45,460 nucleotides of DNA from an uncultured Verrucomicrobiales bacterium (lineage in GTDB: Bacteria > Verrucomicrobiota > Verrucomicrobiia > Limisphaerales > Palsa-1400), in contig CAIYOY010000102.1 of assembly GCA_903927905.1 (NCBI GenBank), positions 1 to 45,460 of the forward strand, in the 5' to 3' direction. Each line of letters starts with the position of its first letter. Positions within the stretch are counted from its first letter, which is position 1. The notes below the pieces were generated by a model. It made no database searches. It saw only the letters and a program-made list of their open reading frames with translations, and had not been told where the DNA came from. Below, one piece after another: positions 1 to 45,460 of this stretch. The position numbers and the translations under genes were made by a program.

Positions 1-17
1 CACAGACCCGCGCTCCG
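1..17. repeat. Copy of a dispersed GGGTCACAGACCCG-type repeat (cut by the window edge)
   Basis: The first 17 bases are the exact reverse complement of 45375-45391 near the other end of the window. A third, diverged hairpin copy lies at 25833-25851. All three are non-coding. This copy is truncated by the window start, so its hairpin partner arm is not visible. It sits just upstream of the aminotransferase gene, but I see no basis for a regulatory role. Confidence 0.55.
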
Positions 18-38
18 TTACCAAACATTTTAAATTTT

Positions 39-1406
39 ATGGGCAAAGAATTCAGCATCACACCGAAAACCGTCCCGCACGTCGAGACCAAGCACCGCCG
101 CATCGTCACGCAGTTGCCGCATCCCGACTCCCTTCCCACCCTCGAAAAGCTCCGCAAATACGAACCGATCTCCATGCGCGGCCAACCGCCCGTCGTTTGG
201 GATCGTGCCGAAGACGTCTATGTCTATGACAAATACGGCAATAAATGGCTCGACTGGAGTTCCGGCGTCCTCGTCACCAACGCCGGCCATTGCGCGCCCG
301 AGGTCAAGCAAGCCATCCTCGATCAAGTCAACAGCAACCTCCTGCACAATTACGTTTTCCCCAGCGAAGAACGCGCCGCCCTCGCCGAACTTTTAATCAG
401 CCTCGCGCCCAAGGGGCTCGAAAAAGTTTTCCTCCTCACCACCGGTTCCGAAGCCACCGAGAACGCCATCAAACTCGCCCGCTCCTACGGCATCAAAAAG
501 GGCGGGAACAAAAAAATCGGCATCATCGGCGCGGAACGCGGTTTCCACGGCCGCACCCTCGGCTCGCAGCAGGCGGGCGGCATTCCCGGCCAAAAAGGCT
601 GGATCGTCAACGAAGACCCCGCCATCGTCCAAGTGCCGTTCCCCGACGGCTATTGGACCGAAAACACCAGCTTCGATCTTTTCCTCGAGACCTTGAAAAA
701 GAAAAACATGGCCCCGGAAAACGTCGCCGGCGTCATCTTCGAGACCTATCAAGGCGTCGGCCCCGACTTCGCTCCAGTCAAATATATCCAAGATCTCGCG
801 GAATTTTGCAAAAAGAATGGCGCCGTCTTGATCTTCGACGAAGTCCAGGCCGGTTTCGGTCGCACCGGAAAATTTTGGGCCTTCGAGCATTACGGCGTGA
901 CGCCGGATCTGATTTGCTGCGGCAAAGGCATCAGCAGTTCCCTGCCGCTGTCCGCCGTGTTGGGTCGCACCGAAATCATGGATCAATTTCCGCCCGGCTC
1001 CATGACCAGCACCCACACCGGCAACCCGGTCTGCGCCGCCGCCGCCATGGCCAGCCTGAAAAAAATCGTGGACGAAGACCTCACCGGCAATGCCGCCCGT
1101 CTCGGAAAAATTCTCGATGCCGGCCTCGCCGATCTGAAAAAGATACATCCAAAAATCATCGGCCACTATTCCGCCGCCGGATTGGTCGGCGGCCTGCAAA
1201 TCATCCACCCCGATAAAAAGGAACCGAACCACGACCTGGCCCACGCCATCATCGAACGTTGCTTCCACAAAGGCTTGTTATTCTTCGCCCCCGTCGGTGC
1301 CTGGGGCCAAACCGTGAAGATCGCCCCGCCGCTGACGATTACTGAAGAAGCGTTGCGGGAAGGTTTGGTGGTTCTCGCTGAAGCGATCAACGAAGCCGTG
1401 GCCTAA
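39..1406 (+). CDS. Class III PLP aminotransferase (4-aminobutyrate/acetylornithine-like)
   Basis: A 455-residue fold-type I, class III aminotransferase that transfers an amino group from an omega- or alpha-amine to a 2-oxo acid. Visible family motifs are TGSEATENAIKLAR (phosphate and cofactor contacts), ERGFHGRT, the LIFDEVQAGFGRTGKF stretch with the Asp that pairs with the pyridine nitrogen, and CGKGISSSLPLSAV, whose Lys should form the Schiff base with PLP. Length is normal for the GabT/acetylornithine group. The start is the ATG at 39. There is no signal peptide, so it should be cytosolic. It stands alone: its operon context lies left of the window and a tRNA follows. GABA transaminase is the closest match by eye, but other omega-amino substrates cannot be excluded. 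Confidence 0.85.
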   Translation: MGKEFSITPKTVPHVETKHRRIVTQLPHPDSLPTLEKLRKYEPISMRGQPPVVWDRAEDVYVYDKYGNKWLDWSSGVLVTNAGHCAPEVKQAILDQVNSNLLHNYVFPSEERAALAELLISLAPKGLEKVFLLTTGSEATENAIKLARSYGIKKGGNKKIGIIGAERGFHGRTLGSQQAGGIPGQKGWIVNEDPAIVQVPFPDGYWTENTSFDLFLETLKKKNMAPENVAGVIFETYQGVGPDFAPVKYIQDLAEFCKKNGAVLIFDEVQAGFGRTGKFWAFEHYGVTPDLICCGKGISSSLPLSAVLGRTEIMDQFPPGSMTSTHTGNPVCAAAAMASLKKIVDEDLTGNAARLGKILDAGLADLKKIHPKIIGHYSAAGLVGGLQIIHPDKKEPNHDLAHAIIERCFHKGLLFFAPVGAWGQTVKIAPPLTITEEALREGLVVLAEAINEAVA

Positions 1407-1412
1407 TTCCCA

Positions 1413-1564
1413 GCCCCAGAGGGGCGGTCTGTTTATAATAGACCCATCTTCAAAATAAAAAGCTCCGTAGGAGCGACCTGTCATTTCGCAAAAAAGTCCG
1501 CTCCTACGGAGCTTTGATTTGTGGTGCTTCAGGATTTCTATAAACAGACCGCCCCCTCTGGGGC
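1413..1564. repeat. Composite nested palindrome (two inverted-repeat pairs, one inside the other)
   Basis: The outer arms are 1413-1437 and 1539-1564 (about 25 bp, one extra C in the right arm). The inner arms are 1459-1475 and 1499-1515 (17 bp, perfect), with a short A-rich loop. Each outer arm also contains its own small CCCC/GGGG hairpin. The whole element could fold into one long stem with an internal bulge. It lies between a plus-strand gene and a tRNA, with no ORF. A bidirectional terminator or a mobile REP/MITE-like element are both possible. The same nested layout with unrelated sequence recurs at 36003-36173. Confidence 0.8.
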
Positions 1565-1601
1565 TTCCCCTACGTCGCAATAAATGGCCCCCTTTAAAAG
1601 T

Positions 1602-1630
1602 TTGCATTTCCGCCCCACCTTGCGCATAGT
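1602..1630 (+). promoter_or_regulatory. Possible sigma70-type promoter of tRNA-Pro
   Basis: TTGCAT (1602-1607) and CATAGT (1625-1630) are separated by 17 bases and end 16 bases before the tRNA 5' end at 1647. That is the expected geometry for a housekeeping promoter, though the -10 box is a weak match. This is pattern matching only. Confidence 0.35.
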
Positions 1631-1646
1631 GTTGGTTCAATTGGTT

Positions 1647-1723
1647 CGGGGCGTAGCGTAGCCTGGTAGCGCGCTTGTTTCGGGTACAAGAGGTCGTGAG
1701 TTCAATTCTCACCGCCCCGACCA
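1647..1723 (+). tRNA. tRNA-Pro (anticodon CGG), CCA encoded
   Basis: The 77-nt sequence folds as a standard cloverleaf. The acceptor stem CGGGGCG (1647-1653) pairs with CGCCCCG (1713-1719), followed by discriminator A and a genomically encoded CCA (1721-1723). The anticodon stem CTTGT/ACAAG encloses loop TTCGGGT, so the anticodon is CGG, reading proline codon CCG. The T arm has the GTTCAATTC-type loop. A minus-strand ORF across this tRNA is the common artefact of translating a tRNA and is not a gene. Confidence 0.95.
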
Positions 1724-1741
1724 TTCTTCCTTTATCGCTGG

Positions 1742-3130
1742 TTACTTGTTCTCCAACGCCACATCCTCGCCCTTGTCATCAAGCGTGACCGATTGCGCCT
1801 TGCCATCCTTGGTCCATTCCACTTCATATGACACGGCTCCGTCCTCCAACGTCTTGGTGATGCTGGAAGGTTGAGTCGCGCCCAACTTCAATTGCACGGT
1901 CTTTTGCACCGGCTGGGGAGTTTCCACCAGGGCCACTCCTTCCTGCTCATAAATCAATTTACCTTCCTCATCCATTATCACCGTCCGAGGTCTCCCATCC
2001 ACGCTCATGTCCGCCTGGTAAGACACTTTGCCTTCGTCCACGTTCTTGATGACCTTTTCCAAATCAGCGGTGCCGATCTGCGCCTGCAAAGCCTGTTGCA
2101 CGGCCATCGGGGCATCGGTGATCGCAATTTCCATTCCAAGCAAATCACCTTTGGCCGTAACATAAAAAGTGCGGGCCTGATCGTTCGTGGTCAGGTCCAC
2201 CTGATAAGTGATTTCGTCACCGGCAATGATCTTCGTGATTTGATCTAGGGATGAGCCTTGCGCTTGTTCCTGAATGGTCTTTTGCACCGGCGGCGGGGTT
2301 TCTCCGAGCGGCAACTGGATGTCCAGCAGATCACCGTCTTCATCCACGGTAAAAGTCCGCACGGCCCCGTTTTTTTCCATGGCCGCTTCATAGACCACGG
2401 TATCGCCGAAGACTTTATTGATGTCCCCCAGTTTGGCCCCGGTGATTTGCGTCTTGATCGTGGCTTGAATGGCCGGGGAAAGCTCAGACAAAAAAACCTG
2501 CTCACCCAGCAGCGTGCCGTCCAAGTCCACCGCAAAATAACGGTTCCTGCCGGCCCGGGTGATATCCACTTCATAGACCGGTTCGCCATCTTGGAAGGTT
2601 CTGGTGATGTCGCCCAATTCCGCGCCCGCCGCTTTTTCGTTGATGGTCTTTTGCACGGCCACGGTTAATTCATCCATGAAAACCAATTCGCTGACCACTT
2701 CGCCATCCTCATCCAGCGTGAAATCGCGGTCGCGTTTTCCCTGGGTGATTTCCACCTCGTAAGTCACGTCTCCGTCATCGGTCACCTTGGTGATGTCACC
2801 CAATTTCGCATCAATCGTTTTGCCCTGGATCGCTTTTTGCACCGGCGCGGGCGTTTCCGGGAGCGCTATTTTCTGGCGGCTGACCGAACCATCCGTGCTG
2901 ACCGTAAAAGTCCCCGGTTTCCCATTCTTGGTCACCTTCACATCAAATACCAAGCCCCCATCTTCGGTTTTCTTGGCGATGCCCAACAATTTCCCATCCC
3001 CTTTGGCTTCCATGATGGTTTTTTGGACGGCGGGAGGCAGATGAGTGAAATCGGGCGCCACCGGAGTTGGAGCGGCGTGAACACACGCTGCCCCGGTCAT
3101 CCAGAACAGCAGCAAAAATGTCTTTTTCAT
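1742..3130 (-). CDS. Exported protein of seven tandem ~60-residue PepSY-like repeats
   Basis: 462 residues with a clear Sec signal peptide (MKKTFLLLFWMTGAACVHA), then seven tandem units of about 60 residues filling the mature protein. Each unit starts with a PxPVQKTI helix-like segment, continues with a basic or polar turn and an ITK...DG..SYEVxIT strand pair, and ends with a FTVDEDG-type strand and hairpin. The pattern resembles PepSY or putative beta-lactamase-inhibitor-like (BLIP/PepSY-like) domains, which usually occur as one or two copies. No catalytic residues are evident. It follows the dipeptide epimerase gene by 18 bp and is probably co-transcribed with it. Function is unknown: periplasmic inhibition or binding is a family-level guess. 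Confidence 0.75.
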   Translation of the reverse strand: MKKTFLLLFWMTGAACVHAAPTPVAPDFTHLPPAVQKTIMEAKGDGKLLGIAKKTEDGGLVFDVKVTKNGKPGTFTVSTDGSVSRQKIALPETPAPVQKAIQGKTIDAKLGDITKVTDDGDVTYEVEITQGKRDRDFTLDEDGEVVSELVFMDELTVAVQKTINEKAAGAELGDITRTFQDGEPVYEVDITRAGRNRYFAVDLDGTLLGEQVFLSELSPAIQATIKTQITGAKLGDINKVFGDTVVYEAAMEKNGAVRTFTVDEDGDLLDIQLPLGETPPPVQKTIQEQAQGSSLDQITKIIAGDEITYQVDLTTNDQARTFYVTAKGDLLGMEIAITDAPMAVQQALQAQIGTADLEKVIKNVDEGKVSYQADMSVDGRPRTVIMDEEGKLIYEQEGVALVETPQPVQKTVQLKLGATQPSSITKTLEDGAVSYEVEWTKDGKAQSVTLDDKGEDVALENK

Positions 3131-3148
3131 GGCGCAGGTGCGCTTGAA

Positions 3149-4234
3149 TTATGAAGCAAACGGATCCGCCGCGCGAGCTTTTACTCGCAACCCATACTGC
3201 TCCGTCGCTCCGGCAAAAGTGACCATCCCTTTGTTTTCCGCCGTCGGGCCGATGTACGGGTCATTGTTGCAAAGGATGTTCCCGTCAATATCCAGAAAAT
3301 CCGTCAATTCCGCCAAATGCGCGGCCGCGCCGATGAGAATGCTCGTCTCGACCATGCAGCCGATCATCGTTTTCATCTTATGTTTGCGGGCCACTTGCAG
3401 CGCTTCGTACGCGTTGCTGATACCGCCGGTCTTGAGCAATTTCACGTTCACACCGTGAAAACATTCCACGCAAAAATCTATGTCCTTGGCCGTGTGATAC
3501 GATTCGTCGGCCAGCAACGGCAGCGGCGAACGACTCTTCAACCACGCCATTTCCTTGGCCGGAGTAATGGCCGGCAGCGGTTGCTCGATAAATTCAACGT
3601 TCGGATCCGTCGCCAGCCATTCAATATTGCGCAAGGCTTCTTCCTTCGTTTTCCAGCCTTCGTTGGCGTCCACGCGAACGGTCTTTGTCGGCGCAGCGGC
3701 ACGCAAGGCCGCCATGATTTCACGGTCATTCGGCGCGCCGAGCTTTACTTTCAGGATCGGGAACGGAGCGGCTTCCAGGACTTTTTTGGTGATGACTTCG
3801 GCCTTATCAATGCCAATGGTGTAAGAACTGATGTGCTTGTTTTCCTTGAAACCAAGCTTGAAAAAATCATAAATCGGCACTTTGGCCTTTTTCGTGGCCC
3901 CATCCAGCAAAGCGATATTGATGCCGCATTTAGCCGAAGAATCATGATACGGATGCTTGTCGGTCAAAGTATCCAAATACGCCATGCTGCCGGGAATATT
4001 GTCAAAGGACAACTTTGAGGGGTCTATCTTCTTCAAAAAATCTACGATGACATCGGTGGGCTGTTCATAACGCCCTGACCGCGCAGCTTCCCCCAAACCG
4101 ACCAGTCCGCCATCCTTTAGCTGGATGACCACGGTTTTGACCGCCGTGGAACCGCCGCTGGGATTATTGACCCCGGTGGCAATCGTCCACTCATGCTTCA
4201 TCTTCAATTCAATAACGCGAAACTCAAGTAACAT
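3149..4234 (-). CDS. Dipeptide epimerase (L-Ala-D/L-Glu epimerase type, enolase superfamily)
   Basis: 361 residues of the muconate lactonising/dipeptide epimerase branch of the enolase superfamily, which racemises the alpha-carbon of a dipeptide such as L-Ala-D-Glu from murein turnover. The N-terminal capping domain is followed by the barrel with the KVKLG Lys-x-Lys base, metal ligands in VDANEGW, EQPL and LLADES, and the opposite-face Lys in VKLLKTGGI. The MIGCMVETS motif fits this subgroup. There is no signal peptide, so it is cytosolic. The start at 4234 has no strong ribosome-binding site, and an internal Met at residue 12 is an alternative. The exported repeat protein follows immediately. 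Ala-Glu specificity is by family resemblance; related members take other dipeptides. Confidence 0.85.
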   Translation of the reverse strand: MLLEFRVIELKMKHEWTIATGVNNPSGGSTAVKTVVIQLKDGGLVGLGEAARSGRYEQPTDVIVDFLKKIDPSKLSFDNIPGSMAYLDTLTDKHPYHDSSAKCGINIALLDGATKKAKVPIYDFFKLGFKENKHISSYTIGIDKAEVITKKVLEAAPFPILKVKLGAPNDREIMAALRAAAPTKTVRVDANEGWKTKEEALRNIEWLATDPNVEFIEQPLPAITPAKEMAWLKSRSPLPLLADESYHTAKDIDFCVECFHGVNVKLLKTGGISNAYEALQVARKHKMKTMIGCMVETSILIGAAAHLAELTDFLDIDGNILCNNDPYIGPTAENKGMVTFAGATEQYGLRVKARAADPFAS

Positions 4235-4339
4235 AAGTAGTTAGCACACCCTAACTTGGGCAGAAATGCAAGTTTGTTAAATCATCAGTGGTGTCCTGAT
4301 TGAAATCAGAGCGGTCGGCGGTGAATTGATTTCATAATA

Positions 4340-5413
4340 TTATGCCAGATTTGTCTCCAGTTCCGCCGCCCGTTTGGCGCAGCAGGGGCGCGGGGTTTTG
4401 TCCAGCCACTCGCGCACCATTCCTTCCAGCGCCGCGATCCACAACGGATGTTCGTTCAGGCACGGGATGCGGGTCAGCGTTCCGCCACCGGCGTGTTGGA
4501 AGCTCTCCGCGCCGCGCATGCCGATTTCCTCAAGCGTTTCCAAACAATCCGAAACAAAAGCCGGACAGATGACCAACAGTTTCTTCATTCCGCTCCGGCC
4601 CATCGTTTCCAGCACATGATCGGTGTAAGGTGACAGCCATGGGTCGCGGCCCAGTCGCGATTGAAAGGCGACGGAATATTTTCCTTCCGGAATCCCCGCC
4701 GCCTTGACGAAAGCCTTCACCGTCGCGAAACATTGCGCCCGGTAACAGGTCGCGTGCGCCGGACTGGGGGTGTTGCAACAATCTTTCGCCTTCAAACAAT
4801 GGCAGCCGGTCGGGTCTGATTTGCGCAGATGCCGTTCGGGGATGCCGTGAAAACTGAACAAGAGATGGTCGTAATCCTCCTGCAAATACGGCTCGGCGCT
4901 CCCGGCCAGCGCTTTGATATAATCGGGATGATCATAATATGGCGGCATGACTGTCAGCGCCATTTCCGGAGAAATCTTTTTGATCAATTCCTGAACGCGC
5001 ACCACCGCCGTCTCGAAGCTCGACATCGCATAATGCGGAAAGAGCGGAATCAGCAGCAACTCCTCAATGCCTTCCTCGTGCAATTTTCGCACCGCGTTTT
5101 CGATGGAAGGATTCTGATAGCGCATGGCCAATTCCACTTCCACGGGCAACTTTTGACGCAAAGCCGCCTGCACCTTCCGGCTGGTGGCGACCAGGGGCGA
5201 TCCCTCCGGCGTCCAAACTTTTTCGTAAGCCTCGGCTGATTGCGCCGGACGCGATGGTAAAATGGCCAGATGCACAATGCACCAACGGACCGGATAGGGC
5301 GCGTCCAGCACGCGCCCGTCCATCAAAAATTCTTTTAGATACGTCCGCACGTCTTGGACGGAAGTCGAGTCGGGCGAACCAAGGTTAACCAATAGGACAG
5401 CTTGTTTTTTCAT
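4340..5413 (-). CDS. hemH: Ferrochelatase
   Basis: 357 residues; inserts Fe2+ into protoporphyrin IX. It begins with the typical VLLVNLGSPDS stretch. The metal-site His is in the FSFHGIPERH segment (about His189) and the acidic catalytic face in CLETLEEI (about Glu292). Two Cys-rich stretches are unusual: residues 204-228 and a Cys-Cys pair near the C-terminus. Some bacterial ferrochelatases carry a [2Fe-2S] cluster, and these cysteines are candidates, but I cannot confirm ligand spacing. The start codon overlaps the hemG stop (ATGA), making this the last gene of hemE-hemN-hemG-hemH. It supplies protohaem for the cytochromes encoded upstream. Confidence 0.95.
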   Translation of the reverse strand: MKKQAVLLVNLGSPDSTSVQDVRTYLKEFLMDGRVLDAPYPVRWCIVHLAILPSRPAQSAEAYEKVWTPEGSPLVATSRKVQAALRQKLPVEVELAMRYQNPSIENAVRKLHEEGIEELLLIPLFPHYAMSSFETAVVRVQELIKKISPEMALTVMPPYYDHPDYIKALAGSAEPYLQEDYDHLLFSFHGIPERHLRKSDPTGCHCLKAKDCCNTPSPAHATCYRAQCFATVKAFVKAAGIPEGKYSVAFQSRLGRDPWLSPYTDHVLETMGRSGMKKLLVICPAFVSDCLETLEEIGMRGAESFQHAGGGTLTRIPCLNEHPLWIAALEGMVREWLDKTPRPCCAKRAAELETNLA

Positions 5414-6828
5414 GCGGCGTTTTGCAGTTCAAGGGTGGCGGGTTGTTTTTTATCAGCGGCCAAAAAAGTTTGGATGCGACCGGCGATGTTGTGGCCGGAA
5501 GTGATCGAATCGCTCAAGGAAATGCCATCGCGGGCATGGCCGGCGATGAACAAGCCCGGAGCATTGCGTTCGGCGGCCTGCATCACTTCGAGGTAACGCC
5601 CGAAGCCGACGTTATATTGCGGGATGGCGCGTTTGAAGACGGTCACTTGTTGAAAAGTCGGCCGGCCGGTGATGCCCAGAATTTTGCCCAGGTCAATCTC
5701 GGTCAACCGAGCCAATTCCTCCAGGGAATTTGAGGCCAGCATCGGATTCCGACACCCGCCAAGATAACAGGTGATCGTGACTTCCCCCTGGGGCGCGCGA
5801 TTCGGAAACAGCGACGAAGAAAACAGCGCGCCGAGAATGTTGAGTTTTTCCTTCTCCGGAATCAACATGCCAAAACCATCCAACGGATGCGCCACATCCG
5901 ACCGCTTGAAGCCAAGCACCACGCTGGCGACCGATGGATAATGAATGTCCGCCAGACTGGAAAAATCCACCGGCACATCGGTCTTCATTTTCAGCCAGGC
6001 CAGCTTGTAAGCTGGCAGGGCCAGAACTACGGAGTCAAAGGTCTCCGCCTCGCTGTCCGCCTGATCATCCAAATGGACCCGCCATCCGTCGGCCGTTTGC
6101 TCCAACGAGCGCACGGGCGAATTTAACACGATCTCGCCGCTTAACTTCTCCTGCAATCTGTCAATCAACACCTGCAAGCCGGCATCAAAGGAAAACTTCT
6201 TCGCGTCCTGCTTGGAAACCTCCCCGCTCTTTTTCCGGGCGCGCGCGCCCAAGACCTGACCCAGCAACAAAGAGCCATATTTCTGTTCCAACGCGTGCAA
6301 TTTTGGAAAGGCGCACTTGACTGAAAGTTTGGCCGTATCCCCCGCATAGATTCCGGCGACCAATGGATTGATGGCGTAATCGAGAAATTCCTGGCCCAAG
6401 CGGCGCTGCACAAATTGGCCGATGGATTCCTTGTCGCCGGCCGGTCCGCGCGGGAGCAAAGGCTCGGCAAACAAGCGGAACTTGGCGGCGGCAGAAAACA
6501 ACTTAGTCCGCAAAAATGCTCCCGGCGTCGTTGGCATCTCAATCGCCTCTCCCCCGCGCACAATAAAACGCTTTTCCGCGCCCGGGTCGGAATAAACTTT
6601 GCGTTGCTCCAAGCCCAGATCCTGGACCAATCCCGAAATGACCGGTGAAGTTTCCAGGATGCTGTTCGGCCCGAATTCCGCCAGATGCCCCTCGCGTCGC
6701 ATGGATTGAATCACCCCGCCCACTCGATTACCCGCCTCGAAAAGTTTCACCGGCACTCCTTGCTGTTTCAGCCCGAAAGCCGCCGTCAATCCCGTGATGC
6801 CACCCCCGATGATAGCTACTGTTTTCAT
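5410..6828 (-). CDS. hemG: Protoporphyrinogen oxidase (FAD-dependent, HemY/PPOX type)
   Basis: 472 residues; removes six electrons from protoporphyrinogen IX to give protoporphyrin IX. The N-terminal Rossmann FAD motif VAIIGGGITGLTAA is followed by the family's EAGNRVGGVIQS and FGPNSILE stretches. The C-terminal flavin motif LFIAGHARDGISLSDSI is present. This is the flavin-dependent oxygen-linked enzyme (called hemY or hemG in different species), not the short flavodoxin-like HemG of E. coli. If the cells live without oxygen, another electron acceptor is needed. It overlaps hemN and hemH by four bases at each end, which implies coupled translation. Confidence 0.93.
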   Translation of the reverse strand: MKTVAIIGGGITGLTAAFGLKQQGVPVKLFEAGNRVGGVIQSMRREGHLAEFGPNSILETSPVISGLVQDLGLEQRKVYSDPGAEKRFIVRGGEAIEMPTTPGAFLRTKLFSAAAKFRLFAEPLLPRGPAGDKESIGQFVQRRLGQEFLDYAINPLVAGIYAGDTAKLSVKCAFPKLHALEQKYGSLLLGQVLGARARKKSGEVSKQDAKKFSFDAGLQVLIDRLQEKLSGEIVLNSPVRSLEQTADGWRVHLDDQADSEAETFDSVVLALPAYKLAWLKMKTDVPVDFSSLADIHYPSVASVVLGFKRSDVAHPLDGFGMLIPEKEKLNILGALFSSSLFPNRAPQGEVTITCYLGGCRNPMLASNSLEELARLTEIDLGKILGITGRPTFQQVTVFKRAIPQYNVGFGRYLEVMQAAERNAPGLFIAGHARDGISLSDSITSGHNIAGRIQTFLAADKKQPATLELQNAA

Positions 6829-8204
6829 ATGGTCCTGGAAAAACGCTTTTGCCCCTCGGCGGTGAGATACTGGTCAAACCGCATCGCAATATTGCGGATG
6901 AATAATCGTCCGGCCTCGGTCACTTCTAAACTATGCGCGTGATGTTTGACTAATCCATCCGCCTCCAAGTCCGCCATCGAGGTCAATTCGTTGGCGAAAT
7001 AGGCCCGGAAATCAATCCCCAGCGCCGCCGACATTTTTGGGTAATTCAATTCCATATCGCACATCAACCGCATGATGGTGGTCCGCCGGATTTCATCATC
7101 CTTGCTCAGAACATAAGCCCGTGCCAGCGGCACGCGATCTGCGTCCAGGGCCGCATAATAGGCCGGCAACTCTTTTTGGTTTTGCCAATAAACCCCGTCC
7201 GCCTGGGAAATGGACGACATCCCGAACGCATAAATATCCGCCCCACCGCGTGTGCTGTAACCCTGGAAATTCCGTTGCAAAGTCTTGTTCCGTTGGGCCA
7301 CAGCCAGCTCATCGTCGGGCCTGGCAAAATGGTCCATGCCGATGTAAACGTAGCGTTCCTTGTCGGTGAGCTTCTCGATGATCAGCTTGAGAATATCCAA
7401 CTTGGTTTCCGCTGAAGGCAAGGCCGATTCTTTCTCCAAAATTTTCTGCGCCGGCTTGACCCAGGGGACATGGGCATAACTGAAAATCGCCAGCCGGTCC
7501 GGAGCCAGTTCCAGCACCTGATCCAGGGTTTTGGTGAACGTCTCCACCGTCTGATAGGGCAACCCGTAAATCAGATCAATATTCAGTGATTTGAAGCCCT
7601 CTTCCCGGATCCATTTCACCACCTGTGTCACTTGTTCCAACGGTTGGATGCGATGCACCGCTTCCTGGACTTTCGGATTAAAATCCTGCACCCCGAGCGA
7701 CACACGGTTAAAACCGATTTCACGCAACGCAGTCAAATGGTCCCGGGTCAACCGGCGCGGATCAATTTCCACCCCGGCTTCCGCCTCCGGCGCAAAGGTG
7801 AACCGGTCGTGAATCATCTTGCCCAATTGGCGGATTTCTGAAGGTGAAAGAAAGGTCGGCGTGCCGCCGCCGAAATGAAGCTGGACCACTTGGCGCTTCG
7901 GGTTGATCAACGGCGCGATCTGGTCCATCTCGCGTTCCAAGTGTTTCAGATAAGCCGTCGCCTTGTTGTGCTGGGTGGTGATGACCGTCGTGCAACCGCA
8001 ATACCAGCAGAGCGATTCACAGAACGGCAGATGAAAATAAAGCGACAACCCCCGCTCCGCTCCCTGCGCCTTGGCAATCCGCGCCGCCACTTCCGGCCAC
8101 AACACCTTGTCGGTGAATTGTGGCACCGGTGGATAGGACGTATAACGCGGCCCGGGCACGTTGTATTTTTTGACCAGTTCGAGATTTACTTTAAGCGCGC
8201 TCAT
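6825..8204 (-). CDS. hemN: Oxygen-independent coproporphyrinogen III oxidase (radical SAM)
   Basis: 459 residues; decarboxylates coproporphyrinogen III to protoporphyrinogen IX without oxygen, using S-adenosylmethionine and a [4Fe-4S] cluster. The diagnostic segment is YFHLPFCESLCWYCGC, the CX3CX2CXC pattern of true HemN rather than HemW. The N-terminal PGPRYTSYPPVPQF and the GGGTPTFL and SLGVQDFNPKVQEAVHR motifs also match. Length equals E. coli HemN. Its use next to an oxygen-linked PPOX suggests a facultative or microaerobic lifestyle. It overlaps hemE and hemG by four bases each. Confidence 0.95.
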   Translation of the reverse strand: MSALKVNLELVKKYNVPGPRYTSYPPVPQFTDKVLWPEVAARIAKAQGAERGLSLYFHLPFCESLCWYCGCTTVITTQHNKATAYLKHLEREMDQIAPLINPKRQVVQLHFGGGTPTFLSPSEIRQLGKMIHDRFTFAPEAEAGVEIDPRRLTRDHLTALREIGFNRVSLGVQDFNPKVQEAVHRIQPLEQVTQVVKWIREEGFKSLNIDLIYGLPYQTVETFTKTLDQVLELAPDRLAIFSYAHVPWVKPAQKILEKESALPSAETKLDILKLIIEKLTDKERYVYIGMDHFARPDDELAVAQRNKTLQRNFQGYSTRGGADIYAFGMSSISQADGVYWQNQKELPAYYAALDADRVPLARAYVLSKDDEIRRTTIMRLMCDMELNYPKMSAALGIDFRAYFANELTSMADLEADGLVKHHAHSLEVTEAGRLFIRNIAMRFDQYLTAEGQKRFSRTI

Positions 8205-9322
8205 ACAAAATTTTGCACGGCTTCAACGACCGCTTGAATGTTTTCCAGCTTGGCATCGGGGGGAACGCCATGGCCGAGATTGAAAATGTAACCCTCCCGT
8301 TCCCGCATCGCGTTGAGCAAAGCCGCCGTTTCCTTCGCCACCTCGCGCGGCGTGGCGCTGACCAGCAGCGCGGGGTTCAGATTGCCCTGGATGGCAATTT
8401 CCGACGGCAAGTTTTCATCCGCTTCCGTCAACGCGATGTCCTGGTCCACGCCGATCGCTTGCGCCCCGGTCTTGACCAACCCATTCCAGTTCCGCGTCCC
8501 TTTGGAATAAACAATGATCGGCACCTGCCCGTGCAGATTGGCAATGATCTCCTGCATCCAACGGCCCGAGGCCCCTTGAAAATCATTGAACGGCAGCAGC
8601 CCGCCCAGACTGTCGAAGATCTGAATGGCGTCCACCCCGCTATCAATTTGCATCTGCAAATATTCCGTCACTGCGGCGGTCAATTTTTTCGCCAAATGCT
8701 CGTAAGTCCCGCCTTGCCGATGATACATCTCCAGGGTCTTGCCCTGATGCCCCGCCGTGCCGCCATCAATCATAAAATTGGCCAGGGTCCACGGCGAACC
8801 GGAGAAACCCAGCAGCGCGGTGCGGTTGTGCAGTTTGTGTTTTATTAATTTGATCGCTTGGGCGACGTATTGGAGGCGATCGGTGATTCCAACGGTATCC
8901 AGGCGGGCAACATCGTTCTCATCGCGCAAAATAAAGTCCATCTGCACCCCGCCGCCGTCGCGGAATTGAAATCCCTGGCCCAGCGCTTCGGGAATAACGA
9001 GGATGTCGCTGAACAGGATCGCCGCGTCAAAACCGAAGCGCCGGATCGGTTGCAGGGTGACTTCCATGGCCAGTTCGGGCGATTGGATCAATTCCCGAAA
9101 GGAATATTTCTGACGCAAACCGCGGTATTCCGGCAGGCACCGGCCGGCTTGGCGCATCATCCAAATGGGGGGACGGTCCACTGGCAGACAGGAGATGGCG
9201 CTCAACATCCGGCCCCGATCATTATCCGGGAAAGGCTGCGGCTGGCTTAAAAACGAGTTCGGACGGTCTTCATCCAGAAAGGCGATTTCATCTTCACTCA
9301 GCTTCATGCTTATATCTTGCAT
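8201..9322 (-). CDS. hemE: Uroporphyrinogen decarboxylase
   Basis: 373 residues; decarboxylates uroporphyrinogen III to coproporphyrinogen III. The substrate-binding motif PPIWMMRQAGRCLPEYR and the FSDIL Asp motif are intact, and GHGVPPDAKLEN near the C-terminus is typical. The N-terminus is about 35 residues longer than the usual enzyme. An internal Met at residue 6 is a possible start, but the extension still remains. It is the first gene of a four-gene run in which every junction is an ATGA overlap, giving hemE-hemN-hemG-hemH, the last steps of protohaem synthesis in pathway order. Confidence 0.95.
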   Translation of the reverse strand: MQDISMKLSEDEIAFLDEDRPNSFLSQPQPFPDNDRGRMLSAISCLPVDRPPIWMMRQAGRCLPEYRGLRQKYSFRELIQSPELAMEVTLQPIRRFGFDAAILFSDILVIPEALGQGFQFRDGGGVQMDFILRDENDVARLDTVGITDRLQYVAQAIKLIKHKLHNRTALLGFSGSPWTLANFMIDGGTAGHQGKTLEMYHRQGGTYEHLAKKLTAAVTEYLQMQIDSGVDAIQIFDSLGGLLPFNDFQGASGRWMQEIIANLHGQVPIIVYSKGTRNWNGLVKTGAQAIGVDQDIALTEADENLPSEIAIQGNLNPALLVSATPREVAKETAALLNAMREREGYIFNLGHGVPPDAKLENIQAVVEAVQNFV

Positions 9323-9412
9323 GAACCCACTCTAGGACAGGCCCCCTTTGCTGGCTTAACCTCTATTGCCAAACACTGTACATATTTTGCAAAGCCGAAA
9401 ACCAGGATTGGC

Positions 9413-9760
9413 TCACAATCCGCCGTTGTGGCAGTCAGTACATTGAAAGGCCGGATCGTATTCGTCAATCGGATGGGCAAATTTCTGGCCCTGGGGCGAC
9501 AACACTTTCATCTGCTCCGGCTTGCCCTGGGCCAGAATGGTGTGGCACGAATTGCAATCGTTGAACTGAATCATCTTCTTTCCGTCGCCCGTCTTGTGCT
9601 GGCCGTCGTGGCAACGGAAGCAGCCGGGCCAATCCTTGTGGCCGATATTATCAGGATAGGCTTTCCAGCTCGATTTCATTTCCGGGAAAAAATTCTCTTT
9701 ATAGATATCCTGCACCGCAGCGATCGCCGGTTTGATCCGGCTGTCATTCGTGTAACGATT
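9413..9760 (-). pseudogene. 3' part of ImcH-like multiheme cytochrome, cut off by in-frame TAA
   Basis: This segment continues the preceding cytochrome frame without any shift after a single TAA at 9761-9763. It begins NRYTNDSRIKPAI and carries three more haem sites (CFRCH, CNSCH, CTDCH) before a normal TGA. An internal ATG at 9715 could restart translation, but the product would lack a signal peptide and could not be matured as a c-type cytochrome. With the upstream part the protein would be 494 residues with seven haem sites. It is most simply the decaying or misread 3' end of one gene. Whether the stop is real needs reads from the source. Confidence 0.75.
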
Positions 9761-10897
9761 TTACAAGGTGGCTGCGATCTGTTGCATCGCCTCGTCATTG
9801 TCCTTGTAAACCTTGCACAGCGCCCCGACGGCGTTCGTTTTGATGAAGGCCAACCCGGTGTCAATGCGGCCATCAGCCATGGCCAGATTCACCGAAGTTT
9901 CCGGGGTGATGAATTTATGCGCGGGCCGATTATGGCAATCCATGCAATCCATCCGCCGCACGGCCAGCTTGGGCCCATCGTTGGTAAAACTCGCGGTCTT
10001 GAATTCGGTCACTTTCCCGTTTTTGTCCGTCATCCGCACCCAGGGAATTTTCTGCCGGGCCTCGTCAGTCGCAATGTATTCGATCTTGTTGCCTACGTTC
10101 ATGTGCCAATGAATCCCGCCGACCGGCCCGTGGGTGGGGTCGCCACCGCCGACTTTCAAGGACAGACGAATGGAATAAAGCGAATTGGTTTCATCCGGCA
10201 AAAAGTAGTTATACGTCCGATCCAGATTTCCGACGTATTTGTTCGGCCAATGACATTGTTCACAGGTGTCCTGCGCCGGACGCAGGCCTTTGTTCGGCGG
10301 CGGAATCGGGCGCGGATAATTATTGCGGATCACGGCGAACAGTTGGTGCGTCCCGGAAACCTTCGATTTCAAATACCATTCCGCGCCATGGCCGACATGA
10401 CATTCCGCGCAGGCCACCCGCGCGTGCGGCGAATGCAGGTAAGTGGTCAACTCCGGCCCCATCACTTTGTGGCACGACTCTCCGCAAAACTGCACCGACT
10501 CGGTGAACTGATACGTGTGGTACGTTCCCATCGCGGTGATCAGAAAAAAACCGGCGCTAGCGGGAATAAAAACCGATAAAATGCGCCGGTCCCGTAACCT
10601 GGACAAATCAATGTCAATGTGGAGCGATCCGTTGGTGCCATTACCTTTGGCCAGTTTCCGCCGCCGCCACCAAGCTCCCAGCAAAAACAGCACCAGCCCG
10701 CCCAAAAAAAACGCTGGCGACACCAGATAAGTCAAAATTCCCACATACGGATTGGAGACGTGGGCGAACGCATCCATGAAAAACAGCAACACGAAGGCAA
10801 AGGCGCTGGCGGCCATGAGCACCGCCCCGGCCATGCTGACCCAGTTGCGGAAGATGGAAGGATTCCGTTTCAAACTGTCTGCTGGTGCTGTATTCAT
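9761..10897 (-). CDS. ImcH-like NapC/NirT-family inner-membrane cytochrome, 5' part (ends at premature TAA)
   Basis: 378 residues with three membrane helices (about 20-43, 51-74, 103-127), then a periplasmic domain with CX3CH (CGESCH), CAECH, CEQCH and CMDCH. The stretch from CGESCHKVMGPE through HSPHARVACAECH is typical of NapC/NrfH-type quinol-oxidising cytochromes. Three helices plus seven haem sites (counting those beyond the stop) match ImcH, the Geobacter inner-membrane cytochrome needed for respiration to high-potential external acceptors. That assignment is by architecture, not alignment. The frame stops at IAATL-TAA, and CAA (Gln) to TAA is the simplest origin. Truncation loses three of seven haems, so the product is probably non-functional unless the stop is read through or is a sequence error. 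Confidence 0.8.
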   Translation of the reverse strand: MNTAPADSLKRNPSIFRNWVSMAGAVLMAASAFAFVLLFFMDAFAHVSNPYVGILTYLVSPAFFLGGLVLFLLGAWWRRRKLAKGNGTNGSLHIDIDLSRLRDRRILSVFIPASAGFFLITAMGTYHTYQFTESVQFCGESCHKVMGPELTTYLHSPHARVACAECHVGHGAEWYLKSKVSGTHQLFAVIRNNYPRPIPPPNKGLRPAQDTCEQCHWPNKYVGNLDRTYNYFLPDETNSLYSIRLSLKVGGGDPTHGPVGGIHWHMNVGNKIEYIATDEARQKIPWVRMTDKNGKVTEFKTASFTNDGPKLAVRRMDCMDCHNRPAHKFITPETSVNLAMADGRIDTGLAFIKTNAVGALCKVYKDNDEAMQQIAATL

Positions 10898-11017
10898 AAA
10901 TCAAAATCGCGAAAGTTGCCTGATTTCTGGAGGAAAACGGATTTGGGGCGCGATGATCCCGCAAGCCGTTCCTCCTCCGGCCTCGGATCTTGTCTTTTAT
11001 CAGCGCCCCAATCCCGC

Positions 11018-11347
11018 TTACTTCTTGAACGACCGGATCAGCGCGACCAATGACTTGATCTGCTCATCGGACAAGCCTTCGGCCGGCTTCATCAAGGTCT
11101 TGTCATCTTTTTTCAAACCTTCCTTGATGGTCTTGATGGCGTCGGCGTCTTTCAATTCTGCCTGAACCTTGGCATCGGTGTAATCTTTGACGCCAAGTTT
11201 CTGACCCATTTTGGTTTGGCCTTTGCCGTCAGCGCCGTGGCATTTCGTGCAATTTTTCTCAAACAGATCCTTGGCGTCATCAGCGCGCACGCTGGTCAAA
11301 GCGCACACCGAGACGATCAGTCCTGCGATCATTAGTTTTGTTTTCAT
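11018..11347 (-). CDS. Small monoheme c-type cytochrome
   Basis: 109 residues with a Sec signal (cleavage likely after SVRA), one CTKCH haem site just after it, and the C-terminal MKPAEGLSDEQIKSLVALIR block whose Met is the likely sixth haem ligand. That is a class I cytochrome c fold acting as a soluble periplasmic carrier. It is a clear paralogue of the gene at 15295-15621: both share the CxKCHGADGxG and MKPAEG blocks and end in RSFKK. It lies between the NrfD-module genes and the ImcH-like gene, so carrying electrons between inner-membrane and periplasmic multiheme cytochromes is a reasonable inference. Confidence 0.9.
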   Translation of the reverse strand: MKTKLMIAGLIVSVCALTSVRADDAKDLFEKNCTKCHGADGKGQTKMGQKLGVKDYTDAKVQAELKDADAIKTIKEGLKKDDKTLMKPAEGLSDEQIKSLVALIRSFKK

Positions 11348-11475
11348 AGTCTTTTAATATTTAACTCATCATTGAAACAATGGGGGAAAAGCGATTCTTC
11401 GGCTTCACGGAAATTGTTATTTGCGCGCCCTTTTTTGCTGCGGGAGGGGCATATTATGTTTAAGCCGCGCTTCGA

Positions 11476-11934
11476 TTAACAGGCGCAGGCCGGAGAGGCT
11501 GAGCCCAGCAGATCACTCATCTCACAGAGAATTTGATAATAATCCTCGCGCTCCAAGCCCAGGGCTGCCGCCCCGAAGATCTCCGCATCATCCGGCGAAG
11601 CAAACTCGCCGTAATTCACCACCACCAGATGGTAGAAAACAAGGTGTGGCACCTTGTCCAGGCGGGTCATAAACATGGGATGAACATGCAGCATATAACC
11701 GTCTTCCGGTTTGGCTCCCTTGGCCAGCGGGCAGGCGAACTCGCCTGGTTGCAACATGCCGGCATTGAACTCGACGGTGCAGGGATAACGGACACAAGTG
11801 CGATCTTCCAAAATCTTCTGCAATTCCTTCCAGCCGATATGCGGCCCGTATTTTTCAAAAATATCGGTGCCCTTCGAAGCCACGTGGGCGCTTAAGGACT
11901 GCCTGGCATCGTCGGCGGTTAATTGTTTGGCCAT
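11476..11934 (-). CDS. Conserved-looking protein of unknown function in the NrfD module
   Basis: 152 residues, not recognised. No signal peptide or membrane segment, so presumably cytosolic. Features seen are an N-terminal helical stretch, a central segment with several Cys residues (RTCVRYPC, then ACPLAKG), a His-rich GYMLHVHPMF stretch, an acidic C-terminal helix and a terminal CAC. It lies 9 bp downstream of the NrfD-cNMP gene and is very likely co-transcribed with it. The Cys and His residues could bind metal or form disulphides. Assembly or regulation of the cytosolic face of the NrfD complex is a guess from position only. Confidence 0.7.
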   Translation of the reverse strand: MAKQLTADDARQSLSAHVASKGTDIFEKYGPHIGWKELQKILEDRTCVRYPCTVEFNAGMLQPGEFACPLAKGAKPEDGYMLHVHPMFMTRLDKVPHLVFYHLVVVNYGEFASPDDAEIFGAAALGLEREDYYQILCEMSDLLGSASPACAC

Positions 11935-11943
11935 AATATTTTC

Positions 11944-13641
11944 CTAAAAACGGTCGTGACCTTCATTGGCCTGAGTCAGGCGGCCTTGCAGGATTGGCAC
12001 CGCCATCCGCAGCATGAGGGTGTAGCAAAAAAGACCAAAGGCCCAGATGCCGAGGCAAACCAGGGTTTCATTCAACGATGGCATATACTCGACAATCGCA
12101 CCCAGCGGCGAGGGGATGAATCCGGGAATGACCAACCCCATCCCCTTTTCGATCCAAATCCCGGTGATACAAAGCACACAGGTGACATTGAGCCATTTCA
12201 AACTGCGGCTGACCGGCAGCACGAGCAGAACCATGGCTATGAGATTGAACCCGACCGCCGTCCAGATCCACGGCACCAACGCGTGATACCCGTGCAAACC
12301 GGTGAACAGATATTTCGACGAAGCCACATGATGGGTGCCGGAATAAAATTCCTTGAACACTTCGTTGGCCAGGAGAAAGACGTTGATCAACATGGAAACC
12401 TGCACGATGTTCCGCAGCGTCATCAGCGCGCGATCGGTGATCAACAACCGCTCCGACATGCGCGCGTGGATGATTTTATTCATGCCCGGAACTTTCATGA
12501 GCAGGCGCAGGGATTCCACCGGCAGGCTCAAGACACGTGAGGGTTCCTCGGCGATGGCAGTGGCGGTGCGCGGAGTTCCAGCCAGCGCGGAGATTTCGCC
12601 AAATTGTTCGCCCGGACTGAGACTGCGGGTGATACGAAAGCGACCGCCTTCCTCGCGCTTCACGACGATGCTGCCTTCGAGGACAAAATAGGCCTTGGTA
12701 TCTATCTCGCCTTGCTTGAGCAAAATTTCGCCGGGCGCGGCCTCCCAAATTTTGGCACCGGCGAGGATGGACGTGATCGTGTCTCTGGACAATTTGCCCA
12801 GTTGCGGCAGATGTTTCCCAAGCGTCTCAAAGTCGGCCATGGTGGCGGGATGACTTTCCGGGTTGTGAGTGGTCCCTTCGCTGCCGGAAACAGACGAGCC
12901 GGTGACGCGCCGGACGACTTGCATGGCGAGGATGATCAACGCCGGACCGGCGGTGAAGGCTGAAGCCAAAAAGCGCGGGCCAACGATGGCTGAATTCCAA
13001 AAGGCACGGCCCCCAAGCCCAACGTAGAGAAACGCCGTCACGGTATGGATGGAAACAGCCCAGACGATGGCGATAAAAACAAACGGAATATAAAACCATT
13101 TGGATGGCGTCCGCCCGCGATAACGGCAGTAAAGCAGATAGCCGCAAATATAGACGTTGAGCACCAGATAGCCGTTCAACACGATCACGTCCCAACTAAG
13201 CATCGAAGCCGGGAAATTGAATTGACCGATGCCGGGAATCAGATGCCAGAAACGGTCCGGTCGGCCGAGGTCCACGGTCACGAAAGCCAGACACATGATG
13301 ATTGCCGCCACCGCCAGTAATTCGCCAAAGATGACGAGGTCGTGCAATTCCTCGTTCTTATAGATATAAACCGGGATCACCATCATCACGGCCGCCGCCG
13401 CCACGCCGACCAGAAAAGTGAAGTTGGCGATGTAAACACCCCACGACACTTCGTCCGTCATGCCGGTGACGATCAGTCCGTGCGCGAATTGCCGGCAATA
13501 AGCGTTCAGCCCGATCAGGCAAACTCCGAAGAGCGCGCCCATCCAGGTGAAATAGCGCCAGTCGCCTTTAACCGTGAGCCTGGCACAGCGCCACAGAAAC
13601 ATGATATAATTCCGCGCCGAACGTTGGATGCTGATGGTCAT
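11944..13641 (-). CDS. NrfD/PsrC-type membrane subunit with an internal cyclic-nucleotide-binding domain
   Basis: 565 residues. About six membrane helices (roughly 30-48, 70-93, 103-123, 150-172, 184-207, 220-243) are followed by a soluble cNMP-binding domain (about 270-395) and four more helices (about 408-428, 455-477, 483-505, 520-547). NrfD/PsrC proteins hold the quinol site and pass electrons to a periplasmic iron-sulphur partner, which here is the ferredoxin whose stop overlaps this start (ATGA). The soluble domain has the phosphate-binding cassette FGEISALAGTPRTATA with Glu349 and Arg358, the residues that contact cyclic-nucleotide ribose and phosphate. The insertion lies in a loop between helix bundles and suggests allosteric control by cAMP or cGMP. 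It ends in TAG. Confidence 0.88.
   Translation of the reverse strand: MTISIQRSARNYIMFLWRCARLTVKGDWRYFTWMGALFGVCLIGLNAYCRQFAHGLIVTGMTDEVSWGVYIANFTFLVGVAAAAVMMVIPVYIYKNEELHDLVIFGELLAVAAIIMCLAFVTVDLGRPDRFWHLIPGIGQFNFPASMLSWDVIVLNGYLVLNVYICGYLLYCRYRGRTPSKWFYIPFVFIAIVWAVSIHTVTAFLYVGLGGRAFWNSAIVGPRFLASAFTAGPALIILAMQVVRRVTGSSVSGSEGTTHNPESHPATMADFETLGKHLPQLGKLSRDTITSILAGAKIWEAAPGEILLKQGEIDTKAYFVLEGSIVVKREEGGRFRITRSLSPGEQFGEISALAGTPRTATAIAEEPSRVLSLPVESLRLLMKVPGMNKIIHARMSERLLITDRALMTLRNIVQVSMLINVFLLANEVFKEFYSGTHHVASSKYLFTGLHGYHALVPWIWTAVGFNLIAMVLLVLPVSRSLKWLNVTCVLCITGIWIEKGMGLVIPGFIPSPLGAIVEYMPSLNETLVCLGIWAFGLFCYTLMLRMAVPILQGRLTQANEGHDRF
12457..12834 (-). other. cNMP-binding domain inserted between helices 6 and 7 of the NrfD protein
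   Basis: Encodes about residues 270-395 of the NrfD-type protein. It holds an N-terminal helical linker, the beta-roll with GEILLKQGE and YFVLEGSIVV turns, the cassette FGEISALAGTPRTATA, and a C-terminal helix leading into the next membrane span. The reading frame is continuous across both borders, so this is a genuine fusion rather than adjacent genes. Which nucleotide binds, and whether the loop is cytosolic, is inferred. Confidence 0.8.
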
Positions 13642-14576
13642 ACGTCAAAGTAGTAAAAGAACCGTGGTGAGGTTCCCAATTCCTCTTTCAATTGGATGAA
13701 GACACGCTTGGTCCGCAGGATTTGCGAAACTTCGCTGTTGGGATCGAGAATGTTGCCGAATTTCCGCGCGCCGGCCGGGCAGACTTCCAGGCACGCGGGA
13801 TAACGTCCGGCGCGGGTGCGCTGGATGCAGAAGTGGCATTTTTCCATCACCCCCTGGCGGCGCGGACGATTGCCGAGGTAGGACATTTCCGGATTCAGCC
13901 GTTCCTTGGGAATGGACGGTTTGGTGAAATTAAAACGGCGCGCAAAATAGGGGCAGGCGGCTTCGCAATAGCGGCAGCCGATGCACCAATCGTAATCAAT
14001 GACCGTGATGCCGTCCTTTTCCTGCCAGGTGGCATGGACCGGGCAAACTTTTACGCAGGGCGGGTTCTGGCATTGTTGACACTGCACCGGCATGTAGAAG
14101 AAACCCTTCTCCGGCACCTGGGGCGGGTTGTAATTATGCTCGGCCTTGTCAATGTCCATGGAACCGTGCGGCAGCCTGAGCACGCGGATGTATTGGATCT
14201 CCGGGCTGCGTGACTGATTGTTTTCCGCGACGCAGGCATGGACGCATTTGCGGCAGCCGATGCAGCGGGTCAGGTTCAGGCAATAAACAAATTCCACGCC
14301 GTCCATCGGTTTGAGATCGCGCACGTGTGGCCGGACGCCATATTGTTTTTCCACTTCATTCTCGATGCGCTTGAGGACCAACGCCATGTCGGCTGGCGTC
14401 ATTTCCTTGTAATACTTCTGCATGAACCGTTCGGCGGTGGGGAAGTCCTCCATCTCCATCAACGGTTTCAAGCTGGCCGCCAGCGCGGCCAGGCCGGTGG
14501 TCAGCACCGCCGAGTTCCGCAAAAAATTTCGCCGCGACATTCCGCCGTTGGCGCCCGATTGGTTTGGTATATCCAT
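13638..14576 (-). CDS. Tat-exported 4x[4Fe-4S] ferredoxin-like electron transfer subunit (NrfC/HybA/DmsB type)
   Basis: 312 residues with a twin-arginine signal (SRRNFLR near residue 14). Four Cys groups follow: CIGCRKCVHAC, CQQCQNPPCVKVC, CIGCRYCEAAC and CHFCIQRTRAGRYPACLEVC, enough for four cubane clusters. Such subunits relay electrons between an NrfD membrane partner and a periplasmic redox protein. No molybdopterin catalytic subunit is encoded nearby. The neighbours are instead a tetraheme cytochrome (upstream) and NrfD (overlapping downstream), so the clusters probably feed cytochromes directly, as in quinol:cytochrome modules of the alternative complex III or Nrf kind. Confidence 0.92.
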   Translation of the reverse strand: MDIPNQSGANGGMSRRNFLRNSAVLTTGLAALAASLKPLMEMEDFPTAERFMQKYYKEMTPADMALVLKRIENEVEKQYGVRPHVRDLKPMDGVEFVYCLNLTRCIGCRKCVHACVAENNQSRSPEIQYIRVLRLPHGSMDIDKAEHNYNPPQVPEKGFFYMPVQCQQCQNPPCVKVCPVHATWQEKDGITVIDYDWCIGCRYCEAACPYFARRFNFTKPSIPKERLNPEMSYLGNRPRRQGVMEKCHFCIQRTRAGRYPACLEVCPAGARKFGNILDPNSEVSQILRTKRVFIQLKEELGTSPRFFYYFDV

Positions 14577-14581
14577 AAAAG

Positions 14582-15220
14582 TTAAGTTTCTGGGTGATGC
14601 TCCACGGCTGGCGCGGCTATCTCCCGCATGGGATGCGGGCCAGGAGCCGGTGCCCGCCCGGGAAAATGCGGGGAGTGCGGGTTATGACAATTCACGCAAT
14701 CCTTGCGCACGATCGGCCCCAGGCTCCGGTCCCAGTAACCCAGGGTCTTCCCATGCACCCCGGCGTCCCAATCGCGATACGTGGGGCCGTGGCAGCTTCC
14801 GCATAACTGCGTGCTTTCGGTAAATTTCAATTCCTTCCCGTCCCGCGTCTGCAACACTTCCAGGTTCGCGTCATTGTGGCAGTTGAAACAATTATTGTTC
14901 CGTCCGTGGCTGCCGTGGCCCATGACGATGTCGGGATGTTCCTTGGCCACGATCACGTTCTGATGCTCGTCAAAGTGCAACGGCGGCGGGGTTTTATGAT
15001 CGTGACAGGCATAGCAATCGAAATCAGACAGATCTTCCTTCGCTGCCACCAGGTCGGCGTACGACCGCCGCCAAGTCGCGGTATCAAGAAAATTCGTCGC
15101 CACCAGCGGGATCTGGGGGCGATGGGGCGGCGCGCCAAACCCATCGAAAAAAAACATCAGCGCCATCGCGGCAAAACCGGCAGTCAACAGCCAGAGGGTG
15201 GTATTGGTTTTTTTATTCAT
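14582..15220 (-). CDS. Membrane-anchored tetraheme c-type cytochrome
   Basis: 212 residues with one N-terminal hydrophobic segment (about 8-27) that is probably an uncleaved anchor, then CYACH, CFNCH, CGSCH and CVNCH. His-rich stretches (HGSHGR, HNPHSPHFPG) can provide distal ligands. It starts the tetraheme-ferredoxin-NrfD set, with only 5 bp to the ferredoxin gene. The likely role is the cytochrome output of that quinol-oxidising module, passing electrons to the soluble monoheme or multiheme cytochromes. Confidence 0.88.
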   Translation of the reverse strand: MNKKTNTTLWLLTAGFAAMALMFFFDGFGAPPHRPQIPLVATNFLDTATWRRSYADLVAAKEDLSDFDCYACHDHKTPPPLHFDEHQNVIVAKEHPDIVMGHGSHGRNNNCFNCHNDANLEVLQTRDGKELKFTESTQLCGSCHGPTYRDWDAGVHGKTLGYWDRSLGPIVRKDCVNCHNPHSPHFPGRAPAPGPHPMREIAAPAVEHHPET

Positions 15221-15294
15221 GTTGGGCGCGATTGAGTTTGGGAAATTCGCCGGGCGGAGTGAGAGAGTCGCTCACCCGCCCGGAACCGTCCTCC

Positions 15295-15621
15295 TTATTT
15301 TTTGAAGGACCGCACTTTGGCCACGAGGCCTTTGATGTCCGCGTCGGTCACGCCTTCGGCGGGTTTCATCTTCACCTTGTCTCCGTCTTTCAGTCCTTCT
15401 TTGATCGCTTTGGCGGCCTGTTCATCGGTGAACCCGGCCTGGAACTTTGGGTCCGTCATGTCTTTGACGCCCATCTTGGCCCCCATCTTGGTATTGCCCA
15501 CGCCGTCGGCGCCGTGGCATTTGATGCAGGTCTTTTCCCAAACTTCTGCCGGGTCCGCTCGCAGCGCGAGGGCGGTCGCGGCCAGGGCCAGGGGAATGAG
15601 GATTAATTTGGATGTTTTCAT
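15295..15621 (-). CDS. Small monoheme c-type cytochrome (paralogue of 11018-11347)
   Basis: 108 residues with a Sec signal (cleavage likely after LALRA), one CIKCH site, and a C-terminal KMKPAEGVTDADIKGLVAKVR block with the probable Met haem ligand. It shares with its paralogue the layout, the CxKCHGADGxG and MKPAEG motifs and the RSFKK end. Two paralogues flank the tetraheme-ferredoxin-NrfD module, which suggests a duplication serving different partners. It should be periplasmic. Phased 10-bp repeats lie about 165 bp upstream. Confidence 0.9.
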   Translation of the reverse strand: MKTSKLILIPLALAATALALRADPAEVWEKTCIKCHGADGVGNTKMGAKMGVKDMTDPKFQAGFTDEQAAKAIKEGLKDGDKVKMKPAEGVTDADIKGLVAKVRSFKK

Positions 15622-15785
15622 ACGTATTGTATTTTTGCTTGGCCTGGCCGCCGGCTACTTCACCTGCCAACCCGGCCCTGTTTCATTGCTCATACGATGT
15701 CCGACCCGGGCCAAAGCCGCTTCCCATAAATTGTGATTTGCTGGGCGTATTTTGGTGAGAGCGGCAAGGGCGTTGAATCCAACTG

Positions 15786-15845
15786 CAACAAAGCGCAGCA
15801 ATCCGCAACAAACCCCAACAAACCGCGACAAAGGGCGATAAACCG
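15786..15845. repeat. Six 10-bp direct repeats in helical phase
   Basis: Six contiguous 10-bp units with consensus CAACAAACCG on the plus strand (CGGTTTGTTG on the minus strand): 15786-95, 15796-805, 15806-15, 15816-25, 15826-35 and 15836-45. Units vary at one to four positions but keep strict 10-bp register, so the same bases face one side of the helix. They lie between the 10-heme cytochrome stop (15858) and the monoheme cytochrome start (15621). Cooperative regulator binding, intrinsic curvature or a simple repeat relic are all possible. Confidence 0.65.
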
Positions 15846-15857
15846 CGAATTAATGTT

Positions 15858-16937
15858 TCACTTTGCTGGCGGGAGGATTTTGACGACGACGTTGGTGTAG
15901 CTGCGGGTGGAATGGCAGGTTTCGGTGCAAGTGCCGCCGAAAGGGGTGGGAGTGTAATTAATTCTGAGGGGCCAGCCTTTGACACCATAGGGGACCGAAT
16001 CGCGGATTTGGTGCTTTTGTTTTGAGGCATGGACTTCGTGGCAGGCGCGACAGGTGCGTCCGCGCTCGTCTTTGTTGACATGGACAAAATGGAGATTTTT
16101 GTCGCCGTTTCGAAATTGGGTCAGGCTGGTGGTGGTGGCAGTGGCGACCAGGGATTCCTCGTGACAGTCGAAGCAGAGGGCATAGAGCTTTGCATCGTAA
16201 GGGGAATAAAATGTCTGCGGATATTCTTTGGCCAACAGGCGGAAGTTTTCACTGCCGTGAGGGTTATGGCAGGAGGTGCAATCTTTGGTGGCGATCGGCC
16301 CGTGTTGTTCCGGGTTCTGGCTGAGGAGGGTCTTCATGTTGGTCAGGCGGAGTCCGGTATGATTGGTCAGGCCGTCCTGACCGTGGCAGTTCAAACAAAG
16401 GTCAAAGGGTTGCTTGCTCAAGAGGTGCTCGACCTCCGAGGCGTGGGGATTGTGACAGTTGAGGCATTTCTTGTCCGTGGTCAAAGCGTCATGTTTGCAT
16501 TTGGAATTGGAGGCCGCATTTTTTATCGGATCATGGCAATTCAGGCAAAGCGCATCCACATCGTTCAACAGCAGTTTGGGTTTGGCCGAGTCATGGGGGG
16601 TGTGGCAGAGGGTGCAGCGCAGTTCGGCGGGTTGGTGTTTGAATTTCCCGGTCATCACCTTTTTTATGTCATCGTGACATTCCAGGCACCCGGCGTTGAT
16701 ATCGGCTTTGAGCAGGGGACCGGGGTCTTTGGGGTCCTTGTTTTTATGGCAGGTGCTGCAGTCGGTTTTGTCCATGTCGTAGGCCGAGTGGGAAGACAGG
16801 GCTTTTTCACGCATCGGCAGGAGCAGTTTTTTGTCGGGCTCGACCATGGTCGCGACCGAAAGCGGGTTTTTCGGAGTATCCGCGCGACTGGCTGCGGTCA
16901 CCGCCAGAAGGGCCAGGATGAGAACGACAGGTTTCAT
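15858..16937 (-). CDS. Periplasmic 10-heme c-type cytochrome
   Basis: 359 residues with a Sec signal (cleavage near ASRA), nine CXXCH sites (CSTCH, CLECH, CTLCH, CLNCH three times, CTSCH, CFDCH, CRACH) and a final CX3CH (CTETCH). Several sites carry the NPH or TPH tail of doubled-CXXCH cytochromes. The spacing between sites suggests a linear haem wire. Ten haems and the neighbouring outer-membrane barrel make it a candidate for the cytochrome that plugs or docks on the barrel, analogous in role to MtrA/OmaB, though I see no sequence basis to call it MtrA. It sits downstream of the OB-fold gene. Confidence 0.9.
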   Translation of the reverse strand: MKPVVLILALLAVTAASRADTPKNPLSVATMVEPDKKLLLPMREKALSSHSAYDMDKTDCSTCHKNKDPKDPGPLLKADINAGCLECHDDIKKVMTGKFKHQPAELRCTLCHTPHDSAKPKLLLNDVDALCLNCHDPIKNAASNSKCKHDALTTDKKCLNCHNPHASEVEHLLSKQPFDLCLNCHGQDGLTNHTGLRLTNMKTLLSQNPEQHGPIATKDCTSCHNPHGSENFRLLAKEYPQTFYSPYDAKLYALCFDCHEESLVATATTTSLTQFRNGDKNLHFVHVNKDERGRTCRACHEVHASKQKHQIRDSVPYGVKGWPLRINYTPTPFGGTCTETCHSTRSYTNVVVKILPPAK

Positions 16938-16966
16938 TTTAGTAAGTCATTTGGCGGGTGGGAAAA

Positions 16967-17704
16967 TTACTCCACCGCGACTTTGGCCTGCTCGATAATG
17001 ACACTGTACTTGTAGCCCGCGCCAAAGTCCCTGTCGGTCGAAACTTTGCCAGTCACCAAGACAGTGTCGCCGACCTTAACCTTGGTCTCCGAGGTGATCA
17101 TCAGATCGTCCTCCCCAACGTGGCCGGTTCCATCCTTCAGATGAATCCAGTTTTGGCCGAGAATTTTTTCATTATATTTGACTACTTTGCCGCGCACTTT
17201 GACTGACTGGCCTTTGAGTTTGGATTTGCCGGCAAAAATTTCTTCGACGGTTTTACCGCCTTCGGCTTTTTTAATGCCGGTCAAATCCACCTTCGGCGTT
17301 TTGGCGTGTTCCTTCGTCAGCTTGGGATGACCCGGCGGCAAATGATCGCCCGGTTCCTCCGGTTTGGCCCCGTTGACCAAGACCTTGCCGGTAAAATAGA
17401 CCGAATCGAAATCGCGGTTCAAAGTTGGGCTGTGGTATCCCGCCATCTGCAAAGCCCCAAAAATGGTGACCGCATCCCCGGGCTTTACCTTGAACTGCGG
17501 CGCAGCGGCCCAAAGCTTCGCCTTGCCCGTGTCCAGCAGGATGTAAGTGTAGGTGGAGGCGTTGGTGGCTTCAACCACCTTGCCGGAAATGGTGTCAGCC
17601 TGGTTGACAGACGGTTGGGCAGTTTTTCCATCGCCCCTGGCAGCAGTCGCGGCCAATCCGAGGCAACAGACGAGTAACAGGTTTTTCATTTTCATAGGTT
17701 TCAT
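16967..17704 (-). CDS. Periplasmic protein with two OB-fold-like domains (NrfJ-like)
   Basis: 245 residues with a Sec signal (cleavage near ATAARG) and two repeats of an OB-like barrel. One is at about 40-115 (TISGKVVEATNASTYTYILL ... KVKPGDAVTIFG) and one at about 160-245 (VRGKVVKYNEKILGQNWIHL ... VKVGDTVLVTGKV). Such modules occur beside multiheme cytochrome genes in metal-reducing and nitrite-reducing bacteria (NrfJ-related proteins). Despite nucleic-acid-binding database names, export makes DNA binding unlikely. No Cys in the mature region, so no haem. An assembly or partner role for the flanking 10- and 12-heme cytochromes is inferred from position, 22 to 29 bp from each. Confidence 0.75.
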   Translation of the reverse strand: MKPMKMKNLLLVCCLGLAATAARGDGKTAQPSVNQADTISGKVVEATNASTYTYILLDTGKAKLWAAAPQFKVKPGDAVTIFGALQMAGYHSPTLNRDFDSVYFTGKVLVNGAKPEEPGDHLPPGHPKLTKEHAKTPKVDLTGIKKAEGGKTVEEIFAGKSKLKGQSVKVRGKVVKYNEKILGQNWIHLKDGTGHVGEDDLMITSETKVKVGDTVLVTGKVSTDRDFGAGYKYSVIIEQAKVAVE

Positions 17705-17726
17705 ATTTTTAGCGTCATGGCGCCTT

Positions 17727-19481
17727 TTAGTATTTCAAGTTGGAATCGTGATTTTTGTCATGGCACGTCAGCGTGCAGTTGTCACGGCCTGGGCCGGTGT
17801 TGGAATAACTGATGATTTGGCCCGGCGGGGCGGAGACATACAGGGTGTTGAAATTAATCAGGTTCGGATTGCCGGAAACGCCATGTGAATCATGGCAAGT
17901 GGTGCAGGCGGCTTGTTTGCCGGGCCGTAATATATGCCTGGAATGCCCCTTCCAACTCTGATCTCCCAAGATGCTGGCCCGGCTGTGGCACTTATAGCAC
18001 AGGGCGTAATTGGCCGGGCTTTCGGGCGTGGAATCCGTAGTCAGCAGTTGGCGTTCGAGCATGGGCGCGAACCGGGAACCATGCGGACCGTTGGGGCCCT
18101 GGCCACCCGCATTTGGCCCCGTGTCGCTGTTGTGACAATCGGTGCAATAGGTCAGGCTGGTCGTTTTCCACGGAGCGATCAGGCTGGGCACGTTGTGGTT
18201 CCGGCCCGGAGCGACCACCGGATGGAAACTCTGATTGGCCGTGGAAAATGCCAGCCGTTTGTTGGTCTGGTCAAACTGACGCGTAACGACCGCCGGTCCG
18301 CGCTGCACACTATCCCCGTGACACCGGAAGCAAAGTTCGTATTCCATTTCAATATTTTTGATCAAACCGCCCAAAGCGGTAACACCGGACACTCCGGCCA
18401 GAGCGCCGGAGGCATGCGGGGCGGCGGCTGGGGTCGAGTTGGCCGCATGGGAATTATGGCAATCAGCGCAAACGGCATGGCGGCTCTTGGGATTGACCGG
18501 GTCTTCCGTCGAATCATGTTCCCGGCCGCTGAACGCAGTCGAATGGGCGCTGTTCTTTTTTAAATCGGCGGACAGGTTCTTTTTGGTCACGGTTCCATCA
18601 TGGCAACTGAGACAATTGTCTTCCGGTGATTCAAATTTCATCAAATGCTGCCTGGCCCCGGCTTTGTGGTTGGAATGACAGCTGGCGCAGCCCATGGCCG
18701 ACACGGTGGTCGTTTTCGGCTGGGTTTTCGCGAGCGAATTAACCCCTCCCTTGGTGGCGACAATCTTGGGCGATGGCGCGCTGGAAAGCGCGTGGACCGA
18801 AGTAGGCCACGTTTCGGGCGAGTGACAGCTAAGACAGATCGCTGAACCGGTGTTGTCCATGACCAGAAAATTTCCGAACTGATTGTCATGCGCATTGTGA
18901 CAAGCGGTGCATTGCATGCGTCCACTGCCGTCCAGCCGGACTTTGCCGGTCAAACTGGCCGGGTCCTTAAGCTGCGAATCTTTGTTCATCAAGTCGTGAT
19001 CAAAGACAAAGGAAATGGGATGGTCGCCGGACAAATCGGTGCCCAGGTTGCTCGGGCCCGCCGGCATGGTCGTCACGCCATTGCGCAGGGTGATCGGCGT
19101 GGCCCGGCTGCTAACGCTGCCCAGAGCCACGGTGCCATCATGACAACTCAAACAAAGCCGGGACGCGCCGTTGGGCTGGGGGATGGTCAAACCAATGGCA
19201 TCCAGCGTCGGACTGCTATAGACAGTATAATTGCTGACGCTCGAAGAGTTGTGGTTCCACAAAGGCGTGGCTCCGGCGGACCGATGGGAGGTGTGGCAGA
19301 AAATACAAACATCCATTTCCGCGGTGGCCCGGTTGGTTCCCGGGCCGGAGACGGAAAGATTATGCACGGAAAAAACGACCGACTCGGCCCGGGAAGTGGC
19401 ACAAGCCAGTAGGATCACCAGGATCAATACTCCCGGCCAAACGCGGCGCGGACAATGGATTGGTTTGAATTCAGTTTTCAT
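17727..19481 (-). CDS. Large exported 12-heme c-type cytochrome
   Basis: 584 residues with an N-terminal signal, eleven CXXCH sites (CIFCH first, near residue 58) and a last CX3CH (CTLTCH) close to the C-terminus. The repeated CLSCHDGTV block and the CHTSH, CHNAH, CHNSH and CHDSH tails mark a doubled-CXXCH cytochrome. Ser/Gly/Pro-rich linkers between haem blocks are typical of surface or periplasmic multiheme wires. Its start overlaps the stop of the NHL lipoprotein gene (ATGA), which in turn lies 1 bp from the barrel gene. The three are translated as a unit, so this is the best candidate for the barrel's main cytochrome partner. Confidence 0.9.
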   Translation of the reverse strand: MKTEFKPIHCPRRVWPGVLILVILLACATSRAESVVFSVHNLSVSGPGTNRATAEMDVCIFCHTSHRSAGATPLWNHNSSSVSNYTVYSSPTLDAIGLTIPQPNGASRLCLSCHDGTVALGSVSSRATPITLRNGVTTMPAGPSNLGTDLSGDHPISFVFDHDLMNKDSQLKDPASLTGKVRLDGSGRMQCTACHNAHDNQFGNFLVMDNTGSAICLSCHSPETWPTSVHALSSAPSPKIVATKGGVNSLAKTQPKTTTVSAMGCASCHSNHKAGARQHLMKFESPEDNCLSCHDGTVTKKNLSADLKKNSAHSTAFSGREHDSTEDPVNPKSRHAVCADCHNSHAANSTPAAAPHASGALAGVSGVTALGGLIKNIEMEYELCFRCHGDSVQRGPAVVTRQFDQTNKRLAFSTANQSFHPVVAPGRNHNVPSLIAPWKTTSLTYCTDCHNSDTGPNAGGQGPNGPHGSRFAPMLERQLLTTDSTPESPANYALCYKCHSRASILGDQSWKGHSRHILRPGKQAACTTCHDSHGVSGNPNLINFNTLYVSAPPGQIISYSNTGPGRDNCTLTCHDKNHDSNLKY

Positions 19482-20506
19482 GGCGGTCCTATATATTTAA
19501 AAACCTGCACGCGGCGGTTGTAACCGTCGGCCACATAAATTTCATTTCCGGGGCCAATGGCGATGCCGCCGGGCATGCTAAATTCACCGGGGCCGTCGCC
19601 GCGCTGGCCAAAATTGAGCAGCAAGTGGCCGCCCTGATCAAAAACCTGGAGATTGGCAAAGACGGCATCGGCCACATAGATGTGCCCGAAGCTGTCGGCG
19701 GCCACGCCTTTGGGCCGGCTGAAATTTCCCGAAGTGTCGCCGTTGCCGCCAAATTCCGAGAGAAATTTCCCTGTCAAATCAAAAACCTGCACGCGGCTGT
19801 TCAACGAATCGGTCACCAGCCAACGGCCCTGGGTGTCGGCGGCGATATGGGTCGGGAAATTAAATTCACCCGGAGCGGCCCCCCGCCGGCCAAACTGGAA
19901 TCGCAACTTTCCTTGCAGATCAAAGACAAAAACGGCATGGGCCTGGGAATCCACCACTGCCAGTTCATCGCCAGCCAGCGCCACGCCGGAAGGTCGGAGC
20001 AGCGGGGTGGAAATCTCCCAGACCGGCTTGCCATTGTCGCCAAAGGCAAAAACCCGGCCCAATTCGGAATCCGCCACGTAAAAGATCCCCTTCCGTCGGG
20101 CCACGGCGACAGGTGAGGCAAAACGGGTTTTGCCCACCGCCGCATAATGACGCCATTGGTGTTTGGTGAAGTCGCAGTAACAAATCCGGTTTGCGCCGGT
20201 ATCGGTGATGCAGAGGTTGCCCAATTCGTCGAGCGCGAGGCCGAAGGGTTTCTGCAAGGCCAGATCTTCACCCTGACCGCCGGTAATCCAGCGGCCAATC
20301 CGGGTAAAGACCGAAAGGCTCTGGCCAATGTCGCGGGGGTCTTTGAGATCGCGGAGCCAAGTGATCCTGGCTTCATCCGGCGGTGAAGGCCAGACATGGG
20401 GGGCGGTTGGTTGGGCCGGTTTCTCCGTTTTCTGGGAAACGCAGGAAACGGCGAGCAGGGCCAAAGCCGCCAGAGCAACGATTCCGCGATGGATTTTTTT
20501 CAGCAT
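19478..20506 (-). CDS. NHL-repeat beta-propeller lipoprotein (copy 2)
   Basis: 342 residues with a lipobox (LLAVSC near residue 22) followed by a Pro-rich linker and six or so NHL blades. Blade motifs include KPFGLALDELGNLCITDTGANRI, FNFPTHIAADTQGRWLVTDS, FSRPKGVAADSFGHIYVADA and FSMPGGIAIGPGNEIYVADG (each given only in part). The fold is a scaffold for protein-protein contacts. It resembles the lipoprotein at 23692-24792 in both lipid anchor and the PPDEARITWL/PPDEPRLQFL opening, so the two are paralogues. Genetic coupling to the 12-heme cytochrome and the barrel suggests a structural part of the outer-membrane conduit. Confidence 0.88.
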   Translation of the reverse strand: MLKKIHRGIVALAALALLAVSCVSQKTEKPAQPTAPHVWPSPPDEARITWLRDLKDPRDIGQSLSVFTRIGRWITGGQGEDLALQKPFGLALDELGNLCITDTGANRICYCDFTKHQWRHYAAVGKTRFASPVAVARRKGIFYVADSELGRVFAFGDNGKPVWEISTPLLRPSGVALAGDELAVVDSQAHAVFVFDLQGKLRFQFGRRGAAPGEFNFPTHIAADTQGRWLVTDSLNSRVQVFDLTGKFLSEFGGNGDTSGNFSRPKGVAADSFGHIYVADAVFANLQVFDQGGHLLLNFGQRGDGPGEFSMPGGIAIGPGNEIYVADGYNRRVQVFKYIGPP

Positions 20507-20507
20507 T

Positions 20508-22514
20508 TCAAAAGTTCCTCCTGAATTTAAGAAAGACGTAATCTTTCTGCCTCTTTTCGTTGCGAAAATCCAAGTCTTGATGTTCGTAGCCCAAGTTTAC
20601 CTGTATTTTACCGTACAACCAATTCAAATATGTCCGCGCGGCCAGCAAGTTCTGGCTCGTATTAAAACCGGTTTGCCGTTGATAGCCCACCTCGTTCCGC
20701 CAGGTCAACTGCGGCAGGGGGCGCAGGTCATAGTTCAGCATGAAATTGTAAAACGTTGAGCGTTGCGTCTGATTGGTGGACAATCCGCTGCCGCTGGTAT
20801 TGACGGCCCATTGCTGGCTGAGATTAATTCCCAGGGTGGAGCCATCGGTTATCGCCATGGAGTAGTTTTCCCCGAGATTAAAACTCTTCAGGGTGAAGAA
20901 GGTCGAGCGCTGGTCGGTATAATCCGCATTGAGCGACAGATGCCGCCAGGTGAAACTCGCCCCCGCCTGCATGACCTCGTCGTTTTCCACCACAAAATCA
21001 GCCGATGAAGCCTGATTTTTGGTGGCACTATAGCGCGCGTACAAGGCCGCCATTTCATCCCAAAAGCTCAGCCGGATTTGAAAGGAATCACTGAAGGTCG
21101 AAGAAGTGGCGGACGGATTGTTTTGAATCGTGTAGGTGACCTGGATGATGGCCCCGGGCTGGATATGACTGGGCCCGAAAGGGTTGATTTGAATCTGCCA
21201 TGGATCGGTGGCCGAGATAACCAGGAAATCCGCCGGATCCAATGGGATGGCATTGGAATCGGTCACGCTGATGACCGCAACAGTGCGCGTATGGGTCAAT
21301 TTCACCAGGTTGTTGATAGGCACGGCATGGGATTCATTGGGCACGAGCAACCCCCCCCCGCCCGAATTCTGGCTGTTTAAATTGTAACCCATAGCGCCGC
21401 CCAGCGACAGCCGGCCCCAGGAGCCGAGGCGTTTGGTGTAGTCCTCGGAAACAGTAATTCCACCGGAGGTGGAATCGGTGGACGAACCTGCTGAACTGCT
21501 ATCAGACCGGTTACCGTTCAAACCCAGAGTGGAAGTCAGACTTTCATACAATTCGTGGCGCAAGCCGGCCCCGGCGTAAAGTTGCCGGGAATCGTAACCG
21601 TCGCCGGAAAACTGCGAGAACGTTCCCTGATCGTAATTATGCAGACGCGGGGTCAGTTCCAGATCGTAATTGGCCGCCGCCGTTAAATCCGACTCGGTCG
21701 CACCCTTTGCCTCCCGGGTGGTAAACCGAAAAGATGACTTCAAAACGCTCTGCTCGAAGTGCTCGATGTCCTGCACGGTCACATGGTGGGAAAAATTTTG
21801 ATTGGCGAAGCTGGAGTGCAAACTCTCGGTTCGCCGGTCATATTGCGCATATTGGTAGGCGAGATCCGTGAAGGCATCATTTTTCCGCTCGTTCCGCGCC
21901 TGGAAATCCAGGATGCTTTGTTCGTTGATCGTGCGCTGGGTCAATTCCTGGCCGTCCTCGCGGGTTTGATAAAAGGAAACTTTGAATGGCACCGGCCCCT
22001 CCCGATAGCCGGTGGACACCCCCCAGTTTTGCGCATCCACCGTGGTGGTGTTGTAGAAACCGTAGCGGACGTCCTGATGGGAACGATTGAAGGTAAACGT
22101 GGTGGCATAAGGTTTGACCGAAAGTAATTCAGCAGTCAACCGGCCGTCCAACATCGTTTGGTCCGTTTGATATTTTTGGCCGGATTCAGTCGTTTGCCGC
22201 CACATATAGCCAGGCTCCAGGAGCGCCGAATAGTTGAAGAGAGAAGGATGGTAAATGTAGTTGTCCCAGCCCACCCCCAGACGCGGCGCCATATACAGGT
22301 GGGTGGTTTCCTGCTTCCCACCCACGGTAGTTTGATAAGTGTCTCGCTCCGCGTCCATGTCTATTTCGAAATACTTCAACTTCGGCACCCACCGGGAAGT
22401 CTCCGGGGTTTCGTCCGACCCCGCCCAGTCGCGGTACTGCGACCGGGCGGAAGTACCCGCCCAAAGCAACGACAATACTATCAAGCATTTCGTTATGTTT
22501 GATTGGACATTCAT
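20508..22514 (-). CDS. Outer-membrane beta-barrel of a porin-cytochrome conduit
   Basis: 668 residues with a signal peptide (cleavage near TSARSQ) and many alternating amphipathic strands rich in Tyr, Trp and Phe. It ends in KFRRNF, a terminal Phe typical of barrel assembly signals. The repeated strand-turn-strand pattern through residues 60-370 and 490-668 suits a large barrel of twenty or more strands. Residues about 400-470 interrupt the barrel pattern with a folded, Pro- and Asp-rich segment (PLDPADFLVISATDPWQIQI) that could be a loop domain. Genes for multiheme cytochromes and NHL lipoproteins abut on both sides (1 and 4 bp). By analogy with MtrB/OmbB it should sheathe a cytochrome across the outer membrane. 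Confidence 0.82.
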   Translation of the reverse strand: MNVQSNITKCLIVLSLLWAGTSARSQYRDWAGSDETPETSRWVPKLKYFEIDMDAERDTYQTTVGGKQETTHLYMAPRLGVGWDNYIYHPSLFNYSALLEPGYMWRQTTESGQKYQTDQTMLDGRLTAELLSVKPYATTFTFNRSHQDVRYGFYNTTTVDAQNWGVSTGYREGPVPFKVSFYQTREDGQELTQRTINEQSILDFQARNERKNDAFTDLAYQYAQYDRRTESLHSSFANQNFSHHVTVQDIEHFEQSVLKSSFRFTTREAKGATESDLTAAANYDLELTPRLHNYDQGTFSQFSGDGYDSRQLYAGAGLRHELYESLTSTLGLNGNRSDSSSAGSSTDSTSGGITVSEDYTKRLGSWGRLSLGGAMGYNLNSQNSGGGGLLVPNESHAVPINNLVKLTHTRTVAVISVTDSNAIPLDPADFLVISATDPWQIQINPFGPSHIQPGAIIQVTYTIQNNPSATSSTFSDSFQIRLSFWDEMAALYARYSATKNQASSADFVVENDEVMQAGASFTWRHLSLNADYTDQRSTFFTLKSFNLGENYSMAITDGSTLGINLSQQWAVNTSGSGLSTNQTQRSTFYNFMLNYDLRPLPQLTWRNEVGYQRQTGFNTSQNLLAARTYLNWLYGKIQVNLGYEHQDLDFRNEKRQKDYVFLKFRRNF

Positions 22515-22518
22515 CGGG

Positions 22519-23130
22519 TCAGGGAGGGTTGGGCCCTTTCTTCGGCACGGCCTTCAACAGTTTCAAATCCAGGCTGGCGTGCGGATCATGGCATTGCAGA
22601 CAGGACTTGCCTTCGGAACCCGCATGACCTTTGACCGCTTTGAGGTCTTTTTCCTCGTGGCAATCAAGACAGAGGGTCGCCAGCGGCTTGATCAACATGA
22701 ACTTCTCATTGGCGGCGTGCGGGTTGTGACAGGAAAGACATTCGCCGTTTTCCACCGGAGCGTGCACCGATTTGGCCAGTTTGGTTTTGTTTTGCAGGTC
22801 ATCGTGGCACTCGTAACAAAGGTTTCCGCCGTCGCGTTTAAGCAACTTCTTGACCAGGGAGGAATGTGGCTCATGACAGGCCGTGCAGGCGCCTGATTCG
22901 GCCGGCGCATGGGTGAATTTGGCCTTGGCCGCAAAATCGTCATGACAATCGAAACACAGAGCCTTGCCTGGCAGCTTGGTCAGAAACGGGTTGGGACCGC
23001 CGTGCGGCACGTGGCAGTCGAGACAATCGCCGGATTCAACGGGCAGATGTTTGACCGGTCCCTTCGCCAGGGGATTGTGGCAAGTCAGGCAAAGGGCGTT
23101 TCCTTTTTTAAGCAAAAGCTTCTTATTGGG
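22519..23130 (-). pseudogene. 3' part of 11-heme lipoprotein cytochrome, cut off by in-frame TAG
   Basis: Continues the upstream frame after a single TAG (23131-23133), without a shift. It begins PNKKLLLKKGNALC and carries eight haem sites (CLTCH, CLDCH, CFDCH, CTACH, CYECH, CLSCH, CLDCH, CLQCH). The sequence across the stop aligns in register with an internal repeat: SPHE-stop-PNKKLLLKKGNALC against EPHSSLVKKLLKRDGGNLC. The stop therefore replaces one residue of an otherwise intact unit. A TTG at 23115 with AAGAAG upstream could restart translation, but that product has no export signal. CAG or TCG to TAG are the simplest origins. Confidence 0.75.
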
Positions 23131-23574
23131 CTATTCATGCGGCGAGTGGCAGCGGGAGCACTGGCCGTCATCCACCGGCTTGTGTTTGACTGTCATGGGA
23201 GACAAAAAATCCTTGTGACAGGAGAAACAAAGCGGTCGTTGCGAAACCCTGGCAATCAGCGAGACCGTCGCGGTCTCATGACATTGTTCGCATTTATTCT
23301 CCCCAAAGGGTGGATGAACGGTCATCGTCGAATTGGTTGACTTGGTCGCGGCCAAGCGCGCAATCGCCGCCGCCACGGCGGAGTTTTTGCGGGGCGGCCG
23401 TTTTCTGGACACCACGGCCAGCTGGTTCGTCACCCCCTCGGGGGGGACCCCGTCAAAGAAAATGCTCAGCCACTTCTGTTTGTTCGTGGCACAGCCGGCC
23501 GCCAAAAACAAGACCCCGACCAGCAAAGCGCTCAAGATGGCAATGAGGCGTGGGGTTTTCACATTGCAGGACAA
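23131..23574 (-). CDS. 11-heme lipoprotein cytochrome, 5' part (ends at premature TAG)
   Basis: 147 residues with a lipobox (FLAAGC, about residue 28), a linker rich in Lys, Arg and Ala, and three haem sites (CEQCH, CFSCH, CSRCH) before the stop in SPHE-TAG. Read through, the gene would encode about 351 residues with eleven CXXCH sites in the doubled-CXXCH arrangement (CxxCHxPH then LCxxCH). A lipid-anchored multiheme cytochrome next to the barrel gene would be the outer- or inner-leaflet terminal of the conduit. As it stands only a three-heme fragment is made. Confidence 0.8.
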   Translation of the reverse strand: MSCNVKTPRLIAILSALLVGVLFLAAGCATNKQKWLSIFFDGVPPEGVTNQLAVVSRKRPPRKNSAVAAAIARLAATKSTNSTMTVHPPFGENKCEQCHETATVSLIARVSQRPLCFSCHKDFLSPMTVKHKPVDDGQCSRCHSPHE

Positions 23575-23691
23575 CCTTCAGGGCAGCTCCGGGTCTCAAA
23601 TTTCCCAAGGCTCTCCGGCGCGCAAGCTGGATTTTGGAACCTGGATTTTTTTTTAGGTTTGCGATTGGCAGTTTGGCGTTTCACGCGTTAC

Positions 23692-24792
23692 TCACTTTCT
23701 TTTATGGCCGAATCCATAAACAGCGACCTTGTGCGGCCCCAGTTGATTGATGACCAGGACCAGATGTTCCACTTCGAAATTAGGCGCGGCGTATTTTTGA
23801 AAATAACCGACGTCCTCGTAATCCACCAACACCTTGGTCGGAAGAATCTGGATGCGCGGGCCTTCTCCCGGGTCCCCAAAAAAGCAGAGCAATTTGCCCT
23901 GCTCGTCAAAAATCTGCACCACTTGGGACATCGCATCCGCCGCGTAAAGCCGGTTTTCGTAATCCACCGCGATTCCTTTCAGCCGAGCAAACATTCCCAA
24001 CCCGTCGCCTTGCTCACCCACGGACCGCAAATATTTGCCATCGCCATCATAGACCTGCACCCGGTACCCGCCGGTGTCGCTGACATACAGCCGACCCTTC
24101 GTGTCCAGGGCGAGGTTCAAAGGCATGTAGAGCCCGGTCTGCTCATTGGTCGCGCCTGGTCCCTGGGGAAAGGCAAAAAGAAATTCCCGGGTTGTTTTGT
24201 TGAATACCCGGACATTGTGACCTTTCAGATCCGCAATGTAAATCCGGTCAGCGCCCACCGCCACGTCCCGTGGCCGCATTTCGTCCTTCTTGCCCATCGC
24301 GGCGAGATAATTCCCCTGCTTGTCGAAAATCACCACTTGCTCACGGGTGCTGTCGGCCACGTAGGCCGTGCCATCCGCGCGGTCAATAGCGATGTTCAAA
24401 GGCGTTACCAGGCGGCCCTCCCCCTTCGCCTCCAGCATCCCCATTCGCTCCGTTTGCAAATCAATCACCAGCACGGAACCCATGGCAGTGTCGCAAACAA
24501 AGATCTTCTTGTCGTAGGCCACCGCGCCATAAGGCTTGTTCAATTCCTTGGCGGCGGCTTTCTCGCCGGTTAAAAACGTCATCAAGCTCTTGTCTTCACG
24601 CTGCCGGAAGCTTCTTTCCGAACTGAAACCGGTCAGAAATTGGAGCCGCGGTTCATCCGGCGGCGGGGGGAAAAAAACATCCGTTTTGACCGTTTTGTTT
24701 GTTGTGACGCAGCCAGCCAGGAGAGCGGCGATGGTTCCGGCGCAAACCAGCGCAAGAATTGTCTTTTTCACTGTTTGATTGAATCTGTTCAT
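23692..24792 (-). CDS. NHL-repeat beta-propeller lipoprotein (copy 1)
   Basis: 366 residues with a lipobox (AALLAGC, about residue 28), a short linker, then six NHL-type blades, for example KPYGAVAYDKKIFVCDTAMG, TPLNIAIDRADGTAYVADST, RPRDVAVGADRIYIADLKG, MPLNLALDTKGRLYVSDTGG and RLKGIAVDYENRLYAADAMS. It is a paralogue of the lipoprotein at 19478-20506: same anchor, same PPPPDEPRLQFL opening. The two copies bracket the 11-heme cytochrome and the barrel. No catalytic residues are seen; a scaffold or cytochrome-docking role is the reasonable inference. Confidence 0.88.
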   Translation of the reverse strand: MNRFNQTVKKTILALVCAGTIAALLAGCVTTNKTVKTDVFFPPPPDEPRLQFLTGFSSERSFRQREDKSLMTFLTGEKAAAKELNKPYGAVAYDKKIFVCDTAMGSVLVIDLQTERMGMLEAKGEGRLVTPLNIAIDRADGTAYVADSTREQVVIFDKQGNYLAAMGKKDEMRPRDVAVGADRIYIADLKGHNVRVFNKTTREFLFAFPQGPGATNEQTGLYMPLNLALDTKGRLYVSDTGGYRVQVYDGDGKYLRSVGEQGDGLGMFARLKGIAVDYENRLYAADAMSQVVQIFDEQGKLLCFFGDPGEGPRIQILPTKVLVDYEDVGYFQKYAAPNFEVEHLVLVINQLGPHKVAVYGFGHKRK

Positions 24793-24929
24793 AATTGAAA
24801 GCTTTCTCTGGCCATGACTGTAAAAGGGGCCCTACAGCCTTACTCACCGTATTTTGTTATGTTTATGGCATTTATTGTTAAACCCTTTTTCCGGCGGCCC
24901 GGCGCTTCTCCGGGCGTACAGCAAACCGA

Positions 24930-24982
24930 GGCCGCACGTTGTCATGCGGCCCCGGGGCATTGGCAGCCGGTCACAGGCTGCC
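24930..24982 (-). terminator. Two tandem GC-rich hairpins after the tetraheme cytochrome gene
   Basis: Two perfect 7-bp stems lie just beyond the minus-strand stop at 24993. GGCAGCC (24962-24968) pairs with GGCTGCC (24976-24982), loop 7. GGCCGCA (24930-24936) pairs with TGCGGCC (24945-24951), loop 8. No clean T-run follows, so they may act as a pause, an mRNA-stabilising element or a leaky terminator separating the tetraheme gene from the NHL-barrel genes. Confidence 0.5.
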
Positions 24983-24992
24983 GTGGGGTTCC

Positions 24993-25784
24993 TCACTTGT
25001 CATGACAGGTCAGGCACAGTTGGCCGCCTTGAAGCGGAACCATTAAGGCATGGTCGTTGGCGATAGTGCCCGCCGTCCCAATGGTTTCATGAATGTCATG
25101 GCACGAGGCACATTCCATCGTCCGGGTGCCGGCCGAGCCCTTCACCATTTTGGCAATGATGGTTCCAGCAACAACCGGTTTGAGTTGGGGATCTTTTGCC
25201 ACCGCCGAGTCATAGTTAACACCTAACGGGTGCATGTGTGTCAGGTCGGTGCTGCCACCAACCGTTTCCACGGCAAAACTAGGCGCGAACACATTCGTGG
25301 TCACCGTGCCGTCACCGTTGAAGGTTGTTTTGCCATAGGCTTGATTGATGCCGATCGAGCCGTCATGACAGCTCAAGCAGGCGGCCGACGAACCGAGTCC
25401 GGTGATGGCAGGCAGACCGAGGGCGTTGAACGTGGCGCTGCCGCCTTGATCGTAGGTGGTGTAGCGGGTGGTCGCATTGGTCGCCGCATTGTGGTTCCAC
25501 AACGGCGCATTGACCGCGCTGTAAGCGGGGGCTTTATGCGGGATATGGCAAACTTGACAAGGGTTCTCATAGAAGGCTGAGGCGTTGACGCTGCCATCCG
25601 AGTTGGTTTTGGTCGCTCCACCCCATGCAAATTTGGCGGCTTGCACCTGGCTGTAACTGCCCGATCCACTCGACGAACTGAAGTCGTGGGTGCTGCCAAT
25701 GATGGTAGCTCGACCCGTGGTGGCCGTGATGGCTGCCACTGCTCCCAGGGCGATGCCTGCGAGGATTGTTTTCATTGTTTTCAT
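24993..25784 (-). CDS. Exported tetraheme c-type cytochrome
   Basis: 263 residues with a Sec signal (cleavage near TTGRA), a Ser/Gly-rich segment, and four haem sites: CQVCH, CLSCH, CASCH and CLTCH, the last only two residues from the C-terminus. The CHIPHKAP and CLSCHDGSIG blocks match those of the 12-heme cytochrome at 17727-19481, so it looks like a short relative. It is the first cytochrome gene after hemA in the direction of transcription. A hairpin-containing leader (25785-25933) separates them, so it may head the conduit operon. Confidence 0.88.
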   Translation of the reverse strand: MKTMKTILAGIALGAVAAITATTGRATIIGSTHDFSSSSGSGSYSQVQAAKFAWGGATKTNSDGSVNASAFYENPCQVCHIPHKAPAYSAVNAPLWNHNAATNATTRYTTYDQGGSATFNALGLPAITGLGSSAACLSCHDGSIGINQAYGKTTFNGDGTVTTNVFAPSFAVETVGGSTDLTHMHPLGVNYDSAVAKDPQLKPVVAGTIIAKMVKGSAGTRTMECASCHDIHETIGTAGTIANDHALMVPLQGGQLCLTCHDK

Positions 25785-25832
25785 AATCTATCTTTCTTCT
25801 AGCTAGTTTATTTTTTCATTTTTTAGTTTGGA

Positions 25833-25851
25833 GACGGGTCACAGACCCGTC
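25833..25851. repeat. GACGGGT-CACAG-ACCCGTC hairpin, copy of a dispersed repeat
   Basis: A perfect 7-bp stem with 5-base loop in the 149-bp gap between hemA and the tetraheme cytochrome gene. The core GGGTCACAGACCCG recurs at 45381-45397 (other strand) and partly at 1-17. It could terminate hemA transcription or act in the leader of the cytochrome operon, but its presence elsewhere argues for a dispersed repeat. Confidence 0.6.
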
Positions 25852-25933
25852 CACTTCTGGGTTCGATTCGAGTTCTAGCGCTAGAGCGCGGATCGCTCCA
25901 AAATTCTTATGGCTTGATTCAGTGTTCATAACA

Positions 25934-27064
25934 TCAGGCACAACAGGGCATGGCTTCACTCAGGCTGAAACCGGCTTGCGGCCGGGCCATCGGTTTAAAA
26001 ATCTTTTCCCGGGGCTGGGCGAGCTTGGTCATCAGCTCCACGATGTGCTGTTCCACGATCTCCCCGCAGAGTTCCAGTTCCTGCTCGCGCAGGGAGACAT
26101 TTTGACCGACGATTTGTTCCAGGTCATCAATGTCGTAAAGGAAGACGTTCTCCACTTGTTGCACGTCCTGGGCGATGTCCCGGGGGACGGCGATATCAAT
26201 GAGGAAAAGCGGGCGATGCGGTCTTTGTTTCATCACCGTGGCTACGTCTTCCCGATCCAGGATGGTCTCCGGGCAACCGGTGGAACTGACCACGATGTCC
26301 GCTTCGCACATCGCCGCCAGGCCGTCATCCATGTAATTGACGGCTTTGCCGCCAAACTCCGTGGCCAGCGCCTGGGCGCTTTCGAGCGACCGATTCGCCA
26401 CGATGATCAGCTTGACGCCGCGCTTGGCCAGATGCCGGACGCAGGCTTCGCCCATCTTGCCCGCGCCGATGATCATGACCGTCTTGTCTTGAAAATTGGA
26501 GCCAAAGATCTTTTCCGCCAATTGCACGGCGGCGCTGCCGACGGAAGTGGCCCCGCGACCGATGAGGGTTTTGGTGCGGACAGTTTTAGCCACCGATAGA
26601 GCCCGTTGAAACAGGCGATTGGTCACCTGGCCCGTGGTCTTGGCGCGATGCGCGGCTTCATAGGCGTTTTTGACCTGGCCGGTGATTTCCGTTTCACCCA
26701 GGACCATTGAATCCAGCCCGCTGGTCACGGAGAAAAGATGGCGGGCGGCGGCTTCGTCGGTATGGACATAAGCATAGGCGCTGACGTCGGTCTTGGTCCG
26801 GGCCAGAGAATTCAGCAGGGTGTCAACCGCTTGGCGATCCGAGGCGACACCGTAAAGTTCCACCCGGTTGCAGGTCGAAAGCACCACCACTTCGGAAAGG
26901 CCGCCTTTAACTTTCAACTGGCAGGCGGTGCAAGGCATGCGCCAGGGCTGAACGGCCAGCTTTTCCCGCACTTCCACCGGGGCCGTCTTGTAACTGACGC
27001 CTGCGGCGAACATCACCCGGGCTTCCCCCGGGGACACGAAAGTTGTTTTGGTTATCGTTCTCAT
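25934..27064 (-). CDS. hemA: Glutamyl-tRNA reductase
   Basis: 376 residues from the ATG at 27064; reduces Glu-tRNA(Glu) to glutamate-1-semialdehyde, the first step of C5-pathway haem synthesis. The catalytic Cys is in VVLSTCNRVELYG (about Cys65), the NADPH Rossmann motif is IIGAGKMGEACVRHLA, and SVTSGLDSMVLGETEITGQVK is the conserved signature. The C-terminal dimerisation domain is shorter than usual and ends in CCA. The open frame runs to 27580, but upstream residues have no family resemblance; an ATG at 27091 is the other plausible start. No clear Shine-Dalgarno is seen for either. It is divergent from feoA. Confidence 0.93.
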   Translation of the reverse strand: MRTITKTTFVSPGEARVMFAAGVSYKTAPVEVREKLAVQPWRMPCTACQLKVKGGLSEVVVLSTCNRVELYGVASDRQAVDTLLNSLARTKTDVSAYAYVHTDEAAARHLFSVTSGLDSMVLGETEITGQVKNAYEAAHRAKTTGQVTNRLFQRALSVAKTVRTKTLIGRGATSVGSAAVQLAEKIFGSNFQDKTVMIIGAGKMGEACVRHLAKRGVKLIIVANRSLESAQALATEFGGKAVNYMDDGLAAMCEADIVVSSTGCPETILDREDVATVMKQRPHRPLFLIDIAVPRDIAQDVQQVENVFLYDIDDLEQIVGQNVSLREQELELCGEIVEQHIVELMTKLAQPREKIFKPMARPQAGFSLSEAMPCCA

Positions 27065-27265
27065 GTTATTGCGACTATTTGCGCTATTCATTACGGGGTC
27101 AGCATGACGCGGATGCAAAAACGCCACTACACCCCCCTTGCCAACCACTGGACATTTTTTGCTCTGATGGTTTTTGGCCTGAACAAAAAATGAGGGATAA
27201 AGGACAAAAGATGCGGAGCCAGAAAGCGCCGGGGTTTCTAGAGTGGGAGAGAAATTAAACAAGAT
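27065..27265. promoter_or_regulatory. Divergent hemA / feoA intergenic region
   Basis: 201 bp between the hemA start (minus) and the feoA start (plus) must hold promoters for both a haem-synthesis gene and an iron-uptake gene. I see GGGAGAG ahead of feoA as a weak ribosome-binding site. I do not see a convincing Fur box or paired promoter elements by eye. Confidence 0.4.
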
Positions 27266-27604
27266 ATGAACACTTTTCCGCACGCCACCGAGCCAGTCAG
27301 CGAATCTCCCTCCGACGCCCCGGCTCATTGCTCCAGCCCCGCCTCCTGCCCGCTGAGCCATATCCGCGCCGGCATGTCCGTCCGCATCAAACATCTGACT
27401 GCGCCCGATGATGTCAGCCTGCGCCTGCGTGAAATCGGTTTTGTCGAAAATCAGGTGATTAAACTTCTGATGTACCAGACCAACTTGATCTGTCAGGTTT
27501 GTAATGCCCGGCTGGCGCTGAGCGCCCAATTGGCCCAAATGATCATCGTCGAACCCGCCACCAGTTCTTATGCCTTTCAATTTCTTCCGAAAGAACCCTT
27601 ATGA
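27266..27604 (+). CDS. feoA: FeoA-family SH3-like protein
   Basis: 112 residues. Residues about 33-100 match the small FeoA domain: the PLSHIRAGMSVRIKHL opening, RLREIGFVENQVIKLL core, and QVCNARLALSAQLAQMIIVEP close. FeoA assists ferrous-iron uptake through FeoB. The first 32 residues are an extra Cys-containing tail (HCSSPASCPL) not typical of FeoA. No feoB is in the window. The stop overlaps the next start (ATGA), coupling it to a radical SAM gene. The domain is well supported; an iron-uptake role is not, as lone FeoA-like domains also occur in other contexts. Confidence 0.75.
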   Translation: MNTFPHATEPVSESPSDAPAHCSSPASCPLSHIRAGMSVRIKHLTAPDDVSLRLREIGFVENQVIKLLMYQTNLICQVCNARLALSAQLAQMIIVEPATSSYAFQFLPKEPL

Positions 27605-28470
27605 CTATTTCACCCCCTCTTCCTGCGCGCCGGGGAACAGCCTTCGGTTGTTCTCGAAATTTCCTGGGCAACCGCTTTGTGTATGTGGTGGTGTCCCCGC
27701 GCGCGCGCGGGTTGTCCATCGGCATCAATCTCAACCCGGATCGTTATTGCAACTTTGATTGCATCTATTGCGAGGTGGATCGGACCCAGCCGCTGGCGGC
27801 GCAGGAACTGGATTTCGAGGTTTTGGGACAGGAACTGCAGCGAACCCTGGATTTGGTGCGATCCGGAGCGATTATTCACCATCCCTCTTTCCAAAACATG
27901 CCGTCCGCCTTGCTGAAGCTGCAACATGTGGCCATGAGCGGAGATGGCGAACCGACCTTGTGCCAGACGTTCCAAAAGGTGACGGAGACCGTCCTGCACG
28001 TGCGGGCGCGGCGTGGCAATGAATTTTTTAAGGTCGTGCTCATCACCAACGGCACCGGCCTGGATCTGCCGGAAGTCCAGGCGGGGTTGAAAGCTTTCAC
28101 CCGCCGGGACGAAATTTGGGTCAAGCTGGAAGCCGGCACGCAAGAGTATATGAACCGGCTGAACCGTTCCGATGTCCCGCTGGAAAAGGTGATGGCCAAC
28201 ATCCTGCTCATCAGCCGGGAATTCCCGGTGGTGATCCAAAGCTTGTTTCCCATGATCAACGGCGAGGAACCGGAGGCGGAAGAGATCCAGCAATTTGCGC
28301 AAAGGCTCAAGGAGTTAAAGGAGCAAGGGGCAAAAATTCCCTTGGTGCAGATTTATTCAGCCACCCGGCCGACGGTGCATTCGGAATGCGGGCATCTGCC
28401 ATTGAAAACATTGTCAAATATCGCCCAGGTCGTGCGCGAAGTGACCGGCTTGAAAGCCGAGGTCTTTTAA
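27601..28470 (+). CDS. Radical SAM protein of unknown substrate
   Basis: 289 residues with the CX3CX2C cluster motif in RYCNFDCIYCEVD (Cys50, 54, 57), a MSGDGEPTL motif like the GGEP SAM-binding segment, VVLITNGTGLDLPEV, and VKLEAGTQEYMNRLNR. There is no SPASM Cys cluster, so it belongs to the compact wybutosine-synthesis-like or activase-like group. The N-terminus starts within feoA (four-base overlap). A link to iron-sulphur or haem metabolism is only suggested by that overlap and by the nearby hemA. Confidence 0.85.
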   Translation: MTISPPLPARRGTAFGCSRNFLGNRFVYVVVSPRARGLSIGINLNPDRYCNFDCIYCEVDRTQPLAAQELDFEVLGQELQRTLDLVRSGAIIHHPSFQNMPSALLKLQHVAMSGDGEPTLCQTFQKVTETVLHVRARRGNEFFKVVLITNGTGLDLPEVQAGLKAFTRRDEIWVKLEAGTQEYMNRLNRSDVPLEKVMANILLISREFPVVIQSLFPMINGEEPEAEEIQQFAQRLKELKEQGAKIPLVQIYSATRPTVHSECGHLPLKTLSNIAQVVREVTGLKAEVF

Positions 28471-28739
28471 GCAGACAAGCAACGATTCGCCTCGTTCGTA
28501 ATGTGCTGCGGGCAGGAAACCGCTAACACTGAAGACTCTGAAACCGCGTCATTGCTTGGGAAATTGAATTTTGGCGGGGCCACCCAAACTGGTTGCATGA
28601 CCGGCTTCTTCATATCCACCAGCCTTAATCCCTGTGGGCCACATGGAATTTTCCGCAATTTATGCGAAGGCAATCACAAGAGATGGTTAGCTGAAAACAC
28701 CGTCTGGCTCGAAGCTCTACGAGGTATCAAACAATCAAA

Positions 28740-30374
28740 ATGAATACGATGACAAACGCCCCTGCTGCAGTCGGCCAAGATAACGGCCCGACTCGAACCA
28801 TTGCTTCGACCCTGACGTTGACCGGCTTGGGCAACATGATGACCCGTTATGGCTACTCGCCGGAAACACGGGAAATCATCGCCTCGGAAAATCTTTTGCC
28901 CTCGGGCCTGTTGAGCCGGCTGCAGGCCACTTACCCCCAACACTCGGGATTACAGGAAACCCGGCCCTTTTTATTTCACGACCGCGAACAGTATTCGGGG
29001 CTGGATGGATTCCGGCAGGTCCTCGCGATCCTCGCCAATAACGGAATCAAACTTGGCCAGATCCCGGAACGTGAATTGTTCGTGGAAGTGTACCGTTTCA
29101 AGGCGTCCCGTCACATTCTCAACAGCATCAACTGGAACGATTATGAGCACGATCAAATGTTTCAGCTTGTGTTCCCGCAACCCGGCATGATGCGAAAAAA
29201 AGTCGCCGCCGCCTATGTCGCGGCCCAATCCGACGTGGAACGCGAGCGCGTCGTGCAGGATTACATGGAAGAAACCAATCCGCACGACGGCAAGCAGTTG
29301 CTCAACAAACCGTGGCTGGAAAAAGAGGATGGGGGCATCGAAATCCTGGAAGGCAGCCAGCATAAATATCCGCAATGCCAGTTGGTCTTCGATCATACCA
29401 CGCAGAATTGCTTCGCCTTTTGCACCTATTGTTTCCGCCACGCGCAGGTGCGGGGCGATCACGACATGTTTATCCAGGAAGATGTTGCCCAGATTCACCG
29501 CTATCTCCGCGAGCACAAGGAAGTCACCGACATGCTCATCACCGGAGGCGACGCGGGCTATCTGCCCGTCGATCGCCTGCGCCAATACGTGACGCCCATC
29601 CTGGAAGATCCGGCCTTGTTGCATATCCGCGCGGTCCGGATCGGCTCCCGCATGCTCACCTTTCAACCCGAACTGATCCTCTCCCGCAAATACGATAAAA
29701 TGCTCCACCTGTTTGACACCATGCGCGATAACGGCGTGCAATTGTCCTGGATGGCGCATTTTTCCACCCCGCGCGAATTGCTCAATCCCAGCACCATCGC
29801 CGCCATCCGCCGGTTGCAAAACCACGGCGTGGTCGTGCGCAGCCAAAGTCCGATCATGAACCATGTCAGCCTGTTCACCGACAAAAACGGCAAGGTGGAT
29901 GTGCAGCGCTCGGCGCAAAACTGGATTGATCTCGCGCACATCCTCGCGACCTTGTCCGTGCGTTTCCACTCGATGTATTGCGCCCGCAACACTGGCGAGC
30001 ATCATTATTTTACCGCGCCTTTGGCCGACATCGAAAAGGTCGCCAATCTCGTCTATCGCTCGCTCGCTTCGCTTCATCGGCCCTCGCGTTACATCACCAT
30101 GACCACTTCCGCCGGCAAACTTTCCCTGCTCGGCACCTGCGAGGTCGGCGGCAAAAAAGCTTTTGCCCTGAAATTCAACGAAAGCCGCAACATGGCCTGG
30201 ATGGATAAAGTGTTCCTTGCCCAATACGACGAAAAAGAAAACCGCATTGATCAGCTCGTTCCTTTCGACACTGACCAATACTTTTTCGAGGATGATCTGA
30301 AGGGGATCGAAAATGAATTGGCCGCCGTCCATCAGAAACATTTTGGCGAACCGGCCGTGGAAGGAGAGCGGTGA
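28740..30374 (+). CDS. KamA-family radical SAM 2,3-aminomutase, substrate probably not lysine
   Basis: 544 residues, longer than the ~420 of lysine 2,3-aminomutase because of an N-terminal extension of about 130 residues. The [4Fe-4S]/SAM motif is CFAFCTYC (Cys224, 228, 231) followed by FRHAQVRGD. ITGGDAGYLP and RIGSRMLTFQPELI match KamA. The PLP Lys is probably Lys460 in TMTTSAGKLSLLG, aligning with the PGGGGK region of KamA. By eye, the two Asp residues that grip the lysine side-chain amine (Asp293 and Asp330 of the clostridial enzyme) are replaced here by Ala415, next to Arg416, and by a Thr. That points to an acidic side chain such as glutamate or 2-aminoadipate. It is the first gene of a five-gene operon. 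Confidence 0.82.
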   Translation: MNTMTNAPAAVGQDNGPTRTIASTLTLTGLGNMMTRYGYSPETREIIASENLLPSGLLSRLQATYPQHSGLQETRPFLFHDREQYSGLDGFRQVLAILANNGIKLGQIPERELFVEVYRFKASRHILNSINWNDYEHDQMFQLVFPQPGMMRKKVAAAYVAAQSDVERERVVQDYMEETNPHDGKQLLNKPWLEKEDGGIEILEGSQHKYPQCQLVFDHTTQNCFAFCTYCFRHAQVRGDHDMFIQEDVAQIHRYLREHKEVTDMLITGGDAGYLPVDRLRQYVTPILEDPALLHIRAVRIGSRMLTFQPELILSRKYDKMLHLFDTMRDNGVQLSWMAHFSTPRELLNPSTIAAIRRLQNHGVVVRSQSPIMNHVSLFTDKNGKVDVQRSAQNWIDLAHILATLSVRFHSMYCARNTGEHHYFTAPLADIEKVANLVYRSLASLHRPSRYITMTTSAGKLSLLGTCEVGGKKAFALKFNESRNMAWMDKVFLAQYDEKENRIDQLVPFDTDQYFFEDDLKGIENELAAVHQKHFGEPAVEGER

Positions 30375-31081
30375 TTGACAAACGCGCATCTTCCGCCGCT
30401 GTGGCCGTTGCGGCCGTCCACGATGGCGCGACGGTGATGATCGGCGGATTCGGCGAGGCCGGAAGCCCCATCGAATTGATCCACGCCTTGATCGATCACG
30501 GCGCGCGCAACCTGACCGTCGTCACCAATAACACCGGCAGCGGACAGGTAGGGTTGGCTGCGCTCATCGCCAACGGCCAGGTCGGAAAGATGCTTTGCTC
30601 CTATCCGCGCAGCGCCAATTCCACCGTTTTTCCCGAGCTTTATCGTCAGGGGAAAATTCAGCTTGAGCTGGTGCCGCAGGGAACGTTGGCCGAACGCATC
30701 CGGGCTGGCGGCGCGGGCATCCCCGCCTTTTTCACCGCCACTTCCGTCGGCACCGTTCTGGCCAAAGGCAAGGAACAGCGCAGTTTTGCCGATCGCGACT
30801 ACGTGATGGAATACGGCTTGCGCGCCGACTTCGCGCTGGTCAAAGCGGAAAAAGCCGATCGCCACGGCAATTTGATATACAACAAGACGGCGCGAAATTT
30901 CGGCCCCATCATGTGCATGGCTGCGGCCACGACCATTGTGCAAGTGAAAGAGTTGGTTGAAGCCGGCGGCCTTGATCCCGAGGAAATCGTGACCCCGGGA
31001 ATCTTCGTGAATCGGGTCGTGGTCGTCCCCCATCCGGCGCAGGAATCGCAACTGGTCAAGGAAGGACGGTGCTACCCATGA
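30371..31081 (+). CDS. pcaI: 3-oxoadipate CoA-transferase subunit A
   Basis: 236 residues from a GTG start that overlaps the kamA stop (GTGA). It is the alpha subunit of an SCOT-type CoA transferase. Motifs are MIGGFGEAGSPIELI (GGFG glycine loop), VVTNNTGSGQVGLAAL, and ELVPQGTLAERIRAGGAGIPAFFT. The KTARNFGPIMCMAA segment and overall length match PcaI more closely than acetoacetate transferase AtoD. It moves CoA from succinyl-CoA to a 3-oxo acid together with the next gene. As no ring-cleavage genes are present, its substrate must come from elsewhere. Confidence 0.87.
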   Translation: MIDKRASSAAVAVAAVHDGATVMIGGFGEAGSPIELIHALIDHGARNLTVVTNNTGSGQVGLAALIANGQVGKMLCSYPRSANSTVFPELYRQGKIQLELVPQGTLAERIRAGGAGIPAFFTATSVGTVLAKGKEQRSFADRDYVMEYGLRADFALVKAEKADRHGNLIYNKTARNFGPIMCMAAATTIVQVKELVEAGGLDPEEIVTPGIFVNRVVVVPHPAQESQLVKEGRCYP

Positions 31082-31785
31082 GCGCGGCGAAACATCATTC
31101 CGGCTGGAATCGGGAGGAAATGGCCCGGCGCGTGGCTGCCGACATTCCCGACGGCGCTTACGTCAATCTGGGCATCGGCATTCCCGAGTTGGTGGCGCAA
31201 TTCGTTCCCGCCGGGCGCGAAGTCATTTTCCAAACCGAAAACGGTTTGCTCGGCATGGGTCCCGCGCCCACACCCGGCGCGGAAGATCCGGAGTTGATCA
31301 ATGCGGGCAAAAAGGCCGTCACCGCCCTGCCGGGCGCGGCCTATTTCCATCACGCCGACAGCTTCGCCATGATTCGCGGCGGACATATTGATATTTGTGT
31401 GCTCGGCGCGATGCAAGTTTCCGCACAAGGTGATCTGGCGAATTGGTCCACCGGCGAGAGCGATGCCATCCCGGCGGTGGGCGGCGCAATGGATCTGGTG
31501 GCCGGAGTCAAACAAATTTGTATCGTCACGGAACACACCACCAAAACCGGCGAACCAAAAATCGTCACTGCCTGCACGTATCCGTTGACCGGCAAAGCCG
31601 TGGTGGATCGGATCTACACCAACCTCGCGATCATTGATGTGACCGCAGACGGACTGGCCGTCACCGCTCTCGCGCCCGGTGTGAGCTTCGATGATGTTCA
31701 GGAAAAAACCGGCGCAACACTCCTTGACCATACCCAACACAAGCCGGCCCGCCAGTCGCTCGCCAGTGTTGGAGAAAATATATGA
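31078..31785 (+). CDS. pcaJ: 3-oxoadipate CoA-transferase subunit B
   Basis: 235 residues from the ATG at 31078, which overlaps the pcaI stop (ATGA) and has AAGGA at a suitable distance; a GTG at 31069 is too close to that site. It is the beta subunit. The catalytic Glu is in the FQTENGLLGMGPAP segment. HHADSFAMIRGGHIDI and GDLANWSTG follow, with the SDAIPAVGGAMDLVAGVKQI block of PcaJ. With PcaI it forms the heterodimeric transferase that makes 3-oxoacyl-CoA and releases succinate. Confidence 0.88.
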   Translation: MSAAKHHSGWNREEMARRVAADIPDGAYVNLGIGIPELVAQFVPAGREVIFQTENGLLGMGPAPTPGAEDPELINAGKKAVTALPGAAYFHHADSFAMIRGGHIDICVLGAMQVSAQGDLANWSTGESDAIPAVGGAMDLVAGVKQICIVTEHTTKTGEPKIVTACTYPLTGKAVVDRIYTNLAIIDVTADGLAVTALAPGVSFDDVQEKTGATLLDHTQHKPARQSLASVGENI

Positions 31786-33101
31786 CACAAACACCTTCCC
31801 TCAGCTACCGGCTCTATCAGCGCGCCCTCCGCGTTTTGCCCGGCGGCGTCAGCCGCAACGCCGTGCTGCGCCGCCCGCATCCGTTCTATGCGGCCAAAGG
31901 CGAAGGTTGCCATGTCACGGATGTCGAAGGCGTGCGCCGAGTTGATTTCGCCAATAACATGGCCTCATTGATTCACGGTCACGCTCATCCCACCATCGTC
32001 GAAACGGTGACGAAACAACTTTCACGCGGCACGGCGTTTACCTTCGCCACCGAAGCGGAAGTGCTTTTTGCCGAACATCTGTGCGCTCGCTCACCCGGTT
32101 TTGAATCCATTCGGTTCGTCAATTCCGGCACCGAGGCGGTCCTGTGTTGTTTGAAGGCGGCCCGTGCCTTTACGGGCCGCCGAAAAATCGCCAAAGTCGA
32201 GGGCGCGTATCACGGCATTTACGACTACGCCGAGGTCAGCCAGACCGCGCAACCGTCGAACTGGGGCGAAGCCGCTCATCCGCACAGCGTTCCCGTGGCC
32301 CAAGGCACCCCGCCTTCCGTGCTCGAAGATGTCGTCGTCCTTCCCTTCAATGATGTCGCCGCCGCCATCGCCATTCTCGAAGAACATGCGGATGAATTGG
32401 CTTGCGTCCTGATCGACCCGCTGCCCCACCGTGTCGGACTCATTCCTGCGTCAAATGAATTCATCACCATGCTGCGCCGCTGGACTTCGGCCAATCGCGC
32501 CTTGCTGGTCTTTGACGAAGTCATCACCTTCCGCAGTGAGTTTGGCGGCGCGCAACAATGGCACGAGGCCCGGCCCGATCTCACGGCCCTCGGCAAAATC
32601 ATCGGGGGCGGTTTTCCCGTCGGCGCCATCACCGGCCGGGCCGAGGTCATGGATGTCTTTAATCCGCTCGCGGACAAAGTGTTGTTCCCGCACTCCGGCA
32701 CTTTCTCGGCCAATCCCATCACCATGACAGCGGGCTTGACCGCCATGGAACTGTTCGCCCGGGACGCAGTCAAACAACTCAACGATCTGGGAGAAAGGGC
32801 GCGACAACAGATCGCCGAAACCATTCATCAGGCCGGTGTCACCGCTTGCGTCACTGGTGCGGGTTCCATGTTTCGCATCCACTTCAAGTCCCGGCCCCCG
32901 GAGAATTATCGCGAAGCATACCTCGGCCCGCAGGAATCACGATGGCTGGGCGCGCTCCTGGACCATCTTTTCGCGCACGGCATCATGCTCATCGGCACCG
33001 GCGCCGGCACCCTTTCCACTCCGATGACCAGCCGTGAAATCGACCTCCTGTGCGACGGTTTGCTGGGCGGTTTTAGAAAAGTCAAAGAAATGCAGGGCTA
33101 A
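31782..33101 (+). CDS. Class III aminotransferase of the beta-amino-acid type (glutamate-1-semialdehyde-aminomutase-like)
   Basis: 439 residues. The PLP Lys is Lys272 (TALGKIIGGGFPVGA), the cofactor Asp is Asp245 (VFDEVITF), and the phosphate loop is NSGTEAVL. It looks like glutamate-1-semialdehyde aminomutase, but the N-terminal PGGVSR (Arg25) and NNMASLIHGHAHP blocks are the hallmarks of class III beta-amino-acid transaminases such as the beta-phenylalanine enzyme, where the PGGxSR Arg holds a carboxylate. It would turn a 3-amino acid into a 3-oxo acid. Its place between pcaJ (ATGA overlap, good GGAGA site) and pcaF fits that. A second haem-pathway GSA aminomutase cannot be fully excluded. 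Confidence 0.83.
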   Translation: MTQTPSLSYRLYQRALRVLPGGVSRNAVLRRPHPFYAAKGEGCHVTDVEGVRRVDFANNMASLIHGHAHPTIVETVTKQLSRGTAFTFATEAEVLFAEHLCARSPGFESIRFVNSGTEAVLCCLKAARAFTGRRKIAKVEGAYHGIYDYAEVSQTAQPSNWGEAAHPHSVPVAQGTPPSVLEDVVVLPFNDVAAAIAILEEHADELACVLIDPLPHRVGLIPASNEFITMLRRWTSANRALLVFDEVITFRSEFGGAQQWHEARPDLTALGKIIGGGFPVGAITGRAEVMDVFNPLADKVLFPHSGTFSANPITMTAGLTAMELFARDAVKQLNDLGERARQQIAETIHQAGVTACVTGAGSMFRIHFKSRPPENYREAYLGPQESRWLGALLDHLFAHGIMLIGTGAGTLSTPMTSREIDLLCDGLLGGFRKVKEMQG

Positions 33102-33139
33102 ATAGCGGCTTCGGAAATGGAGCCGGTTGGGAGCAACCG

Positions 33140-34345
33140 ATGAGAAACGTTTTTATTTGCGATGCCATTCGCACCCCCATCGGCCGTTATGGCGGCGCGT
33201 TGGCGGCGGTGCGGACGGACGATCTGGCGGCGCTCCCGCTCAAAGCTCTGATCGAACGCAGTCGTGCAGTTGACTGGGCCGCGCTGGACGACGTCATCCT
33301 AGGTTGCGCCAACCAGGCGGGCGAAGATAATCGCGACATCGCGCGCATGGCGGTGTTGCTTTCCGGCCTGCCCGAAACCGTTCCCGGCGTCACGGTCAAC
33401 CGGTTGTGCGGCTCCGGGTTGGACGCTCTCGGTTCCGCCGCTCGCGCCATCATGACTGGCGAAGCGGATTTGATCATCGCCGGCGGCGTGGAAAGCATGT
33501 CGCGCGCCCCGTTTGTCATGGCCAAGCCGGCCGAAGCTTTTTCGCGCCAACCGGAAATGTACGACACCACTCTCGGCTGGCGCTTTATCAACCCTCGCCT
33601 GCGCGACCTCTACGGCACCGATTCCATGCCGGAAACGGCGGAAAATCTCGCGGAAAAATTTGGCATCACCCGCGCAGACCAGGATCAATTTGCCTGCTGG
33701 AGCCAATCCAAAACCGCCGCCGCCCAGGCTGATGGCCGGCTCGATGAGGAAATTCTGAAAGTTTCCCTGCCCCAACCAAAAGGCGACCCGCTCATCTTCG
33801 CCCGCGACGAACATCCGCGCCTCTCGAAGCTTGAAAAACTCGCGCAACTCAAGCCCATCGTGCGCCCGCAGGGCACGGTCACGGCGGGCAACGCTTCCGG
33901 CATCAACGACGGCGCCGCCGCCTTGCTCTTGGCCTCAGAAGCCGCCGCCAACAAATACGGACTCACTCCTCGCGCCCGCATCGTTGGCACTGCCGCCGCC
34001 GGCGTGCCACCGCGATTGATGGGTATCGGTCCGGTGCCCGCCACCCAAAAACTTCTCGCCCGGCTTGGCTTGTCGCTGAGTCAAATGAATGTGATCGAGT
34101 TGAACGAAGCCTTCGCCGCGCAATCCCTGGCCTGCGCCCGGCAACTTGGGTTGGCCGACAACGATCCGCGCATCAACCCGCTCGGCGGCGCGATTGCCCT
34201 TGGTCATCCGTTGGGTATGAGCGGCGCGCGTCTCGCTGCCACCGCAACCTACCAGCTGCTTCGGACTCGGGAACGCTTTGCCCTCTGCACCATGTGTATT
34301 GGCGTTGGGCAGGGAATCGCCATGGTCATTGAGCGTTGCGCTTAG
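33140..34345 (+). CDS. pcaF: 3-oxoadipyl-CoA thiolase
   Basis: 401 residues, the exact size of PcaF. The nucleophilic Cys90 is in [12 protein letters not shown], the catalytic His in [12 protein letters not shown] and the second Cys in [10 protein letters not shown]. The start [15 protein letters not shown] and the [20 protein letters not shown] stretch are typical of PcaF rather than general acetyl-CoA acetyltransferases. It cleaves 3-oxoadipyl-CoA with CoA to succinyl-CoA and acetyl-CoA. A GGGAG site lies at a proper distance upstream. Its last four bases overlap the convergent TMEM175-like gene. As the last gene of the operon it gives the expected end products of the proposed amino acid route. 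Confidence 0.9.
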
Positions 34346-34926
34346 TTTCCTTTTCCCTCCAACACCTTTTCAATCCGCCGATCCGGCACCAGCCACATCA
34401 GCGCCACCACGAAATATAACCCGCTCGCGATCCACGGACTGACAAAGGCCAGCGACATCGCCACCAGATAAATCACCGGCGAAATCTTCCCCTTCCAATC
34501 ACCACCCACCGCCGCCGCCAGCAACGACCCCGGGCCTTGTTCGCTGATGATCGCCCGTTGCAAAATATAGTAGGACCCCGCCGCCATAAACAGCACTGCG
34601 CCATAAATCGCCGTCGGCAACGGGGCCAGATGATTCTCCCCCGCCCAAGCGGTCGTAAAAGGAAACAGCGACAACCAGAACAACAGATGCAAATTCGCCC
34701 AAAGAATCCCGCCGGTCACTTTTTTCGTGGATTGAAACAGGTGATGATGATTGTTCCAATAAATCCCCACATACAGAAAACTCAGCACGTAGCTCAAGAA
34801 AACCGGCAGCACCGGTTGCAGGGCGGCGCAGTCCGTGCCGCGCGGCACCTTCCATTCCAGCACCATGATGGTGATGATGATCGCGATCACCCCGTCGCTG
34901 AATGCTTCCAACCGGTTCTTTTCCAT
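34342..34926 (-). CDS. TMEM175-like (DUF1211) membrane potassium channel protein
   Basis: 194 residues with five or six hydrophobic helices. It opens with RLEAFSDGVIAIIITIMVLE, the FSDG first-helix signature of the bacterial TMEM175 family, whose members form tetrameric K+ leak channels. The YWNNHHHLF segment is also characteristic. It is convergent with pcaF (four-base overlap of stops) and divergent from the sugar-binding protein gene. No functional link to either is evident. Confidence 0.85.
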   Translation of the reverse strand: MEKNRLEAFSDGVIAIIITIMVLEWKVPRGTDCAALQPVLPVFLSYVLSFLYVGIYWNNHHHLFQSTKKVTGGILWANLHLLFWLSLFPFTTAWAGENHLAPLPTAIYGAVLFMAAGSYYILQRAIISEQGPGSLLAAAVGGDWKGKISPVIYLVAMSLAFVSPWIASGLYFVVALMWLVPDRRIEKVLEGKGN

Positions 34927-35015
34927 GGGGTAAAAATATCCAAATCCTTTTCAGAAGCGATTCGATTTTAAATTTTAATCTTTTATCCGTCCCCCATCTC
35001 CGTATCCTCACCTCC

Positions 35016-35999
35016 ATGAACACCTTTCGTCGCATCGTCACCGGTGCTTTGCTTTGCGCCAGCCTTTCTGCGCTGGCCGCTGATACTCATTACACCATCG
35101 CCGTCATCCCCAAGGGCACCACCCACGAATTTTGGAAATCCATCCACGCCGGTGCCATCAAAGCCCAACAGGAACTCGAAACCAAAGGTTTCAAGATTGA
35201 TCTCATCTGGAAAGGTCCGCTTCGCGAAGATGACCGCGATCAGCAGATCCAAGTCGTGGAAAATTTCATTTCCCGCCACGTTAACGGCATCGTCCTCGCA
35301 CCGCTTGATTCGCAAGCGCTCGTCCGGCCCGTCGCCAGCGCCGCCGCGGCCAAGGTGCCGGTGGTGATCATTGATTCCGGTCTTAAGTCCGATAAATACG
35401 AAAGTTTCGTCGCCACCGACAACTTCAAAGGCGGCGTCCTGGCCGGCGAAGAAATGGGCCGTTTGCTTGACGGCAAAGGCAACGTCATCCTGCTCCGTTA
35501 TGCCGTCGGCTCCAACAGCACGGAAGAACGCGAAGCTGGTTTCCTTGAAGCCCTTAAAAAATTTCCCGGCATCAAAATCCTTTCCTCCGATCAACATGCC
35601 GGCGCCACCCGCGAACTTGCCTATCAAGCCTCGCAAAATCTCCTCAACCGTTTCGGTCGCGAAGTCAACGGCATCTTCGTCCCGTGCGAACCCCCGACCA
35701 TCGCCATGGCCAAAGCCTTGCGCGACATCGGCAAGGCGGGCGGCAAAGTCAAACTCATCGGCTTCGATTCCGGCACCCAATCCGTGACTGATCTGAAGAA
35801 CGGCGATGTCCAGGCGCTCGTCGTGCAAAGTCCGGTGAAGATGGGGTATCTCGGAGTGATGACCGTGGTGGATGTTTTGCAAGGGAAGACGGTTTCGAAA
35901 CGCATAGACACCGGTGTGGTTCTGGTCACTCCCGAAAACATGGCCCAACCCGACATGCAAGACCTCCTCCACCCGCCGTTGGAAAAATATTTGAAATAA
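35016..35999 (+). CDS. Sugar ABC transporter substrate-binding protein (RbsB-like)
   Basis: 327 residues starting at the ATG at 35016, which begins a proper signal peptide (MNTFRRIVTGALLCASLSALA). An upstream in-frame ATG at 34902 would bury that signal. It is a periplasmic-binding fold of the ribose/galactose cluster: IAVIPKGTTHEFWKSIHAGA, GIVLAPLDSQALVRPV, VPVVIIDSGL, VATDNFKGG and LIGFDSGTQSVTDLKNG. It captures a sugar or similar small molecule. The RbsC-type permease follows after a 186-bp gap filled by a nested palindrome. No ATPase gene is nearby. Confidence 0.88.
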   Translation: MNTFRRIVTGALLCASLSALAADTHYTIAVIPKGTTHEFWKSIHAGAIKAQQELETKGFKIDLIWKGPLREDDRDQQIQVVENFISRHVNGIVLAPLDSQALVRPVASAAAAKVPVVIIDSGLKSDKYESFVATDNFKGGVLAGEEMGRLLDGKGNVILLRYAVGSNSTEEREAGFLEALKKFPGIKILSSDQHAGATRELAYQASQNLLNRFGREVNGIFVPCEPPTIAMAKALRDIGKAGGKVKLIGFDSGTQSVTDLKNGDVQALVVQSPVKMGYLGVMTVVDVLQGKTVSKRIDTGVVLVTPENMAQPDMQDLLHPPLEKYLK

Positions 36000-36002
36000 T
36001 TG

Positions 36003-36173
36003 AAACCACAGATGGACACAGATAGACACAGATTTTTCCAATTGGGCCAAGGTAGGGCGCGTCACTCCGTGCGCGCCGGGGCTGATATTGCAACCAAACC
36101 TGGCGCGCTGGGACAGACGCGCCCTACCATCGCTTTCCCCCATCTGTGTCCATCTATGTCCATCTGTGGTTTT
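36003..36173. repeat. Composite nested palindrome between binding-protein and permease genes
   Basis: Outer arms 36003-36033 and 36142-36173 are imperfect inverted copies built of ACAGATGGACAC-type units (three mismatches). Inner arms 36051-36063 and 36116-36128 (GGTAGGGCGCGTC and its complement) are perfect. The layout, two inverted pairs nested with about 50 bases between the inner arms, copies that of 1413-1564 though the sequence is unrelated. The CACAGATGGACACAGAT motif is a common dispersed repeat in several bacterial phyla. Here it could attenuate expression of the permease relative to the binding protein. Confidence 0.8.
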
Positions 36174-36185
36174 CCTACTTAAAAA

Positions 36186-37133
36186 ATGCGCCGCCTGATC
36201 AACATCCTCGGCCCGCTTCTCGGCCTTATCTTCGTCATCGGCCTGTTCTCGCTTAGTTCCGAAGTCCGTCCCTATTTCCTTTCGGGCGGCAATTTCAAAA
36301 TCATCCTCACCCAATCCGTCATCGTCTCCATCGCCGCCCTCGGCATGACCATGATCATCATCAGCGGCGGGATTGATCTCAGCGTCGGCGCAACCATTGC
36401 CCTCACCAGCGTCATCGGCGCGATTTTGCTCAATCACAATTTCTCTCCGATTACCGCCATCCTGCTCACCATGCTCGCGGGCGGACTGGTTGGATTGATC
36501 AATGGCGCGGTCATTTCCGGTTTCAAAATGATGCCCTTCATCGTCACCCTTGGCACCATGGGCATCGCGCGCGGGGCGGCCCTGTGGATTTCCGGCAGCC
36601 AGACCGTCAACATGCCTGAAACCTGGGTCAACAAAATCATGGAACAACAGAACCCCGACCACTTCTTCCCGTTGCCCCTCGGCGTTTGGTTGACACTGAT
36701 GTTGGCCGGCACCGTCGCCGTCCTCATGCGCGAAACCGCTTTTGGCCGTTACATCTTCGCCATGGGCGGCAATGAACTCGCCACCCGCCTCTCCGGCGTC
36801 CGCGTCGGACTTCACAAAATTTTCATCTACGCCCTCGCCGGCCTCCTCTTTGGTTTGGCTGGCATGATGCAACTCTCCCGCCTCACCCAGGGCGACCCCA
36901 GCGGCGCGAACGGTTTAGAACTCGACATCATCGCCGCCGTCGTCATCGGCGGCGCGAGTTTGAATGGCGGCGTGGGCAGCATTCCCGGGGCATTGATCGG
37001 CGCGCTCATCATGGCCGTCCTGCGCAACGGCACCAGCCAGATGGGCTGGCCGACCTACGTCCAGCAAATCATCATCGGCCTCGTCATCATCATGGCCGTG
37101 GGATTGGATAAGTTGCGGCAAAAGACGAGATAG
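36186..37133 (+). CDS. Sugar ABC transporter permease (RbsC-like)
   Basis: 315 residues with eight to ten membrane helices. The [17 protein letters not shown] segment is the family signature of ribose/galactose-type permeases (BPD_transp_2), and [19 protein letters not shown] and [19 protein letters not shown] are also diagnostic. The second block contacts the ATPase. It imports the ligand bound by the preceding protein. The missing ATP-binding subunit (RbsA-like) must be supplied from elsewhere or has been lost. Confidence 0.9.
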
Positions 37134-37621
37134 AGTCCCGTTCGTTGGCCCGCCCCTGGATTGGTCAATGGGAACTGATTCCGGCATAAGTTTCGTGACT
37201 CCGGTAAATTTTCGCGTGGTGGGCTACCTTGGCTAAAACGGTGGGACGGGTTCAACTTCAAAAAACATCAATGTTTACGCGGGTCCTGACGGGTTGACGG
37301 CTTTTTTACCTCCTAAGTGTATATAACCGCCATCTTCACTCATTAAGCCCGGCTCGACAATTCATCCCGCCCCTGCCATTTTTAACCGGTTACGAATGTC
37401 ATTTGCGCTCGTAAATCGTAAATCTATATCGGTTGCCAAAAGTATATTCAGGTTGGGAGCGGCTTAAAGAAGGAGGATGAAACCCCTTCAGGGTTTAAAG
37501 CCTTTGGGTCTCAGTAACCCAGGGTAGCTCCTGCATCGCAACCTTGGGCTGAATTATGAAACCCCGTTGGGGTTTTCGGAAATGGTTTTTGGTAATCGTT
37601 ATAATATCGTAAATCGAACCT
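37134..37621. other. 488-bp gene-free region before the NtrC-type regulator
   Basis: No supportable ORF. The right third holds the hairpin repeat at 37480-37576. Around 37294-37323 there is TTGACG, 18 bases, TGTATA, a possible sigma70 promoter about 300 bp ahead of the regulator gene (weak). Short direct copies of CGTAAATC occur near 37413-37427 and again near 37607. Otherwise I see nothing. Confidence 0.5.
37480..37576. repeat. Dispersed three-hairpin repeat (AAACCCC...GGGGTTT type)
   Basis: Three short hairpins in a row: AAACCCC/GGGTTT (37480-37496), CCCAGGG/CCTTGGG (37518-37524 with 37542-37548) and AAACCCC/GGGGTTTT (37559-37576). The first and third are near copies of each other, so the unit is also a direct repeat. 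The block resembles short intergenic repeats seen many times in verrucomicrobial and planctomycetal genomes (recalled, not searched). It ends about 45 bp before the regulator start and would be part of its leader. Confidence 0.7.
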
Positions 37622-39058
37622 ATGGATAAACTGCTGCTCATTGATGATGAGGCGGATGTGCAATATTCCTTCCGCCGCATTTTCGACCAGCCCGACATTG
37701 AATTGACCACGGCCAACAGTGGCGAGGAAGGCCTCAAGCTGTTGCCGAAGGTGAAACCTGACCTCGTCATCATGGATGTGCGCATGGGTGGGATGAACGG
37801 GTTGGAAGCGCTGCGCCGTTTGCGGCAGCTCAATGCCAAACAAATGGTCATCATGATGACGGCCTACGGCACGACGCAAACCGCGATCGAAGCGATGAAG
37901 CTCGGCGCCTACGATTATTTGCTCAAGCCGTTCGATGTGCCGCGGCTCAAGCAGTTGGTCCTCGATGCGCTCAAGGCGGCGCGGGACATGAAGCAGGTCG
38001 TTTCCTACGAGCCGCTGTTGGAATCGGAAGATTATGATTTGGGCGTCGTCGGGCGCAGTGTGCCGATGCAAAATGTTTTCAAGGTCATCGGCCAATTGGC
38101 CGGAAGCGATGCCACGGCGCTGATCACCGGCGAAAGCGGCACCGGCAAGGAACTGGTGGCCCGCGCCATTTATCATCACAGCAAACGGAGCGATCAGCCC
38201 TTTCTGGCGATCAATTGCGCGGCCATTCCAGAAAATCTTTTGGAGAGCGAATTGTTCGGGCATGAGAAGGGTTCTTTCACCGGCGCGGCGGCGCAACGCA
38301 TCGGCAAGTTTGAGCAATGCGATCGCGGGACAATTTTTCTGGATGAGATCGGCGACATGTCGCTGGCCACGCAGGCGAAAATCCTGCGCGTGTTGCAATC
38401 GGGAACCTTCGAGCGTGTCGGCGGCAATCAGCCGGTGAAAGTGGATGTGCGGGTGATCGCGGCGACGCACAAGCCCTTGGAACAAGCGGTGACGGACAAG
38501 CAGTTCCGCGAAGATCTGTTTTATCGCCTAAACGTCGTGCGGATCAAAGTCCCGACCTTGCGCGACCGGCCGGACGATATTCCGTTGTTGATCAATTATT
38601 TTCTAAAAAAATTCGCGCAGACCCAGGGGCGTCCGCCGAAATCCATTTCACCGGCGGCGGTGGAAATGCTGGTGCGGTTTTACTGGCCGGGGAATGTGCG
38701 GGAATTGGAGAATGTGATTCAGCGGGCCATCGTCATGGCCAAGGGCGATGTCATTCTCCCCGGCAATATTCAATTGGAAGGAGGCTCGGCCGCACCCAAG
38801 GAAACAGGCGTCGCTTCGGCTGCGGGTCCTGCGCCGGCTTCGGATTTGGAAACGATCGGGCGGACTTTGTTCCAATGGGCGCGCGGCCAGAGCAAACTAA
38901 AAGTCCTGCCGGCGATCGAGCGGGAATTGATCATTCAAGCATTGGTGGAAACCAACGGCAACCAGGTGCAATCCGCCAAGATTCTTGGCATCACCCGCGC
39001 CACCTTGCGCAAACGCATCGAGAAATTTAAGATCACGCAGCAATTGGCGATCAAATAA
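37622..39058 (+). CDS. NtrC-family sigma54-dependent response regulator
   Basis: 478 residues in three domains. The receiver (1-120) has the acidic pair Asp8/Asp9, phospho-acceptor Asp52 (VIMDVRMGG) and Lys102 in LLKPFD. The AAA+ sigma54-interaction domain (about 142-375) has Walker A GESGTGKE (170-177), the GSFTGA loop (217-222, a Ser variant of GAFTGA) and Walker B FLDEIGD (239-245). The C-terminal Fis-type helix-turn-helix is NQVQSAKILGITRATLRKRI. It activates sigma54 promoters in response to a histidine kinase, but no kinase gene is in the window, so signal and targets are unknown. Confidence 0.93.
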   Translation: MDKLLLIDDEADVQYSFRRIFDQPDIELTTANSGEEGLKLLPKVKPDLVIMDVRMGGMNGLEALRRLRQLNAKQMVIMMTAYGTTQTAIEAMKLGAYDYLLKPFDVPRLKQLVLDALKAARDMKQVVSYEPLLESEDYDLGVVGRSVPMQNVFKVIGQLAGSDATALITGESGTGKELVARAIYHHSKRSDQPFLAINCAAIPENLLESELFGHEKGSFTGAAAQRIGKFEQCDRGTIFLDEIGDMSLATQAKILRVLQSGTFERVGGNQPVKVDVRVIAATHKPLEQAVTDKQFREDLFYRLNVVRIKVPTLRDRPDDIPLLINYFLKKFAQTQGRPPKSISPAAVEMLVRFYWPGNVRELENVIQRAIVMAKGDVILPGNIQLEGGSAAPKETGVASAAGPAPASDLETIGRTLFQWARGQSKLKVLPAIERELIIQALVETNGNQVQSAKILGITRATLRKRIEKFKITQQLAIK

Positions 39059-39071
39059 CGCCGATATTTTC

Positions 39072-39176
39072 ATGAGCCATCCGCCGGAAATCCGCCGCCA
39101 TTTCGCCAGTGATAATTACGCCGGGATTTGCCCGGAAGCCTGGGCGGTGCGGGCGGTGAATCATCGTAAGCTTTAG
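39072..39176 (+). pseudogene. Remnant of threonine aldolase / beta-eliminating lyase N-terminus
   Basis: A 34-codon ORF, ATG to TAG, encoding RRHFASDNYAGICPEAW and a few more residues. FASDNYAG(I/V)CPE is the usual N-terminus of PLP-dependent low-specificity threonine aldolases (about 340 residues). Here the frame ends 17 codons later and the next gene starts 13 bp downstream, so nearly the whole enzyme is missing. A deletion that removed the rest explains this best. Chance similarity of a short peptide remains possible. Confidence 0.55.
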
Positions 39177-39188
39177 CTTTGCGCGGCT

Positions 39189-40037
39189 ATGAACGAAGAG
39201 ACCTCATCTCCATCACCAACGCCGCCTGTTCCACCAGTGACGCCGGTCAAGCGGTTCGCCTGGCAACCGTTCACTTTTGGCGGTGTGGCGGCTTTTGCCG
39301 GAGAGAAATTGGGTAGATTATTTTTGGCGCAAATAGTAATGGCCGCCATTATCGCTGCGAGTGTTGTTTGGGTTTTGGGGCACGATTATGCGCCGATCGT
39401 CAGCAAAGCCGTACAAAAGCTTACAGAAGAGGCGGTGTTCAAGGATGGCGAAATCCAGGGCGTTCCCGACCGCATTGTTTCCGAATCAAAATTTTTATCC
39501 ATCGCCATTGAGACCGAAGATGAAGGGCCGATTGATCAAAGCGCTGATCTCCAGATTGAATTTCGGAAAAATATTTTTCGCGTTTGTTCGCTGTTTAGCT
39601 CGGCTGCGGGCTGCCTGGAGTTTGATTATCCGAAAGATCGTTCGTTGAATCTGAACCGCTCAAAGGCCGAGCCGTGGTGGGGCGCGTGGCAACCGGTGAT
39701 TTTGGCCGGAGCAGGCGTTGTAACCATGTTGTTGATTGGGTTAAGCTGGGTATTGCTGGCCGTGCTTTATTGTCCGATGGCGCGATTGATGGCCTGGTTC
39801 CTGGATCGCAACCTGAATTGGAGCGGTGCCTGGAAATTGTCTGCTGCTGCTTTATTGCCCGGCGCGGCGTTAATGGTTCCGGCCATCTTGCTTTATGGCT
39901 TGCGCGCGATTGATCCGATCGGGTTTTTATTTTTTTATGCCGTCCATTTTGTCACGGGCTGGGTTTACTTGATCGGCGCTCCGTTCTTCGCGCCGCGGGT
40001 GACGGGAGAAAAGCCAAAGGATAATCCGTTCGGTTAA
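39189..40037 (+). CDS. Membrane protein of unknown function
   Basis: 282 residues, not recognised. A Pro-rich N-terminus precedes one hydrophobic helix (about 45-65), then a polar domain (about 70-150, with several Asp and Glu and a pair of Cys), then about four helices (roughly 163-185, 188-205, 218-240, 245-268). The polar domain probably faces the periplasm. The stop overlaps the convergent DUF1501 gene by four bases. It follows the aldolase remnant, so its original neighbours may have been deleted. Confidence 0.65.
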   Translation: MNEETSSPSPTPPVPPVTPVKRFAWQPFTFGGVAAFAGEKLGRLFLAQIVMAAIIAASVVWVLGHDYAPIVSKAVQKLTEEAVFKDGEIQGVPDRIVSESKFLSIAIETEDEGPIDQSADLQIEFRKNIFRVCSLFSSAAGCLEFDYPKDRSLNLNRSKAEPWWGAWQPVILAGAGVVTMLLIGLSWVLLAVLYCPMARLMAWFLDRNLNWSGAWKLSAAALLPGAALMVPAILLYGLRAIDPIGFLFFYAVHFVTGWVYLIGAPFFAPRVTGEKPKDNPFG

Positions 40038-41458
40038 GCGAGCAATTCCTTGATGACTTGGCCGCCGGTTTGGCTGAGTTGTTTGAATCTCCCCGCGTGA
40101 AAATAAGTCAGTTTGTTATCGTCGAGACCGAGCAACCGCAGGATGGTGACGTGCAGGTCTTTCAAGGGATGCGCGACTTCGATGGCTTTTTCGCCGACTT
40201 CATCGGTGGCACCGATGACGTGCCCGGCTTTCACTCCGCCGCCGGCCATCCAGACGACCATGCCTTTGGCGTTGTGATCGCGACCGAATTGCACGCCGCC
40301 GTTGCGCAGGCCGTTGTCCGGCGAGCGGCCAAATTCGCCGCCCCAGATGACCAGAGTGCTGTCAAGCAGTCCGCGCCGCTTCAGATCTTTGAGCAGCCCG
40401 GCGATCGGTTGGTCCACGGAACGGATGCGGGCGCTGTGGGCTTTTTCGATGAAGTCATGTGAATCCCAGCCACCGGAATAGCATTGGACGAAGCGGACGC
40501 CTTTTTCGACCAGGCGGCGAGCCAGGAGGCAGCGGCGGCCAAAATCGCCGGTTTCGGGCTGGTCGAGTCCGTAGAGGGATTTGGTTTCGGCAGATTCCTT
40601 GTCCAGCGCGATGAGGTCGGGAATTTCGCTCTGCATGCGGAAGGCGAGTTCGTAGGACTCCAGGCGCGCGGGCAAATCTTCGTGGCCGGGGTAACGCTGT
40701 TGATGCAGGCGATTCAACTCGGCCATGAGATCAAGGTTCTGACGCTGCTCCTCGCGCGTGACGCCTGGCGGCGGATTCAGATCAAGAATCGGCGAACCGG
40801 CGGGCCGCAGCGGTGTGCCTTGATAATTTGCCGGTAAAAAACCATTCGACCAATTGGCCGAACCGCCTTGCGGATAAGCGATTTCCGGCAACACCACGAA
40901 GGCCGGAAGATTTTCGTTCACCGTTCCAAGTCCATAGGTGACCCAGGCGCCGAGGGCCGGGTCGCCACCGAATTGGTTGCCGGTATTCAGATGATAGAGC
41001 GCGGTCGGATGATTGACACTTTGGGCCATGGCCCCGCGATAAACGCAGAGGTCGTCGGCGCATTCAGCGAGATGGGCAAAATTCTCGCAAATATCGAGGC
41101 CCGACTGCCCGGCCTTGCGAAATTTGAAAGGACTGCGGACGTAGTAACGTTTGCCGCTGGCCATGGCCGAGGCGAATTTGTCCTCACGCACGAATTCTTT
41201 CATGTGCAATTCGGCGAGCTTGGGCTTGGGATCGAACGTGTCAATATGGCTGGGGCCGCCTTCCATCAGGAGAAAAATGCAGGACTTGGCTTTGGCTTCG
41301 ATCTGCTGCTTTTTCGCCGCGAGAACTCCGGCCCGGGCCTGTTCCTGCGCGAGCATGGTGGTGAAGGCCAGACCGCCCAGCCCGTAGCCGAGCCGGTACA
41401 TGAATTGCCGACGGTTCATGGCCATGGCCTCGGAATAAGAAAGTATGTGGCGATTCAT
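40034..41458 (-). CDS. DUF1501 protein (sulfatase-like fold)
   Basis: 474 residues with a Tat-like N-terminus (NRRQFMYRLGYGLGGLAFT). The DUF1501 signature is FLLMEGGPSHIDTFDPKP. Further conserved blocks are GAMAQSVNHPTALYHLNTG, RGLLDSTLVIWGGEFGRSP and KGMVVWMAGGGVKAGHVIGATDEVG, which resemble the alkaline phosphatase/sulfatase superfamily. It lies 3 bp downstream of the DUF1549/DUF1553 cytochrome. This gene pair is a hallmark of Planctomycetes and Verrucomicrobia and is often linked to polysaccharide breakdown, though no member has a firm assigned reaction that I know of. Confidence 0.92.
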   Translation of the reverse strand: MNRHILSYSEAMAMNRRQFMYRLGYGLGGLAFTTMLAQEQARAGVLAAKKQQIEAKAKSCIFLLMEGGPSHIDTFDPKPKLAELHMKEFVREDKFASAMASGKRYYVRSPFKFRKAGQSGLDICENFAHLAECADDLCVYRGAMAQSVNHPTALYHLNTGNQFGGDPALGAWVTYGLGTVNENLPAFVVLPEIAYPQGGSANWSNGFLPANYQGTPLRPAGSPILDLNPPPGVTREEQRQNLDLMAELNRLHQQRYPGHEDLPARLESYELAFRMQSEIPDLIALDKESAETKSLYGLDQPETGDFGRRCLLARRLVEKGVRFVQCYSGGWDSHDFIEKAHSARIRSVDQPIAGLLKDLKRRGLLDSTLVIWGGEFGRSPDNGLRNGGVQFGRDHNAKGMVVWMAGGGVKAGHVIGATDEVGEKAIEVAHPLKDLHVTILRLLGLDDNKLTYFHAGRFKQLSQTGGQVIKELLA

Positions 41459-41461
41459 GGC

Positions 41462-44077
41462 TTAATAGATATACACGAACTCATTCGAATTCATCATCAC
41501 CAAACAAAGATCGGCCAGCGCGCGGGTTTCCGGGGAAACTTCGCTCGGGCGCAAGTTGTGCTCGTAGTGGTCCATGTTCCAATTCTCTTCAAATTGAAAC
41601 AGTTCGCCGGTCATCTCTTCCACCATCGGTTGCACCACTTTTTTGGGAAATTCAAAATCCACCGGTTTGGTGGCGCGATGGTGTTCGGTCATTTGTTCAA
41701 GATGCTTCAGGCATAATTTTATTTCGGCGGCGGTGGGTTTGCGCCCGTAAGCCAGCAACCAGGCTTGTTCAATTTTTCGGGCGCGATCCTGGCTGCCGGC
41801 CGACAACCGCGCCGCCATCGCCAAGGCAGAATCATAGGCGTTTTGGCTGTTGAACAGGGCGAAGACCTGAGGGGTCACAATGGTCGCTTCGCGCCGGTCG
41901 CAAGAGGTCGCGGAATTGGCGCCGTTGAAGACTTCCAGCATCGGGTGGACCAGCGTGCGGATTTGGAAAGTATAGACGGAACGGCGATTGCGCTCGGCGC
42001 GAGTGGGGGAGGGGACATAGACCGGCGCAAGCGCACCCATGATGTGGCGTGGTTGCAAGGCGGCTTCGAGGTTGATCTCGGGGAAAACACCCGGGCCGCC
42101 CATTTCCGGGTTCAATTCGCCGGACACGAGGAGGAGGCTGTCGCGCAATTCCTCAGCGGTCAGTCGGCGCGGCAGGAAATGGGAGAGCAATTTTTCTTCC
42201 GGGTCGGCTTTTTTTACGGCCTCAAGGTTCGGAGGGTTGGCGCTTTGTTGATAAGCGGCGGAGCGCATGATCAGCCGGTGCATCGCTTTCACGCTCCAAC
42301 CGTGTTGGATAAAATAATCGGCCAGCCAATCGAGCAGCTCCGGATGGCTCGGGCGCTTGCCCATTTTGCCGAAATTATTCGCGGTTTCGACGAGGCCTTT
42401 GCCGAAATGATATTGCCAGATGCGGTTCACCATCACGCGGGCGGTAAGTGGATTTTCCGGGCTGGCAATCCACTCGGCCAATTTCGTGCGGCGGCCTTCG
42501 GTCGTGGCCGGAATCGGAGTGGCGTCCGATTTATACACCGCGCTGATCAACCCTGGAGTGACCGCTTCCCCCGGCGATTCCAACGCGCCGCCGGGTAAAA
42601 TATGCAGCACGGCGGTTTCGATTTTTGGATCAAGACCGCCGCTGGAAACGCTCAGGGCCTGCGGTTGGAAACGTTGCAGTTCGCGTTCGCAATATTCAAT
42701 GCGTTTGCGAATGGTTTTCTCCACGCTCAAGTCTGTTGCGGTCAAACCCGTTTCTTTGGCCGGACGCTCGGCCAGCGGCACGTCCTTCAAAGAGTTGTAG
42801 CCTTTCTCTTTGATCAAGGCGTTCACTGCCTGGTTATGTTTGCGGATCAGTTCCTGCAGGCGACCTTTGAAATTTTTCAGCGCTTCTTCCGTGCGGCTCA
42901 TTTCAAGGTCAAAACCCCTGGTGTTTTCGCACGGTAGAAACGGCACTTTGCGCGCCTCGAATTGCACCGGCGCGAAGATGCTTTGCAACCGGTAATAATC
43001 CCGGGTCGGAATCGGATCGAATTTGTGGTCATGACATTTCGCGCAACCGGTGGTGAGGCCGAGATAGGTCGCGCCGATATTGGCCGTGACATCATCCAGA
43101 AAAAGCTGGCGCGTCACCGCCCCCACACTCATCGCCGTCTGTTCCCACGGCCCCATGCGCAACATGCCCACGGCGACCAGATTCTCCGGATCGTTCGGCG
43201 CAATTTCGTCGCCCGCGATTTGTTCGGTGACGAATTGGTTGTACGGCTTGTCATTGTTAAAACTGCGGATGACATAATCGCGATAACGCCAGGCATTGGG
43301 CCGTTCGTAATCGTTGGAAAAACCGTCGGTGTCCGCGTAACGAACGACGTCCAGCCAGTGGCGGCCCCATTGTTCACCGTAACGCGGAGAGGCCAGCAGC
43401 CGCTCGATCACTTTGTCGAACGCGCGCGAAGAATGGTCTTTGACAAAATTATCAATCTCCTGTGGCGTTGGCGGCAGACCGGTCAGGTCGAAAGTCGCGC
43501 GGCGAATCAAAGTGATCTTGTCTGCGGGCGGAGCGGGCTTCAGCCCCTTCTCCTTCAGTTTCGCCCGGATGAATTTATCAATTGAGTTCTGGCCGGAAAT
43601 TTTTTTGGCCGGACGAAAAGCCCAGATGTCCTCTTCTTTGTAGGACCATTTTGGGTGCGCGTTGGTTTGGATTTCAGCCCAGGGCGCTCCCGCCAGGATC
43701 CATTGGCGCAAAATTTCGATTTCATCATCCGCCAGTTTGTTGCGGTCCTTCGGCGGCATCTTCAGCTTGCCCATGCGCTGGACGGCTTTGAACAATCTGC
43801 TTTTGTCCGGCTCACCCGGGATCATGGCGGGCTGGCCGCTCTCGCCGCCTTTCAACAACCCTTCTCGCGTGCGCATGTCCAGATCCGCTTCGATCTGTTT
43901 GTCCCCGCCATGGCAACCGATGCACTTCTCTTCCAGCAACGGATAAACTTTTTCCGCGAAGAACGATTTGGCTTCCGCCCCAGACATCGGCTTGGCCGCC
44001 CCGGCGAAAGCCATCGGGCTGAACGCCGCAATGGCCGCGCCGCCGAGCGCAAGGAGAGACGGAAATCTGAAGGTCAT
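41462..44077 (-). CDS. Planctomycete-type cytochrome c protein (PSCyt1-DUF1549-DUF1553)
   Basis: 871 residues with a signal peptide (cleavage near MAFAG). An N-terminal cytochrome module has CIGCH at 52-56. It continues with DUF1549 (about 165-375), which holds a second haem-like site (CAKCH in the TTGCAKCHDHKFDPIPTRDYY segment), then a coiled linker (about 390-480) and DUF1553 (about 530-800, starting near LAEWIASPENPLTARVMVNR). Members of this family are large exported redox proteins typical of Planctomycetes and Verrucomicrobia; a role in sugar oxidation is often suggested but unproven. It is separate from the electron conduit genes and translated with DUF1501. Confidence 0.93.
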   Translation of the reverse strand: MTFRFPSLLALGGAAIAAFSPMAFAGAAKPMSGAEAKSFFAEKVYPLLEEKCIGCHGGDKQIEADLDMRTREGLLKGGESGQPAMIPGEPDKSRLFKAVQRMGKLKMPPKDRNKLADDEIEILRQWILAGAPWAEIQTNAHPKWSYKEEDIWAFRPAKKISGQNSIDKFIRAKLKEKGLKPAPPADKITLIRRATFDLTGLPPTPQEIDNFVKDHSSRAFDKVIERLLASPRYGEQWGRHWLDVVRYADTDGFSNDYERPNAWRYRDYVIRSFNNDKPYNQFVTEQIAGDEIAPNDPENLVAVGMLRMGPWEQTAMSVGAVTRQLFLDDVTANIGATYLGLTTGCAKCHDHKFDPIPTRDYYRLQSIFAPVQFEARKVPFLPCENTRGFDLEMSRTEEALKNFKGRLQELIRKHNQAVNALIKEKGYNSLKDVPLAERPAKETGLTATDLSVEKTIRKRIEYCERELQRFQPQALSVSSGGLDPKIETAVLHILPGGALESPGEAVTPGLISAVYKSDATPIPATTEGRRTKLAEWIASPENPLTARVMVNRIWQYHFGKGLVETANNFGKMGKRPSHPELLDWLADYFIQHGWSVKAMHRLIMRSAAYQQSANPPNLEAVKKADPEEKLLSHFLPRRLTAEELRDSLLLVSGELNPEMGGPGVFPEINLEAALQPRHIMGALAPVYVPSPTRAERNRRSVYTFQIRTLVHPMLEVFNGANSATSCDRREATIVTPQVFALFNSQNAYDSALAMAARLSAGSQDRARKIEQAWLLAYGRKPTAAEIKLCLKHLEQMTEHHRATKPVDFEFPKKVVQPMVEEMTGELFQFEENWNMDHYEHNLRPSEVSPETRALADLCLVMMNSNEFVYIY

Positions 44078-44219
44078 GGCTAAACAAAGTCTGCCATAAC
44101 AGACGGCTCTTTACAATGAAACGGTTGCAATTGTGTGATCAAACTGATGGTCAATCTTCAACGAATGACACTCGTTAGTCGCGAAGTGTCTTGGCTGTCC
44201 TTGCCGCTTTTGCCCGTTT

Positions 44220-45290
44220 TTAACGCTTAAACAAAACCTTTTCCACCAATGGCGCCAGCCTTTCCGCCATCCGTTCATTCCCCTCATCGTTCGGATGCGC
44301 CGGATCATGGAATAGAGCCTTGTCCTTCTCCCCAAACAATTCCAGTCCATCAATCACAAACATCAGATCATCCCCGGCCTTCTTTCTCGCCTCGCCCGCC
44401 GCCCGCATCATCACCCGCAAATCCTCCGACCTTTTCCGATAAGCCGGTTCGTTGACTTCTTTGGTCGAATAAATTGGAGTGATGCAAAAAATCGGGACTT
44501 TCGGATGGGCGGCACGGACGGCATCCAGCATCTGCTCGTAGGCCGTCCCGGGCTGAAGCCCGTATGATTTACCCAAATCAAAAACAAAACACGACGCATC
44601 CAACTCATTGACCAACCCGACCACCTCCGGTTCCGCCTTGCCCGCCCCGCCAAAACCCAGATTCACAAAATCAACATTTAACCGCCTCGCCACTCCGGCG
44701 GGATACGTCCTCGATGGATGTGTTGCGCCTGACCCTTGCATGACCGACGACCCATAACAAACCATGGGCCGCGACAATGCGAATGGCGACGCCGCAGTTA
44801 CTTTTGCGTTCTCATCCACGCCAACCGCCAAAACCCTGACCTCTTCCTTGTGTGGAAAATAAATGGACATCTCCGCCAGAGTATGTTCCCGTTTGTCAAA
44901 CAGCACCAGATCCACCTGTTGCGTTCCGGCCACGCTGGCTGAACCGGTATAATTCGTTCCCACCCAGACATCAAAAAAGCACCGCTTCGTTTCCCCGTGC
45001 GGCATTTGCACGCGAAGAGCCAGCCGGGTGGTGTCGGAGGAAAACCGAATCCGACCGCCGTCCGGCGCGATGGCCCGGTTCCAAACCGCCTTTGGCACTT
45101 TGCCTTGCGCGCGTTTGGGCAGCCGCCACAGATCCGGCTGGTTGTCTTTGAACCAAGCCAGCCCATGCAACTCCCACCGCGCGTCAGGAAAATCCACCCA
45201 TTTCAAATCAGCACCCGTCGCGGAAAATACTCCTGCCATCATCACAGCGGCCAAGGCCCATCGGCTTAAGTTGAAACGGAATGAATTCAT
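44220..45290 (-). CDS. Exported SGNH/GDSL-family hydrolase (esterase-like)
   Basis: 356 residues with a signal peptide (cleavage near VFSATG). An N-terminal beta-sandwich-like domain (about 25-165) is followed by the SGNH domain: nucleophile block YGSSVMQG (Ser in place of GDSL), oxyanion Gly in GFGGAG, a segment DLGKSYGLQPG at the block III Asn position, and the catalytic DPAHPNDEGNERMA. The family includes carbohydrate and lipid esterases. The N-terminal domain and export point to an acyl or acetyl ester on a polysaccharide. The usual Asn of block III is not evident, so activity is likely but not certain. Confidence 0.82.
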   Translation of the reverse strand: MNSFRFNLSRWALAAVMMAGVFSATGADLKWVDFPDARWELHGLAWFKDNQPDLWRLPKRAQGKVPKAVWNRAIAPDGGRIRFSSDTTRLALRVQMPHGETKRCFFDVWVGTNYTGSASVAGTQQVDLVLFDKREHTLAEMSIYFPHKEEVRVLAVGVDENAKVTAASPFALSRPMVCYGSSVMQGSGATHPSRTYPAGVARRLNVDFVNLGFGGAGKAEPEVVGLVNELDASCFVFDLGKSYGLQPGTAYEQMLDAVRAAHPKVPIFCITPIYSTKEVNEPAYRKRSEDLRVMMRAAGEARKKAGDDLMFVIDGLELFGEKDKALFHDPAHPNDEGNERMAERLAPLVEKVLFKR

Positions 45291-45374
45291 TACCCGAAAC
45301 TAACCAGCATGATCCATTGAGGCAAGTGGTCGGTAGTGGGCTACTTTGAAGAATGGAGCATACTTCAGTGGGGC

Positions 45375-45397
45375 CGGAGCGCGGGTCTGTGACCCGC
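45375..45397. repeat. GCGGGTC-TGT-GACCCGC hairpin, copy of a dispersed repeat
   Basis: A perfect 7-bp stem with 3-base loop (45381-45397). The flank 45375-45391 is the exact reverse complement of bases 1-17, and the core recurs at 25833-25851. It lies about 85 bp upstream of the SGNH hydrolase start, in a gap with no other visible feature to the window end. Confidence 0.6.
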
Positions 45398-45460
45398 AGC
45401 AGCGTCGCCGGGCAGAAGGTGTGGAGTGATTCAAAGCATCTTTACCATTTCACGCTGCTG

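Follow-up and report, generated by a model that had tools for sequence, protein, structure and literature searches.

A predicted cyclic-nucleotide-binding domain inserted into a DsrP-like membrane protein of Verrucomicrobiota

The window analyzed here, a stretch of 45,460 nucleotides from an uncultured Verrucomicrobiales bacterium, encodes a membrane protein of the DsrP/NrfD family in which a cyclic-nucleotide (cNMP)-binding domain is inserted between the sixth and seventh of ten transmembrane helices (TM). This DsrP-cNMP fusion is recurrent in Verrucomicrobiota and not a chimera of one genome. Both component families are known, and their combination appeared to be new relative to the literature searched, in which no report of an NrfD/DsrP-cNMP fusion was found. 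An initial sequence-only reading had held that NrfD proteins normally lack regulatory domains, in agreement with the failure to find any other such case in that literature. As a strong prediction from sequence, a second messenger may act directly as an on-or-off switch of an electron-transfer route. In bacteria, cAMP steers respiration via transcription factors. If the prediction is true, a second-messenger domain in a quinone-reactive subunit would throttle electron flow fast and without new transcription, as a post-translational counterpart to the cAMP-CRP control of respiration, and the natural pairs of fused and domain-less proteins make the idea directly testable by comparison.

Architecture of the fused protein

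The fused protein and its parts were located as follows.

11944..13641, minus strand: DsrP/NrfD-family ten-helix membrane protein with inserted cNMP-binding domain, 565 residues (profile matches and AlphaFold2 model)
12904..12978, minus strand: TM6 (TMH5 in the NrfD literature), residues 222-246, with a predicted cytosolic RR at its end (model with hydropathy and charge profile)
12442..12897, minus strand: insert, residues about 249-400, in place of a 3-residue TM6-TM7 turn (alignment of 53 fused and 34 domain-less relatives)
12556..12603, minus strand: phosphate-binding cassette, F347-G-E349-ISALAGTP-R358-TATA362 (invariant columns)
12457..12489, minus strand: C-terminal (lid) helix of the domain, residues 385-395 (secondary structure of the model)
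12343..12435, minus strand: TM7 (TMH6), residues 403-433, right behind the insert (model; joined to TM6 by the turn in domain-less relatives)

The Pfam NrfD family matched residues 58-247 with 124 bits (cut-off 25.8), a score above the gathering cut-off for the NrfD/PsrC superfamily, and the cNMP_binding family matched residues 301-382 with 69.4 bits (cut-off 27.5, E 2.6e-19). The NrfD model reached only the first half of the ORF because the cNMP domain interrupts the family, and the membrane part picked up again after residue 401. The NCBIfam DsrP model (NF045798) matched the ORF in two stretches with 412 bits against a curated equivalog cut-off of 350, and a domain-less relative (L101) covered the same model end to end with 424 bits. 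On these profile scores, the ORF is best placed as a putative DsrP-like member of the NrfD family. The earlier assignment to the NrfD/PsrC type thus held at the level of the family, while the generic type gave way to a DsrP-like one; the accompanying label of quinol oxidase is an assumption on the direction of electron flow and on the partner. The domain had been put at residues 270-395, which mapped exactly to 12457-12834, and the insert was found to be slightly wider, consisting of a flexible linker (249-263) followed by the cNMP-binding domain (about 264-400). Its site between helices 6 and 7 was agreed on by hydropathy and the AlphaFold2 model.

Hydropathy over the alignment gave ten helices, and Arg/Lys residues clustered at both termini, in the TM4-TM5 and TM8-TM9 loops and at the end of TM6, a distribution that places the N-terminus and the TM6-TM7 loop in the cytosol. 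The helices of the AlphaFold2 model (mean pLDDT 78, mostly 85-94 in the domain) agreed with those from hydropathy, and the model matched ActC in four alternative complex III structures with Z of about 29 over 362-378 residues. The NrfD/PsrC architecture of 8-10 helices in two four-helix bundles with a P-side 4Fe-4S partner was recognized in this match, which extended over the entire membrane part, and in the adjacent DsrO-like protein bearing a Tat-type motif. According to the review by Calisto and Pereira (PMC8076601), ten-helix NrfD members, DsrP included, consist of a pair of four-helix bundles and the additional helices A and B. The nine-helix TtrC is without helix A and has its N-terminus at the P-side. 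In the numbering of that review, the insert falls within the second bundle, where it separates TMH5 from TMH6. The helix count, the positive-inside rule and the alternative complex III homologues together predicted a cytosolic cNMP domain, and not the periplasmic placement that had been raised as the adverse case for nucleotide binding. A 7-residue joint, with M395 and R398 invariant, links the lid helix to TM7 and was modeled with low confidence (pLDDT about 64). A lid helix continuous with TM7 was ruled out by a break at 396-402 in the model.

The model of the inserted domain displayed the complete cNMP fold, that is, N-terminal helices, beta roll and lid helix, with VIA-align Z values up to 17, and the matches included the M. 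loti K+ channel (Z about 16-17) and the cNMP-bound domains of PKA, PKG and SthK. Glu349 and Arg358, which had been described as kept, were indeed at those positions and invariant in all 53 fused relatives; we take these residues to be the ones that canonically contact ribose and phosphate in cNMP domains. F347, Gly348 and Ala362 were likewise identical in 53 of 53, and A360 was present in at least 51, so the cassette follows the pattern G-E-x8-R-x-A with its G348, E349 and R358 in every domain. The columns that never changed were L274, G311, G323, R336, G344, F347, G348, E349, R358, A362, M395 and R398, and 30 of the 139 domain columns were kept in at least 51 of the 53 sequences. The mean p-distance was 0.42 for the domain versus 0.17 for the membrane part, corresponding to an about 2.5 times faster evolution of the domain. 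Nevertheless, the domain is under purifying selection despite its fast divergence, as dN was about 0.02-0.18 versus dS of 0.26-1.1, with dN/dS well below 1 in all computed pairs. That the contacts stay invariant in a domain that changes so fast argues for a bound ligand. The residue following Arg358 varied (T in 14, M in 14, V in 11 and A in 6 of the 53, plus others), and cGMP selectivity was therefore not assigned from the Thr of the window; ligand selectivity is not fixed by this position.

Distribution and history of the fusion

A search for further NrfD-cNMP fusions yielded 53 distinct fused relatives across Verrucomicrobiota, which were aligned with 34 domain-less proteins after removal of duplicates. 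In every fused relative, 151-162 residues occupied the site of the short turn of the domain-less proteins (typically RRVT-xYH/R-ITDKALLTLR), and both forms had the same flanking helices. The full-length fused relatives were found at 63-79% identity, and closely related fused and domain-less pairs differed by as little as 9-11% in the membrane part. The fused form was present in about 31 of 320 genomes sampled from the order of the window, two of them partial, in 5 of 388 genomes sampled across the phylum, the window's own counted, and at more than 50 loci of the genome collection. The best 80 collection matches listed were from Verrucomicrobiota, save for uninformative bin titles and two apparently mislabelled entries. 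The fused form was not found in plasmid records, where the matches were confined to domain-less NrfD/DsrP proteins and a single weak one to the cNMP region. Separately, the DsrP sequences of bins titled Proteobacteria, Klebsiella pneumoniae and Akkermansia muciniphila (L061, L063, L086, L098) grouped with environmental Verrucomicrobiota, and these bins are probably mislabelled.

Chance is excluded as the origin of the fusion by the E-value and by its preservation across many independent assemblies. An assembly or gene-prediction artefact joining two genes would find some room in the fragmented draft genome of the window (81% complete), but is extremely improbable, as NrfD-family sequence runs on at both sides of the domain and the identical boundaries and open frame recur in more than 50 independent assemblies; these counts ruled it out.

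In a tree built from the membrane part alone, fused proteins were scattered, requiring 9 changes by parsimony, at least 4 of which were forced by well-supported branches, and a single fused clade was rejected (p-AU 0.014). The deepest branches and closest outgroups were without the domain. Because the inserts share boundaries and a set of invariant residues, a single origin with repeated later loss or allele exchange seems likelier than repeated independent insertion. The fusion is a recurrent, gained-and-lost feature of Verrucomicrobiota.

Operon context and proposed mechanism

The genes surrounding the fused gene in the window were as follows.

15295..15621, minus strand: small monohaem cytochrome c (Cytochrome_CBB3)
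14582..15220, minus strand: DsrJ-like membrane-anchored multihaem cytochrome c with four CXXCH (Cytochrome_C7)
13638..14576, minus strand: DsrO-like 4Fe-4S protein, periplasmic, with an N-terminal SRRNFL Tat-type motif (Fer4 families; motif read from sequence)
11476..11934, minus strand: 152-residue protein of no family, with no evident signal peptide (no Pfam or NCBIfam match)
11018..11347, minus strand: small monohaem cytochrome c, downstream (Cytochrom_C, 49 bits)

The conserved unit, seen at most loci with enough flank, comprised cytochrome c, DsrJ-like protein, DsrO-like protein, DsrP in its fused or domain-less form, and the 152-residue protein. The DsrJ-like gene immediately preceded DsrO in nearly all relatives of either form, a cytochrome c gene came before DsrJ in most loci whose flanks were long enough, and the 152-residue protein was encoded by the next gene in most operons, fused and domain-less alike. 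The best match of the DsrO-like protein was NCBIfam DsrO with 176 bits, under the cut-off of 200. The model of the 152-residue protein had a pLDDT of 92, yet no PDB fold match below E 1 was found. Most of the 34 relatives lacking the cNMP domain shared the operon; a stand-alone cNMP protein substituting for the domain was rejected for these domain-less operons, since none was found within the flanks examined. Downstream of the unit, the window has another cytochrome c, a NapC/NrfH-like cytochrome and haem genes; on the upstream side are multihaem cytochromes, an NHL protein and a large ORF interpreted as an outer-membrane protein. These porin-side genes were not conserved beside the fused operon in other genomes, and extracellular electron transfer is therefore a local hint outside our claim. 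The NapC/NrfH-like multihaem cytochrome gene (9413-10897, minus strand) carried an in-frame TAA near 9761; its relatives read through this site as one protein, mostly of about 495-530 residues, so that the copy in the window is a broken gene or contains a sequencing error.

Neither DsrM nor DsrK was present among the annotated neighbors in the window and in the flanks of three relatives. DsrC was not found in the genome of the window (81% complete) nor in 8 of 9 fused relatives, and the search for DsrA gave nothing above the cut-off in any of the 10 genomes. A DsrMKJOP-based sulfur metabolism was hence not supported for the window's genome, and the failure to find DsrC, or DsrA above the cut-off, indicated a quinone module of DsrJOP-like type outside a Dsr context. 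As a separate case, one fused-form genome (G117; L128/L129) harbored DsrC and DsrA/B-like genes on one contig (C14), possibly representing a dissimilatory sulfite reductase of Verrucomicrobiota; its DsrA-like gene scored below the curated cut-off.

Class III cyclase domains were detected in 9 of 9 genomes checked, whether or not these carried the fused form. The genome of the window contained four, and on inspection two of these had the adenylate-cyclase-type motifs K...GD and T...N..SR intact. One fused-form genome (G049) had about 30 such domains, far above its relatives.

We consider it reasonably probable that the cAMP-type regulatory domain acts allosterically on a quinol:periplasmic-cytochrome module. 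The ligand would most likely be cAMP or another 3',5'-cNMP from the class III cyclases of the cell, and its binding would pull in the lid helix, seven residues before TM7. Closure of the lid could then shift the second four-helix bundle, and this shift would change the rate of DsrJOP-like electron transfer between the quinone pool and periplasmic multihaem cytochromes, so that quinol turnover might be either raised or lowered, with the direction of flow likewise presumed. In the NrfD review (PMC8076601), the second bundle is linked to a proposed proton half-channel and a gate residue. The putative mechanical coupling of lid helix and TM7 would act through the joint, modeled at the low pLDDT given above. 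Since the closest outgroups and many relatives that share the operon have no such domain, it is dispensable for the core reaction; the occurrence of the operon with and without it fits a modular regulatory add-on. That a respiratory quinone-reactive complex is switched directly by a cyclic nucleotide on its own membrane subunit, in a manner repeatedly gained or lost across Verrucomicrobiota, is a wider proposition for which we see the case as evenly balanced.

The domain might instead bind a cNMP without gating and control assembly, stability or clustering, or recruit a partner in the cytosol, for example the 152-residue neighbor or a cyclase. The flexible linker on the TM6 side and the low-confidence joint to TM7 would permit such a tethered module, and the adjacent gene encodes the conserved neighbor, which shows no evident signal peptide; however, that protein also accompanies the domain-less version and is not specific to the domain, and insertion within the helical bundle, not at a terminus, suits allostery better, making this explanation rather unlikely. 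It is improbable that the domain senses a ligand other than a 3',5'-cNMP, for example a cyclic dinucleotide or some other ligand with phosphate, in the manner of several CRP/FNR relatives. The variable residue after the cassette Arg and the unusual, strongly kept basic residues R329, R336 and R339 ahead of the cassette would accord with it, but the canonical spacing of Gly-Glu...Arg-x-Ala with key residues identical in all 53 corresponds to a classical cNMP ribose-phosphate site, and cAMP- and cGMP-bound domains were among the best fold matches. A structural relic, that is, a neutral insertion whose fold is kept with no signaling role, could account for the patchy presence outside a single clade and the higher dN of the domain than of the membrane part. 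It is nonetheless very improbable, given that the ligand-contact residues stayed invariant while the remainder diverged, that dN/dS was low, and that no degenerate cassette occurred in the 53 domains.

Comparison with known systems

The fused protein resembles DsrP of DsrMKJOP in its membrane part, which scored above the DsrP cut-off, and in the adjacent DsrO-like and DsrJ-like genes, and differs in that no DsrM/DsrK was found beside it in the window. To our knowledge, no characterized DsrP has an inserted domain. On a plasmid of Flammeovirga kamogawensis (L134, 4903-7161), a domain-less DsrP was located beside NapD, a molybdopterin oxidoreductase and cytochrome c3, which suggests that it is the quinol partner of a Nap-type enzyme and that proteins of the DsrP-like kind work with other partners as well. 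The fold is shared with ActC/ActF of alternative complex III, QrcD and PsrC, with ten helices in ActC, although the identity was about 14-20% over the fold alignments, and a regulatory domain is not mentioned in the consulted passages of the NrfD family review (PMC8076601). Porin-multihaem clusters from freshwater Verrucomicrobia (He et al. 2017, PMC5615132), of the same phylum, resemble the upstream outer-membrane-like ORF and multihaem cytochromes of the window; the main text of that paper leaves NrfD, DsrP and cyclic nucleotides unmentioned.

With regard to the domain, the mycobacterial acetyltransferase Rv0998 (Pat) also has a cNMP-binding domain fused to a catalytic one (fold Z about 16), but it is a soluble acetyltransferase and no respiratory membrane protein. 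The sperm Na+/H+ exchanger SLC9C1, reported to be gated by voltage and cAMP (PMC10620091), is a non-channel membrane protein with a cNMP-binding domain, and SpSLC9C1 was among the fold matches; in contrast to the fused DsrP, it is a eukaryotic transporter with a voltage sensor and an unrelated membrane fold. In MloK1, SthK and the HCN/CNG channels, a cytosolic cNMP domain (Z about 15-17) acts on a membrane domain. The domain of these channels comes after the last pore helix, whereas that of the fused DsrP is placed inside the helical bundle of a putative electron-transfer protein.
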